64,000 bases of DNA from Eutreptiella sp. 'Long Island Sound 2002' (lineage: Eukaryota; Euglenozoa; Euglenophyceae; Eutreptiales; Eutreptiaceae), in the NCBI GenBank assembly GCA_964036045.1, contig OZ038380.1, positions 11,925,629 through 11,989,628 of the forward strand, written 5' to 3'. Under the pieces are notes generated by a model, which made no database searches, was not told the DNA's origin, and saw nothing but the letters and a program-made list of their open reading frames with translations. The number at the start of each line of letters is the position of its first letter. The stretch's first letter is position 1. The translations under genes and the position numbers were made by a program. Of the stretch, positions 1 to 64,000 are shown one piece after another.

Positions 1-2776
1 AAGCTTCTCAGAATCAAAGTTCAGAGTTGTCCAATCCCACGATGGCCGCACAAGGAATCCTTGCCAGAGCGAACCCTTGCCGGGAACAAGGTTGTGCCAT
101 CCAAATCCACGAGTAAGTGTGCAACTGAAAATTTCCCATCACACAATGTATTCCGGGTGGGCAACAACGGCACTGGGGCAACACAGAGCACCTCTTTTGC
201 AACGTGCGATATTTTTGGTGGTTGATGCCGTGACAGTTCCCCCACCCCGGGGGATGGACAATTGGGGGGGAGTGGACAAAGGTGGGGGGAGGGCAGACAG
301 CCCAAGCCAGTGCTTATCCAATGCTCCGACCTCCTCAACTAACCTCACAGCCAGTTTTTCTCTCCAGGTCTGCAACATGTGGTTTCTCCTGTGCTGCAGA
401 TCTTCTACCTCTTTTTGTCAAAGAAATGTGTGCACTTATGAATTTGACTACCGTTGCTGGGTCCTTCAACAAAAGTGGCTATCTGCTGTGGATCAGAACT
501 CTCAGTGTTGGTAGCCAAGCTACCCCGACACAACCCCCAATCATATTTAAAATGGGTTTTCCGAACATGAGCTGAGTAGGGTCATGGTGCCGGTCACCTG
601 AAGTTCCAGGTTAGGTTGGGGTTGCCAACCCGTTTATGTTGTGCTCCTTCGGGTTATGCTCACTCTACCTGGAGCCTTCTCATTACCTCCTCGTCTTCTC
701 ACCATATGTCCCTGCGGCCTACAACAACACTGTGTGGGCCCAACCCCTAAGCCATGAGTAAACAACCCCTTTTCACACAAAGTCCTATGAACTACGTGTC
801 ATCAATAGAATTAAACTCATTTTACGGCCAACCAAACCTGATAACTTGTAAGAAAGGGCCAGAAAGGGGGTGCACATAGTTGCCAACACACAAAACGTTG
901 CATTTGTGCTCACTACCGGAATGGCATTCCCATTCACTGGAAGAAGTACATCTTTCCCACCAATGTAGGTCATTTTCATGAAAACAGTGATTTTGCTTCT
1001 TTTAAGCGGGCTGCAAGCGGCACCAGGCAAGGCTAGAGGCTACACAATTTCACAGCATGTGGGCGCAAAATTACCTCGAAGAGAGGTTGTTAGATCAAGC
1101 GCAGGCGCCAGTGTCGTATACCCCCCCCTTTGTTTGGGTTGTTCGCGTAGCATACCCCAATATATGGTTTCTGACGTCTAACCCCTTATAAAATCATCAT
1201 TTTAGGACCCAAAATGATCCCCCAATGATTTTTTGGATTTTGGGCCCCGTACCCCCCCGCACCTGGGTACCCCTCTTGGTGTGTGGGGGGGTGGGGGGGG
1301 TCAAAATTTCTCTGTGCATTGTGGCCGCTGTGCGTGTATTTGGACCTGCGTCCTGAAGAACGTTTTTCTTGTATATGGACCCGGGACTGCCTGTGGTCGA
1401 CGTCGACCTGGGCGGCGGAGGAGACACTGCTGGCGCTCTCTGTCCCAGGGCTCCAGCCGGCTGCGGAGCTGCCTGCAGATACCCTCCACTACAAACGGGG
1501 CAGGGGCACGGAGCGGCTGCTGAAGCGAATGTGGCTGTGCCCCCGCCAACGCTGCACGATGGGCGACCTGGTGGCCTGCGCAGAGGCGTGCCTGCAGGCA
1601 GTGCTGGGGTCCCTGCGGACAGTCCTGGGTTCGCTGGAACGCATAGCCAACACAGAATAGGGCAGGTGGGTCTTGGTGCTTCAACTAGTGTATTTGTACC
1701 CCGTCTTTGTGTTGCAGGTGGCGGTTCTGGTCGCACTGAAGGAGAAATCGCCTCCTCTTGTATGGGTCTACGATCTGGCAACAGGCCAGCGCGTTGACCG
1801 CTTGAATTTGACACAAGGCATTCTGAAGCACATTGCGCCACGTATGTGTCGTGGCGACGTGTCATGGCAACATTTGGCATTCCACGGACCGCGGTGAACA
1901 ACGGCGGTTGATGATAATTAACTGATGGTGGGTGTCGATGCCACGCAACAGTCGCTGGCCCGTCCCTTTCTTTCCTTTCGGACGCAGCGGAGCCTTGCAT
2001 TTCGTGTGGATTTTTTGTTGGCATTACAGACCGTCTTGCATGTGACTGTGGCCGGACCACATGGGGATGCCGGGCTCTGCAAGGCGCCGTCCCACCCTCT
2101 GTTGGCACGTCCTGGTGCGGTTCTGGGTCAGTGTGGACACTGACAGCACTCGGGGCGTGGCCCTTTGTGCCCCTGGTCCACGTTGCGTAAAAGAGCATTG
2201 GGGTGCAGTTTGTTGTTTGACCAAAATGGCCTAGTTTTCCTGCAGTTTGTGACCTGCTGTACCAGTGGACTGTGGACTGCAAAAGGTCCGCGATGGTAAT
2301 GATGTCGGAAGGGGGCACTGTGTGGGCCGAGGGCCCCGTTGGCCGCGCCCAATGCCGATGGTGAATGGGATATGGGGAGGGGGAAAGCCAGGAGGGAAGG
2401 CCCTGTTCCCCACCCTCTTCACGGGCGCCAGTCAAAAACCTCTCCTGTGCCTGCATTGCACGTCGATCTTTCCCGCACCGTTTTTTCGCGCCTTCGGGGA
2501 CAACCAAAACTTGGCACTGGCCCTCATCTCTGGAAGCACTCAAAGCCACTTCCACCACCGTCCGCCTCTCTAAAAGGCAACTCTTGCCGGTGGCCCCCCC
2601 TTCTGCGTATGATTTAATGTTGCCGGTCTCTTCTCACTGCCTCATTTTTGCACTGCCAGCTCACCGTGCTTTCGTACTTTGTGAATGTTGCTGATGCTTT
2701 GCAGGCCACCGCAAGGGGGAAGATGTGGATTGGTGCCATGCGAATACATTTGTTTTGGCCAACAATCTGGAAATTG
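1..2776. other. Flanking DNA upstream of the nested retrotransposons
   Basis: This segment lies outside the first LTR and shares no long repeat with the rest of the window that I can see. It holds G/C homopolymer runs near 250-290 and 1,240-1,300. No long convincing reading frame is present. Several pyrimidine tracts ending in CAG are followed by short protein-like stretches, described separately as possible exons. I see no RNA gene, no terminal repeats and no retroelement domains here. Confidence 0.5.
1718..2776 (+). pseudogene. Possible two terminal exons of a host gene interrupted by element A
   Basis: Bases 1,718-1,841 follow a pyrimidine-rich TTGCAG and end at a GTATGT donor. They read VWVYDLATGQRVDRLNLTQG and onward without a stop, a beta-propeller-like phrase. 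Bases 2,705-2,776 follow CTTTGCAG and read GEDVDWCHANTFVLANNLEI in the phase the first exon requires (phase 1). Splicing 1,841 to 2,705 would remove an 863-bp intron. The second exon runs directly into the start of the A 5' LTR at 2,777, so the gene would be broken by the insertion. The gene identity is unknown. The exon calls are inference from splice signals and phase only, and chance open frames of this length are common. Confidence 0.25.
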
Positions 2777-5214
2777 TGAAGCCCGTTCGGACCCCCGTGG
2801 CCATCTTTGGGTCACTTGGGGTGTGTATCCATGTGCCGGCAAGCCGCGATTGGCTGATATCATACTCACCCATCCACCTGACCTAACCTGATGTGATAGT
2901 GTGATATGTTTGGCCATTCCAGCTATGAGCGGCCATATTCATTACCGAGGCGCCGCCGGCTGAGATTTATATATCGAAATATCAGGAATCAGCAGGGTTT
3001 TTTTTATCATAATGTTTCCGTAATTTTTCAGCCTTTCGTTCTGATTGTCAATGTATCGGCGACTGTCAGTTGGCTCCCGATTTTGCGGTAACCGATTGGT
3101 TAACTGTTATTTCCAGATATTTTGGCGGAAACCCCGATGAAGGGTCAGATTTCATCAGAAAAGGGTTCGTTGCTTCCGCAATTTTCATGTTATACACTCG
3201 CTAAATTAATCTGATTTTTTTAGACAATCAGAATCGGATTATTGACTTCGTGGTCGCCGCACTTGATATGATGCATTTCGAGTGGTCCTACATTTTTCAC
3301 CGATCACGAGTCAACCTTCCTTTTGTTGTCTGCTTCATTTTTCTTGGAGATATAGGCGAATCAAAATTGATTCGTGAGGCCACTTTGAAGAATCACATCT
3401 CCGGCTCAAGGCGAGGAATCTCATTTTTGAGATATGGGTTCGAACTGCCTTGGTCTCAACTTAATTTAGTAAGCGTCCAACGCCTTTGATGTGTACGCAT
3501 GCCTGGTGTTGCAAGGATAATGATCAAGAGGGTAGAAAGTGATTTATTACTCTTGGACCATGCACCCGAATATTTTAATGCGACTTTCGAGTGTACCGCA
3601 TGAGTGTTGGTGTTGCATAGAAACTTTCATTGGGTTCCTACGTATTTTTAACGTGAAGTTTTGTCCATGGAGGGGCATGGCATAACATGGTGGGAGCCAC
3701 TTTTTAAGGGTATGTGTTATATGCATGGTATGTGCTTCGCTATGCTCACGCCCATGTTATATATCTCCGTTTGTAGGAAGATATGTGGAGTCGTACGTGG
3801 CAAGGGCTTCGCCCATGTCCCAATGGTGAGCTCCATAGCGCTAGACTATGTCTACCGCACATATAGTGCATGTGGGAAGGTTTACGGAGCGACCCACAAG
3901 CGCCACTATCAATTTTTCCCATTTTCATGGTGCGTGTTGGGAGGAGGCTGGAAGCTGTCCCCATGCGTCCATGTGGGGATCCAAGTGGGGGGATTGTTTG
4001 TAAATGGTCCCAAGCAGTTGTGTTTTGAACAATATGTTGATACCATGGGTGAGCAAAGTTATATACTATTGTGATTATCTTGAAGTTGGCAATAGTTGCA
4101 TGTTTTTGGCCTCATTTTATGCTCATTTTTGTGTTTTATGCGCTGAACTGGTCGGCTAACAGTAAAGTGCCTAGAGATCCGTGGACTATGGTATGTTGCT
4201 TATATGTTGGCATATGCTTCGGTGTTGTACCTCACCATATGTCGGATGACGGTCATGGTCACTTTGCCGTGGCACACGAGGCCTCACAAAATTAGGTCTC
4301 AAATTCGTGAGTTGACTTGTGAAGCATGGCATGTGTATATCTGGAGGGGTTTGGGAGCCAATGTTGGAATATTCTTGGGCGTGGACATTTGGTCTATATC
4401 ACCCTTGTATATTACTTTCCGGTTTGACACATGCATGGAGCATTTGATTATTTGCCGTATGCATTTTTGAGTATATAATTGAATTTTGGGCACTATGGTG
4501 TGATTTGCCTGATTTTGCTAGGTTGTGAGGTCATCTTCATGGGGCAGTTCTCCAAGCCCAATTGACTCCAAGTCCAACCAAAGTTATGTCAGGGTAGGGC
4601 ATGGTCCTGAGTGCCACTCTAGGCCATGACACGCCACCTCCCCTATTGGGCTAGGACTTAGGGGCTTGGGAGGGAACACATTTTTGGTGTTTGTGTAGTG
4701 ACTTTTGACACGTGGCATTTAGCCATCTTATTTGACTGGGTTCAGGGCATCATGTTGGCGAGTCAAGGGAAGGTCTTGAGTCCAGGGAATGAAGGGTCTT
4801 TGGCTGTGAGTGTGTGTGTTTCCATCTTTCCCCAACTTTGCTTTATTTGTGTTCATATGCCAATTTCAGGGGTTCCTTTGTGGTGCAATTCTATGTACAT
4901 GCCCAACGCCCGTGTCTCCGTGTGCACCGTGAGACAACCGGCGTGTTGAAAGGAGTTGTTGAGTGTCAACGCGGGACCTCAAACACCCTTGGAAGCCCTC
5001 AGCGTGGATTGATTGGATTTGGATTGTACTTGGGAGTTGGTTATTGCAAGGGATCAGGATTTGTGTGAAGGAGCTGTATTTTACTATTTTTTGTGGGAAA
5101 CTGTGCAGGATAGGGCAAGGTCATGCAGAACCTGGTGAGACGCAAGACCGTAGGAGTGACAGGAAATGGTGGAAGGGGTACAGCAGGGGCCAGTCCTGGT
5201 AGGGACCTTCTTTA
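2777..5214 (+). repeat. Element A 5' LTR (about 2.4 kb)
   Basis: The sequence from TGAAGCC at 2,777 through about 5,210 aligns along its length with 42,533-44,850, with scattered substitutions and small indels. The 3' copy starts right after a polypurine tract, and this copy ends just before an initiator-Met-type primer-binding site, which fixes the LTR limits to within a few bases. Both copies carry shared phrases such as CTGACCTAACCTGATGTG near the start. The exact 3' boundary (5,210-5,214) is uncertain because the other copy diverges there. The gag start codon at 5,123 lies inside this LTR. Small reading frames elsewhere in the LTR are not conserved between the copies and look spurious. 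Confidence 0.8.
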
Positions 5215-6407
5215 TGGTAGCAGAGGAGTACCTGCCCCCTACCGCCGCACCGGAGACTTGGGCCCTCATGAACCCTGCCCAAGGACGCCCCGGGTGCAGA
5301 TCGTTGAGTCCGTGGAGTCGACGCCGGACTGGGAAGCCCGAGAAGAGCGGGGATGCTCAGAATGGAGAGCCCGTGCAGGACATGGGCTAGACATGGAGGA
5401 CTTGGCCTCCATGTGTGAAAGGCAATGCCGCAAGGCTTGCAATCTCCGCTCCGCTGCGGAGGAGTTGGAGGAGACTGGCAGCAACGGCAGGGCCCGGCGT
5501 TACCGGAAGCGCGGGTCCCCAAAACCCGCGGCGGAAGCCAGGGCGATGGAGACGGATCCCAGCCCGGTCAGGCTGTGGTCAGCTGCAGAATCCGAGGGGC
5601 ACTCCGAGGGCTATCGGACAGCTTATGAGCACCCTTCGGAGTTGGAGGAGATGGCCAGACCGCCCACAAGGGCAAACACGGCCCCCGAACCCAGCCTGGA
5701 GCATGACGCCGAGGCGTTGGAGAGGCCTGCCAGAGCCAGAACGGCGCCTGTCTCCCGGCACACGGAGCCAACGCGGGATAGCATGGGCGACACACCCATG
5801 GCGGAGGAGTCCGAGGCGCCGGGAACCGTGGGATGCGCCGGATGTGGTGGAAAGCACGTTGAGTGCCACTGCGAGCACGTGTCCTTCCTCATCGGCAAGT
5901 ACCCAAAGATGGGGATGGACGCCATCGTGCAGCACCTCGACCGCCTGGACAACGCGAAGGACGGCCTAGAGGAGGACGTCGCGGGGATCCTGGATGACCA
6001 GTCGGCAGCGGAGAGAGACATGGCGGGGCTGCGAGCGGAACAGGACCGGTACCGGGAGAATCTGGAGCTGGCCCTGCAGAGGCAGCAGCGAGTGGTGGAC
6101 AGCCTCCTCCACCTGGTGGAGGACATGTCGGGACGCCTGAAAAGGCTAGAGGAGTTACAACCCCTCGCCTCATGTCTGGAGCTCCCGGCAAAGCCTGCAG
6201 CGGCGAGCTGGTGGACCGGGTTAAGACCCTCAGGGGCGCCATGGAGAAACCCATGGGCGGCCCTGCAGAGGCACCTTACGCGGCTCCGCGTGTTGACCCG
6301 GGTGCGCTGCCGTTTTTTCCCATGTTCAGCAAATCCATAACGCTCGGGGAGCAAACGGCACCGGCCGGGTCCATGCGGGAGGGGCACGCAACCACGGACC
6401 TGAGGAG
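5123..6407 (+). pseudogene. gag: Element A gag, N-terminal part (frameshifted, split by element B)
   Basis: The frame opens at ATG 5,123 inside the LTR end, crosses the primer-binding site and continues for 405 codons. The N-terminal half is rich in R, G, P and E. The segment after about codon 270 is predicted to be coiled coil, with heptad-like runs around HVSFLIGKYPKMGMDAIVQH and the following Q/E/R/L-rich stretch. Compared with the homologous frame at 44,762-45,712, one base is missing near 6,203, which throws the frame off; the correct frame continues to 6,407. There it meets the B insertion and resumes at 17,056 (reading RSLTVQMSHAAQ across the junction). No enzymatic motif is present, as expected for a structural Gag. 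Confidence 0.7.
5215..5226 (+). other. Element A primer-binding site (tRNA-iMet type)
   Basis: TGGTAGCAGAGG lies immediately after the 5' LTR. It is the complement of the 3' end of animal-type initiator methionine tRNA, CCTCTGCTACCA, the commonest primer of Ty3/gypsy elements. The same 12 bases form the primer site of element B. Confidence 0.8.
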
Positions 6408-6887
6408 TGTAACGGCAGCAGTGACAGCACTCAATTATACACTGATGTGATCAGAATTTCAATGATTCTCAGATGTACATTAGTGCAGTAAATTTTCCGC
6501 TTGTTTTTATGTTTTCCGTTCGCCGCCAGATGTCGTCTGTGAGCGCGCGTCGAGTCGCATTTGTCTTTCGTGATTTCCCAATCGGATTTATTTAAATTAT
6601 TTCGAATGATTTCACGTTGTGTCATTATGTGCGATGAATGCGCATTGAGATTCTATGTCTGCTCCATTTTTGTAGACCGGGTTTTCGTACTCTTCATATT
6701 CCACCATGGAGTTCAAAGGACTTACAAGTGCTTCGCATATGTCGCTCCCAGAGGCTGGATATGGGTCTGAAGAGGGTTATGTGGATTCGGAGATATCAGG
6801 GGCAGTGTCGGGCGTTACGACCCCTGGGGCATCAAAGCTACAGGCTTCGCAGTTACAACAAAGATCAACCACTATGCAGCGGTTACA
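6408..6887 (+). repeat. Element B 5' LTR
   Basis: This 480-bp repeat is nearly identical to 16,571-17,050. It begins TGTAACGGCAG and ends GCGGTTACA, giving perfect 6-bp terminal inverted repeats of the canonical TG...CA type. The target duplication AGGAG precedes it and a tRNA-iMet primer site follows it directly. An ATG at 6,706 opens a frame that runs out of the LTR into the internal region. Confidence 0.97.
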
Positions 6888-6899
6888 TGGTAGCAGAGG
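6888..6899 (+). other. Element B primer-binding site (tRNA-iMet type)
   Basis: TGGTAGCAGAGG starts on the base after the 5' LTR and is complementary to the 3' end of animal-type initiator Met tRNA. There is no spacer between LTR and primer site. Confidence 0.9.
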
Positions 6900-9876
6900 A
6901 AATCATGACTCTGCTTCTGGAATCTCCACGGACACTCTGATATCATCGGACTTTAGCGGGGCTATCACTCGTAGAGAGTCACTGCGTGTTCCCCCCTGAG
7001 GTTACCTTCGTGGCATCTCCCCAACAAACCGAGGATCATCCGTCAGAGTGCCCTTACTGTGGCCATAGACATTCGCCTGGAGTTCATACTTGTGCTGATT
7101 GTTGTGTGAACGCCCCACCCAACCTTAAACCCGGTCGAGAATCTCCCTCCTCGACTGAATCTGGTTCCTCCTCTCAAGCTTTGCCTGATCTTGAAGACAG
7201 CAGCAGCGAAGGAGAGCAGTCTGTTAATGGAATTAGTGGTGATTACTGGGAAAACCACTTCCAGCAGATCTGGAATGAGGAATTCCTGCACAGGCAGAAC
7301 TGGCTGCTGGCGGAGGCGGGCTATCGTGGCCGCCTGAGGGACTGGTTCCGGGCGTCGTGCCAGTTCATCAGGGACAGCGGCCGCCTGCGATTCGACGCCC
7401 AACTGCAGGAACAAGAGGATTGGGAAGAGCTGCTGGACCAGTTCAACCACCTGGCAGCCGTGATGGTGCAGATGGCCATCATCGCCGATGAACGACGCCA
7501 GAATGTGCGTCAGCACGCTGGTCCGTCGGGCGCTTGGGGTCCGAACGACGGAGAGGTCGACGAGATGAGGTGTGATTCGACACATTCTCACCTCTCCAGG
7601 GAGCAACTGTCCAAGCTTCCTGACTCCAACTCCAGTGTTGACAGCTAGGTTGATGAAGTCAGAAGCAAAGGAAAAGGTACGAGATGCCCATCATGTGGCG
7701 AGTGTGCCAAGGACTGCTCCTGTCGACACCAGATTTTGTCGCTGGAAGAAAGGGTGAAGGAGCTGAAGAAGGCCGCCAAGGAGAAAAAGAGGGATGACGA
7801 CAGCAAGTGGAAGGAGATGGAGCAGAAGCTGGAGAAGCTTACAGATCTGGTACAACATCTGAGCACTACTGGGCTCACTGGACCAGCGCCTACAATGGCA
7901 AGGCACCCAGCACCTACCTCCTCAGCTGCACCTACATCCATGCCTTACGGCGTTCCACATTCTCCAGCACCCCCAGCTTTTACTGGCCACCATCCAGCTT
8001 TTACTGGAATTTCTGGTAACCCCCCTACTGGATTTGGAAGTCCTATTGGGTTCAATCTGGGTACCGAAGGAGGAGAATCTTCGTCGGAGAGGTCTGTACT
8101 GTCGGTTGGTACTGTCGGAGATATTGATGGAGAAGCAAGGACCACCGTGAAGGAGCGATCAATGGCTTTGAAGAAGAAGGACCGACAGCAGAAAGAAAAC
8201 GAAGCTAAAAACAAAGAAAAGCAGAAGAAATTGAAGGAGATGAGGCTGCATCAAGCTCAACCAACGCCGTTCCTGCAGCCTACTGTGGACCAGGCGTTGC
8301 TGGCGGCTGCAATTGCACAGGCACAGGCAATGGGAGGCGCCGCAGTCAACCCAGTGTTCGTCAATCCGGTTGGCACAGCCACAAATTTCAACCTGAACCA
8401 CTTGCTGAATCCGTTGCACATGAGGCTTCGAGGGTCAGTAATGAAGCAGCCGAAGTTCTCAGGGCACCCAAATTACTGGGCGTCCTTCGAGAGGCAGTTC
8501 ATGGTGTGGCTGCAGACGGAGAAACTGGACAAGGAACTCTGGATCCTTGGGTTGATGGATTGTTTGACTGGCAAGCTCAGAGAAAGTACATACAATCTCT
8601 ATGTGGAAAGACAAAATCAAGGAGATCCCCTGACGTATGAGGAGCTGTACCGAAGTCTCAAGATAAAGGCTCTCGACTTCCTGAAGATCATTACAGGAAC
8701 CGTCTGGAGAACTTCAGGGCGATCAAGAAATTATTTCTCGAAGAGATTCAAATTGCAAGGCAAGATTGGGAGTCTTTGGTGCAAGAGGCGGAGAACTCTG
8801 GAGAAGGACTTTCTGAAGGCGAAATGAAGAAGATCCTCCTGAGCAAGCTCACGCCAGAGACCAAGCAGAAGATCAGGGACTCTCAGGCGGACCAAAAAGT
8901 CCTGGGCAACTGGGTTGAAGTCCGAGGATTGCCGGAGACTATGGGAAAAATGGCAGTTCGTGAGTTGCTACACTCTATCAGTGCTACTGGATTGAAAGAC
9001 ATCACTATTCGTGAGGGCAGATGGAGAGTTGGTTTCCACAATTCTGAACAGTCGGAGTTTTTCTGCAGCATGGTGGATGGAAAAGTGAAGTATGAGAAAA
9101 CAGTTTTGAAGGTACGACCGTGGATCTTCTCGTATGGAGTCGAGCAGATCTGGGACCAACTTAAAAAGTATGCAAACTTAGAACGCCAGAAGTCCCAGGA
9201 TGCACATGGCTTCGGAGGCAAGGTCAACGCCGTTGGTGAGAAGGGATGCTCTGTGTGCATTGCCCTTGGAAAAGAAGGTCGAGCGGCGACTCACACGACC
9301 GCAGATCACAGGTGGACGCCCTCAGATCTCAAGACAATTCAGTCCAAAATGGATGGAAAGGGAAATTCTCCCAAAAATCCCCAGCAGGATGGAGCACGAG
9401 ATGCTGACCAGCATGGAAGGGGAACGGGTAAAGGGCAGTCCAAAGGAAAGAACAGAGACTGGACACCAAAAGATTACTCGCAGCAAGGCGGAGATCCAAG
9501 TGGCTCAAGATGGACCGATGCTGGTGGAAAATCTGGTGGAAAATCTGGTGAAAAAGGAGGAAAAGGCCAAGGAAAGTCCGGGAATCAAGATGATTCCAAG
9601 GTGAATGGCAACCCCCTGTACGCGGAGACGCCAGCGAACAAGACCTTTGGCAACAACAAGGATACTGGAGGTCGAGGCAAGGGCAGATCCAACGAATCCA
9701 ACCCCAATTCCAACACCTCCAACAACAAAGGCCCAGGAGGTAAGAAAGGTGGTGGTGGAAAGTCATTTGGTGGTCGTGGACGTGGAAAAGGAGTGAATGC
9801 TGTCGAAGCAGGAGAAGAATGGGTTGACGAAGGACAAGTACAGGACGTACAGCCGAACCAAGAAGAAGAATGGCAA

Positions 9877-9879
9877 TAG
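9877..9879 (+). promoter_or_regulatory. Candidate gag-pol UAG readthrough site of element B
   Basis: The last gag segment (frame from about 8,690) and the pol frame are in the same phase and separated only by this TAG, in the context CAA-TAG-GGA. After the stop the frame continues openly through GSQLDPNPKTGAEWQETKP into the protease. Known gammaretroviruses express Pol by readthrough of UAG followed by G. The arrangement here is consistent with that strategy, but a simple nonsense mutation of a fused Gag-Pol cannot be excluded. Confidence 0.4.
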
Positions 9880-12800
9880 GGAAGCCAACTTGACCCAAAT
9901 CCCAAAACTGGGGCTGAGTGGCAGGAGACAAAACCCATCAGGATAGTTGGGGCGGTGGATGGACGCTGCTGGGACCGGCTGGCGCGCTCCTCCGGCCTCC
10001 TGTACCCTGCCTGGGTCCTCAGCGCTGTCCGGCGAGGCAAGCAGCGCCAGTTTGTCTGCTGGATCCAGGTCAGATCGACGGATGGTAAGGTTAAACTTGC
10101 CAGATGTCTGATTGACAATGGTTCAGAGGTCAATCTGGTGAGGAAAGGCTTTCTGCAGGAGGATGAGACGAAGTTGTCCTCGACACCTGTCCAGCTGGAG
10201 GGAGTCAGCGGACATCGCCTTGACGGTGGCGACAGAGAAGCAGAATTAGCGGTCAGATTGGTGAAACAATCTGTGTGGAGCGTGGAAGAGACGGTCACGG
10301 AGGAATGGTTTCCTGGAAAATTCTATGAAGCCAGTATAAAGTATGATTTATTCTTGGGTCAACCATGGCTTCACGCTCACCGTGTGTCGCCCATGGGACA
10401 CAGGACATGCTTCCTCCAGGATCCGTCGACCAGCGACCCGTCTGACTTGTATTATCTGCACCCATATACCAAGAGTATCCACCAATTCAAGGAGCGAAAT
10501 AAGCTGCATTTTCAGCAAGATGGGCAGGAATGGACAAGGAATCAAGAAGAATTCGACGAAGGAAAGGTGGAATCATTGAACTGCAAGAAGTGGAAGTCAG
10601 TTTGCTATCGAGTGGTCGACAAATGGCGGGACATTTTGGTGGATTATTTCGAAAGGAACCACAATTTTCGTCCTCAAGTTGATGCCTTTGCAAACAAAAA
10701 GAATAAAAGATCTCCGAAGTTCTACGACTGTGCCTGGAGTGAGGACTGGTCTGAACCTCTTTGGATCAATCCGCCCTCTGACGTTTTCCCTCGTGTAGTG
10801 CAGAAGCTGAAGCAATCCGGCGCAAAGGCGATTTTAATTGTCCCCAATTGGCCAAGACAAGAGTGGTTCAAGGACATTATGGACATTTCAATCGACATTG
10901 TCGAGCTACCTCACAAGGGAGTGAAGCTGTATTGCGAAGACAATGGCAAGCCTTTACCACAGCGTTCGTGGAGCACGTTGACGTGCTTAGTTGACGGGAA
11001 TCTGGGAGATTACTGGCAAGATGACAGTGAAATGGGAACAGAAGAGGTCATTTCAAATTCCTCAAGAATCGACGAAATTGAGGTGGATGAAGACGATCGA
11101 GAGCGGAATCCCGACGTATCGTCGCGGAAGGAGGGAAGGACAATCGGCGTCCCTCAAGAGAACGCCTCCATCCATTACAATTCGTCCCCATCAGACAAGA
11201 ATCAAGCCAAAAATGTCAAGATTTCAAGCAAGAATGATGACAAATCTCCAAGAATCCTAACCCTAACCCTAACCCTAACCCTAACCCTAACCCTAACCCT
11301 AACCCTAACCCTAACCTTGACAGGAATGAAGCTGAATTCGTCCGACCATCCCTTCAAGACATTCGTGGACCCCTTTCATTGGTGGGATCCCACGGAGGAG
11401 CGAGCTCAGGTGAGCTTCATCCGCCAGCAATGCGACGAAGAAGTTTGGAATGAAGTGGCCAAGAACATGAGACCACGACCAACAATTCGCAAATTGGTGG
11501 ACATAATGTGGGTGATTAAATGTGGGAATCAGGTCGACGGAGACAATATATCTGCAAGAAGGGACGCAGTGTTCGAAGATTATCAAGATGACGTGCTGAG
11601 TGGGAAGTTGTGGAAAAACCCCCCGATTCGATGTGAAAATGGGGAAGCCAAGATTGACATAATCGAAGGCTCGAAGGTGGACAAACAACGTCCATTCTAT
11701 CTACACGGCACCAAAGCAGATGCCCTGCGAAAGATTATTGAGCGCAATCTCTATAAGTTCGGTTGGTTGGAGGGCTGCATGAGTTCTGAGTGGTGTTCAG
11801 CACCATTTACTGTGCCAAAACCCCCACCTGCTGACCAATCCAGCATAGATGCTTGGCGTCTAGTGGTGGATTACAGAGCGCTGAACGCCGCCACAGTACC
11901 AGACGCGCATCCTCTTCCTTTAATCGAGAAGGAGATCGCCGCGAGAGCCAAAGGCAAGCTCTTTACTGTGTTGGATTTGCGCCATGGCTTTCATCAGATG
12001 CCCCTTCGAAAGGAGGATAGGCATTTGACGGCAATGTGCACACCCTGTGGCACTGTCCAGTGGACTGTACTGCCGATGGGTCTGAAGAATGCGCCGTCGA
12101 TGTTCCAGAAGATGATGGAGACTATTTTATTTCAGAAGCACAAGTCTCTGGATTTACAAGAATTCTGCAGCATCTACATTGACGACCTTCTGAGTGCCAC
12201 GCCGTTGGGAAACAACTTTGATGAGTGCCTGAAGTTGCACGAAGAACAAGTTCGAAAAGTTCTCGAAGTCTTTCGACAAAAGAAGCTCGTGTGTGGACCC
12301 AAGAAGGGCAAGATGTTCCTCCAGAGTGTGGAATTTTGTGGCTCTGTCTTGGAAGATGGGACAAGAAGACCAGCCCCAGGAAAAATGGCTGCCCTGCAGC
12401 TATGGGAAAGGCCTAAAACCATCACGCAGCTTCGTGCCTTTTTAGGCTGCTGCAATTACTACCACCAGTTCCTTCCTCTCTACGCCAAGTTCTCTGGTCC
12501 ATTGACAGAGTTACTCAAGGTTGGCAAAATAGAAGGAAAGAAGGGATCTCAAGTCAAGCTCAAGTGGACGCCAGAATGTGAAGAAGCCTTTACTGGTCTC
12601 AAGGAAGCACTGGCAAATGTGGTTACATTAAAGACTCCGTGGTTGGATGGAAGACCTTTTTATATTCGTACAGACGCCAGTCGTTACGCCATTGGTGCTA
12701 CGATCGAACAAGTCGATGACGAAGGTCACCATCATCCTCTGGCTTTCTGGTCTCGCAAGCTTACAACAAAACAGCGAAATTGGAGTCCAAGGGAACAAGA

Positions 12801-15019
12801 AGCCTACGCAATCCTTTGTGCCTTACGGCCATTATGAAGGTTGGATCTTGGGCCATCGCGTTGGGGTACTGACTGACCACAAGTCACTGGAGAGCTGGAG
12901 GACAGAACATGTGGATACCCCTGGTGGACCAGCTGGGAGAAGAGGCCGTTGGCATGAAACTCTCAGCAGATTTGACCTCCATGTGACTTACATTCCGGGT
13001 CGCTACGATACAGTGGCGGACACCCTGAGTCGCTGGGCCTACCCAGCCTCAGAGGCTTACTCTGAAGTGAGTTTTCATGGGACAGCGACGGATAAAGCTG
13101 AAGTGATCGAGTTCGACAAGGAGGAACAAGCACTGATCAAGAAACATTGTCTCCAATGTTCGATTAAAAATCGGATGAAGGTGGATTTGGTCAGATGCAA
13201 GGAGATTACCAAGGCAGATCAGACTGCAGGAGTTAACTCTGACTCTGAGTCGTCGCTGCCACTCCTGAATGTGTTTCCTACGACGAGATCCAAAGCGAAA
13301 TCCACGCTCCCTCCACAACAAAAGGACAAGGAAACTTCCTTCCTCTATGTGGATTGGACGAAGATGTACAAGGATGACGGGTTCTTTGGGTCTGTATACC
13401 ACAAGTTGAAAGGGGACAAGCCTTACGACTCTGAAGAGACGTCAGATTTCAAAATCCAAGGCGACAAGTTATTTTGGCAAGGACGGATTTGTGTTCCTGA
13501 TTGTCTGATTGACCAATATGTCAAACATTGGCATCGGAATGAGACAGCCCACACACATTCTCGTGTGCTGGAGCAGGAGCTACGCCACAGAGTGTACACA
13601 AGGGACCTCAAGAGTGCCTGTGAACGGGTTGCCAAAGGATGCAAGCAATGTCAGGCGACCATCCCCAAGAATCAAAAGGCAGAATGATTACTGAAGGGAT
13701 TACCAATTCCTGAGAGGTTGTTCGACAAGGTGACGGCGGATGTCTTCGAGTTGGGACAAATCCAAGAGGAATGTCTCTACACGAGGAAGCCTATCGATGG
13801 GGTTTTGTTAATTCAAGACCGCCACAGTGGCTACATCCAGGTCCTCCCTTGCAACACGAAGCATCTCACCTCTGAAATGGCTGCCAAGTGGACTGCAAGT
13901 CAGTGGATGAGTAACTGGGATGTTCCCAGTGAAATTCTGACGGACAGTGGGAAGGAGTTTATTGGGACTTGGTGGGAGAACATGTGTGCTCTATTGGGAG
14001 TTCATCATCTTCGTGCCCGAGTCCACGACCATCGAGCTCTCCCTGCTGAACGCGCTGGAAGAATTCTTATCAGCATTCTGAGAAAATTCCTGGCGACTCA
14101 AAAAGACTACAATTGGTTGGAGACAATTTACTGTGTCTTGAGAAGATACCATCGCACCAAGAATTACACTGGATTAAGTCCGAATGAGCTGTTTTTTGGT
14201 CGCGAGAAGATGGGTCCAGGACCAGTGATGTATCATCCAAGGCAGTGCTACGACGCCTCGCAATGGTTTGAGAGGATCAAGGATCTAGAGTCCACGTGGA
14301 TCCAAGCCAAAGTGGAAAGTCAAGCAGATTGGTTGAATTTCAAAAATAAGTCAAGAACGCAAGGAAAACCCTTCGAGAAAGGCCAGCAAGTTTGGCTTCG
14401 TAAGTCAGACGAGACCCTGAAGGACGACAACAAATTGTTACCTTTATGGGATGGCCCATTCCAAGTCAAGAGTCAACTAAGTGAGACTGCATTCAACATT
14501 GAGATTGAGCCAGGCAGGCATCAAGAAGTACATCGAGACCGTTTGAAGGCCGAAGTACCCTGCCCCAAAGGAAGGTTCAAGCCTCTCTACTGGACTTCGA
14601 AGTACCTGAGCGACAGGAAGATGGTCACCAGCAGTTTCGAGTTGGAGAAGATCCTTGATTGCAAGAAGACTGCTCGAAACAAGTGGTACTTTCTGTGCAG
14701 ATGGAAAGGATTCGGTCCAGAAGAAGACAAATGGGAGCCAGCTTCAAGTTTCATCCATGGGTATACGGACACTTTCATCAAGTTCCTGAAGAAACACCCT
14801 GAGATTGACCGTGAGCTCTCGCTGATCAAAGATTGTGTCACCAAGGAAGACTTACAAGCACAAGAAGAAGCTCCAATTGTGGCAGAATCTATTCGAGACA
14901 AGATCTGGTCAGAATTCAACTCGCCGAAACTTTCGAAAAGGTTTACGGTCGACATGTACCCTTGGCATGGGGACACAACAGTCCTGAGGCATCGTCTATG
15001 TGGTTCGATGGACAGATGA
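9880..15019 (+). pseudogene. pol: Element B pol: PR, Dam-like domain, RT, RNase H, integrase, chromodomain
   Basis: Counting codons from 9,955, the protease motif is LIDNGSEVNLV near residue 54, with DNG in place of the usual DTG/DSG. At about 222-300 is a domain with VDAFA and WINPPS that resembles phage Dam-type adenine methyltransferases. Residues 434-454 are encoded by telomere repeats. The reverse transcriptase has LVVDYRALN, FTVLDLRHGF (catalytic Asp present) and YIDD near residue 741. RNase H begins with RTDAS near 905. A one-base insertion near 12,832 breaks the frame; the next segment (to 13,687) completes RNase H and the HHCC finger of integrase. A TGA at 13,685 precedes the integrase core (TADVF, LTDSGKEF and an ERAGRIL Glu). 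A chromodomain follows (WYFLCRWKGFGPEEDKWEP). With three or more lesions the copy is probably inactive. Confidence 0.9.
11256..11316 (+). repeat. Telomere-type CCCTAA tract embedded in the element B pol frame
   Basis: About ten uninterrupted CCCTAA units sit between the Dam-like domain and the reverse transcriptase of B. Because the unit is 6 bp, the pol frame stays open and encodes alternating Leu-Thr residues. The tract is oriented C-rich on the plus strand. Confidence 0.97.
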
Positions 15020-16559
15020 TGGGACATTCTGGGGTCATCCTGGTCATTCCATCCATCATTCTCATCATGGTCATCATGTGAATCATGTGCTTCATTGTAG
15101 ATGATTCCAATCCGAAGATCCGAAAGGCCTTTATCCTCAACCACGACAACACTCTCGTGTTTTGCTGTCGACTGGACCCCTCTACTCGCCTTGGGAAGGA
15201 CTCGTTGGAGTTCGTGCTCATTACAGAGATTCTGGCACATGACTGAGTCTGATCCATTTCATGTGTTTGACGGATCTGCTCAGAATGTGATTTCCATCAG
15301 CTCTTACATTGAGACAGTTGGTTTCTTTTCCGAACGACCACTGTCAAAGGGCTTATATAGACCAAGTGACGACGATGGTGTTCTTACTTGTGTCGACTCG
15401 CTGTTTATCTGTGGATTGTGTTGGAATCCCCCTCAGAATCAGCTCAATGTTGGCAAATTCCTGGTACCAAGCATTGGATGCTTACACATGCTGGGACTAT
15501 AACGAGTCAATTACCCATTCTGGCTCATACTGGATTAAACATGAAGCCCTGGGACCAATACTGACAGTGTGGGGATACCCCACTGGGTTTTCTTGGCTAT
15601 CATTACTTTAAATGATTGGATTTCCATCATGGGATTCATCATCATCATGAGGATTTGACCTGGATTGGCTATGAATGAGAACTGGATTTCCGTTCAACAC
15701 TACACACAGTGTCTATCGACATTGAATTGGACCTATTTTGGCTTGCTGTGAACTTCGCCACCCTCAATCCGTGTGCGATTCACTGATTTTGGTCTCAATT
15801 CAGGCACATTTTGTACCATAATCTCCAAGTCAGGCCGGCTGATGACGCCGCCACCCACCCTGGGCGCCCCCCGGGGTCAGAGGTGCAGCCTGTGAGGGGC
15901 AGACGCACCACTGCCTCACCAAGTGTGCTCCCACCAGCTGAAGCCCCCTCTGGGTCAGGTAGTCTTCATCTACCGGCTGGAGCCCCTTCTGGGCGTCTCG
16001 GTTCCGTCTGAACCTGCAGCGACTCTCCGTGTTCCGTGTGCGTGTGTTCGGCCAGACGTCTTGCCGTCGGACGCATTTCGCGGGCTGACGGACGGTGGTA
16101 GCTGGCACTACCTGACCTGACCTGACTTGTACCATAATCTGGCATCTGGTCTCATGACTGCAAATGACAGCAGCCAGTTTCACATATCTTGGACTCCATG
16201 AAGGGATACCCTATTTTTTTGACGCTCGAGGATATGGCGACGCTCGTTTTCTGTTTTCTGGCAGTGGGATGTCAGATCCTGATTTCATCATGAATCATGG
16301 ATCATGGATCATCATGTACATTCTTCACTCAGACTTTCAATTTTCGTATTTTCGAGCTTGAACGAAGCTTTTTCTGTGTGCCCTGAGGTACCTATGCGTT
16401 TCATTCAAGTCGATGGCCATCGCGAAGCACAGATATCAGCACAATTTTGCTCAATTCGGCTCCATTTCACACATTTTGCCTTAGATTAGTCGGTTTTTGG
16501 TCACTTTCGCCGTTTCGTTCACTTCACTTGACCCAGCCTGACATACTGGCGTATGTTTT
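15020..16559 (+). other. Element B 3' untranslated region
   Basis: This is 1.5 kb between the pol stop and the polypurine tract. It begins with TCATCATGG-type simple repeats (15,040-15,090), is otherwise fairly AT-rich, and contains the GC-rich retroposon-like insert described separately. I see no envelope-like frame, membrane segments or further retroviral gene. Confidence 0.6.
15811..16140 (+). mobile_element. SINE-like retroposon insertion with 14-bp direct repeats
   Basis: The 14 bases TTGTACCATAATCT occur at 15,811-15,824 and again at 16,127-16,140. Between them is about 302 bp of clearly more GC-rich sequence that ends in a CCTGA simple repeat (CCTGACCTGACCTGAC). A long target duplication plus a short-unit 3' tail is the signature of target-primed retroposition. 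I could not recognise a tRNA, 5S or 7SL head, so the family is unknown. Confidence 0.6.
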
Positions 16560-16570
16560 CAGAGGGGGAG
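16560..16570 (+). other. Element B polypurine tract
   Basis: CAGAGGGGGAG lies directly before the TGTAAC start of the 3' LTR, the expected position of the plus-strand primer. Confidence 0.85.
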
Positions 16571-17050
16571 TGTAACGGCAGCAGTGACAGCACTCAATTA
16601 TACACTGATGTGATCAGAACTTCAATGATTCTCAGATGTACATTAGTGCAGTAAATTTTCCGCTTGTTTTTATGTTTTCCGTTCGCCGCCAGATGTCGCC
16701 TGTGAGCGCGCGTCGAGTCGCATTTGTGTTTCGTGATTTCCCAATCGGATTTATTTAAATCATTTCGAATGATTTCACGTTGTGTCATTATGTGCGATGA
16801 ATGCGCATTGAGATTCTATGTCTGCTCCATTTTTGTAGACCGGGTTTTCGTACTCTTCATATTCCACCATGGAGTTCAAAGGACTTACAAGTGCTTCGCA
16901 TATGTCGCTCCCAGAGGCTGGATATGGGTCTGAAGAGGGTTATGTGGGTTCGGAGATATCAGGGGCAGTGTCGGGCGTTACGACCCCTGGGGCATCAAGG
17001 CTACAGGCTTCGCAGTTACAACAAAGATCAACCACTATGCAGCGGTTACA
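16571..17050 (+). repeat. Element B 3' LTR
   Basis: This 480-bp copy differs from the 5' LTR at roughly six positions by eye (for example TTTCAATG versus CTTCAATG after the GATCAGAA stretch, and GTGGATTCGG versus GTGGGTTCGG). It ends GTTACA and is followed by the AGGAG target duplication at 17,051-17,055. Confidence 0.97.
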
Positions 17051-17055
17051 AGGAG

Positions 17056-18853
17056 CCTGACGGTACAGATGTCCCATGCCGCCCAGGATCCACCGACCAC
17101 TACGACTGCCCATGCAGTTCATGCGGAGGAGGAGATCCAGAGCCAGACCATGCAGGGGCGAACCATGGGAAGCGCCGACGGACATGGTCGAGGCCATCCA
17201 GGCGGAAACCTGTGGGTGAAGGACCCCAATACGGGGATATGGACAGCCGGTGGAGCAAGTCCTTCCCGCATTCCAAACCCCATGGGTTCAGGCCCAGCTG
17301 GACCGCACTCCATGGAGGAGAGGGATGTACGGGGAGTGTACTCTCACCCCCCGGCCACAGGTGGTATCCGTCTCGGGGGAGTGGTGGCTGCGGACGTCGG
17401 AGACGCCATCAGGATTGACGACCTCAGGGGAATCAAAATCCCCTACTACGATGGCAACCCCTCCAACCTGGATGACTTCATCCTGGATTGGGAGGACTTC
17501 GCCGAGGAGGTCGTCGGCGAGATGAGAGGAGCGCCAAGGGACAAGTGGGTGAGTCTGACATTCCCACACAGGCTGGCGCAGGACCTGAAGGAGGAGCTCA
17601 GGGATCAGATCCGTGAGGGATTGATCCAGACGGAGCAGGCCTGCCTCCAGTGGCTGGAGGACGAGGAGTGAGTGGACGCCCCCAAACCAGAAGTTGGAGG
17701 ATTTGTGGTCCATTGCGCTGCCTCTGGAGCGCGGGGAACTGAGGGTCCGAGAATGGAATCAGTACATCCGCAAGTACCGAAGAAGCCTCAAGCTGGTGGA
17801 GGACTGGAATGAGGCCAGCGAGATCCGACACCTGCTGAAGGACGTCCTCCCCGGGCACTGGAAGAGAAGAGTGGAGGATGAGGAGAAGAAGAGAGCAAAG
17901 AAGCGCGTGGCCGTACGGATCATCGCATCCGAGGACCCCCAGGCGGAATAATGGAGTTTTTCCGGCGAAACCTCGGCGAGCCCAGCCGAATGTTGTGGTT
18001 GAAGAACGCCGTCTACGTGGAGGTATTCGGCGACATCATGGGGCAAAGGCTGATGCGCCTCAACAACGTGGAGTGGAGGCGCGGAGAGCAGCTGAGGATG
18101 CAGGTCATCTTCGCCCGCATGAGCCTGGACAAGATCGTGAAGTACATCACGGTGGAGCTGAAGCTCAACGCCAAGAACAAGGCCCACGTGCAGGATCGAC
18201 AAGGCCAAGGACATCGAGGTCATCGAGAAGACCGCCACAAGCGAGAGGTCAAGGGGGACACGGTCGGCACCGCTGAGGAAGGGACTGGAAGTGGCCAAGA
18301 TCTCTGGACCGCGACAACCCCAGAAGATCATGAAGAAGCCCAGTTCTTCGCGTTCGTAGCGCACAACATGAAGGAGAATGGGCAGGACAGGTCGAGGTGG
18401 AACCGCCTGGACCCCAGGACCAAGAACCGCAGAGAACCGCGGAGGATCGGGAACCCGCCGCTCTCGTTCCGCGAGTACAGATCGCAGCACACCGGTTGCT
18501 GGGTCTGCTACGGCAAGGGGAACAACCATGCACATGACCACCGGCATTGCAAGGTATATGAGGAGGACAAGAAGACCTACTTCGCCGCCCATCCCGACAG
18601 GAAGCCCAAGGAGCAACGAATTGCCGATTGGAAGGCAAAGGGCGGAGACGGTGGAATAGGCCAAGGAAAGGGCCAAGGGAAAGGCGGAGGAAAAGGCTAC
18701 GGTGGAGGACCCGGCCCAGACCGACGCGTGAGGTTGATCGAGGAGGTTGCTAAGGACATGTTGAGGACGTTGGAGGAACTCAAAGCCCAGCAACGTGGGG
18801 GACAAAGTCTGAGTGGATCGCAGCAGGAGGGAGCTGCGGCAGGCCATGTCTAG
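17056..18853 (+). pseudogene. gag: Element A gag, C-terminal part (decayed)
   Basis: The A gag frame resumes immediately after the B target duplication and reads MSHAAQDPPTTTTAHAVHAE and on to codon 200. It includes a capsid-like stretch (GIKIPYYDGNPSNLDDFILD). A TGA at 17,669 and frame changes near 17,690 and 17,945 break it into three pieces: to 17,671, 17,694-17,951 and 17,951-18,853. The last piece holds a Cys/His cluster CWVCYGKGNNHAHDHRHC, which resembles a CCHC knuckle with extra His. A Gly/Lys-rich tail follows (GGIGQGKGQGKGGGKGYGGG). Together these are the capsid and nucleocapsid parts of Gag. Confidence 0.7.
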
Positions 18854-18934
18854 AGGAGCCCCCACGGGAGTGGGACTTCGGAGGTCTCTCCTCCGAAAAT
18901 CAGTGGAATCCCAGAGAAAGCGAAGGCACATCGG

Positions 18935-19553
18935 GTGCCGAAGAAGGCTCCAGAAGAGCCAAAACCACTGAGTCTCGCCACTCCCAACCCCTGGAGCGCC
19001 CTGCCAAGGGAAGTTTATGTGGGTAAGGGACGTGGCAAGAAGGAAGGAGCGACCACGGAGAGCCCCGTCGACGGGCAGGAGCCCAAGATCTACACCATCC
19101 GTGACCATACCCTTGAAGTCCTGATGCACTCGGATGTGCTAGAGTTGCATGCCGTGAGAGTCGTCCATACACCCCATGGTGACGAGCGGCAGTTGCACTT
19201 GAGGGTGCGTGTACGGTGCTGACAAGAGGAGTTGGTGGTGGATGTTTTGGTGGATACGGGTGCCCAGGTGAGCCTGGTCCGGAGAGGGTTGTTCAAGGAG
19301 GAATCCCTGCAGCCCAGCCGTAGACCGGTACTCCTGAAGGTGGCCAATGGAGAGATTATGGGTGGTGGCACCCATGAGGCCACTATCAGTATGTAATTCT
19401 GGGAGCATGAGCGCTTGAACCGCCCTGATCTGGCGAAGAGAAGCACTCTATCCGGGAACTTCTATGTGGCCAACATTACAGATTGGGATATGATGATGGG
19501 GTATGACTTCATGGTGGCAAACACAATTGGAGCCCTTCCCCATCGTGCAACGC
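18935..19553 (+). pseudogene. Element A protease region (truncated by element C)
   Basis: One frame runs from 18,935 and, after a TGA at 19,220, continues QEELVVDVLVDTGAQVSLVR. The DTGA at 19,253-19,264 is the catalytic motif of a retropepsin-type aspartic protease. A TAA follows near 19,394, then MMGYDFMVANTIGALPHRAT up to the C insertion. The frame continues on the far side of C at 37,774 as LVREDDEFLTWLSTYYACGP, which proves the two pieces were contiguous. It is non-functional because of the two stops and the split. Confidence 0.75.
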
Positions 19554-20333
19554 AGAAAAGTTTATAGTGTTTTCAGCACTGTGTTTTTGCTTCTCCTGCT
19601 GCTTGTTGTTGCTGTAGGGTGTCCTGCTGCTTGTTTTGGATGATGAAAAGCTTTTGTTTGTTGAAATACAGTAAAGCCAAGTCAATCCAGGATAGCCCAA
19701 GCCAATAGTATGCAAGGAGAAGGTAATTCAGGATCAAAGCATGAAGGGCTGCAGTGTAAACAGTGAAAGCTGATTGGATATTCACAGAAACTGCAACTCA
19801 GGTCACAAATGAATGCATATTCACAAAGATAGCTGAAATGTTTTAGGAAAAGAGTTAGAAAACTGCCTCAGGATCACTCTCTCTCCATAGTGCCATCTTA
19901 GGAGATGTGCACTCTTTGTTTTGGGTCCCATATGTGCTGAGGTGGCATGGTATGTGGCGATGAGGTCACTGCCATGTCACATGGGATCTTCCTACTTAGC
20001 TAGGCTGACCAGGAATTGAACCCAGGACCTCTCAAAAAGAGGTGCCCAGCCCCCTAGGGTGCATACCACTAGGATAGCTAAGAATTCATGGAAAAACATA
20101 GATAAATTCATAGGCTCTACTTTAGGTATGTCAGTGCTCAGTCAACTCAGGAAAAGATGTTTCACTTCACATTGAAAGGGGATTAATGGGTCCACTCCAT
20201 ATCCTGATTGGGTGTTTGGTTCCATAGGTCAAAATGTGTTATCACCACTTTGATAAAAATGCATGGATGCTCAGTGCATCTCTAATACAACTAGAGTATG
20301 CCTCAAAGCAATGGAAAAGCACTTTTTCTTACT
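19554..20333 (-). repeat. Element C 3' LTR
   Basis: This 780-bp copy matches 36,971-37,768. On the minus strand it starts AGTAAGAAAAAG directly after the polypurine tract and ends ACTTTTCT at the target duplication. It lacks 18 bp present in the other copy near 37,669-37,686. It contains a tRNA-like block at 20,003-20,078. Confidence 0.93.
20003..20078 (-). other. tRNA-like block with a consensus B box inside the C LTR
   Basis: On the minus strand this block reads GCTATCCTAGTGGTATGC at its start, which resembles the D-arm/A-box region. It contains a perfect 5-bp stem ACCTC/GAGGT around a TTTTTGA loop, then GGTTCAATTCC, which matches the pol III B-box consensus exactly. The acceptor ends do not pair well and the variable loop is too short, so this is a tRNA-derived or tRNA-like relic, not a functional tRNA gene. 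The same block lies in the other LTR at 37,420-37,495. Confidence 0.45.
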
Positions 20334-20341
20334 CCCCCCTT
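20334..20341 (-). other. Element C polypurine tract
   Basis: AAGGGGGG on the minus strand immediately precedes the AGTAAG start of the 3' LTR. This confirms both the strand of C and the non-canonical LTR start. Confidence 0.8.
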
Positions 20342-22593
20342 GTGCTGTGGTGGCCACCACTGTCGCATTTTAGGAAAAAGGGAATTTTTCTTGGCCTTTC
20401 CTTGGTTTACACATCTACTTTAAAAAACCTACAGTCTCCCTCACACTGAAAAATGGGCGCTCACCATGGCTGGCGTCCTTTTGCTGCTCTGATTGTATCA
20501 TTTCCTCCCGAAGACTCAGCGCTCATGGCGCTGCCGGGGCTCCTGTGGCTTGGTTGGGTTAGATTGGGAGCATGCCAAACATGTGCATATGTATCCCTCC
20601 CTCCAAGACGCAGCGTCGACACAACCCAAACGCAAGACACATTATACACACTCGCATGGGTTCTCGTAAACCTGCTGGCGACCTGTGACCTGTCTTAGGG
20701 CGAAGGGAGTCGAAAAAGAAATTAATTTGCCCCTTGGTGGGGTCTTGGTTCTGCTCAGTCTCTCCAGGCACCTGCGTTTCGGCCCGAACACGGCCTACTC
20801 AGCGAGGCTGCGCGTGGGTATCTGCAGAGGCAGGAATGGGAGATTTATGGACGAATCCACGCAAAAACGAAGCGACGACACCAAAATCCATCAAATGACG
20901 GCCTAGAATTTTTCTGAAACGACACACCTGAGCAGAATCCAATTGTGCATCAGAAGCACATTTTTATAGAAATTATAGTCATCTCTGGATTTTTTTAATC
21001 CAGAAATTCATACACATAAAATGGCGGCGCGCAGGAGCGGCTCCTAGCGAAGCGCCGGAAAATGGAGAAATAATGGAATTATAAACGTATGTCTCACGTA
21101 GTCTTGAAAATGACGAGACACACATTAATAAATAAACATACAGATTCTACCCACACTAATAGAAGCTTCAAAGATTCAAGAATTCGAAAACCAACAAAGA
21201 AGACTTCAATGAATCAGGTATAAACTACAGGTATGTTCGTCTCGCATGCCGCATACACATTGCTCGTCTCGTGTCTCCGTGAACGAGCCTTGTAGCAGCG
21301 CTAACAAAGATAGAACGCGATAGAGGGATTGATTAGAAAGATTGCAGATGATTAGCGGTCAGATCAGGGTGATTAGACATACACACAAGTGCATTGCAAC
21401 GTTCTTCGCGTGCGCCCCTTTTGTCCTGTCACCTTGCTTCACTTCCCAGCGGTAGGTAAGGTAGGTACGCCCAGGCGGGGCCACCCCCTGGTGGAGTCAA
21501 GATTGACGCGTAGATGGGCAGGTTTGCCCACGACCCTGTCGCATACTCGTGCATGCACACACGCATTAAAGGGTAGGCCACGTGAAGTGCGCACGGTAAA
21601 CCTTGTTTAGGCTACCCAGGGGCTCCTTGGTACGTTCTTTAAGAGAACCTGAGGAGTCCCTTAACGCTTGCTTGCTTGATAAGGGTAGCTGCTCCTGCAG
21701 CGTGTTTGCGGACAGTGTATTATAGGTCACGCTGAGAAGGGTATAATACCTGGAGCGTGGCTTGGTTCCTCCGCCGCAAACGCCCTTTCATTTGCCTTTG
21801 TTTTACAGGTGGGCAGGTAGGGTGATTGGTGCAGCAGCATTTTTTTTATGCCCTGCTAAACAAGGGCGCAGATCACACAAACAAGTAACTCCGCTCCGCC
21901 TGTGGCAGAGCAGGGAGTCCGACTTCATCGACATCTGCGCCTTGCACGCGAGAGCACTCCTTCCCTCCAAGCCCTAGCAGGGGGAACGCGTTGTAGCGTC
22001 CCCTGTTAGGCCACAGTCGCTTAGCAGCGCTGTGTTCTCTTGTCATTTCACAGGAGGGTCGCTAGGACCCACGAGTCCTTTACCTTCGCAACGCCCAGTA
22101 GAGTGTGCGTGTAGGAGTGGTAGTCCTGAGTGGGGGCTAGAGCCAGTTGCCCAGTGCTCGCCCACCAGGATGGTGCCACTGTAGGGTGTGTAGGACCTGT
22201 AGGGGGTGTGTCACTGTCCCACCCTTTTCCTGCAATTTTAGCGGGGTTGGTGGGCTGTGGCAGTGGTTAGGTCAGTGTTTTGGCCACATAGCAAACGGCG
22301 TTTTCAAGCCTTCATAGCTTTTGGCCACCCCTCCCTGTAGTAGACAGATAGGTAGGGGAAACAATACCTGGATTAGCACGCTGGGTATTCCCCCAAGGTT
22401 TTGCGCCAGCACAGAAATTGGGCGCATAGGGGAGGGGAGACCCGGGGCGTACCCCGTGGCATCAAGAAGCCAACCCTCCAGGTTTAGCAAGGGCGCAGAC
22501 TTGGGTATAATTAGGACACCACTTCTGCGGCTTGCTCTCAGGACCTTAGGAATAGCACACTCACACATACGCTTTGGTAGGTAAGGGTAAGGT
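20342..22593 (-). other. Element C 3' untranslated region
   Basis: This is 2.25 kb between the end of the chromodomain frame and the polypurine tract. I see a short hairpin (TGGATT...AATCCA near 20,981-21,003) and simple G/T-rich stretches but no frame with retroviral or cellular domains. Short frames on both strands (for example minus 22,622-22,272) show no recognisable motif. Confidence 0.5.
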
Positions 22594-25500
22594 TCAGTCC
22601 CTAGCTTTAGTCTTGGAGGCAAGCGTCTCAGCGAGCCTCAGCAACTCACCAAGGTTGTTCTGGGACAAGTAGTCAACCAGAACTGAGTTTAGGCGTCCCT
22701 CAGGTAGAACAAATGCAGAGAAGGGCTCCCAGGTGGACTCTTCGACTCCAAACCCTTCCCAGAGGGTGAGGAAGCGCCAACCCTGGCGATAGCGGTGGCG
22801 TAGGACAGACTTCACCAGGTAGAAGCCCTCCTTAGCCATCTCCTCGGCGTTCATGTCGGGGAGTTCACCTTCAACTTCCATAGGGCTGGCAGCCCCTTGT
22901 AGGTCCAGAGCGGCGATTTCCTCGTCGTTCAGCTCCCACTCCTCCCCACAGAGGTCTTCAGGATCATGGTAGCGCTTCAGGTGTTGAGCAGCGCACACCA
23001 GGGTCCCCCCTAGACGGGGAGAACACCGCACGGTGATAGGGTGTCCATCCACAGATAGGATCTTGTACGGCCCGAAGTATGGGTCATCGCTGGTAGAGCG
23101 TGGCCAGGCGGGTAGTCGACTGTGGTGCACCAGCACCCAGTCCCCCTCTTGGTAGGTGGCCGGTACACGGTGCTTGTTCTTCTTGTTCCACTGACGCTCC
23201 CTCACTCTCTGGAGCATAGCCTTGGCCTTGTCCTCCTTCGCTTGTTGCTCTTGGACCCAGGTTAGGGTTAGAAGAATGGGTGTCCTCTGGATAGGGGGCA
23301 TGTAGGAACCACGCCGGGCGCCCCATGAATAGCTCATGTGGCGAGTAGCCAGTAGCTGAACTCTCTTGGGAGTTCATCATCAAGGATATGACGGGGAGTA
23401 GTCTCACCCAGTCTCTGGTGCGTTCAGTTTTGCACCATATCCTGACGTTCTCCTTCAGGACACGAATCTGTCGCTCACATAGGGGGTTGCTCGTGTGAGA
23501 GTAGGGAATCCCCGTAGACACCTGGACATTGAGGGATCTCAGGACCCTCTTGTACCAGCCAGTATCTGAGCGTACTCGTACGTCCTCATCGGAGTTGATC
23601 TCCTTGGGCGCCCCATAGACACAAAACCACTCCTCCAGGAGTATCTTGATAGTCTCCTCTCCGGTAATGTGCTTGGTACATGGGAACACCCTGGTAAACC
23701 TGGTCAACCCACAGGTTACCACGAGGGCGAAGTCATAGCCCCCGAACTTCGGCATCTCCGTGTAGTCCACGTATAGAACACTGTTAGCACAGTGAGGGAT
23801 GGGCAGGGTCGAGTAGAGACCTCTGTCCCTGATATCCCCTGGTTTACAGGACCTGCACGGGCACTTGTCCACGATAGGCTGGAGCGTCTTCCGCAGTTGG
23901 TCGTCAGTCCACGTAGTGTGGAACCACTGCTTGAACAGCCTCAGGGTACGGTCAGCACCCACATGACCACTGGACTCATGGGTCCACTTCAGCAGCGCTG
24001 GGACTCGGTCACTAGGCACCACGATGCGGTCCTCGTGCCCGAGGTAGCTCTTGTCCCGCTTCCACTGGTCTTGGTTGACCAGGAGGGGTTCAAGGCGTTT
24101 CTCCAGGCGCCGGTAGATATCCCCAAACTCCTGTAGATACTCCGATTGTTAGAGTCCATCCAGGGGGCGTATCATGGTCATGTTCAGGTCCAGATGTACG
24201 TCCATACGGCTGAACGCCTCCTTAGCCAGCGTTTCAGACCGGGCACCAATCAGGGCGTCGAAGTTGTTGCGGCTGATGTAGTCGGCACACTCGTTCTTCA
24301 CTCCCTGGATATGGTGTACCGTCAGCCGTAGTTGACTGAGGTAGGTCCACCAGCGCCGTAGCTTGGCCTTCTCCGGTGGGGGACCCTTCTGGAAACTGCG
24401 GACCGGTTCTTGGTCGCATAGCCAGACCACAGGGTTACTCCCCAACAGTCGTGCTTGTGAGGATAGCACCAGCATACCCGCGAGCAATTCCTGCTCATAG
24501 GTGGAGTAGTTCCCCCTGGCCTGGTTCCACTTCCAGTTCCAGTGGCCCAGAGGTACTAGGACCCACTTGTCGTCAGGGTAGCTGTGCTTGAGGGTTCCGT
24601 CTCGGTTGACACCTTCCGTCCCCCATTGGGAAATGGCCGAGTCGAACTCCTCCTTCTCTAGTGCTTGCCATTGGAACAACGTTCCACCACCGCCCACATT
24701 GCTGGCGTCGGTCACCAGGATAATCTCCCCTTGTGCCCTAGGCACGCCCAAGCACTTAGCGTTGGCTACCTTGTCTTTGAGCTCGTCAAACGCTTGTTGC
24801 TCTTGTGGGCCCCAGCGCCAAGTAGTACTCTTCTTGATCAAGTCCGTCAGAACGGCGCTGGTATAGGTGAAGTTCTTGATGTGGCGGCGATAGAAGTTGC
24901 ACGCCCCAATGAAACTGCGTACATCATGAAGTCCATTCTTGGGGTCTTCGTGTCGTACCTTGGCATCCATCAGGGGTTTGGCCTTAGAGGCCACTGGGGT
25001 CCACCACCCATAGCCAACGTCAAACCTCAGGTACTGCATGGTCTCCTGCATGAACTCACACTTCTCCAGCTTGAGTCGTGTGTGGTTCTCCTGGCAGACC
25101 GCAAAGAACTCACCCAAGAGGATTAGGTGATCCTCCTGGGTATTTGTCCCGAGGCATACATCGTCGATGTGAGCCTCCTGCACCTTAGGTCTCCTTCGTA
25201 GGATGGACAAGATCTTGTTCATCAGCTCTTGGAACAGAGCGGGTGCGTTAGCCATGCCGAATGGCATGACCTTCCACTTGAATACCCTCCCCTGAGGGGT
25301 GATGAAGGCCAGTAGTTCCTGCGCGTTGGGCGTCAGGTCCACTTGCCAGAATCCACTTCGCTTGTTCATCTTGGTCTTGTAGCGACAGGAGGCTATCTTC
25401 TCCAGGGTAGACTCCATATTGGGAATGGACCCTGAGTGGTTCAGCGTCTTCTTGTTCAGCTCTCCATAGTCCACTACCAGCCGTTTGGCTGTAGACCCAG

Positions 25501-26293
25501 GTTTAGCCACCAGGAAACAGGGGCTGCAGTGTAGGGGGTAGTCCCCGTCCTTGTACTCCAGGACTAGGCCAGCGTCGATACATTCTTGTATCTGTCGCTC
25601 GATCTCGTCGGCCTGCTCTTTAGGAGCTGGATAGGGTCTCCTCCGAATCTTATGACCCACGAACTCGGGTTTCAGCTTGAGGTCCATCTGTACCAGCTTG
25701 TCGCATGAGGCTGGAGGGGGTAGTTCTCCGAAAACCTCCAGATAGGTCCTTATCAGCTTCTGTACCCGCGGGTCCAATACCTTGATCTTGTCCTCCATGT
25801 CCTCGTCAGAGTGTAAGTTGCTTGCCCCTTGAATAGACGTCGGGAGGTGGTCCTCCACCGACTCTTCGCCCGCGGTAGCATCCTTCAGCCCTTGGTAGGC
25901 ATATAGAAGGTCTTGCTCGACCATCTCCGGTGGACGATGGCAACATAGGCACGCTCGAGGGGGTTCACATACACATTCCTCCGAGAGGTCGTCCTCCTCT
26001 GGGGTCCTCACATGGGCGCCCCACATGCTCTTCATGAGCTTGAGATCTACCTCCCTTTGCCAGGTGGTGATCTTCTGTTTGAGGTCCTCCTTCAATTGGG
26101 ATAGGTCTCCCATACGTCCTTGCTTCAGTGGCCACGAGCTGCGGGTAGGCTTCGCGTAGCATAGCTTTTTCGCCACCAACTTCCTCTTGGAATCCACATA
26201 CTCCCTGAGCCTGGATTGAGGGTCCAGCTCTTCATCCACGGGGTCTTCCACCCTCATGGAGAGTAGGGGTTTTAGTGGGGCGACGTACTCGGC
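22594..26293 (-). pseudogene. pol: Element C pol: RT, RNase H, integrase, chromodomain
   Basis: On the minus strand the 702-codon piece from 26,257 carries a reverse transcriptase (RLVVDYGELNK; KMNKRSGFWQVDL, where the motif A catalytic Asp is Asn; AHIDDVCLG near residue 363) and RNase H (VTDASNVGGG near 512). A TAA at 24,149 is followed in frame by the integrase. That has an HHCC finger (HESSGH...CPCRSC), then VDYTEM, INSDEDV and NPLCERQIRVLKE, which supply the D, D and E. Near 23,270 a frameshift occurs at a short telomere-like CTAACCCTAACC. The final frame encodes the integrase C-terminus and a chromodomain (WRFLTLWEGFGVEESTWEP). The Asn in motif A and the lesions suggest a dead enzyme. 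The upstream part of the frame joins the protease across element D. Confidence 0.88.
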
Positions 26294-26298
26294 GTTCT

Positions 26299-26327
26299 CT
26301 TAGGCGGCTCAAGTTGCATGGTCAAAA
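26299..26327 (+). repeat. Element D left terminal inverted repeat
   Basis: This 29-bp repeat begins CTTAGGCGGCTCAAG and ends TGGTCAAAA. It is the exact reverse complement of 33,149-33,177, and the match stops sharply after AAAA on both sides. Confidence 0.95.
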
Positions 26328-27284
26328 TGCGCCCAAGACTGCCTCTCTACGGCACTGCGAAAAAATAGTCCTTTTGGGGGGGACGTAAAACGCAAGAACC
26401 AAAAATCCCGTGAAAAGCAATTAACCGGTCCATTTTCCTTTATTTTCAACAAAACCGACTGCCCGGGAAAATGATTTATTTCCACCAGAATGAACTTCTT
26501 TTTTGGGAAACCCACGACTTTTTGTTTCTTCTACCATTTATGCTTTGCAATAAAAACACCCGTGAGTGTAAGTGCAAGGTCTATTGTTTGTTTCTTTTTC
26601 TCGGGTCTCTTGAGTTGCCTTGATTGGCAAAGCCTGCTGCTTGTTTGCTTGCTTGTTTCACACGGTGCCTGCTGGTTTTACCGGAAGCCAAATCACTCCT
26701 CAAAGCAGTACATGCAAGACACCCATATCCCACAGCAGTAACGTACAAGAGTCAAATATGTCGTGAACCGGATCCAGTCACAGTAGCAGTGTTGATGGCG
26801 GCACCAATAGCAGCAATGGCGGCAAGAGACAATTCAAGGGCTCATCATACCCTATATAAATACATAGCATCAGGGGCTGAATTGTCTTGCGGGAATACTA
26901 TGCACGCATCGAAAGGTCGCAAATATTATGCATGCACCGAGAAGCGCTCACAGAAAAGGCGGGAAATTATGGTCACTATTACCCGGCGCGACCTCTGTAG
27001 ACGAGCGCTTCTGTCGCTAATGGTAGCGTTTGACGGCCGCAGTTACAGTGAGCTGTCAATCTTTTGGAAAACCATTTTTCGAAAACCATGTTGCACGCAG
27101 CACCACAAGAAGCATTTTTTGGTACCACTTCTTTGCACGAGGCCTCGCGCAAACACCAACACAACAGCGCAATAAAATGCATCACAGAGAAAAATGTGCC
27201 GCACAAGGTGACAGCATAAAGGTCGTCGAAGAGGAATGCATAGCGCGAGCCCTCGCACATAATATATCAGAACAAGCGAAGAAA
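26328..27284 (-). other. Element D left subterminal region
   Basis: About 950 bp lie between the left TIR and the stop codon of the ParB-like gene, probably its 3' untranslated region plus the transposon end. It contains two degenerate copies of the D palindrome (27,135-27,150 and 27,243-27,258). A plus-strand open frame at 26,624-27,175 has no recognisable domain and overlaps both palindromes, so I do not call it a gene. Confidence 0.5.
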
Positions 27285-30068
27285 TTACTTTTTCTTCGGG
27301 ACAGCTTGCATCTTAGAACCCATAGCCTTAGCAACGGTCGTGTTACCCTTAGGAGGTGGCTTTGCGGGCGCGCTTCTTGGTTGGGACTGACGGGCTGGCT
27401 GCTTGAATGGAGCTCGGGCCCCGGTTTCCTCGGACCTCGGCTTCGCTGCCACTTTCTTCGCTGCCTTGCCCTGGGAGACCTGCGCTTCCTCCTCCTCTTC
27501 TTCCTCGCTCTCCTCCTCTTCATCCCCATCGCTCTCGTCGGATTCTGCACCGGTAACCGACTTCGCTGCCTGAGGCTTGGAGGCAGTCTTCTTCTTCTTG
27601 GGGGCTGGTTCCCCACCAGTAGACTTCCGCTTTGCAGGGGCCAGTGCTTCTGCAGCTTGACCTTTCTCAACAGTCTCTTCCTCCTTCAGCGACAACGCCT
27701 CATTACCCACCTTGTCATCGCAAACCCATAGGGGAATACCACGGTTTGCCCAGTTGGCTTGCTGGTCCCAATCACCAGACGCGTGCAGTTTCGACTCTTG
27801 TGTCAATACGTGGTTCAACTGAGTCTGCACCCTGTTGACCCAATCGGAGAGATTGTCGGAGGTAACACCAAGAAGGTACATGCGAGAATCCAGCTCGACG
27901 GACGCGATCTTGCACACCAGATCCGGCTGATGATCAATGAACACAAACGCAGGCTTGAAGGTCTTATCCTGCTTCAGGTGAAAGAGGTGAGTGTCGAAAT
28001 ACCACATAACCGTCGTTATCGGAAGGTGACCGCCAAATTCAGCAGGCTCCATCTCCGCTACTTGAGGAGGTCAAAACGTCAGATAATTCGGAATCTGCAA
28101 TGAGGGAGAAGTTATTGCGCGAGGCCTCGCGCAAAGAGCGGACGTAATGAGGGAATTATACCTTTCTCGACGGGCTATCCGATGACGCCACCAGCAACCA
28201 GCGAACGTCAAACGTTGTAAGATCCCCTGCAGGCTTCGGTTTGACTGGCCAACTGAAGATGGGAATAAGCAACATGTGGCCAATGCGCGGCGCGTTGAAA
28301 TCATCGTTGAGACGCCTCTCTGTTTCCGTTTCCAGCACGTGGAACATGTTCTCAGCAACAGTTTTGGAGCCGCAGACAAGGGTATCGGCACGCGCCATCT
28401 TTTCATACAGCCAGGCTGGGCACATCGTCTCAGGAGCAAGATGTTCAAATATGTCGCCGTTGATGATAATCAGGTTCTTGTCAATCTCCATGAACCGCTT
28501 CGGAGGTTCCTGGTTCAACGCTGCAATTCGGGTCGCCTTAACTGTGATAGTTTGACTCAATGATGGATCCTGCTGTTCCACTGTCTTGAAGTCACCAGTA
28601 ACGCCAGCAGGTGGGGGGACCACACGGCTCTTGGTAGGCTCTTGACCCAGGAGTTTTTGGACGTTGAGGATTTTCAGAGGGGCGGGTTTGCCTTTCTCTG
28701 CCACCTGCCACAGTGGTGCGCGAATCATGGATTTCCATGCCGGCCATGGACCGCGACTTTTGCCTTCAGACTCACGCCAATAGCCCCATGTACCAAGAGT
28801 CACCTTCAGGGCAGGCCTTCCAAGTGCAGCAACCTCTTTGCGGGTCCGCATGTCTTTGGCTAAACAACAGAAGTGGAGAAAGTGCGGCGCACTGATGCAG
28901 AAATGGAACCCAAGTCGCGTCGATGGTACACACCTTTCTCAGGTCGTACGTACTGGCCGTTGTGCGGGTGGTCCAGATGCATTGAGACCCACTGCTCAAG
29001 GATGATGTCGTCAAACGAATTCTGCAAGGTTTCAAGGGTTGTTTTTTCTTCCTGCATCACTTCTGCCACTTTGTTGTAGAACTCCGGCAACAGGATCCCG
29101 TCCAGTTTCTTCAGCGCTTTCTTCGTGACTTTCTCCCCTTTGTCGTGGAACTTCTGCAGACCTTTCACAGCTTCCGGACAAGCATAGTAGGCAAACGTCA
29201 TAAAATCTTTCCACAATTTATACGTTTTGTCCTGAAAGTGACAACGTTATGCGCGAGGCCTCGCGCAACGAAGAGCGCCGAAACAACGATTAATGAACAT
29301 ACGAATTGACCAGGCTGCTTCAGTTCAGCGGTTGGAACCAGGGCACTCATCTGCACAGCATCCACAATGGCGATCTTGAGATTGTTGTACGTGTCAGGTA
29401 GGCCTCGCCGCCGCTGATCTTCAACACATCGAATGAGGTTATCTGCTGCCTCATACAGCGGAATTGGCTCAATGTCTTGTGCGCTTCCTTGTGCTTGTCC
29501 CGCCAGCTTTGCACGGAAGGCCCACGGTGTCGTAGGCTTTAGAATATCGGCGATGCATGTAGTATGCCACTGCTGCAGATCCAGACACGCGGTGCGTCGC
29601 TTCACCCGAATCTTCGCAACCGCTTCCACGCTGTGCTGTCCAGATACACACCAATAATCGCCATCTGCAAATATGAGACACGTCTTTGCGCGAGGGCTCG
29701 CGCAACGAGAAGAGCGAAAAATCGGTTGGTAACATACTATTATCTTCCCAGAGAACGACGTGTAATGGGCCTGTTGGCGGTGCTGCTTCGAGTGACTCAA
29801 TACGCTTCTGCAGTAACTTCGCATCTCTCCGTCTGATCTGCCCCTTTGTCTTCTCCTGGTCGATTCTCACGCTGTCCAGCTCAACCTCCACCTGCCTCCC
29901 GTCCGGCTTCAGGTGGTCCTCGATGTCAGTACCCAAGGTTAAGCCAGGATCTGGTGTTTCCTTCTTCTTACGCCCCTTCTTTGGTGTTCCAGCCTCCGAT
30001 CCTGAGGTCCCAGGGTCATAGTCGGTATCTTCTCGTTCCTCGGCTGTTTTTTGGGCGGGGCTTGCCAT
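27285..30068 (-). CDS. Element D multi-exon gene with ParB-like N-terminal domain
   Basis: Five exons on the minus strand are inferred from splice signals and matching phases: 30,068-29,738, 29,664-29,303, 29,231-28,934, 28,859-28,162 and 28,094-27,285. The first four join to 563 codons. Residues 58-130 show the ParB/sulfiredoxin pattern: VELDSVRID, then GQIRRRD, SLEAAPPTGPLHVV and, across the first splice, GDYWCVSGQHSVEAVAKI, the position of the G-R/H-R-x-x-A nucleotide-binding motif. The middle (about 130-560) has no motif I know. Exon 5 holds a TGA at 28,071-28,073 after seven codons, then stays open for about 260 codons with an acidic run and a Lys/Pro/Ala-rich tail like nuclear proteins. 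Either the protein ends there or the TGA is a lesion. A DNA-binding or nuclease role in transposition is inference. Confidence 0.6.
28095..28161 (-). other. Intron 4 of the D ParB-like gene (palindrome-bearing)
   Basis: It runs from GTATAATTCC to CTCATTGCAG, 67 bp, phase 0. It carries CGCTCTT followed by the perfect TTGCGCGAGGCCTCGCGCAA. The size and internal layout match introns 1 and 2. The alternative acceptor just before ATG 28,052 would avoid the TGA but gives an atypical 109-bp intron. Confidence 0.55.
28860..28933 (-). other. Intron 3 of the D ParB-like gene
   Basis: It is 74 bp, with a GTGTGT donor and an acceptor after CTGTTGTTTAG, phase 1 on both sides (rebuilding an Ala codon). 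It lacks the common palindrome but contains a different one, AGTGCGGCGCACT, at a similar position. Confidence 0.65.
29232..29302 (-). other. Intron 2 of the D ParB-like gene (palindrome-bearing)
   Basis: It is 71 bp, from GTATGTTC to CACTTTCAG, phase 0. It contains CGCTCTTCG directly followed by the palindrome GCGCGAGGCCTCGCGC. Removing it fuses PGQF to DKTYKLWKD without a stop. Confidence 0.7.
29665..29737 (-). other. Intron 1 of the D ParB-like gene (palindrome-bearing)
   Basis: It is 73 bp, from GTATGTTACC to ATATTTGCAG, phase 1. It contains CGCTCTTCTCG followed by a one-mismatch copy of the palindrome. Splicing joins LWEDN to GDYWCVSGQHS, which completes the ParB-like domain and is the best support for the intron. 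Confidence 0.75.
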
Positions 30069-30303
30069 TCTGCGATAAGAGGAAAGCCTGTATTGAAGGA
30101 AACATAACATTAAAAATGGGTAAAATCGTCGTCGATAATGCATATTTCGGGTGCTTTTAGCGAATACGAGTACAGTATGGTTGAGAATGCAAAACTGAAG
30201 GGGCACGCCACTGTTTTTGACTGACAACCTTGCGTGAGGCCTCGCGCAAGAGAGGGGGTGTACTAACCTGTTGTTTCATGCTGTTTGCGCGAGGCCTCGC
30301 GCA

Positions 30304-32289
30304 TCACTGCATGTTCTCCAATCTTCTTCGAACGTTTCGCAGCGTGTTGACCTCTCTCTGTTCCTCTAACACACTGCGTTGGGGGATCAGCTCCGACAGT
30401 TTTCGCTTGAAACCAGCCTTAAGTGGCCCCTGCTGCGTTAGCACCAACAACACAGACACAAGGACTTGTTTGTAGTGGTTAGAACCCTTTGGAATTAGAA
30501 GAGACGGTGGAAAGTTAGGTACACCCCTGCGCGGCCAATGCGCCTGAGTTGCACAAGTAGGCTCAGCACACCACCTAACCCAAGGCACATATACACGCTC
30601 TGCGTTCAAGTAAGCAGTTAACCGCTGACGCACGGAATTGACAAAGGAATTGGGGATTTTACAGACGTTCACCCTGTGACCTTCTTTGCGGATAGTGATG
30701 AGCTGATACAGATCGTCAACATCTTCAATGGTTACTGCACCTCTGTTCTGGCCCTTCTTTGTTACAAGGCTGGAAAGCAGACTTTCGCAAAATTCCTCGG
30801 CAAAAGCCTGTCCAGGCATGGCTGTGTGCCACGCAGTGTGGCACACTAGCGCAGTTGCAACAGTGCGTTCGTATTTTAAAAGTGTGTCCCCCATGTTCAA
30901 ACGGTCTAACAGACACATAACAATCTGCAATCCCTCAGAAGCAAAAACACCCGTGTTGGCCGTCTCCCCAGCCCAGTTGCACTGCCTAACGAGGTGTCCC
31001 AGGTCCAGTAACATGGGACAGTATTGTGTTAACAGAACCTGCATGGCCTTACACACAGCGTAACGGAGGCGACTTCGCCGATTTGCAGGACGTGCCAGCT
31101 CAAGGGAACGACATTTTCGGTTAAGGCGCCGTATGTGGGGGCCCATACCCAACAGCAGTGCACCAACAGTTATCTCCATTGTGATCAGCTTGGGAAAACA
31201 GGGGACTGTGTCACCGCTGCGCAACAAACCCTTACGGAAAAAAGTCACAATCGGCCAAAATGAGCGAAACGTTTGTGTAACGCAAAATTTGTACGCGTGC
31301 CAGAAACCATATAATATAGGGTGTGAACGCAAAAAAAGCCGGACGTTCCAACCCGTTGTTTTTTCACCGTACATCATCTTACAAATGCGGTAATGGATGT
31401 TCTCATCACATAAGACAGGGACAACTGGTCGGCTGTGTTGCGCCAAGTCCCTAGTAAATTGCAGTAGGTTAAGAAGCGATACGTTGCCGCTTACCTTTTC
31501 TTTGCTTAGACAGAGGGGTCGCCAATGTGGTCTCTTGGCAGGTACAGGGCGAATAATGTCAAGCGGTGCCCTAATGTTTCGCACAACAGGTCGCGTGCTT
31601 GCAAATCCTAGGTCCTGCAGGATACGTGCAAACGTTCCCTCGGTGTTTCCCAGCATGCGTGCAACAATAGGAACACGCCGTTCAAGGTCTTCCAGGCTAG
31701 GATGACCATGCCAGTAGCGGGGTGCATCCTTGAGTAGCAACACAGCCAACGCTGTTGCGTTCAGGCTTTTGTCGTTCTTGTCGGGATTTGTGGTAAACTG
31801 TTTGTTGTACCAGTTGTCCATCCACAACACAACCCACTGCTGGTAAATTGTGTCCCATGTAGTCTGTAACCTGACTGCAGCCTTCTCCTTCAGCGAAGGT
31901 GCGCTGTATCGCGCCAGACCTGACCTTGCTAAAATGCGACGCTGCGCCCTACTTCCCTCTACCGCAACAACCGACTTTGGTTTTCCCTGGTATGGAACTG
32001 CGCGGTGGCGCATCAGCAAATAGAGGCGCCAGGCCTCCTCTATCAAAACACCAACCCATCACTTCCCTTCTGCCGCAATCGCCTTTTCAACGCTGCAACG
32101 CGTTTGTTCATTTTTGCGCAGACGCAGAAAAAACACAAACAACAATCGCGCGCCCTCGTCCCCCTGTTCTAGCCCTTCCCACAGTTCTTCTGCCGTGTGG
32201 TACGGCGGTTCCTCTGAGCAGACATCGCGGAAAACTCCGGATGCTGCGGCCACTGTCTTCTCGAGGTCCACCTCTTTTCGCAGGGGCAT
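30304..32289 (-). pseudogene. Element D orphan gene, 661 codons with one internal TGA; possible transposase
   Basis: ATG 32,289 opens a 76-codon frame that ends at TGA 32,059-32,061; the same phase then stays open for 584 more codons to TGA 30,304-30,306. Four codons (WVGV) link the TGA to the long open part, so I treat it as one gene with a nonsense codon. The sequence has no family I recognise. Features that recall DDE/RNase H-fold transposases are acidic residues in hydrophobic contexts (VVLWMDN near residue 158, VPVLCDENIHYR near 295) and a W-H-x-x-K cluster (LYGFWHAYKF near 330). An Arg/Lys-rich segment around 400 and the C-terminus are basic. It is the longest frame in D, so a transposase role is plausible, but that is inference. 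Confidence 0.5.
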
Positions 32290-33148
32290 TGTTGCTGCAA
32301 AAAATAATTGCGTAAATGTATCTGCGTAAAAATCGCTGTTTGGAAAACTTTCTTGATTTCCAACATCAACCTGTCACTCAGTATTCGCGCGACCGATTAT
32401 TCTGTGATTCGCTTGTCGCATGCACCATTTTCGGTTACCTGTAACTGTCTGGTGATCCCACATTTCACTAGTTAATCCTGATTGTGGTACCCAGTTGCGG
32501 CGCGCTACCATCGCTGTTGGGCAGTGAAGTCAGTGGTGACCACAGTATGAAAACCGGAGATGCCGGCGGGACCTGTATGGGCGCCCATGCAGCAGCGCCG
32601 CATCAAGGGAACGTACATACTGTGTAGCTGGTGGATCTGTCCAATTTTCGTTTTTATGAACGCTTGTGACCTCCATTGCGCGAGGCCTCGCGCAATGATC
32701 ACCAAAACTTTAATGTTTTTCATGCGCCGTTCCATGCGCGAGGCCTCGCGCTTGAAACTGCAGTTTGTTCCGGAACATTTATACTTTTCAAGATTCTTGG
32801 GTACACCATTGTTGCAGTTTATTCAATAATAGATCTATCTCTATCACACAATCCTGATAATGTTACTAAGTTACGCGTATAAATACGACAGCGTTCCATT
32901 TTTCGACAACCTGCCTAATGCGTCGTGCTGTAGCACATTAATCTGACGCAAATGAACGTCGTTGCGCGAGGCCTCGCACAAAGAATAGTCACAAAACAAT
33001 ACTTTTCCCTGTCTCGCCCATGGGACACATCATTCTTATAGAAATATTTAATCCACCATACTTGTTTGCGACGCTTTTATAATATCCAGCAAAACAAATA
33101 TTTTTCGATGCCTTTGGAAACCTGTCATTTTCCTACCTTTTCCTTCGT
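32290..33148 (-). other. Element D right subterminal region
   Basis: About 860 bp lie between the right TIR and the orphan gene start, AT-rich, with three palindrome copies (32,678, 32,736 and 32,964). It probably contains the promoter of the orphan gene. TTTTTTGCAG just before ATG 32,289 could be a splice acceptor of a 5' leader intron. No open frame with recognisable domains is present. Confidence 0.5.
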
Positions 33149-33177
33149 TTTTGACCATGCAACTTGAGCCGCCTAAG
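33149..33177 (-). repeat. Element D right terminal inverted repeat
   Basis: It is the exact reverse complement of 26,299-26,327 and ends GCCGCCTAAG before the GTTCT target duplication at 33,178-33,182. Confidence 0.95.
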
Positions 33178-34382
33178 GTTCTCCACTTCCTCCACCGCGG
33201 TCTGCACGAAGAAGGCGTCGTGCTCAGTTTCGTCGTCTGAGTGGATAGAGCTAGGTAGCTCAGATAGTCCACACTCAGAGACTCCATCAGGAACAGGTAC
33301 ATGACAAGGAGAGTTGGGGGCGTTGGTGTCAGTCACGACGTACTCATCTCCTCCGGGTGTAGTTTCAACAGCATCTTGAGGTCGTAGGCGATCCTTCAAG
33401 TCACCCAAGGCGAGTCCATCGCTTTCTCGTTGTATAGCCTGGACCAGAGTAGGGTCCAGGTCTTCCCAGGGGATGGTGGTAAGACTTCCGTCCACCACGC
33501 TGAGCATACTCCCCCATCCGGGCTTCCCAATGGGCGTCTTGCGTCCCAGAGGCACGTAGATGGCCTCATCAGGTAATCGCACCGAGCTGATAGTCAGCTT
33601 GTCAAGGAGGGTTCGCCAGTACTCGTTGCCCCCATGGGCTCCCCAATCGGGGGAACACAGGACCATACGGGAACGTTCCAAGGCCACCTTGGTTAGCACC
33701 TTCCCCAGTTCACTGAATCTGGGGTTCCCGTAGGCCATCCCGAAAGAGGGCCAGTAAGATTTGTAGCTGCAGTTCTTCCCCTTGCTGCAGTATAGGTCCA
33801 GTACATGCTGCTTGTCGCTGGCGAACAGCTCCACACTTAGGTCTTCTCGAGAGTAACCCAACTCCTTCAGACCTTGGTCTAGGACTTCCCCCAATAGTTG
33901 ATAGTCCTCAGTTTTGGAGGCCGCCATCATGTTAGAGGGCTCCTCCTTCGATAGCCTCAGGTAACTCGAGGTATGTTCCGACTGCTCCAGTGGCACAGAC
34001 TCTCTGCCACTGCCGTGGTCCACGTAGAGAAGGTAGGGCGCTTGCAGCGTCAGGGAATGTATCTGGGAGTGCTGGACGAAGAAGTCAGTCCCCAGTACAA
34101 AGTCGAAGGCATCAGTGTCCATCACATAGAACCGGTGGGCGATAGTCCTGGAGCCCATAGGTACCTCCACTTCACAGTCCCCGCAGCTGTGCACCACATG
34201 TCCATCCCCCATGCGTATAGCGGCGGTGGTCATGGTGTTCTTCAGGCTCCCACAAGGTAAAATTCTCTTGGCCACGATAGATATTGTGGCGCCAGTATCC
34301 AGTACCCCCAGGTATTCACGTCCCCCTAGGGTCGGATACGTACCCAAAACACCAGGTCTTGGGTGCCACCAGAGCGTCCCCG
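33178..34382 (-). pseudogene. Element C protease and Dam-like domain (cut by element D)
   Basis: The frame lies in -1 phase relative to gag and is open back to about 34,381. Counting from 34,347, the protease motif LGVLDTGATISIV (DTGA at residue 17) identifies a retropepsin. About residues 165-250 carry VELFAS, then MAYGNPRFSELGKVLTKV and VLCSPDWG, the layout of a Dam-like methyltransferase fold in which the NPPY-type motif reads NPRF. An acidic linker leads to EEVEN, where element D interrupts. After excision the frame continues at 26,293 as AEYVAPLKP into reverse transcriptase. The last 14 codons before the apparent stop at 33,133 belong to the D terminal repeat. Confidence 0.8.
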
Positions 34383-36872
34383 TCAGAATTCCGCGGGACA
34401 GGTCACCTCGAACCCCTTGTTCCGCAATTTGCGGGCCATCCTCATGAAACGGCTTCTCTTCTTGCCGTTGCCGTGATCACCACCTTCATGCTCACGCTTG
34501 GCTCCTTGTTCTTGCTGGGCCTGCGTCTGTGAGCGTGTGGTAGGTCCAGACTGCCCTCCAGAGGGCTCGGAGTTCCCCCCTGGATTAGGGTTGGGGTTAC
34601 CTCCGTTCTTGTCCTTGTTCTTGTTGTCGTTCTGGCGGTCAGCGCCTCCTCCTCGTCCACCTTGACCCTTGTCTTGACCACCTTGACCACGTCCTTTCGA
34701 CTTGCCCTTGCCGGAGTCGTTGCCTTTGGCCTTGCCTCCACCTTTGCCTGAGCCTTTGCCAGGATCTTCCCCCTTAAGCTTCGCCGATAGGCGTTGCTTA
34801 TGGTAGCACTCATCCTCGTAGTGCTTCCGCTTACCGCAGAATGCACACGTGAGGGTGCAGCGGTAATGATCCGGCAGCTTCACTTTGGCGCCGGTGATCT
34901 TCTTCTGCTGCTTCCCCTGGACGACGAAGCAGTCTCGCTGCTCACAGTCAGAGGCGTGCTGCAGGTGGCCCTGCTCATCTCTGGCATCACACCAGAATAG
35001 CTCCTTCACGTTCTCCATTAGGCGGGCGTGGGCGTGTTTGGGGGTAGTCCCCTGCCCAGGTCGGGACCCTTGGTACCCTTTGCCTCCAGAACCTCCACCA
35101 CCAGGACGGTAGTTGTTCAGGTGCTGGTCGCTCTCCTTCTCCAGCGCCATCTCCAGGAGCAGCACGCATAGATCCTCGTAGCGGAGGGATCTAGCCTTGC
35201 GCTCAGCCGTCAGACGGCACTCGTCCCATAGCTCTCGGGGGAGCTTGGCGCACAACCAGAACAGCAGGTCGTCGCTGCTGTAGGAACCGGGCGTCAGTCG
35301 TCCAGCCCAGTGATCCAGGTCCGCCAACAGCTCGGAGACCCTGCCAGGTTTGGGGTTGTTGGGCAGCACGGGCAGGTTCTGGATCTCGGCCCTGATGGAG
35401 AGGTCGGTCTCGTAGGTTGGGTACTGCCTCTCCAGGGCAACCAACACATCGGCAAAGGTGGTGGAGTTAGTGACGATCTGCCTGACCTGCTTCTCCAGGT
35501 ATTTGGTCTTGCAGCACTGCAGGAGCAGGTCGCACTTCACTCGCCCACTCGCGTGGGTTTGGCCGGTCAGTCGTAGGAGCCGGCCAAAGTTCTCAGCGAA
35601 CTCGCTGAGGTCCTTGCCTGTGAACTCAGGCAGGTTCACCACTATCTTGGAGGTGGCAATAGCCTTCGCCTCCTGAGCTCGGCGTCCTTCAGGGCGTCGG
35701 GTCTTCTTCTTCTTCTTCTTCTTCTTCTTACCCTTGGGGTCCTCGGGGTCCTCAGGGTCTTCGTCATCCGATGGCGAAGAAGAATCCATCGATGGCGGCT
35801 CGTCGTCGGAGGGGTCTCCGCCTAGATCACTGGAGCCATAAGGCTCCACGTCCACCATAGCCCTTAGGGCTGTCAGCCCCAGCTGGTCCAGCTCGGCCCT
35901 CGTCGAGTTCGTCACGTGGCTGTAGGGCGGCTGGGCCGTTCTCGGGACGAATGGACTTCTCGGTACTGCTGCAGGAGTCGGCATCGGTCCGCTCCTCAGG
36001 CTCCCCAGGGTATTTGTCAACCCTGCCGCCACGTGGTTAGCCTGTACTCGGTGGGGTGACATTCCCACCGTCGTAGGTGACGCATGGGACGGGATCATCA
36101 GGGGCTCCAGTTTCTCCCTGATCTCTTGCGTGAGGTCGCTCACGATTTCCGAAGTGGCTCCTCGGAGCACCTCGTTGATCTCCGACCGCGTCAGGGACCT
36201 GTTGGAGGATCTTCCCGATCAACTACTCCTGCCTCCCAGAGACTCTGGTCCTCTCCTCAACCCACTCAAGGGTGCATACCCAGGTGCATACCCAGGAGCA
36301 TACCCAGGAACTTCCATGTAGGTTCCAGTGGCGTGGAGTGGATGGGGATGGTCAGCCGCATACCATCGCGGCGCAGAGCTGGAAGCCACCGGCTCACTGG
36401 CAGTAGTTGCCTCAAGGAGCGCAGTGGTAGGTGGGCCCATGCCATAGGCGGGGTAGTGAGGCATGCCAGTAAAGCCTGTGCCCTCTGCCATAGGCGGGTT
36501 GGTTGTGGAAGTGGATGTTGCGGCGGCTGGGAGTGTGGTGGTTATGGGAGAGGGTGATGCATGGAGGCCAGAAGCGCTTGGTGCGCCTTCGAAGGTAGGG
36601 ACATCCGTCGGGTCTTGCCCTTGCTCCTCTCCTTCGTCTGCTCCGTCTCCAGCATCCTTCTCGCTCTCTCTCTTCCTTTTTGCAGGCTGCGCCACCACCT
36701 CCTCGACGGACAGGGCCCCGAAGGCCGTCTGGAGGCCATCCAGGGAGTCCTCCGCCGTATCCACTGGCCCATGTAAGGGCTCCGCTGAAGGTACAGCGCC
36801 AGGCGCCGGCCTTGCCGGTGCCTCAGGCGCTGGCGCTGTCTTCACGTCGGCGTCCACTCTTCCTGGATCCAT
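34383..36872 (-). pseudogene. gag: Element C gag with CCHC zinc knuckle (one internal TGA)
   Basis: ATG 36,872 begins MDPGRVDADVKTAPAPEAPA. After 217 codons a TGA (36,219-36,221) interrupts, and the same phase then runs 612 codons to 34,383. The N-terminal third is Pro/Ala/Ser-rich. A DPE/Lys cluster (EDPEDPEDPKG then nine Lys) precedes a capsid-like region (VNLPEFTGKDLSEFAENFG; LLQCCKTKYLEKQVRQIV). Near the C-terminus CAFCGKRKHYEDEC is a textbook CX2CX4HX4C knuckle, followed by a Gly/Lys/Asp-rich tail. A short degenerate telomere-like string encodes NPNPNP in that tail. The protease frame overlaps in -1 phase at the 3' end, suggesting frameshifting, but I see no clear slippery heptamer. Confidence 0.8.
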
Positions 36873-36958
36873 CTTAATCCGCCCTTCTCCTTATATTTGC
36901 CTGCTCGGAGCACTGGTTGTACGGCGCGGGGTCGCTGCCGGTGCACAGAGACAGGCTG

Positions 36959-36971
36959 CCTCTTGCTACCA
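36959..36971 (-). other. Element C primer-binding site
   Basis: On the minus strand TGGTAGCAAGAGG follows the 5' LTR, its first T being the last LTR base. It matches the iMet-type site of A and B except for one extra A, so either iMet with a bulge or another tRNA is the primer. Confidence 0.65.
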
Positions 36972-37768
36972 GAAAAGTTTATAGTGTTTTCAGCACTGTG
37001 TTTTTGCTTCTCCTGCTGCTTGTTGTTGCTGTAGGGTGTCCTGCTGCTTGTTTTGGATGATGAAAAGCTTTTGTTTGTTGAAATACAGTAAAGCCAAGTC
37101 AATCCAGGATAGCCCAAGCCAATAGTATGCAAGGAGAAGGTAATTCAGGATCAAAGCATGAAGGGCTGCAGTGTAAACAGTGAAAGCTGATTGGATATTC
37201 ACAGAAACTGCAACTCAGGTCACAAATGAATGCATATTCACAAAGATAGCTGAAATGTTTTAGGAAAAGATTTAGAAAACTGCCTCAGGATCACTCTCTC
37301 TCCATAGTGCCATCTTAGGAGATGTGCACTCTTTGTTTTGGGTCCCATATGTGCTGAGGTGGCATGGTATGTGGCGATGAGGTCACTGCCATGTCACATG
37401 GGATCTTCCTACATAGCTAGGCTGACCAGGAATTGAACCCAGGACCTCTCAAAAAGAGGTGCCCAGCCCCCTAGGGTGCATACCACTAGGATAGCTAAGA
37501 ATTCATGGAAAAACATAGATAAATTCATAGGCTCTACTTTAGGTATGTCAGTGCTCAGTCAACTCAGGAAAAGATGTTTCACTTCACATTGAAAGGGGAT
37601 TAATGGGTCCACTCCATATCCTGATTGGGTGTTTGGTTCCATAGGTCAAAATGTGTTATCACCACTTTTGGTTGGACCAATACTAAGATAAAAATGCATG
37701 GATGCTCAGTGCATCTCTAATACAACTAGAGTATGCCTCAAAGCAATGGAAAAGCACTTTTTCTTACT
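36971..37768 (-). repeat. Element C 5' LTR
   Basis: This 798-bp copy matches 19,554-20,333 apart from an 18-bp insertion (GGTTGGACCAATACTAAG region) and two substitutions I could find. On the minus strand it starts AGTAAG next to the AACGC target duplication at 37,769. It carries the same tRNA-like block at 37,420-37,495, with the B box at 37,429-37,439. Confidence 0.93.
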
Positions 37769-37773
37769 AACGC

Positions 37774-40700
37774 TGGTCCGGGAGGATGATGAATTCCTCA
37801 CATGGCTGTCCACATACTATGCATGCGGACCATCCGAATCGAATGCTGAGGAAGAGGATCGGATCGTCTAAGCGGTGCAAGCTGTGGGTGCCAAGTCCAG
37901 AGGAGACCGTGGAGTTCAGCTCACGGAGTATGGAATGGCGCCACAAGTGTACGCCAGGATGATTCAGACGCTGGGAGCCGAAGCGCCCGAGACGGACATC
38001 TTCGCTTCCCGGGATGCCCCACTTTTGCGGAAGTGTAGGAGGCATTGGCATCGAGGAGACTCAGCCTGGCACAGGCATTGAAGTTTGAAGGAGCCGGGGC
38101 CCATGCATTGGCATGGCTCCCTGGACAATACCAGACGTACGGTGGAGAAGGGCGTCGCGGATGGGGCGAAGGGGATCCTGGTCATAACCGGCATAGGATC
38201 CACCCCATGTCCGCTGGAGGGTCTCAAGTCGACGCTGGACTCCATCACCCTGAACGAGATGTCATTCCGGCAAGAGGAGGAGTTGTTCATCGACGCCAAG
38301 GGTGTATCAATGCCCTCCCCGGGTCAAGTGTGGGGTACCAAGGCTTTCCTGGTGGATGGGGCGCAAGCCCAGCCCACTGGTGATGAAGCATTCATCAGTA
38401 GGGTTGAGGCGGTGCCCATGTGGGTCATGTTTGAGCCCAAGGAGGGGACAGATCAGCCAGTTGATGGCATTGACATCCTGTCCCACTCCGAGATCGACGA
38501 CGTCGTCAACTACATGCGGATGGGGATGCATGATCGTGTGGCAGCCAAGAAGAGGCGGGCCATGGTCACATCTCCGCATTGGTGGGATGACAAGAGGTTG
38601 GTCACCGGCAAGTACGAGAAGGATGAGTTCGTGGCGAGGGTCATTGATCACATCGCGGACCAATACGATGGTCCGGTTGGGTCGGACCCGCTGACGTGGG
38701 ATTTTCCAAGAATGAGGGCCGGTAGCGACAAGAACTCGGCCAATGCCGCAAATTTCCGAAGATTATCGGTGGGAAGTGCACCCCACGACGATGAAGACGG
38801 CATATCGGACGAGGAGAAGTCGGACTCGGACCCAGAAGAGGCCTATACGGCAGTGCGGTTGGTTGTATCGATACCGAAGCAAGCAGCTGAAGAGGCCCAG
38901 GAGAACCCGAAGGTCGCCGAGTTGAAGGAGAGGCTGATCAATGCCTATCCGCGGCTATTCAGTGGCGTCGCCAACAAGAACCCTCCAGATCGTGGGAGGT
39001 TTGGTACAGCGAGGATCAAGCTGAAGCCGAACCCGAAGATCTATCGTCATCGGGAGTACCAACTTCAGGGCGATCGGGCCGAGGCCATGAAGAAGTTGTT
39101 GGCCGAGTTTATTGAGCGGGGCTGGCTCGAACCCTCCGACAGCGAGTGGGCCAGCCCAGCCTTTATCGTGCCCAAGAAGCAGAAGGGCGAGTGGAGGTTG
39201 GTGGTGGATTACAGGGGTTTGAACGAGCAAACCGAGCACCACTCGTACTCGCTTCCTCTGATCGACACCATCCTCCAAAAGCGACAGAAAAAGCGGATCT
39301 TTACGGTGTTAGAGCTGAAACACGGCTATCACCAGATGCCGCTACACCCGGACTCCAGGCCCTGAACAGCGATGTCGGCGCCGATGGGGCCCATGCAGTG
39401 GAAAGTGGTGCCTATGGGCGCCAAGAATGGCAACGCCGCTTTTCAGCGCATGATGGAGGACCTACTCGGTGCTGTCCGGGACTGTGCCGACCCCTTTGTG
39501 GATGACATCATCATCGGGTCCGGCACAGAGGACATGACTGAGGACGAGCTCATCGAAGCGCATGAGAGGGATCTGCGCCGAGTGCTCAGTGAGCTGGACA
39601 AGCACAACATGGTGTGCAAGCCCACCGAAGCCTCACTCTTCGTGAAGGAAGTGGAGTTCGCGGCTCACGTGGTTGGTCACGGGCAACGCCGTCCCATGCC
39701 TGGGAAGCTGGCGTCCCTGCACCACTGGGAGAGACCCCAGACCATCAGCGAACTCCGGTCCTTCATGGGGTTCTGCAATTACTATTCGGGCTATCTCCGG
39801 ATGTTTGCAGAACTCTCCGGACCGCTGCACAAGATGCTGCAGGTGGGGAAGTTCGATGGTCGGAAGGGGAGCAAGAAGAAACTTGCCTGGACCCCTGAGG
39901 CCGAAGATGCGTTCAGCCGCCTGAAGGAGCGACTCCTGGGGCAGCTAGGCCTATTGCTGGTGGACCCGGACAAGGGATTCGTGCTACGGACGGACGCCTC
40001 GGACTATGCTGTAGGGGCAGTCCTCGAGCAGATCCGGGACGACGGGTCACACGTACCCGTGGCGTTTTGGAGCCGGATCCTGGCCGAGGGCCAACGCCGA
40101 ACCTGGACCGCGAGGGAGAAGGAGACGTACGCAATTGTTTGTGCGCTCAGGAAGTGGTCTGGCCACATCGGATTGCAACCGGTGGTGGTTTGTACGGACC
40201 ATCAGTCCTTGCAGAGCTGGCATAAGGAGCACGTCGACACCCCCTCGGGACTAGCGGCAAGGAGGGCCCGCTGGCATGGGACGTTCGCCAAGTTCGACCT
40301 CAGCGTCGTGTACGTCCCGGGGAAGGACAACACTGTGGCGGATTGCCTCAGTCCATGGGCCTACCCCGCAGGTAAGGCATGGATGGACATATCCAGCCAT
40401 GGGGACGCCGAGGAGACCGAGGAGGCCAAGCGCATCATCGAGATGGAGAAGGCCATGGAGCAAGAGGGGGTCGAGTGCTTTGTGGTGATGGCAAACCGTA
40501 CGGACCTGGCCAAGTTCCGGGGTGCCCGAGTCCAAGCTATTCCAGAGGAAACCCTCGAGCAATGGATGGTGGCCCCTGTAGAGCTAGTCAGGTCGATGCT
40601 CACAGAGGACTGGTCGGACAACTATGCGGCATCCGACCACTGGAGCAAGTACTGGAATGCCGTGAGCGCCCCGTCAGACGACGAATGGCCCGAGGGCTTG

Positions 40701-42056
40701 ACCGAGGATGGGGATAAACTATTCCTCAAGGACAAGCTATTGGTCCCTGAGAACCGAATGGAGGAGCTCATTGACCACTGGCATAACGCCCAGCTCATGC
40801 ATCCTGGTCGGGACAAGATGCAGCAGGATCTGGAGTGGCGCTTCAAGTTCCCACCGGGGTACTACGCCATCCTGGACAAGTACTGCAGCGACTGCGCCGT
40901 GTGTCGGGCCCCGAAGAGCCCCAACCACTCCACAGCGGGCAACCCGGTTTATACAGCTATACTGGAAGCCCCTATGCGATCCGTGGCCATGGATGTGTTC
41001 GCCATGCCGGAGGTTACCGTGGAAGGACAGACCTATGATTATGTCATCCTGGCTGTGGACAGGCACAGCGGGTATATCGTGGCAGTCCCGGGCAAGAAGT
41101 CCAAGAAGAAGGACAAGAAGGACAAGCATGGAGTGGGTTTGCAGGCCAAGACCGTCGCCAACGCCATGATCAGGCAGTGGCTGACGTTTTTTGATGTCCC
41201 AGCTGTCATCTGCAGCGATCGGGGCAGTCAATTTGTGGGGACGTGGTTCAAGACGATGTGCAAGCACATGGGGATTCGGCACGCCAAGACCGTGGCGTAC
41301 CACAGCCCGTCGAATGGCCGGGCTGAGGTGGCCGGGCGGCAGATGTTCGAGAAGTTCCGCCAGCTGCACATTGACGAGCCGGGCCGGAACTGGTATAATT
41401 CGCTGTGGAGAGTACTCGAGGCGTACCATGACTTTCCGGGGCCCACTGGACTGTCGCCCCATCGTATTCTGTTCCTTCAGGATCGAGTGGCACACACTCT
41501 CCCGTGGTTGAACCATGGCAAAGTGGCCCGAGATACGAACGCTCTGATGGCTGAGGCGGACGACACGGCGGCCAAGGTGTGCAAGGCACTTCAGGACGAG
41601 CATGTGAAGAGGGCCAAGTACTTCAAGGAGGGAAGGGTCCAGAAATATGCTCTCCAAGACACCGTATGGGTGGAGCGGCACCACAAGGATGTCCTGTCCA
41701 GGCATCGGCAGGCATCTTGGTATGTGCCGGGGGTAATCGTGCGGAAGATCGGGCAGGATGTGTATGCGGTTCGTGTGGGGGATGACAAGATCCTGGACCG
41801 CGACCATACCCAGCTTCGTCCCCGAGCACCAGACCCCAGCGGACGTCCCGTCACCTTCGAGTTTACGGCCGGCGATGTGGACTCGGACGATGAGGGTGAG
41901 GACGACGACTTCACCGCCGAGAGGATCCTGACGGACAAGCCGGACCCGGGGACGCCTGGGGGGAGGCTTTACAAGGTCCGTTGGAAGGGATTCGCCGCAT
42001 CCAGGGATTCGTGGGAGCCTCCGAGCAGCTTTGTGCCGAGGTACACCACGGTCTAG
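37774..42056 (+). pseudogene. pol: Element A pol: Dam-like remnant, RT, RNase H, integrase, chromodomain
   Basis: Downstream of C, the A frame resumes LVREDDEFLTWL. A TAA (37,870) and TGA (38,079) fall in a region with ETDIFASRD and KGILVITG that resembles the Dam-like domain of B and C. From 38,085 the frame carries reverse transcriptase (RLVVDYRGLNEQ; FTVLELKHGYHQM, where the motif A catalytic Asp is Glu). A TGA at 39,363 precedes the rest of RT (FVDDIIIGS near 39,495). RNase H follows (LRTDASDYAVGAVLEQ), then the integrase finger (HWHNAQLMHPGRDK...CSDCAVC) and core (MDVFAMPE, CSDRGSQFVGTWF, NGRAEVAGRQ). The chromodomain is YKVRWKGFAASRDSWEPPSS. The 894 codons after 39,372 are fully open, so most of RT-IN is well preserved despite the stops. 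Confidence 0.88.
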
Positions 42057-42532
42057 ATGGAGTATCTGAAGAAAAAGAACATTTCTTTGGATGTCAAGGA
42101 CGTGTTGGTCCATTTGGTGGCTGCAGTAGCACCGTAATGGATCCCCCTCGACATTTTTGTTTCTTTTTGTGATTGGGAGACGGGTGAGGGCGTTCATCCG
42201 GGGATTTTCGGGCCTCGATTGGTCATATACCCCCTTCATTCGATCTCCACATATATATTTCATTGTGGTATACTTATTTAGGTCGTCCGCCGACGTTTCT
42301 CTATCTTTGATCCCCTTGGTCCATGTTGTAGATCAAGAGGAGACCGGATATGGCGTAGGGCACCTCTTATGAGTGTCCTCACCCCTCCCTTGGGGCATGG
42401 GGGACGCCTACGACGTGTGTGGGGCCTCCATGTGTCCTTGGGACATCGGGGAGAGGGGTGTGGAGCCCATTGGCGCCCTCCCGTCCTCTCTTCAATGACT
42501 TCCGAGCGGATACAACGCTCTGAGAAGGGGGG
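42057..42532 (+). other. Element A 3' untranslated region and polypurine tract
   Basis: This is a 465-bp non-coding stretch after the chromodomain stop. It ends in GAGAAGGGGGG at 42,522-42,532, a polypurine tract abutting the TGAAGCC start of the 3' LTR. Confidence 0.75.
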
Positions 42533-44850
42533 TGAAGCCAGATCGGACCCCCGTGGCCATCTTGGGGTCACTTCGGGTGTGTATCTATGTGCCGGCAAGC
42601 CGCCATTGGCTGATATCATACTCTCCCATCCGCCTGACCTAACCTGATGTGATGGTGTGATAGGTTTGGCCATGAGCGGCGATATTCAATACCGAGGCGC
42701 TGCCAGCTGAGATTTATATATCAGAATATCAGGAATCAACAGGGTTCTTTTATCATAATGCTTCCGTAATTTTTCAGCCTTCCGTTCGGATTGTCAATGT
42801 ATCGGCGACTGTCAGTTGGTTCGCGATTTTGCGGTAACCGATTGGTTAACTGTCATTTGCAGATATTTTGGCGGAAACCCGGATGAAGGGTCAGATTTCA
42901 TCAGTAAAGGGTCTGTTGCTTCTGCAATTTTCAGATTATACACTCGCAAAATTAATCCGATTTTTTCAGACTTTCAGAATCGGATTTTCGACTTCGAGGT
43001 CGCCGCACTTGATATGATGAATCTCGAGTGGTCATACATTTTTCCCAAATCACGAATCAACCTTCCTTTTTTTGTGCCCTTCATTTTGCTTGGAGATATA
43101 GTCGAAACAAAGGTGATTCGTGAGGCCACTTTGAAGAATCATATCTCCGGCTCACGGCGGGGAATATCAATTGTGAGAATTGGGTTGGAACCGCCTTGGT
43201 CTCAACTTAATTTAGGAAGCATCAAACGCCTTTGTTGTGTACACATGCCAGGTGTAGTAAGGGATAATGGTCAAAAGGGTAGAAAGTGATATATAACTCT
43301 TGGACCGTGCAACCGAATATATTAATGCAACTTTCGAGTGTACCGCATGAGTGTTGGTGTTGCATAGAAACTTTTCTTTGGGTTCCTACGTATTTTTAAC
43401 GTGAAGTTATGTCCATGGAGGGGCATGGCATATCATGGTGGGAGCCACGTTTTGAGGGTATGTGTTATATGCATGGTATGTGCTTCAATATGCTCACGCC
43501 CATGTTATATATCTCCGTTTGTAGGAAGACGTATGGAGTCATACGGGGCAAGGGCTTTGCCCATGTCCCAATGGTGAGCTCCATAGCGTTAGACTAAGTC
43601 TACCGCTCATATAGTGCATGTGGGAGGGCTTACGGAGCGACCCACAAGCGCCACTATCAATTTTCCCATTTTCATGGTGCGTGTTGGGAGGAGGTTTGAA
43701 GGTGTCCCTATGCCACCATGTGGGGATCCAAGTAGGGGGATTGTTTGCAAATGGTCCCAAGCAATTGTGTTTTGAATCATATGTTGATACCATGGGTGAG
43801 CGAAGTTATATACTGTTGTAATTATCTTGAATTCGGTATTATTTGCATGTTTTTGACCTCATTTTATGCTCATTTTTGTATTTTATGTGCTCAACTGGTC
43901 GGCTAACAGTAAAGTGCCTAGAGATTCGTGAACTATGGTATGTTGCTTATATGTTGGCATATGCTACGGTGTTGCACATCACCATATGCCGGATCAAGTG
44001 GTCACTTTGGCTTGGCACATGAGGCCTCACAAAATTAGGTCTCAAATTCATGAGTTGACTTGTGAAGAATGTCATGTACATAACCGGAGGGGTTTCGGAG
44101 CAAATGATGGGATATTCTTGGGCATGGATCTTTGGTCTATATCACCCTTGTATTTTACTTTCCGGTTTGACACAGGCATGGAGCATTTGAATATTTGCCG
44201 TATGCACTTTTGAGTATATAATTGATTTTGGGCATTATGGTGTGATTTGCCTGATTTTGCCATGTTGTGAGGTCATCTTCATGGGGCAGTTCTCCAAGTC
44301 CAATCGACTCCAAGTCCAACCAAAGTTATGTCAGGGTAGGGCATGGTCCTGAGTGCCACTCTAGGCCATGACACCCCACCTCCCCCATTGGGCTAGGACT
44401 TAGAGGCTAGGGAGGGAACACATTTTTGGGGTTTATGTAGTGACTTTTGACACATGGCATTTAGCCATCTTATTTGACTGGGTTCAGGGCATCATGTTGG
44501 TGAGTCAAGGGAAGGTCTTGAGTCCAGGGAATGAGTGGTCTCTGGCTGTGATTGTGTAGGTTTCCATCTTTCTCCAACTTTGCTTCATTTGTGTTCATAT
44601 GCCAATTTCAGGGCTTTCCTCTTTGGTGCAATTCTTGTACATGCCCGCCACCGTGAGACAACCGGTGTGCTGAACGGAAGCCCGCAGTGTGGATCGGATT
44701 TGGATTGTGCTTGGGTATTACAAGGGTTTGTGTGAAGGAGTTTTTTTCTATTTTTGTTGAAATGCAGACCCTGGTGAGGAGCAAGACCCTGGGAGTGACG
44801 GGTTATGGTGGAACGGGTACAGCAGGGGCCGGTCCTGGTAGGGACCTTCT
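42533..44850 (+). repeat. Element A 3' LTR (runs directly into a second gag)
   Basis: It aligns with 2,777-5,210 over its length and starts TGAAGCC after the polypurine tract. It does not end at a target duplication or flank; instead it continues in frame into a gag homologous to that of A. Bases from 43,524 onward are also part of the left arm of the large inverted repeat. Confidence 0.8.
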
Positions 44851-45712
44851 GACCAGCCCGGTCAGGCTGTGGTCAGCTGCAGATTCCGAGGGGCACTCCG
44901 AGGGCTATCAGACAGCTTACCCTTCGGAGTCGGAAGAGAGAGCCAGACCGCCCACAAGGGCGAACACGGCCCCCGAACCCAGCCTGGAGCATGACACCGA
45001 GGCGTTGAAGAGGCCTGCCAGAGCCAGAACTGCGCCTGTGGCCCGGCACACGGAGCCAACGCGGGATAGCATGGGCCACACACCCATGGCGGAAGAGTCC
45101 GAGGCGCCGGGAACCGTGGGATGCGCCGGATCAGGTGGAAAGCACGTTGAGTGCCACTCCGAGCACGTATCCTTCCTCATCGGCAAGTACCCAAAGATGG
45201 GGATGGACGCCATCGTGCAGCACCTCGACCGCCTGGACAACGCGAAGGACGGCCTAGTGGAGGACGTCGCGGGGATCCTGGATGACCAGTCGGCAGCGGA
45301 GAGAGACATGGCGGAGCTGCGAGCGGAGCAGGACCAGTACCGGCGGAACCTGGAGATGGCCCTGCAGAAGCAGCAGCGAGTGGTGGACAGCCTCCTCCAC
45401 CTGGTGGAGGACATGTCGGGACGCCTGAAAAGGCTAGAAAAGTTACAACCCCTCGCCTCGGGTCCGGAGCTCCCGGCAAAGCCTGCAGCGGCAGAGCTGG
45501 TGGAGCGGGTTAAGACCCTCAGGAGCGCCATGGCGAAACCAATGGGCGGCCCTGCAGAGGCACCTTACGCGCCCCCGCGTGTTGACCCGGGTGCGCTGCT
45601 GACGCGTTCCCGTGGGGGGCCTGGCCACGGGACGCTGCGGTGGACACGCACAAGCAAGCAGGCAGGCAAAGCACTGCGCTCGCAGGGGCATCATCACGCT
45701 CGTGTCATGTGA
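44762..45712 (+). CDS. gag: Second A-family gag frame with internal deletion (intact ORF)
   Basis: ATG 44,762 lies in the LTR end (MQTLVRSKTLGVTGYGGTGT) and the frame stays open for 316 codons. Compared with the A gag at 5,123 it lacks about 345 bp (equivalent of 5,211-5,555), including the primer-binding site, yet keeps frame and joins GRDLL to SPVRLWSAA. It keeps the coiled-coil segment (HVSFLIGKYPKMGMDAIVQH and following) and, unlike the A copy, has no frameshift near GAGCTGGTGGA. Homology to A ends near 45,598 and the last ~38 codons are unrelated. It could be a 5' fragment of another element copy or a non-autonomous LTR-gag derivative. A mirrored copy lies at 55,359-56,309. Confidence 0.6.
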   Translation: MQTLVRSKTLGVTGYGGTGTAGAGPGRDLLTSPVRLWSAADSEGHSEGYQTAYPSESEERARPPTRANTAPEPSLEHDTEALKRPARARTAPVARHTEPTRDSMGHTPMAEESEAPGTVGCAGSGGKHVECHSEHVSFLIGKYPKMGMDAIVQHLDRLDNAKDGLVEDVAGILDDQSAAERDMAELRAEQDQYRRNLEMALQKQQRVVDSLLHLVEDMSGRLKRLEKLQPLASGPELPAKPAAAELVERVKTLRSAMAKPMGGPAEAPYAPPRVDPGALLTRSRGGPGHGTLRWTRTSKQAGKALRSQGHHHARVM

Positions 45713-47336
45713 CAAAGCGTTTCAGGATCCTTGCCACTCTGAAACAAGGGAACAAAAGTATGTACAGCAGCACATCAGGATACGTACACATGGGATTAAG
45801 ACTGGACTGGGGTAAGGGCATCACAGGACAATAGACACTCAGTCCCAATTCATATCCCAATCCCAGGTCCGACCCTCTCACTGGCTTGCAGGGGCGGGGG
45901 CTCAAACACAACCAATGCCCTGCTCAGTCCGGACCCTGAAACCCTGCCAATAGGGGAGAGTGTCCCGCCCGGCCACAGGCGAGTTCCTGGGAACCAAGGT
46001 ACTCCAAGGCCAACCAGCAGTGGCCCCCAATGCTCCCCGAACGCCAGGTCCCAACTCCCCTCTGAGCTAGAGAAAAGGCCCCGCCATTATCCCCTAGGAG
46101 TTGGTAGCCGAAAATGGGCTGTTTCAGCCCAAACTGATATTAGCTCCGAAAACTCCAAAATTGACCCCTCGTCCGGACCCGCCAGAGGTGGGAACGAGGC
46201 AACCGACCCTATGCCCTTCGAGTTCAAACTCGCTGGAGCCCTCACCCAACCTGGTTCCGTCTGAAGTTCCGGCATCAGGGCACCACGGGTTCGTCAAGTG
46301 GGGTCATGATGCCAAAATCACCAAAATTGGCATCATTCCAACGCGTGGCTCGCCCGGCCAGGGCAAGGCCAATGGCTCACAGGATAGGAGGCAGGACCTA
46401 GGACTTCTATCTGAGTTCACAACTGGGAATTAGGTCCGGACTCCTCATTAGCATAGAGATATGGGGCCGCCAATCGACCACAGGGGGGGCTCAAATTGGG
46501 GTCCCGAAAGGGGGTCATTTTGGCTGCTGAAAATGAGCCAAAATCGGGGGTGGCCTCAATAGTATATCTCCACGCCGGCGTGGAGATCGGATCCGCCTTT
46601 CCATACGCAATCCACCGGGAGTCCAACTAAGACTCCCATGCACTTGGCTCCCAAAGATCTCCATGCCACTTGGCGTGGTGACAATCCAAATTGGGTCCAC
46701 AATTGCCAAAATGGCAAAATCGTCCACACTCACTTTGGGCTAGCACCTTGACGAAGGTTGCTCCGCTTCGCCCACGTGGTGTGCAAACCATGGTGACCAA
46801 TATCCATAACACCCATGTCATATATGGTCCATCGGTCCATGCGTCCGGCGTGCACGAGGGGGCTGAACATGGTGCACGGCGGGCAGAAAATGTGGAAAAT
46901 TGCTCAAAATGGCCGAAAATGCGCACACTCATTGTAGGGGCAAATGAGGCACATGCCCGACTTGGACCGGAGTGTGCCATAGGATTGGTATCAAGTCATA
47001 TGCGTCCGACATATCATTTGGGCGTTGCCCAAACCCCTCCGGTTTTGGGAATGGCAGGGTCGCCAAGTGAGCCCATGATTTGGGATCGTCCAAAATCGCC
47101 AACATGGCGGCCACGATATGCCAAGCCCAAGGGGAGTTGTTCGCCGGGTTCAAGATATGTTGGGCACCGAAGTGTGTTCCCTCATAACATACTTGGTTCA
47201 TGATGTCAATTGAGCGCAACGTTGAGATACTTGGTCGCCACTTGACATCATGACGGGCAAAAAACAGCAAAATTGACGAAAAAACACGCAAAAGTGCCCT
47301 GAAAACTACACATATGTATTATAATATCTTCGGCTT
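45713..47336 (+). other. Unassigned spacer in the left arm
   Basis: This is 1.6 kb of mixed-composition DNA with no recognisable protein domain. Several 60-170-codon frames occur on both strands and recur in the mirror arm because of the duplication, not because of selection. It contains a 22-bp perfect palindrome at 46,566-46,587. Confidence 0.5.
46566..46587. repeat. 22-bp perfect palindrome
   Basis: The half-site ATCTCCACGCC is followed directly by its exact reverse complement, with no spacer. The same sequence appears in the mirror arm at 54,484-54,505. Confidence 0.9.
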
Positions 47337-47430
47337 GGTTAGGGTTAGGGTTAGGGTTAGGGTTAGGGTTAGGGTTAGGGTTAGGGTTAGGGTTAGGGTT
47401 AGGGTTAGGGTTAGGGTTAGGGTTAGGGTT
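47337..47430 (+). repeat. Interstitial TTAGGG tract, left arm
   Basis: About fifteen TTAGGG units run G-rich on the plus strand with one variant at the right end (TTGGGG). It lies inside the arm, not at a chromosome end. Flanking TTAAGTGCAC-type short repeats follow at 47,460-47,490. Confidence 0.97.
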
Positions 47431-49370
47431 GGGGTTAACTTTCGGGTTAAAAAGCCCTCTAAAGTGCACTTAAGTGCACTAAAGCATCCCCCTAAGAGTA
47501 CTTAAAGATGCTTAAATTACATTAAGCACACTTAACATGGCAGTTAACTATCAACCAGCGTGAAGGCAACACACATTCAGCCAAATGTAAACAACTATGC
47601 CACACTAGACAATAGCAAAAGGGAATTTTGGGGAATTTTGGACCAAGGCCCATGCCTTTGAAAGGACTTTGGAGCAAGGCGTTGCCTTTGGAAAGGTGTT
47701 GGGAGCAAGGCACACCAATTTCAAGGCTGTGGGGCGAGGACCACCCCCTTTTTAGGGAATATTACCAAACTTAGGAGCAAGGACCACCCTTTTCAAGAGT
47801 AGTTGGGGAAATCGCACCCGTTTGAAAGGATTTTGCTTTTTTGAAATGCTTTTGGACCAAGGCCCACGCCTTTCAAACGACTTTGGAGCAATACCTGGCC
47901 TTTGAAAAGGTGTAAGCTTCAAGGCGCACCAATTTGACGGCTATGGGGCGAGGACCAACTCCTTTTTAGGGAATTTTGGTGCCTAGCATTTGAAAAGGTG
48001 TTGGGAACGAAGCACACCGATTCGAAGGCTATGGGCCCTTTTTAGGGAATTTAGGGGCAAGGCCTATCCTTTTCGAGAGTAGTTGGAGCGCACCGCACCC
48101 GTTTGAGATAGTTTTTGCTTTTTTGAAATGCTTTTGGCTACCCCTCTCCAAGGGGTTGGATCTTGCTAGCTGAACCATTAGATCATTTTCATCCGGGTTG
48201 AATGGCAACCAATAGAAAAATCAAAAACAGCAAAGGAAAATAGAAATGCCTGCACTTTGTGGCTATTGCCTTCTAAAGGTTTTCTTTTCTATTGCATCCC
48301 ATCCCTCTTTCAATCAACCCCCCGCTCAATACCATTCCAGGCAGCCGAGCTGCTACAGAATTTTGCCCAATGCTATTTAGTGATCCTCAATAGGCACCTA
48401 TTGCAACACAATGCTGGTTGCTTGAGTGCTATCCTTTAACCGTGCCACTTTGCAAATTGCTTGTTTTGCCAAATATCAAAATGCACTAGTATACTTGCAA
48501 CCAAGGTTTGGAACCTCGTAGTTTTGAAACTAACCGGTGTTAAAAGATTATTTTTACAACAATAACCAGTTTTGCCGATTAATGGTTTTCAAAATAACGG
48601 ATGTTTTTCCAAGTAGTTGCCCTACTACTACTAACCCTACTAACCAAAATGTCGCCGTTGGCAGAAATAAGCCCATACAACCTGGAACACAGTGATCAAA
48701 ACTACGTTGCAAGTTGCAATTTACCATTCGCCATCGTTTATTGCTACCAAAAGCCTCCGTTGAGTGCAAAAATTGGACAAAATGGTACTGCCGAAAAGAA
48801 CCCAAAAAGCTTGGAACCATTCCGATTGATTGGTTTAAATGAGTTTTCAAAATAAACGTTTGTGCCAATTGCTTTGAAAATACCCTCCTATTATTGCCTA
48901 TAACCGGTTTTTCTGATTACTTGGTAAAACCGGTTCCGAACCCTACCTGCAACAACCCTGCAGCACAAAGTAATTGCAAATCAGATGATCCCGGCGATGT
49001 CCAACTTGAATCCCAGACACCTCGGTCATGCTGCAGAGCAGCATGAGCACATGGGATATAAACGCAATTGGTTGCAACGACAAAACAATGCAGAAAAATT
49101 TAAATACTAGATGCTGCACACCACACTGCATGTCACTGTCCGAAAGATCACTGATGAATGCGCGACTTATAAAAACACTAGATCATTTGGAATCTTGGAG
49201 TAACTCTAAAAACGCCAGATCATGAGTTAGCTACAAAACATCAGAATCATGTATTAGCCCTGCAATTAGCCCGATCTGATAATGGGACTGTACCGGCCCT
49301 TACAGTCAATGGCCACCACTTGCGACCAATTGCTCTCCAATGCCATTCAACTGCGTTTTCAATGCGGTTC
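47431..49370. other. Non-coding spacer with degenerate direct repeats
   Basis: Between about 47,630 and 48,140 a degenerate unit of roughly 210-280 bp recurs two to three times; shared phrases are GGACCAAGGCCCA, GGAGCAAGG and TTTTGAAATGCTTTTGG. The rest (48,140-49,370) is AT-rich with no convincing gene; frames such as minus 48,868-48,554 have no recognisable motif. Confidence 0.55.
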
Positions 49371-49400
49371 AATGCTTTTCAAGGCTCTCCCCATCCCCTA

Positions 49401-50112
49401 AGCCCCATGCCACCCCGTTTTTCAAAAACGTCTTCCATACCATGGACATTTTCACCCCGCTTTCCGCTTACCCACAATCAGCCCCCCAAAAAAACGATTT
49501 TATGTGCTTCTGTAACTAAGAGTGCCTAAGTTCGCATGCGGTGCCATGCTGTGTACATCGAACATTCAATAGCGACATATTGCTGCGCAATCGCGTACAA
49601 AGCTATTGACATGGTTTTTCATTGTCATTCAATGCCATTCAAGGCAATCAAATGAGCTACTGACTCCAACGGAGTGGGACTCCCAATGATTCGAACCTTG
49701 CTAAATGTAATTCAAAATACCGCTTACCACCCAGTGCCACCCAAAGTCATTCAGCCCCGAGGGCTAGACCCACCGCCCCCACCCCCGCGCCCTGGGACGG
49801 CCTCCTACCGGAGCCTCCACCTCTCAAACTCGTCCATACCATACCATGGACATTTTCACCCCGCTTTCCGCTTACCCACAATCAGCCCCCCCAAACCCCC
49901 CCAGAGCCACGCCCACCGCTCAAACCCGTCCCTCCCCATCCCCTAAGCCCCATGCCACCCCGTTTTCCAAAAACATCTTCCATACCATGGACATTTTCAC
50001 CCCGCTTTCCGCTTACCCACAATCAGCCCCCCCAAACCCCCCCAGAGCCACGCCCACCGCTCAAACCCGTCCCTCCCCATCCCCTAAGCCCCATGCCACC
50101 CCGTTTTCCAAA
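49401..50112. repeat. Tandem 141-bp repeat, left arm
   Basis: Two nearly identical 141-bp units start at the ATGGACATTTTCACC motifs at 49,846 and 49,987. A third, partial copy lies near 49,420-49,490, separated by unrelated DNA. The units are C-rich with runs of seven C. Mirror copies lie at about 50,960-51,670. Confidence 0.8.
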
Positions 50113-50955
50113 AACATCCCCCCGCTTTGCAGCGGCTGGGGATCCCCGATACGGCAAGGGTGAGGTAGCCAATTCGCCCACTTGTGGGCCACTTCTGATT
50201 TTATCCCCCCGCTCTGAAGCGGTGGGGATCCCCGATACGGCAGGGGTGAGGTAGCCAATTTGCCCACTTGTGGGCCACTTCTGATTTTATCCCCCCGCTC
50301 TGCAGCGGTGGGGATCCCCGATACGGCAGGGGTGAGGTAGGAGCGGGGGGATAAAATCATAAGTGGCCCACAAGTGGGCGAATTGGCTACCTCACCCCTG
50401 CCGTATCGGGGATCCCCACCGCTGCAGAGCGGGGGGATAAAATCAGAAGCGGCCCACAAGTGGGCAAAGTGGCTACCTCACCCCTGCCGTATCGGGGATC
50501 CCCACCGCTGCAGAGCGGGGGGATACAATCAGAAGTGGCCCACAAGTGGGCAAAGTGGCTACCTCACCCCTGCCGTATCGGGAATCCCCACCGCTGCAGA
50601 GCGGGGGGATGAAATCAGAAGTGGCCCACAAGTGGGCAAATTGGCTACCTCACCCCTGCCGTATCGGGGATCCCCACCGCTGCAGAGCGGGGGGATAAAA
50701 TCAGAAGTGGCCCACAAGTGGGCAAATTGGCTACCTCACCCCTGCCGTATCGGGGATCCCCACCGCTGCAGAGCGGGGGGATAAAATCAGAAGTGGCCCA
50801 CAAGTGGGCAAATTGGCTACCTCACCCCTGCCGTATCGGGGATCCCCACCGCTTCAGAGCGGGGGGATAAAATCAGAAGTGGCCCACAAGTGGGCGAATT
50901 GGCTACCTCACCCTTGCCGTATCAGGGATCCCCAGCCGCTGCAAAGCGGGGGGAT
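50113..50955. repeat. 86-bp palindrome-rich tandem array at the inverted-repeat centre
   Basis: The unit is 86 bp (for example starts of GGATAAAATCAGAAG-type phrases at 50,521, 50,607 and 50,693). Each unit holds three nested palindromes: GGGGATCCCC, a CCGCTGCAGAGCGG stem, and GCCCACAAGTGGGC. About 2.6 units up to 50,340 run on the minus strand and about seven units after 50,341 run on the plus strand; the switch falls mid-unit. Bases 50,341-50,730 form the unpaired loop between the two large arms. Confidence 0.93.
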
Positions 50956-53640
50956 GTTTTTGGAAAACGGGGTGGCATGGGGCTTAGGGGATGGGGAGGG
51001 ACGGGTTTGAGCGGTGGGCGTGGCTCTGGGGGGGTTTGGGGGGGCTGATTGTGGGTAAGCGGAAAGCGGGGTGAAAATGTCCATGGTATGGAAGATGTTT
51101 TTGGAAAACGGGGTGGCATGGGGCTTAGGGGATGGGGAGGGACGGGTTTGAGCGGTGGGCGTGGCTCTGGGGGGGTTTGGGGGGGCTGATTGTGGGTAAG
51201 CGGAAAGCGGGGTGAAAATGTCCATGGTATGGTATGGACGAGTTTGAGAGGTGGAGGCTCCGGTAGGAGGCCGTCCCAGGGCGCGGGGGTGGGGGCGGTG
51301 GGTCTAGCCCTCGGGGCTGAATGACTTTGGGTGGCACTGGGTGGTAAGCGGTATTTTGAATTACATTTAGCAAGGTTCGAATCATTGGGAGTCCCACTCC
51401 GTTGGAGTCAGTAGCTCATTTGATTGCCTTGAATGGCATTGAATGACAATGAAAAACCATGTCAATAGCTTTGTACGCGATTGCGCAGCAATATGTCGCT
51501 ATTGAATGTTCGATGTACACAGCATGGCACCGCATGCGAACTTAGGCACTCTTAGTTACAGAAGCACATAAAATCGTTTTTTTGGGGGGCTGATTGTGGG
51601 TAAGCGGAAAGCGGGGTGAAAATGTCCATGGTATGGAAGACGTTTTTGAAAAACGGGGTGGCATGGGGCTTAGGGGATGGGGAGAGCCTTGAAAAGCATT
51701 GAACCGCATTGAAAACGCAGTTGAATGGCATTGGAGAGCAATTGGTCGCAAGTGGTGGCCATTGACTGTAAGGGCCGGTACAGTCCCATTATCAGATCGG
51801 GCTAATTGCAGGGCTAATACATGATTCTGATGTTTTGTAGCTAACTCATGATCTGGCGTTTTTAGAGTTACTCCAAGATTCCAAATGATCTAGTGTTTTT
51901 ATAAGTCGCGCATTCATCAGTGATCTTTCGGACAGTGACATGCAGTGTGGTGTGCAGCATCTAGTATTTAAATTTTTCTGCATTGTTTTGTCGTTGCAAC
52001 CAATTGCGTTTATATCCCATGTGCTCATGCTGCTCTGCAGCATGACCGAGGTGTCTGGGATTCAAGTTGGACATCGCCGGGATCATCTGATTTGCAATTA
52101 CTTTGTGCTGCAGGGTTGTTGCAGGTAGGGTTCGGAACCGGTTTTACCAAGTAATCAGAAAAACCGGTTATAGGCAATAATAGGAGGGTATTTTCAAAGC
52201 AATTGGCACAAACGTTTATTTTGAAAACTCATTTAAACCAATCAATCGGAATGGTTCCAAGCTTTTTGGGTTCTTTTCGGCAGTACCATTTTGTCCAATT
52301 TTTGCACTCAACGGAGGCTTTTGGTAGCAATAAACGATGGCGAATGGTAAATTGCAACTTGCAACGTAGTTTTGATCACTGTGTTCCAGGTTGTATGGGC
52401 TTATTTCTGCCAACGGCGACATTTTGGTTAGTAGGGTTAGTAGTAGTAGGGCAACTACTTGGAAAAACATCCGTTATTTTGAAAACCATTAATCGGCAAA
52501 ACTGGTTATTGTTGTAAAAATAATCTTTTAACACCGGTTAGTTTCAAAACTACGAGGTTCCAAACCTTGGTTGCAAGTATACTAGTGCATTTTGATATTT
52601 GGCAAAACAAGCAATTTGCAAAGTGGCACGGTTAAAGGATAGCACTCAAGCAACCAGCATTGTGTTGCAATAGGTGCCTATTGAGGATCACTAAATAGCA
52701 TTGGGCAAAATTCTGTAGCAGCTCGGCTGCCTGGAATGGTATTGAGCGGGGGGTTGATTGAAAGAGGGATGGGATGCAATAGAAAAGAAAACCTTTAGAA
52801 GGCAATAGCCGCAAAGTGCAGGCATTTCTATTTTCCTTTGCTGTTTTTGATTTTTCTATTGGTTGCCATTCAACCCGGATGAAAATGATCTAATGGTTCA
52901 GCTAGCAAGATCCAACCCCTTGGAGAGGGGTAGCCAAAAGCATTTCAAAAAAGCAAAAACTATCTCAAACGGGTGCGGTGCGCTCCAACTACTCTCGAAA
53001 AGGATAGGCCTTGCCCCTAAATTCCCTAAAAAGGGCCCATAGCCTTCGAATCGGTGTGCTTCGTTCCCAACACCTTTTCAAATGCTAGGCACCAAAATTC
53101 CCTAAAAAGGAGTTGGTCCTCGCCCCATAGCCGTCAAATTGGTGCGCCTTGAAGCTTACACCTTTTCAAAGGCCAGGTCTTGCTCCAAAGTCGTTTGAAA
53201 GGCGTGGGCCTTGGTCCAAAAGCATTTCAAAAAAGCAAAATCCTTTCAAACGGGTGCGATTTCCCCAACTACTCTTGAAAAGGGTGGTCCTTGCTCCTAA
53301 GTTTGGTAATATTCCCTAAAAAGGGGGTGGTCCTCGCCCCACAGCCTTGAAATTGGTGTGCCTTGCTCCCAACACCTTTCCAAAGGCAACGCCTTGCTCC
53401 AAAGTCCTTTCAAAGGCATGGGCCTTGGTCCAAAATTCCCCAAAATTCCCTTTTGCTATTGTATAGTGTGGCATAGTTGTTTACATTTGGCTGAATGTGT
53501 GTTGCCTTCACGCTGGTTGATAGTTAACTGCCATGTTAAGTGTGCTTAATGTAATTTAAGCATCTTTAAGTACTCTTAGGGGGATGCTTTAGTGCACTTA
53601 AGTGCACTTTAGAGGGCTTTTTAACCCGAAAGTTAACCCC

Positions 53641-53734
53641 AACCCTAACCCTAACCCTAACCCTAACCCTAACCCTAACCCTAACCCTAACCCTAACCCT
53701 AACCCTAACCCTAACCCTAACCCTAACCCTAACC
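53641..53734 (-). repeat. Interstitial TTAGGG tract, right arm
   Basis: This is the mirror copy of 47,337-47,430, C-rich on the plus strand. The two tracts therefore point towards each other across about 6.2 kb. Confidence 0.97.
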
Positions 53735-55358
53735 AAGCCGAAGATATTATAATACATATGTGTAGTTTTCAGGGCACTTTTGCGTGTTTTTTCGTCAATT
53801 TTGCTGTTTTTTGCCCGTCATGATGTCAAGTGGCGACCAAGTATCTCAACGTTGCGCTCAATTGACATCATGAACCAAGTATGTTATGAGGGAACACACT
53901 TCGGTGCCCAACATATCTTGAACCCGGCGAACAACTCCCCTTGGGCTTGGCATATCGTGGCCGCCATGTTGGCGATTTTGGACGATCCCAAATCATGGGC
54001 TCACTTGGCGACCCTGCCATTCCCAAAACCGGAGGGGTTTGGGCAACGCCCAAATGATATGTCGGACGCATATGACTTGATACCAATCCTATGGCACACT
54101 CCGGTCCAAGTCGGGCATGTGCCTCATTTGCCCCTACAATGAGTGTGCGCATTTTCGGCCATTTTGAGCAATTTTCCACATTTTCTGCCCGCCGTGCACC
54201 ATGTTCAGCCCCCTCGTGCACGCCGGACGCATGGACCGATGGACCATATATGACATGGGTGTTATGGATATTGGTCACCATGGTTTGCACACCACGTGGG
54301 CGAAGCGGAGCAACCTTCGTCAAGGTGCTAGCCCAAAGTGAGTGTGGACGATTTTGCCATTTTGGCAATTGTGGACCCAATTTGGATTGTCACCACGCCA
54401 AGTGGCATGGAGATCTTTGGGAGCCAAGTGCATGGGAGTCTTAGTTGGACTCCCGGTGGATTGCGTATGGAAAGGCGGATCCGATCTCCACGCCGGCGTG
54501 GAGATATACTATTGAGGCCACCCCCGATTTTGGCTCATTTTCAGCAGCCAAAATGACCCCCTTTCGGGACCCCAATTTGAGCCCCCCCTGTGGTCGATTG
54601 GCGGCCCCATATCTCTATGCTAATGAGGAGTCCGGACCTAATTCCCAGTTGTGAACTCAGATAGAAGTCCTAGGTCCTGCCTCCTATCCTGTGAGCCATT
54701 GGCCTTGCCCTGGCCGGGCGAGCCACGCGTTGGAATGATGCCAATTTTGGTGATTTTGGCATCATGACCCCACTTGACGAACCCGTGGTGCCCTGATGCC
54801 GGAACTTCAGACGGAACCAGGTTGGGTGAGGGCTCCAGGGAGTTTGAACTCGAAGGGCATAGGGTCGGTTGCCTCGTTCCCACCTCTGGCGGGTCCGGAC
54901 GAGGGGTCAATTTTGGAGTTTTCGGAGCTAATATCAGTTTGGGCTGAAACAGCCCATTTTCGGCTACCAACTCCTAGGGGATAATGGCGGGGCCTTTTCT
55001 CTAGCTCAGAGGGGAGTTGGGACCTGGCGTTCGGGGAGCATTGGGGGCCACTGCTGGTTGGCCTTGGAGTACCTTGGTTCCCAGGAACTCGCCTGTGGCC
55101 GGGCGGGACACTCTCCCCTATTGGCAGGGTTTCAGGGTCCGGACTGAGCAGGGCATTGGTTGTGTTTGAGCCCCCGCCCCTGCAAGCCAGTGAGAGGGTC
55201 GGACCTGGGATTGGGATATGAATTGGGACTGAGTGTCTATTGTCCTGTGATGCCCTTACCCCAGTCCAGTCTTAATCCCATGTGTACGTATCCTGATGTG
55301 CTGCTGTACATACTTTTGTTCCCTTGTTTCAGAGTGGCAAGGATCCTGAAACGCTTTG

Positions 55359-56309
55359 TCACATGACACGAGCGTGATGATGCCCCTGCGAGCGCAGTGC
55401 TTTGCCTGCCTGCTTGCTTGTGCGTGTCCACCGCAGCGTCCCGTGGCCAGGCCCCCCACGGGAACGCGTCAGCAGCGCACCCGGGTCAACACGCGGGGGC
55501 GCGTAAGGTGCCTCTGCAGGGCCGCCCATTGGTTTCGCCATGGCGCTCCTGAGGGTCTTAACCCGCTCCACCAGCTCTGCCGCTGCAGGCTTTGCCGGGA
55601 GCTCCGGACCCGAGGCGAGGGGTTGTAACTTTTCTAGCCTTTTCAGGCGTCCCGACATGTCCTCCACCAGGTGGAGGAGGCTGTCCACCACTCGCTGCTG
55701 CTTCTGCAGGGCCATCTCCAGGTTCCGCCGGTACTGGTCCTGCTCCGCTCGCAGCTCCGCCATGTCTCTCTCCGCTGCCGACTGGTCATCCAGGATCCCC
55801 GCGACGTCCTCCACTAGGCCGTCCTTCGCGTTGTCCAGGCGGTCGAGGTGCTGCACGATGGCGTCCATCCCCATCTTTGGGTACTTGCCGATGAGGAAGG
55901 ATACGTGCTCGGAGTGGCACTCAACGTGCTTTCCACCTGATCCGGCGCATCCCACATTTCCCGGCGCCTCGGACTCTTCCGCCATGGGTGTGTGGCCCAT
56001 GCTATCCCGCGTTGGCTCCGTGTGCCGGGCCACAGGCGCAGTTCTGGCTCTGGCAGGCCTCTTCAACGCCTCGGTGTCATGCTCCAGGCTGGGTTCGGGG
56101 GCCGTGTTCGCCCTTGTGGGCGGTCTGGCTCTCTCTTCCGACTCCGAAGGGTAAGCTGTCTGATAGCCCTCGGAGTGCCCCTCGGAATCTGCAGCTGACC
56201 ACAGCCTGACCGGGCTGGTCAGAAGGTCCCTACCAGGACCGGCCCCTGCTGTACCCGTTCCACCATAACCCGTCACTCCCAGGGTCTTGCTCCTCACCAG
56301 GGTCTGCAT
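55359..56309 (-). CDS. gag: Mirror copy of the A-family deleted gag frame
   Basis: It is the inverted duplicate of 44,762-45,712, open over the same 316 codons. Compared with the left copy one codon differs (Thr to Asn in the EAPGTVGCAG phrase, a two-base change). It has the same LTR-internal start, coiled-coil region and unrelated C-terminus. It carries no independent evidence of function, because its conservation follows from the recent duplication or from assembly. Confidence 0.55.
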   Translation of the reverse strand: MQTLVRSKTLGVTGYGGTGTAGAGPGRDLLTSPVRLWSAADSEGHSEGYQTAYPSESEERARPPTRANTAPEPSLEHDTEALKRPARARTAPVARHTEPTRDSMGHTPMAEESEAPGNVGCAGSGGKHVECHSEHVSFLIGKYPKMGMDAIVQHLDRLDNAKDGLVEDVAGILDDQSAAERDMAELRAEQDQYRRNLEMALQKQQRVVDSLLHLVEDMSGRLKRLEKLQPLASGPELPAKPAAAELVERVKTLRSAMAKPMGGPAEAPYAPPRVDPGALLTRSRGGPGHGTLRWTRTSKQAGKALRSQGHHHARVM

Positions 56310-57547
56310 TTCAACAAAAATAGAAAAAAACTCCTTCACACAAACCCTTGTAATACCCAAGCACAATCCAAATCCGATCCACACTGCGGGCTTCCGTTCA
56401 GCACACCGGTTGTCTCACGGTGGCGGGCATGTACAAGAATTGCACCAAAGAGGAAAGCCCTGAAATTGGCATATGAACACAAATGAAGCAAAGTTGGAGA
56501 AAGATGGAAACCTACACAATCACAGCCAGAGACCACTCATTCCCTGGACTCAAGACCTTCCCTTGACTCACCAACATGATGCCCTGAACCCAGTCAAATA
56601 AGATGGCTAAATGCCATGTGTCAAAAGTCACTACATAAACCCCAAAAATGTGTTCCCTCCCTAGCCTCTAAGTCCTAGCCCAATGGGGGAGGTGGGGTGT
56701 CATGGCCTAGAGTGGCACTCAGGACCATGCCCTACCCTGACATAACTTTGGTTGGACTTGGAGTCGATTGGACTTGGAGAACTGCCCCATGAAGATGACC
56801 TCACAACATGGCAAAATCAGGCAAATCACACCATAATGCCCAAAATCAATTATATACTCAAAAGTGCATACGGCAAATATTCAAATGCTCCATGCCTGTG
56901 TCAAACCGGAAAGTAAAATACAAGGGTGATATAGACCAAAGATCCATGCCCAAGAATATCCCATCATTTGCTCCGAAACCCCTCCGGTTATGTACATGAC
57001 ATTCTTCACAAGTCAACTCATGAATTTGAGACCTAATTTTGTGAGGCCTCATGTGCCAAGCCAAAGTGACCACTTGATCCGGCATATGGTGATGTGCAAC
57101 ACCGTAGCATATGCCAACATATAAGCAACATACCATAGTTCACGAATCTCTAGGCACTTTACTGTTAGCCGACCAGTTGAGCACATAAAATACAAAAATG
57201 AGCATAAAATGAGGTCAAAAACATGCAAATAATACCGAATTCAAGATAATTACAACAGTATATAACTTCGCTCACCCATGGTATCAACATATGATTCAAA
57301 ACACAATTGCTTGGGACCATTTGCAAACAATCCCCCTACTTGGATCCCCACATGGTGGCATAGGGACACCTTCAAACCTCCTCCCAACACGCACCATGAA
57401 AATGGGAAAATTGATAGTGGCGCTTGTGGGTCGCTCCGTAAGCCCTCCCACATGCACTATATGAGCGGTAGACTTAGTCTAACGCTATGGAGCTCACCAT
57501 TGGGACATGGGCAAAGCCCTTGCCCCGTATGACTCCATACGTCTTCC
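56221..57547 (-). repeat. Partial A-type LTR, minus strand, cut by the gap
   Basis: It matches the complement of 43,524-44,850, the distal 1.3 kb of the A 3' LTR. The remaining LTR would lie inside or beyond the N run. Confidence 0.9.
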
Positions 57548-57747
57548 NNNNNNNNNNNNNNNNNNNNNNNNNNNNNNNNNNNNNNNNNNNNNNNNNNNNN
57601 NNNNNNNNNNNNNNNNNNNNNNNNNNNNNNNNNNNNNNNNNNNNNNNNNNNNNNNNNNNNNNNNNNNNNNNNNNNNNNNNNNNNNNNNNNNNNNNNNNNN
57701 NNNNNNNNNNNNNNNNNNNNNNNNNNNNNNNNNNNNNNNNNNNNNNN
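57548..57747. other. Assembly gap of 200 N
   Basis: A run of exactly 200 Ns separates the right inverted-repeat arm from the satellite array. The round size suggests a placeholder of unknown true length. Confidence 0.99.
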
Positions 57748-60700
57748 ATGGTTGGACTGTGGTAAATCATTATTACACACAAAACTCGGGTCTCACCATT
57801 TGTTTTTTGCGGCAATGCTGCACTCACTGTTGGTGCCCCAAATTGTGGCCACTGTGCCCCAAAACTGGCTCGGTCTTGGCCATGCAGCCTTTTTGCAGAA
57901 GTCATGATTGGACTGTGGTAAATCATTATTACACACAAAACTGGAGCCTCACCATGTGTTTTTTGCGGCAATGCTGCATTCACAGTTTGTGCCCCACATT
58001 GTGGCCACTGTGCCCCAAAGCTGGCTCGGTTTCGGCCATGCAGCCTTTGTGCAGAAGTCATGGTTGGACTGTGGTAAATCATTATTACACACAAAACTGG
58101 AGCCTCACCATGTGTTTTTTGCGGCAATGCTGCACTCACAGTTTGTGCCCCACATTGTGGCCACTGTGCCCCAAAACTGGCTCGGTCTTGGCCATGCATC
58201 CTTTGTGCAGAAGTCATTGTTGGACTGTGGTAAATCATTATTACACACAAAACTGGGGTCTCACCATGTGTTTTTTGCGGCAATGCTGCACTCACTGTTT
58301 GTGCCCCTCATTGTGGCCACTGTGCCCCAAACCTGGCTCGGTCTTGGCCATGCAGCCTTTGTGCAGAAGTCATGGTTGGACTGTGGTAAATCATTATTAC
58401 ACACAAAACTGGGGTCGAACCATGTGGTTTTTGCGGCAATTTTGCACTCACAGTTTGTGCCCCACATTGTGGTCACAATGCTCCAAAACTGGCTCGGTCT
58501 TGGCCATGCAGCCTTTGTGCAGAAGTCATGGTTGGACTGTGGTAAATCATTATTACACACAAAACTGGGGTCACACCATGTGTTTTTTGCGGCAATGCTG
58601 CACTCACTGTTTGTGCCCCACATTGTGGTCACAATGCTCCAAAACAGGCTCGGTCTTGGCCATGCAGCCTTTGTGCAGAAGTCATGGTTGGACTGTGGTA
58701 AATCATTATTACACACAAAACTCGGGTCTCACCATTTGTTTTTTGCGGCAATGCTGCACTCACTGTTGGTGCCCCAAATTGTGGCCACTGTGCCCCAAAA
58801 CTGGCTCGGTCTTGGCCATGCAGCCTTTGTGCAGAAGTCATGATTCGACTGTGGTAAATCATTATTACACAGAAAACTGGGGTCACACCATTTGTATCTT
58901 GACGCAATGCTGCACTCACAGTTTGTGCCCCACATCGTGGCCACTGTGCCCCAAAACTGGCTCGGTCTTGGCCATGCAGCCTTTGTGCAGAAGCCATGGT
59001 TGGACTGTGGTAAATCATTATTACACACAAAACTGGGGTCTAACCATGTGTTTTTTGCGGCAATGCTGCACTCACTGTTTGTGCCCCACATTGTGGCCCC
59101 TGTGCCCCAAAACTGGCTCGGTCTTGGCCATGCAGCCTTTGTGCAGAAGTCATGGTTGGACTGTGGTAAATCATTATTACACATAAGACTGGGGTCTCAC
59201 CATGTGTTTTTTGCGGCAATGCTGCACTCACAGTTTGTGCCCCACATTGTGGTCACAATGCTCCAAAACTGGCTCGGTCTTGGCCATGCATCCTTTGTGC
59301 AGAAGTCATGGTTGGACTGTGGTAAATCATTATTACACACAAAACTGGGGTCTCACCATGTGTTTTTTGCGGCAATGCTGCACTCACAGTTTGTGCCCCA
59401 CATTGTGGGCACAATGCTCCAAAACTGGCTCGGTCTTGGCCATGCAGCCTTTGTGCAGAAGTCATGATTGGACTGTGGTAAATCATTATTACACACAAAA
59501 CAGGGGGGTCACCATGTGTTTTTTGCGGCAATGCTGCACTCACAATTTGTGCCCCACATTGTGGCCACTGTGCCCCAAAACTGCCTCGGTCTTGGCCATG
59601 CAGCATTTGTGCAGAAGTCATGGTTGGACTGTGGTAAATCATTATTACACACAAAACTGGGGTTTCACCATGTGTTTTTTGCGGCAACGGTGTACTCACT
59701 GTTTGTGCTCCACATTGTGGCCACTGTGCCCCAAAACTGGCTCGGTCTTGGCCACGTCATGGTTGGACTGTGGTAAATCATTATTGCACACAAAACAGGG
59801 GTCTCACCATGTGTTTTTTGCGGCAATGCTGCACTCACAGTTTGTGCCCCACATTGTGGCCACTGTGCCCCAAAACTGGCTCGGTCTTGGCCATGCAGCC
59901 TTTGTGCAGAAGTGATGACTGGACTGTGGTAAATCATTATTACACACAAAACTGGGGTCGAACCATGTGTGTTTTGCGGCAATGCTGCTCTCACTGTTTG
60001 TGCCCCACATTGTGGTCACAATGCTCCAAAACTGGCTCGGTCTTGGCCATGCAGCCTTTTTGCAGAAGTCATGGTTGGACTGTGGTAAATCATTATTACA
60101 GACAAAACTGGGGTCTAACCATGTATTTTTTGCGGCAATGCTGCACTCACTGTTTGTGCCCCACATTGTGGTCACAATGCTCCAAAACTGGCTCGGTCTT
60201 GGCCATGCAGCCTTTGTGCAGAAGTCATGGTTGGACTGTGGTAAATCATTATTACACACAAAACTGGGGTCTCACCATGTGTTTTTTGCGGCAATGCTGC
60301 ACTCACTGTTGGTGCCCCAAATTGTGGCCACTGTGCCCCAAAACTGGCTCGGTCTTGGCCATGCAGCCTTTTTGCAGAAGTCATGATTGGACTGTGGTAA
60401 ATCATTATTACACACAAAACTGGAGCCTCACCATGTGTTTTTTGCGGCAATGCTGCACTCACAGTTTGTGCCCCACATTGTGGCCACTGTGCCCCAAAGC
60501 TGGCTCGGTTTCGGCCATGCAGCCTTTGTGCAGAAGTCATGGTTGGACTGTGGTAAATCATTATTACACACAAAACTGGGGTCTAACCATGTGTTTTTTG
60601 CGGCAATGCTGCACTCACAGTTTGTGCCCCACATTGTGGCCACTGTGCCCCAAAACTGGCTCGGTCTTGGCCATGCATCCTTTGTGCAGTAGTCATTGTT

Positions 60701-63700
60701 GGACTGTGGTAAATCATTATTACACACAAAACTGGGGTCTCACCATGTGTTTTTTGCGGCAATGCTGCACTCACTGTTTGTGCCCCACATTGTGGTCACA
60801 ATGCTCCAAAACTGGCTCGGTCTTGGCCATGCAGCCTTTGTGCAGAAGTCATGGTTGGACTGTGGTAAATCATTATTACACACAAAACTCGGGTCTCACC
60901 ATTTGTTTTTTGCGGCAATGCTGCACTCACTGTTTGTGCCCCACATTGTGGCCACTGTGCCCCAAAACTGGCTCGGTCTTGGCCATGCAGCCTTTGTGCA
61001 GAAGTCATGATTCGACTGTGGTAAATCATTATTACACACAAAACTGGGGTCTCACCATGTGTTTTTTGCGGCAATGCTGCACTCAGTGTTTGTGCCCCAC
61101 ATTGTGGTCACAATGCTCCAAAACTGGCTCGGTCTTGGCCATGCAGCCTTTGTGCAGAAGTCATGGTTGGACTGTGGTAAATCATTATTGCACACAAAAC
61201 TGGGGTCTCACCATGTGTTTTTTGCGGCAATGCTGCACTCACTGTTTGTGCCCCACATTGTGGCCACTGTGCCCCAAAACTGGCTCGGTCTTGGCCATGC
61301 AGCCTTTGTGCAGAAGTCATGATTCGACTGTGGTAAATCATTATTACACACAAAACTGGGGTCTCACCATGTGTTTTTTGCGGCAATGCTGCACTCACAG
61401 TTTGTGCCCCACATTGTGGCCACTGTGCCCCAAAACTGGCTCGGTCTTGGCCATGCAGCCTTTGTGCAGAAGTCATGGTTGGACTGTGGTAAATCATTAT
61501 TACACACAAAACTGGGGTTCAACCATGTGTTTTTTGCGGCAATGCTGCACTCACTGTTTGTGCCCCACATTGTGGCCACTGTGCCCCAAAACTGGCTCGG
61601 TCTTGGCCATGCAGCCTTTGTGCAGAAGTCATGGTTGGACTGTGGTAAATCATTATTACACACAAAACTAGGGTCTCACCATGTGTTTTTTGCGGCAATG
61701 CTGCACTCACTGTTTGTGCCCCACATTGTGGTCACAATGCTCCAAAACTGGCTCGGTCTTGGCCATGCAGCCTTTGTGCAGAAGTCATGATTGGACTGTG
61801 GTAAATCATTATTGCACACAAAACAGGGGTCTCACCATGTGTTTTTTGCGGCAATGCTGCACTCACTGTTTGTGGCCATGCAGCCTTTGTGCAGAAGTCA
61901 TGGTTGGACTGTGGTAAATCATTATTACACACAAAACTGGGGTCTCACCATGTGTTTTTTGCGGCAATGCTGCACTCACTGTTTGTGCCCCACATTGTGG
62001 TCACAATGCTCCAAAACTGGCTCGGTCTTGGCCATGCAGCCTTTGTGCAGAAGTCATGATTGGACTGTGGTAAATCATTATTGCACACAAAACAGGGGTC
62101 TCACCATGTGTTTTTTGCGGCAATGCTGCACTCACTGTTTGTGGCCATGCAGCCTTTGTGCAGAAGTCATGATTGGACTGTGGTAAATCATTATTGCACA
62201 CAAAACAGGGGTCTCACCATGTGTTTTTTGCGGCAATGCTGCACTCACTGTTTGTGCCCCACATTGTGGCCACTGTGCCCCAAAACTGGCTCGGTCTTGG
62301 CCATGCAGCCTTGCGCAGAAGTCATGATTGGACTGTGGTAAATAATTATTGCACACAAAACTGGGGTCTCACCATGTGTTTTTTGCGGCAATGCTGCACT
62401 CACTGTTTGTGCCCCACATTGTGGTCACAATGCTCCAAAAATGGCTCGGTCTTGGCCATGCAGCCTTTGTGCAGAAGTCATGATTCGACTGTGGTAAATC
62501 ATTATTGCACACAAAACTGGGGTCTCACCATGTGTTTTTTGCGGCAATGCTGCACTCACAGTTTGTGCCCCACATTGTGGTCACAATGCTCCAAAACTGG
62601 CTCGGTCTTGGCCATGCAGCCTTTGTGCAGAAGTCATGATTGGACTGTGGTAAATCATTATTACACACAAAACTGGGGTCTCACCATGTGTTTTTTGCGG
62701 CAATGCTGCACTCACAGTTTGTGCCCCACATTTTGGCCAGGGTGCCCCAAAACTAGCTCGGTCTTGGCCATGCAGCCTTGTGCAGAAGTCATGATTGGAC
62801 TGTGGTAAATCATTATTGCACACAAAACTGGGGTCTCACCATGTGTTTCTTGCGGCAATGCTGCACTCACAGTTTGTGCCCCACATTGTGGTCGCAATGC
62901 TCCAAAACTGGCTCGGTCTTGGCCATGCAGCCTTTGTGCAGAAGTCATGATTCAACTGTGGTAAATCATTATTACACACAAAACTGGGGTCTCACCATGT
63001 GTTTTTTGCGGCAATGCTGCACTCACAGTTTGTGCCCCACATTGTGGTCACAATGCTCCAAAACTGGCTCGGTCTTGGCCAGGCAGCCTTTGTGCAGAAG
63101 TCATGATTGGACTGTGGTAAATCATTATTGCACACAAAACAGGGGTCTCACCATGTGTTTTTTGCGGCAATGCTGCACTCACTGTTTGTGCCCCACATTG
63201 TGGTCACAATGCTCCAAAACTGGCTCGGTCTTGGCCATGCAGCCTTTGTGCAGAAGTCATGGTTGGACTGTGGTAAATCATTATTACACACAAAACTGGG
63301 GTCTAACCATGTGTTTTTTGCGGCAATGCTGCACTCACAGTTTGTGCCCCACATTTGGGCCACTGTGCCCCAAAACTGGCTCGGTCTTGGCCATGCAGCC
63401 TTTGTGCAGAAGTCATGATTGGACTGTGGTAAATCATTATTGCACACAAAACAGGGGTCTCACCATGTGTTTTTTGCGGCAATGCTGCACTCACTGTTTG
63501 TGCCCCACATTGTGGCCACTGTGCCCCAAAACTGGCTCGGTCTTGGCCATGCAGCCTTGTGCAGAAGTCATGATTGGACTGTGGTAAATAATTATTGCAC
63601 ACAAAACTGGGGTCTCACCATGTGTTTTTTGCGGCAATGCTGCACTCACTGTTTGTGCCCCACATTGTGGTCACAATGCTCCAAAACTGGCTCGGTCTTG

Positions 63701-64000
63701 GCCATGCAGCCTTTGTGCAGAAGTCATGGTTGGACTGTGGTAAATCATTATTACACACAAAACTGGGATCTCACCATGTGTTTTTTGCGGCAATGCTGCA
63801 CTCACTGTTTGTGCCCCACATTGTGGCCACTGTGCCCCAAAACTTGCTCGGTCTTGGCCATGCAGCCTTTGTGCAGAAGTCATGATTGGAATGTGGTAAA
63901 TCATTATTACACACAAAACTGGGGTCTCACCATGTGTTTTTTGCGGCAATGCTGCACTCACTGTTTGTGCCCCACATTGTGGTCACAATGCTCCAAAACT
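57748..64000 (+). repeat. 156-bp satellite array (about 40 monomers)
   Basis: Monomers begin ATGGTTGGACTGTGG or ATGATTGGACTGTGG at 57,748, 57,904, 58,060, 58,216 and so on, a 156-bp period. Two alternating internal variants exist: GTGGCCACTGTGCCCC and GTGGTCACAATGCTCC. Monomers 1-3 recur as a block 2,479 bp downstream (from 60,227), equal to 16 monomers minus a 17-bp deletion near 59,756, so a higher-order structure is present. Shortened 113-bp monomers occur at 61,787-61,899 and again 269 bp later. Because 156 is divisible by three, long open frames appear in several phases; they are by-products. The array runs off the window end. Confidence 0.97.

What the first reader, a model, noticed from the sequence alone, without database searches (positions are those of the whole stretch)
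26299..33177. Undescribed-looking 6.9-kb TIR transposon encoding a ParB-like protein and an orphan possible transposase
The sequence directly shows perfect 29-bp inverted ends (CTTAGGCGG...), a 5-bp GTTCT duplication, and restoration of the interrupted gypsy frame on excision, so mobility is certain. Its gene set (a spliced ParB/sulfiredoxin-like protein plus a 661-codon protein of no recognised family) matches no DNA-transposon superfamily I know. ParB-type domains bind or cut DNA in bacteria and phages; one in a eukaryotic TIR element would be a notable capture.
Basis: partly seen in the sequence, partly recalled or inferred. Interest (0 to 1): 0.9.

Follow-up and report, generated by a model that had tools for sequence, protein, structure and literature searches.

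The report
Two-gene transposon with repeated palindrome
A jumping gene present in many copies in a large eukaryotic genome carries two genes of no recognised family and about ten copies of one DNA palindrome, which suggests that it encodes a protein that finds and acts on its own DNA.

Summary
The transposon is real: 29/29-bp inverted ends, 5-bp GTTCT duplication, and 40 of 40 scored genome places match the joined flanks without a break. The 23-bp end occurs 2,348 times exactly. 17 of 20 fetched copies had both ends; 17 of 17 have 5-bp duplications. Full-length copies are about 6.39 kb; the window copy is 6.88 kb because of a nested 486-bp insertion, and both its genes carry an in-frame stop; intact copies exist. 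A second family (ORF A 46% identical, different ends; 65 of 68 scored frames open; 5-bp duplications in 2 of 2 fetched) has the same two-gene, four-intron plan. Neither protein has a credible match in Pfam, PHROGs, NCBIfam or PDB. The ParB reading of ORF B rests on a motif: profile and fold tests did not confirm it, and ParB-like transposon proteins are already published in algae. The new observation is an array of ten palindromes (core TGCGCGAGGCCTCGCGCA) per element, all non-coding, with the core unchanged between families although synonymous sites are saturated. Most likely they are binding sites for an element-encoded protein (self-recognition: anti-silencing or end pairing); that link is inferred.

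The parts
26294..26298 (.). target-site duplication GTTCT, left copy
   Evidence: empty sites
26299..26327 (+). terminal inverted repeat, end on the 3' side of ORF B
   Evidence: 29/29 with 33149-33177
33149..33177 (-). terminal inverted repeat, end on the 5' side of ORF A
33178..33182 (.). target-site duplication GTTCT, right copy
30304..32289 (-). ORF A (661 codons, one in-frame stop at codon 77 in this copy), candidate transposase; no known family
   Evidence: open in 2 of 13 full-length copies
29738..30068 (-). ORF B exon 1
29303..29664 (-). ORF B exon 2 (begins just before the GQH, ParB-like motif)
28934..29231 (-). ORF B exon 3
28162..28859 (-). ORF B exon 4
27285..28094 (-). ORF B exon 5 (in-frame stop at codon 571 of 833 in this copy); acidic and lysine-rich tail
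   Evidence: ORF B open in 7 of 13 copies
27134..27151 (.). palindrome, 3' of ORF B (1 mismatch)
27242..27259 (.). palindrome, degenerate (3 mismatches), 3' of ORF B
28116..28133 (.). palindrome in ORF B intron 4
29250..29267 (.). palindrome in ORF B intron 2
29687..29704 (.). palindrome in ORF B intron 1 (1 mismatch)
30231..30248 (.). palindrome between the two genes (1 mismatch)
30286..30303 (.). palindrome directly after the ORF A stop codon
32677..32694 (.). palindrome 5' of ORF A
32735..32752 (.). palindrome 5' of ORF A (1 mismatch)
32963..32980 (.). palindrome 5' of ORF A, nearest that end (1 mismatch)
26562..27047 (.). nested insertion in this copy (GTGAG at 26562-26566 and 27048-27052; ends TGTAAGTG / CAGTTACA)

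Best explanation
This is one dead copy of a recently active, two-gene TIR DNA transposon that makes 5-bp target duplications. Shown: ends, duplications, empty sites, many copies, copies with both genes open, two families with the same plan, and an array of about ten palindromes in non-coding DNA whose core is the same in both families. Inferred: ORF A is the transposase, probably a diverged DD(E/D) enzyme. Inferred: an element-encoded protein, more likely ORF B (ParB-like motif near the N terminus, acidic and lysine-rich tail), binds the palindromes, probably as a dimer, along the whole element. This would let the element recognise its own DNA, to counter silencing as VANC does for VANDAL elements, or to fold the element and pair its ends for excision.
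For: Ends and duplications: 17 of 17 copies with both ends; 2 of 2 second-family copies; empty sites 126; end count 139. ORF A is better conserved than ORF B between the families (46%, 35%) and keeps acidic residues D44, D158, D226, D244, E264, D295, E296, E372 and E452 in all six longer proteins compared. Both genes are constrained: pN 0.38 (A) and 0.45 (B) against saturated pS 0.80 and 0.76 between families. Palindromes: 9 sites with at most 2 mismatches in the 64-kb window, all 9 inside the element, 0.00 expected; 10 sites at up to 4 mismatches in each of 13 full-length copies; 10 sites at up to 3 mismatches in L030 of the second family; none coding in L027 or L030 (chance 6e-6 and 1e-5 if sites fell evenly and independently). 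The 18-bp core is exact at 7 of 10 sites in L027 and 8 of 10 in L030, while flanks differ (TT..AA at several sites versus AG..CT). Intron sites differ (introns 1, 2, 4 versus 2, 3, 4) but the total does not. An older relative (L036) has a palindrome changed on both sides together.
Against: No catalytic or DNA-binding domain was recognised in either protein; both AlphaFold models are unusable (mean pLDDT 42.6 and 36.2). Nothing links ORF B rather than ORF A to the palindromes. L036 has only one such site; L034 and L035 are decayed ORF B copies in which no ORF A was detected. The genome-wide count of the palindrome did not complete, so confinement to the element is shown only for this 64-kb window. 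Sites in introns could act in RNA. The 10 sites of family-1 copies are one inherited set, not 13 independent observations.
Confidence: 0.6

Rival explanations
1. ORF A is a very diverged member of an already named DDE superfamily, so the element is a new family and not a new superfamily.
For: Most eukaryotic TIR elements are DDE-based (established knowledge). Conserved acidic residues exist. By eye and from memory ORF A resembles DUF6589 proteins (DN..., D-E-N-I-H); recalled, not a call.
Against: Of 33 ORF A relatives scanned, only 5 unrelated Pfam families appeared, E 0.06 or worse; no PDB sequence hit at E 10. A search of the genome with the DUF6589 model (accession recalled) did not complete.
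Confidence: 0.4
2. ORF B is the enzyme that cuts (a ParB-like nuclease) and ORF A is the accessory protein.
For: ParB superfamily members include nucleases (established knowledge); both genes are constrained. ORF B is open in 7 of 13 copies, ORF A in 2 of 13. L034 and L035 carry ORF B without a detected ORF A.
Against: ParB membership itself is unconfirmed. Open frames in mostly dead copies say little about which gene is catalytic. ORF A is the better conserved of the two.
Confidence: 0.15
3. The palindromes act in RNA (hairpins for splicing, termination or protection) and not as protein-binding DNA.
For: They stand in introns, just after the ORF A stop and beside the coding regions.
Against: Sites also lie about 200 bp from one end and 350 bp from the other, outside both coding regions (transcript ends are unknown). 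Intron 3 of family 1 and intron 1 of family 2 have none.
Confidence: 0.2
4. parS-like partition: ORF B bound at the palindromes segregates or spreads along an excised circular form.
For: A ParB-like motif plus a repeated palindromic site is the ParB-parS anatomy (established knowledge).
Against: No ParA family hit in either protein, ParB fold unconfirmed, and a circular form was not looked for.
Confidence: 0.08

Closest known systems
Sola1-1_Ec32 of Ectocarpus and other algal transposons with ParB-like/methyltransferase proteins (PMC12477816, passages seen)
   Same: DNA transposon of a eukaryote with an accessory protein described as ParB-like and thought to bind and modify its own element
   Different: There the transposon is Sola1 and the protein has a methyltransferase domain. 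Here no [DNS]PP[YFW] motif was found in ORF B of either family (133), the transposase candidate has no family, and there is a palindrome array.
VANDAL/VANC elements of Arabidopsis (PMC5735166, passages seen)
   Same: A short motif mainly in non-coding parts of the element, introns included, rare in other elements, with subfamily-specific variants
   Different: The VANC21 motif is 9 bases and sits in tandem repeats; here it is a palindrome of 18 bp or more at about ten scattered places. VANC binding is proven; here it is inferred. VANDALs are Mutator-like (recalled).
TET/JBP-bearing fungal transposons (KDZ, hAT7, IS3EU, EnSpm; PMC12730594, abstract and passages seen)
   Same: DNA transposons with an accessory gene that may counter silencing
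   Different: Duplications there of 8 bp (Zisupton, Dileera), 7 bp (hAT7), 6 bp (IS3EU), 3 bp (EnSpm); no TET/JBP domain was recognised here by Pfam
bacterial ParB-parS partition
   Same: Motif-level likeness of the ORF B N terminus, and a repeated palindrome
   Different: No significant sequence or profile match, no ParA hit

Membership tests
TIR (class II) DNA transposon | terminal inverted repeats, constant-length target duplication, empty sites, multiple copies | tested here: met
TIR (class II) DNA transposon | RNase H-like DD(E/D) transposase | tested here: inconclusive
   no family hit; model pLDDT 42.6 (61)
ParB / sulfiredoxin superfamily | match to a ParB profile | tested here: not met
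   no ParB hit in Pfam, NCBIfam or PHROGs; the ParB_N search of the genome (14 of 14 candidates scored) hit 9 places, all on high-numbered contigs and none an ORF B copy on C1-C27 (72)
ParB / sulfiredoxin superfamily | ParB fold | tested here: inconclusive
   AlphaFold mean pLDDT 36.2 on a 7-row alignment with an intron read through; HMM-HMM probability 0.1, E 0.66 against 5 ParB proteins
KDZ (Kyakuja-Dileera-Zisupton) | 8-bp target duplication (PMC12730594) | tested here: not met
   5 bp in 17 of 17 family-1 and 2 of 2 family-2 copies
CACTA/EnSpm | CAC..GTG ends and 3-bp duplication (PMC12730594; 2-3 bp recalled) | tested here: not met
   ends CTTAG, 5-bp duplication
hAT | hAT transposase; duplications usually 8 bp, hAT5 has 5 bp (PMC12730594) | tested here: not met
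   no hAT Pfam model hit; the duplication length alone would allow hAT5
Transib | 5-bp duplication and CACWATG ends (recalled) | tested here: not met
   duplication fits, ends CTTAG do not
ParB-methyltransferase transposon accessory protein | DNA methyltransferase domain | tested here: not met
   no Pfam methyltransferase hit, no [DNS]PP[YFW] motif in ORF B of either family (133)
VANC-type anti-silencing system | element protein binds the repeated non-coding motif and lowers methylation | not testable with these tools
   only the anatomy agrees

The most novel reading that the evidence does not exclude
A new superfamily of eukaryotic DNA transposons that carries its own ParB-parS-like self-recognition system: an element-encoded protein loads on about ten palindromes spread through the element, introns included, and organises or protects the whole element for transposition.
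Probability: 0.2. Interest if true: 0.88.

Novelty: new variant of a known kind. Interest (0 to 1): 0.68.

Why it matters
A TIR transposon whose two proteins match no curated family in the libraries searched, with thousands of exact end copies and some copies with both genes open, is a good candidate for a new superfamily. The palindrome array gives a direct handle on how a transposon marks itself as self: the site is short, exact and repeated, and the two candidate binders sit in the same element, so a gel shift decides it. If an element protein binds these sites, it would be a further case of motif-based self-recognition beside VANC and (recalled) the proteins of CACTA elements that bind subterminal repeats.

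Tried and rejected
Rejected: a 6-bp duplication GTTCTC in the window (among the 17 other copies only 1 would allow a sixth base). Rejected: the in-frame stops as recoded codons or short introns (sense residues in 39 of 39 alignments at the ORF A stop, 16; ORF B open throughout in 7 of 13 copies). Led nowhere: viral contigs with the ORF A alignment (16 stretches matched a pattern, 0 relatives) and with the palindrome (0, 45); PDB sequence searches (none; 8 hits, best E 0.048, ribosomal protein L35 over ORF B 63-156, taken as chance); AlphaFold on ORF A and on the ORF B N-terminal part, so no fold search was run; HMM-HMM against ParB; the paper search for DUF6589 (22, 0 papers). Weak family hits not believed: Pfam best E 0.0099 (prothymosin) and 0.014 (DDHD, CDC45) on the acidic tail of ORF B relatives, NCBIfam best 0.026 (70), PHROGs best 0.11 (33). 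The host was not identified: the gypsy-type proteins looked dinoflagellate-like from memory, but a first contig of 201 Mb does not suit that, and the spliced-leader search did not complete.

Dropped rows: of 40 scored places I fetched 20; 3 of these 20 (L012, L014, L020) lacked a second end in the stretch and were left out of the 17. L001-L008 are short loci around the same hits and were not counted again. Of 68 family-2 places I fetched 2; of 98 scored places. The 20 pairs of ends measured were picked by eye from the places listed, which lists only the first ones on contig C1. An earlier count said 7 ParB proteins; the call used 5.

Literature seen: PMC12477816 and PMC5735166 passages; PMC12730594 abstract, outline and passages; other papers only as search listings. 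That this element is undescribed is judged from those searches alone; Repbase was not available.
Full report
What is there. The element lies at 26299-33177, with 29-bp inverted ends without a mismatch and GTTCT on both sides. The joined flanks give one 1,147-codon frame. A search of the window's own 2.28-Gb assembly with the joined 146 bases gave 40 of 40 scored places at 100% identity over the whole join (736 first-look candidates): genuine empty sites in other copies of the same gypsy element. The exact 23-bp end occurs 1,203 times forward and 1,145 times reverse; the backward control occurs 0 times.

Copies. The left-end query had 934 first-look candidates and 40 scored matches of 97-100% identity. 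I fetched 20 of the 40. 17 of 20 had both ends in the stretch, and 17 of 17 had an exact 5-bp duplication. 12 of the 17 are 6,353-6,394 bp; 5 are shorter (1,321, 2,217, 3,210, 3,517 and 4,715 bp). The 12 and the window copy are 97.2-99.2% identical to each other. Among 20 end pairs picked by eye from the listing, 11 are 1,703-1,710 bp apart, pointing to a common short, non-autonomous form.

The window copy. It is longer than the others because 486 bp (26562-27047) is extra here; GTGAG on both sides marks it as a nested insertion. Both genes carry an in-frame stop: ORF A at codon 77, ORF B at codon 571. ORF A is open in 2 of 13 full-length copies, ORF B in 7 of 13, and both in two (L017, L027). 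So the copy in the window is very probably dead, while the family has copies with both genes open.

Genes. ORF A (661 codons, minus strand) had 107 relatives at E 1e-3 and 304 at 1e-2 with a 12-row profile (120 listed; only the 8,000 candidates sharing most words were scored in each search). Clusters of 146 and 277 member sequences agree with amplification. One relative (P0104, 41%) comes from a 1,935-base contig of another source label. ORF B has four GT-AG introns of 67-74 bases and 832 residues in open copies; only 6 relatives were found with its first 570 residues, as the database proteins stop at or run through introns. No match that I believe in Pfam, PHROGs, NCBIfam or PDB sequences; the weak hits are listed under Tried and rejected.

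Second family. P0114, 46% identical to ORF A, has 68 scored places of 8,465 candidates; 65 of 68 have no stop and 48 of 68 have one and the same score. Two copies were fetched: 8,272 bp (with a 1,412-bp tandem duplication) and 6,859 bp, ends CTTAGCCCACGCAAACTGCACCC.. (28 of 30 between the two ends), duplications CCTCA and GGTAG (58, 59, 60). ORF B there is 881 residues, 35% identical, with four introns at corresponding places. The two families share the end pattern CTTAG......CAA..TGCA (my reading). Between them pS is 0.80 and 0.76, pN 0.38 and 0.45 (108): synonymous sites are saturated and both proteins are constrained.

The palindromes. TGCGCGAGGCCTCGCGCA occurs 9 times at up to 2 mismatches in 64 kb, all 9 in the element, 0.00 expected; a tenth site in the element has 3 mismatches. 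All 13 full-length family-1 copies have 10 sites at up to 4 mismatches. In ORF orientation they start at 198, 426, 484, 2875, 2930, 3474, 3911, 5045, 5919, 6027 of 6,393 (L027); in family 2 at 199, 424, 610, 3103, 3159, 4138, 4511, 5293, 6338, 6497 of 6,859 (L030). None is coding; even and independent placement would give that with probability 6e-6 and 1e-5. The core is exact at 7 of 10 sites in L027 and 8 of 10 in L030, while a DNA comparison of the two elements finds, apart from matches at these sites, only a few short stretches (for instance 49 bases at 80%). The flanks differ by family (TT..AA at several sites; AG..CT). Introns 1, 2, 4 carry a site in family 1 (9), introns 2, 3, 4 in family 2. 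In L036, an older relative, the intron-4 site reads TTGCGCCAGGCCTGGCGCAA, changed on both sides together; this is one site in one copy, and the rest of that stretch has no other at up to 4 mismatches. L034 and L035 keep four to five sites each at up to 3 mismatches around a decayed ORF B, with no ORF A detected in the 8.2 kb fetched.

Is ORF B a ParB? The reading rests on a short stretch: GPL-V--WED-NG-Y-V-(S/N)GQH--E---KI, followed by -DILK---PW--RAK-AG--Q------IPL-EA-DN, which by eye follows the order of ParB_N. The tests were negative or inconclusive. The ParB_N model found 9 places in the assembly, all on high-numbered contigs; the two that I read (L031, L033) look bacterial. HMM-HMM comparison with 5 ParB proteins gave probability 0.1 and E 0.66, aligning the start of the domain but not the GQH part. 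AlphaFold had mean pLDDT 36.2. The order of predicted helices and strands resembles ParB_N, but at that confidence it is no evidence. I keep 'ParB-like' as a lead.

Mechanism. Shown: insertion with 5-bp duplication, amplification, shorter copies that have duplications of their own (they moved in trans or were shortened after insertion), and a site array kept over a distance at which synonymous sites are saturated. Inferred: ORF A is the transposase, because one of the genes should be, it is the better conserved, and it keeps acidic residues. Inferred: an element protein binds the palindromes. Binding at about ten sites along the element, outside exons, is best explained by recognition of the whole element: anti-silencing as with VANC (PMC5735166, passages), or folding of the element for end pairing. 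Four CpG per core make a link to methylation possible; this was not tested.

Known relatives. [quoted passage not shown] The methyltransferase signature was not found here. Duplication length and ends exclude KDZ, EnSpm and (from memory of its ends) Transib as defined; a very diverged named superfamily remains possible.

Verdict. Candidate new superfamily; mechanism open but directly testable.

Noticed in passing
window 26562-27047: Nested insertion with GTGAG duplication and imperfect inverted ends TGTAA(G/C)TGC; also a 5-bp duplication, so perhaps another TIR family.
   Followed up: partly
window 44657-45712 and 55359-56414: Two nearly identical 351-codon frames in opposite orientation, about 10 kb apart: an inverted duplication.
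   Followed up: no
window 57548-57747 and about 57.5-63.6 kb: A run of 200 N, and long frames of a repeated unit of the kind TVVNHYYTQNWGLTMCFLRQCCTH, satellite-like.
   Followed up: no
L029: A 1,412-bp tandem duplication inside a second-family element.
   Followed up: no
L034, L035: ORF B relatives (about 64% near the N terminus) with conserved intron palindromes but no ORF A detected in the 8.2 kb fetched.
   Followed up: partly
L031, L033 (high-numbered contigs of the assembly): Bacterial-looking ParB genes, in L031 beside a ParA-like frame (my reading); the L033 protein is 47% identical to a Rickettsiales plasmid ParB: endosymbiont or contaminant contigs in the assembly.
   Followed up: partly
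G000 end pairs, e.g. C1:2186266-2187974: Frequent 1,703-1,710-bp spacing of exact ends (11 of 20 hand-picked pairs): a short non-autonomous form.
   Followed up: no
P0031: A predicted protein joining ORF A to the C-terminal part of ORF B, probably from an internal deletion.
   Followed up: no
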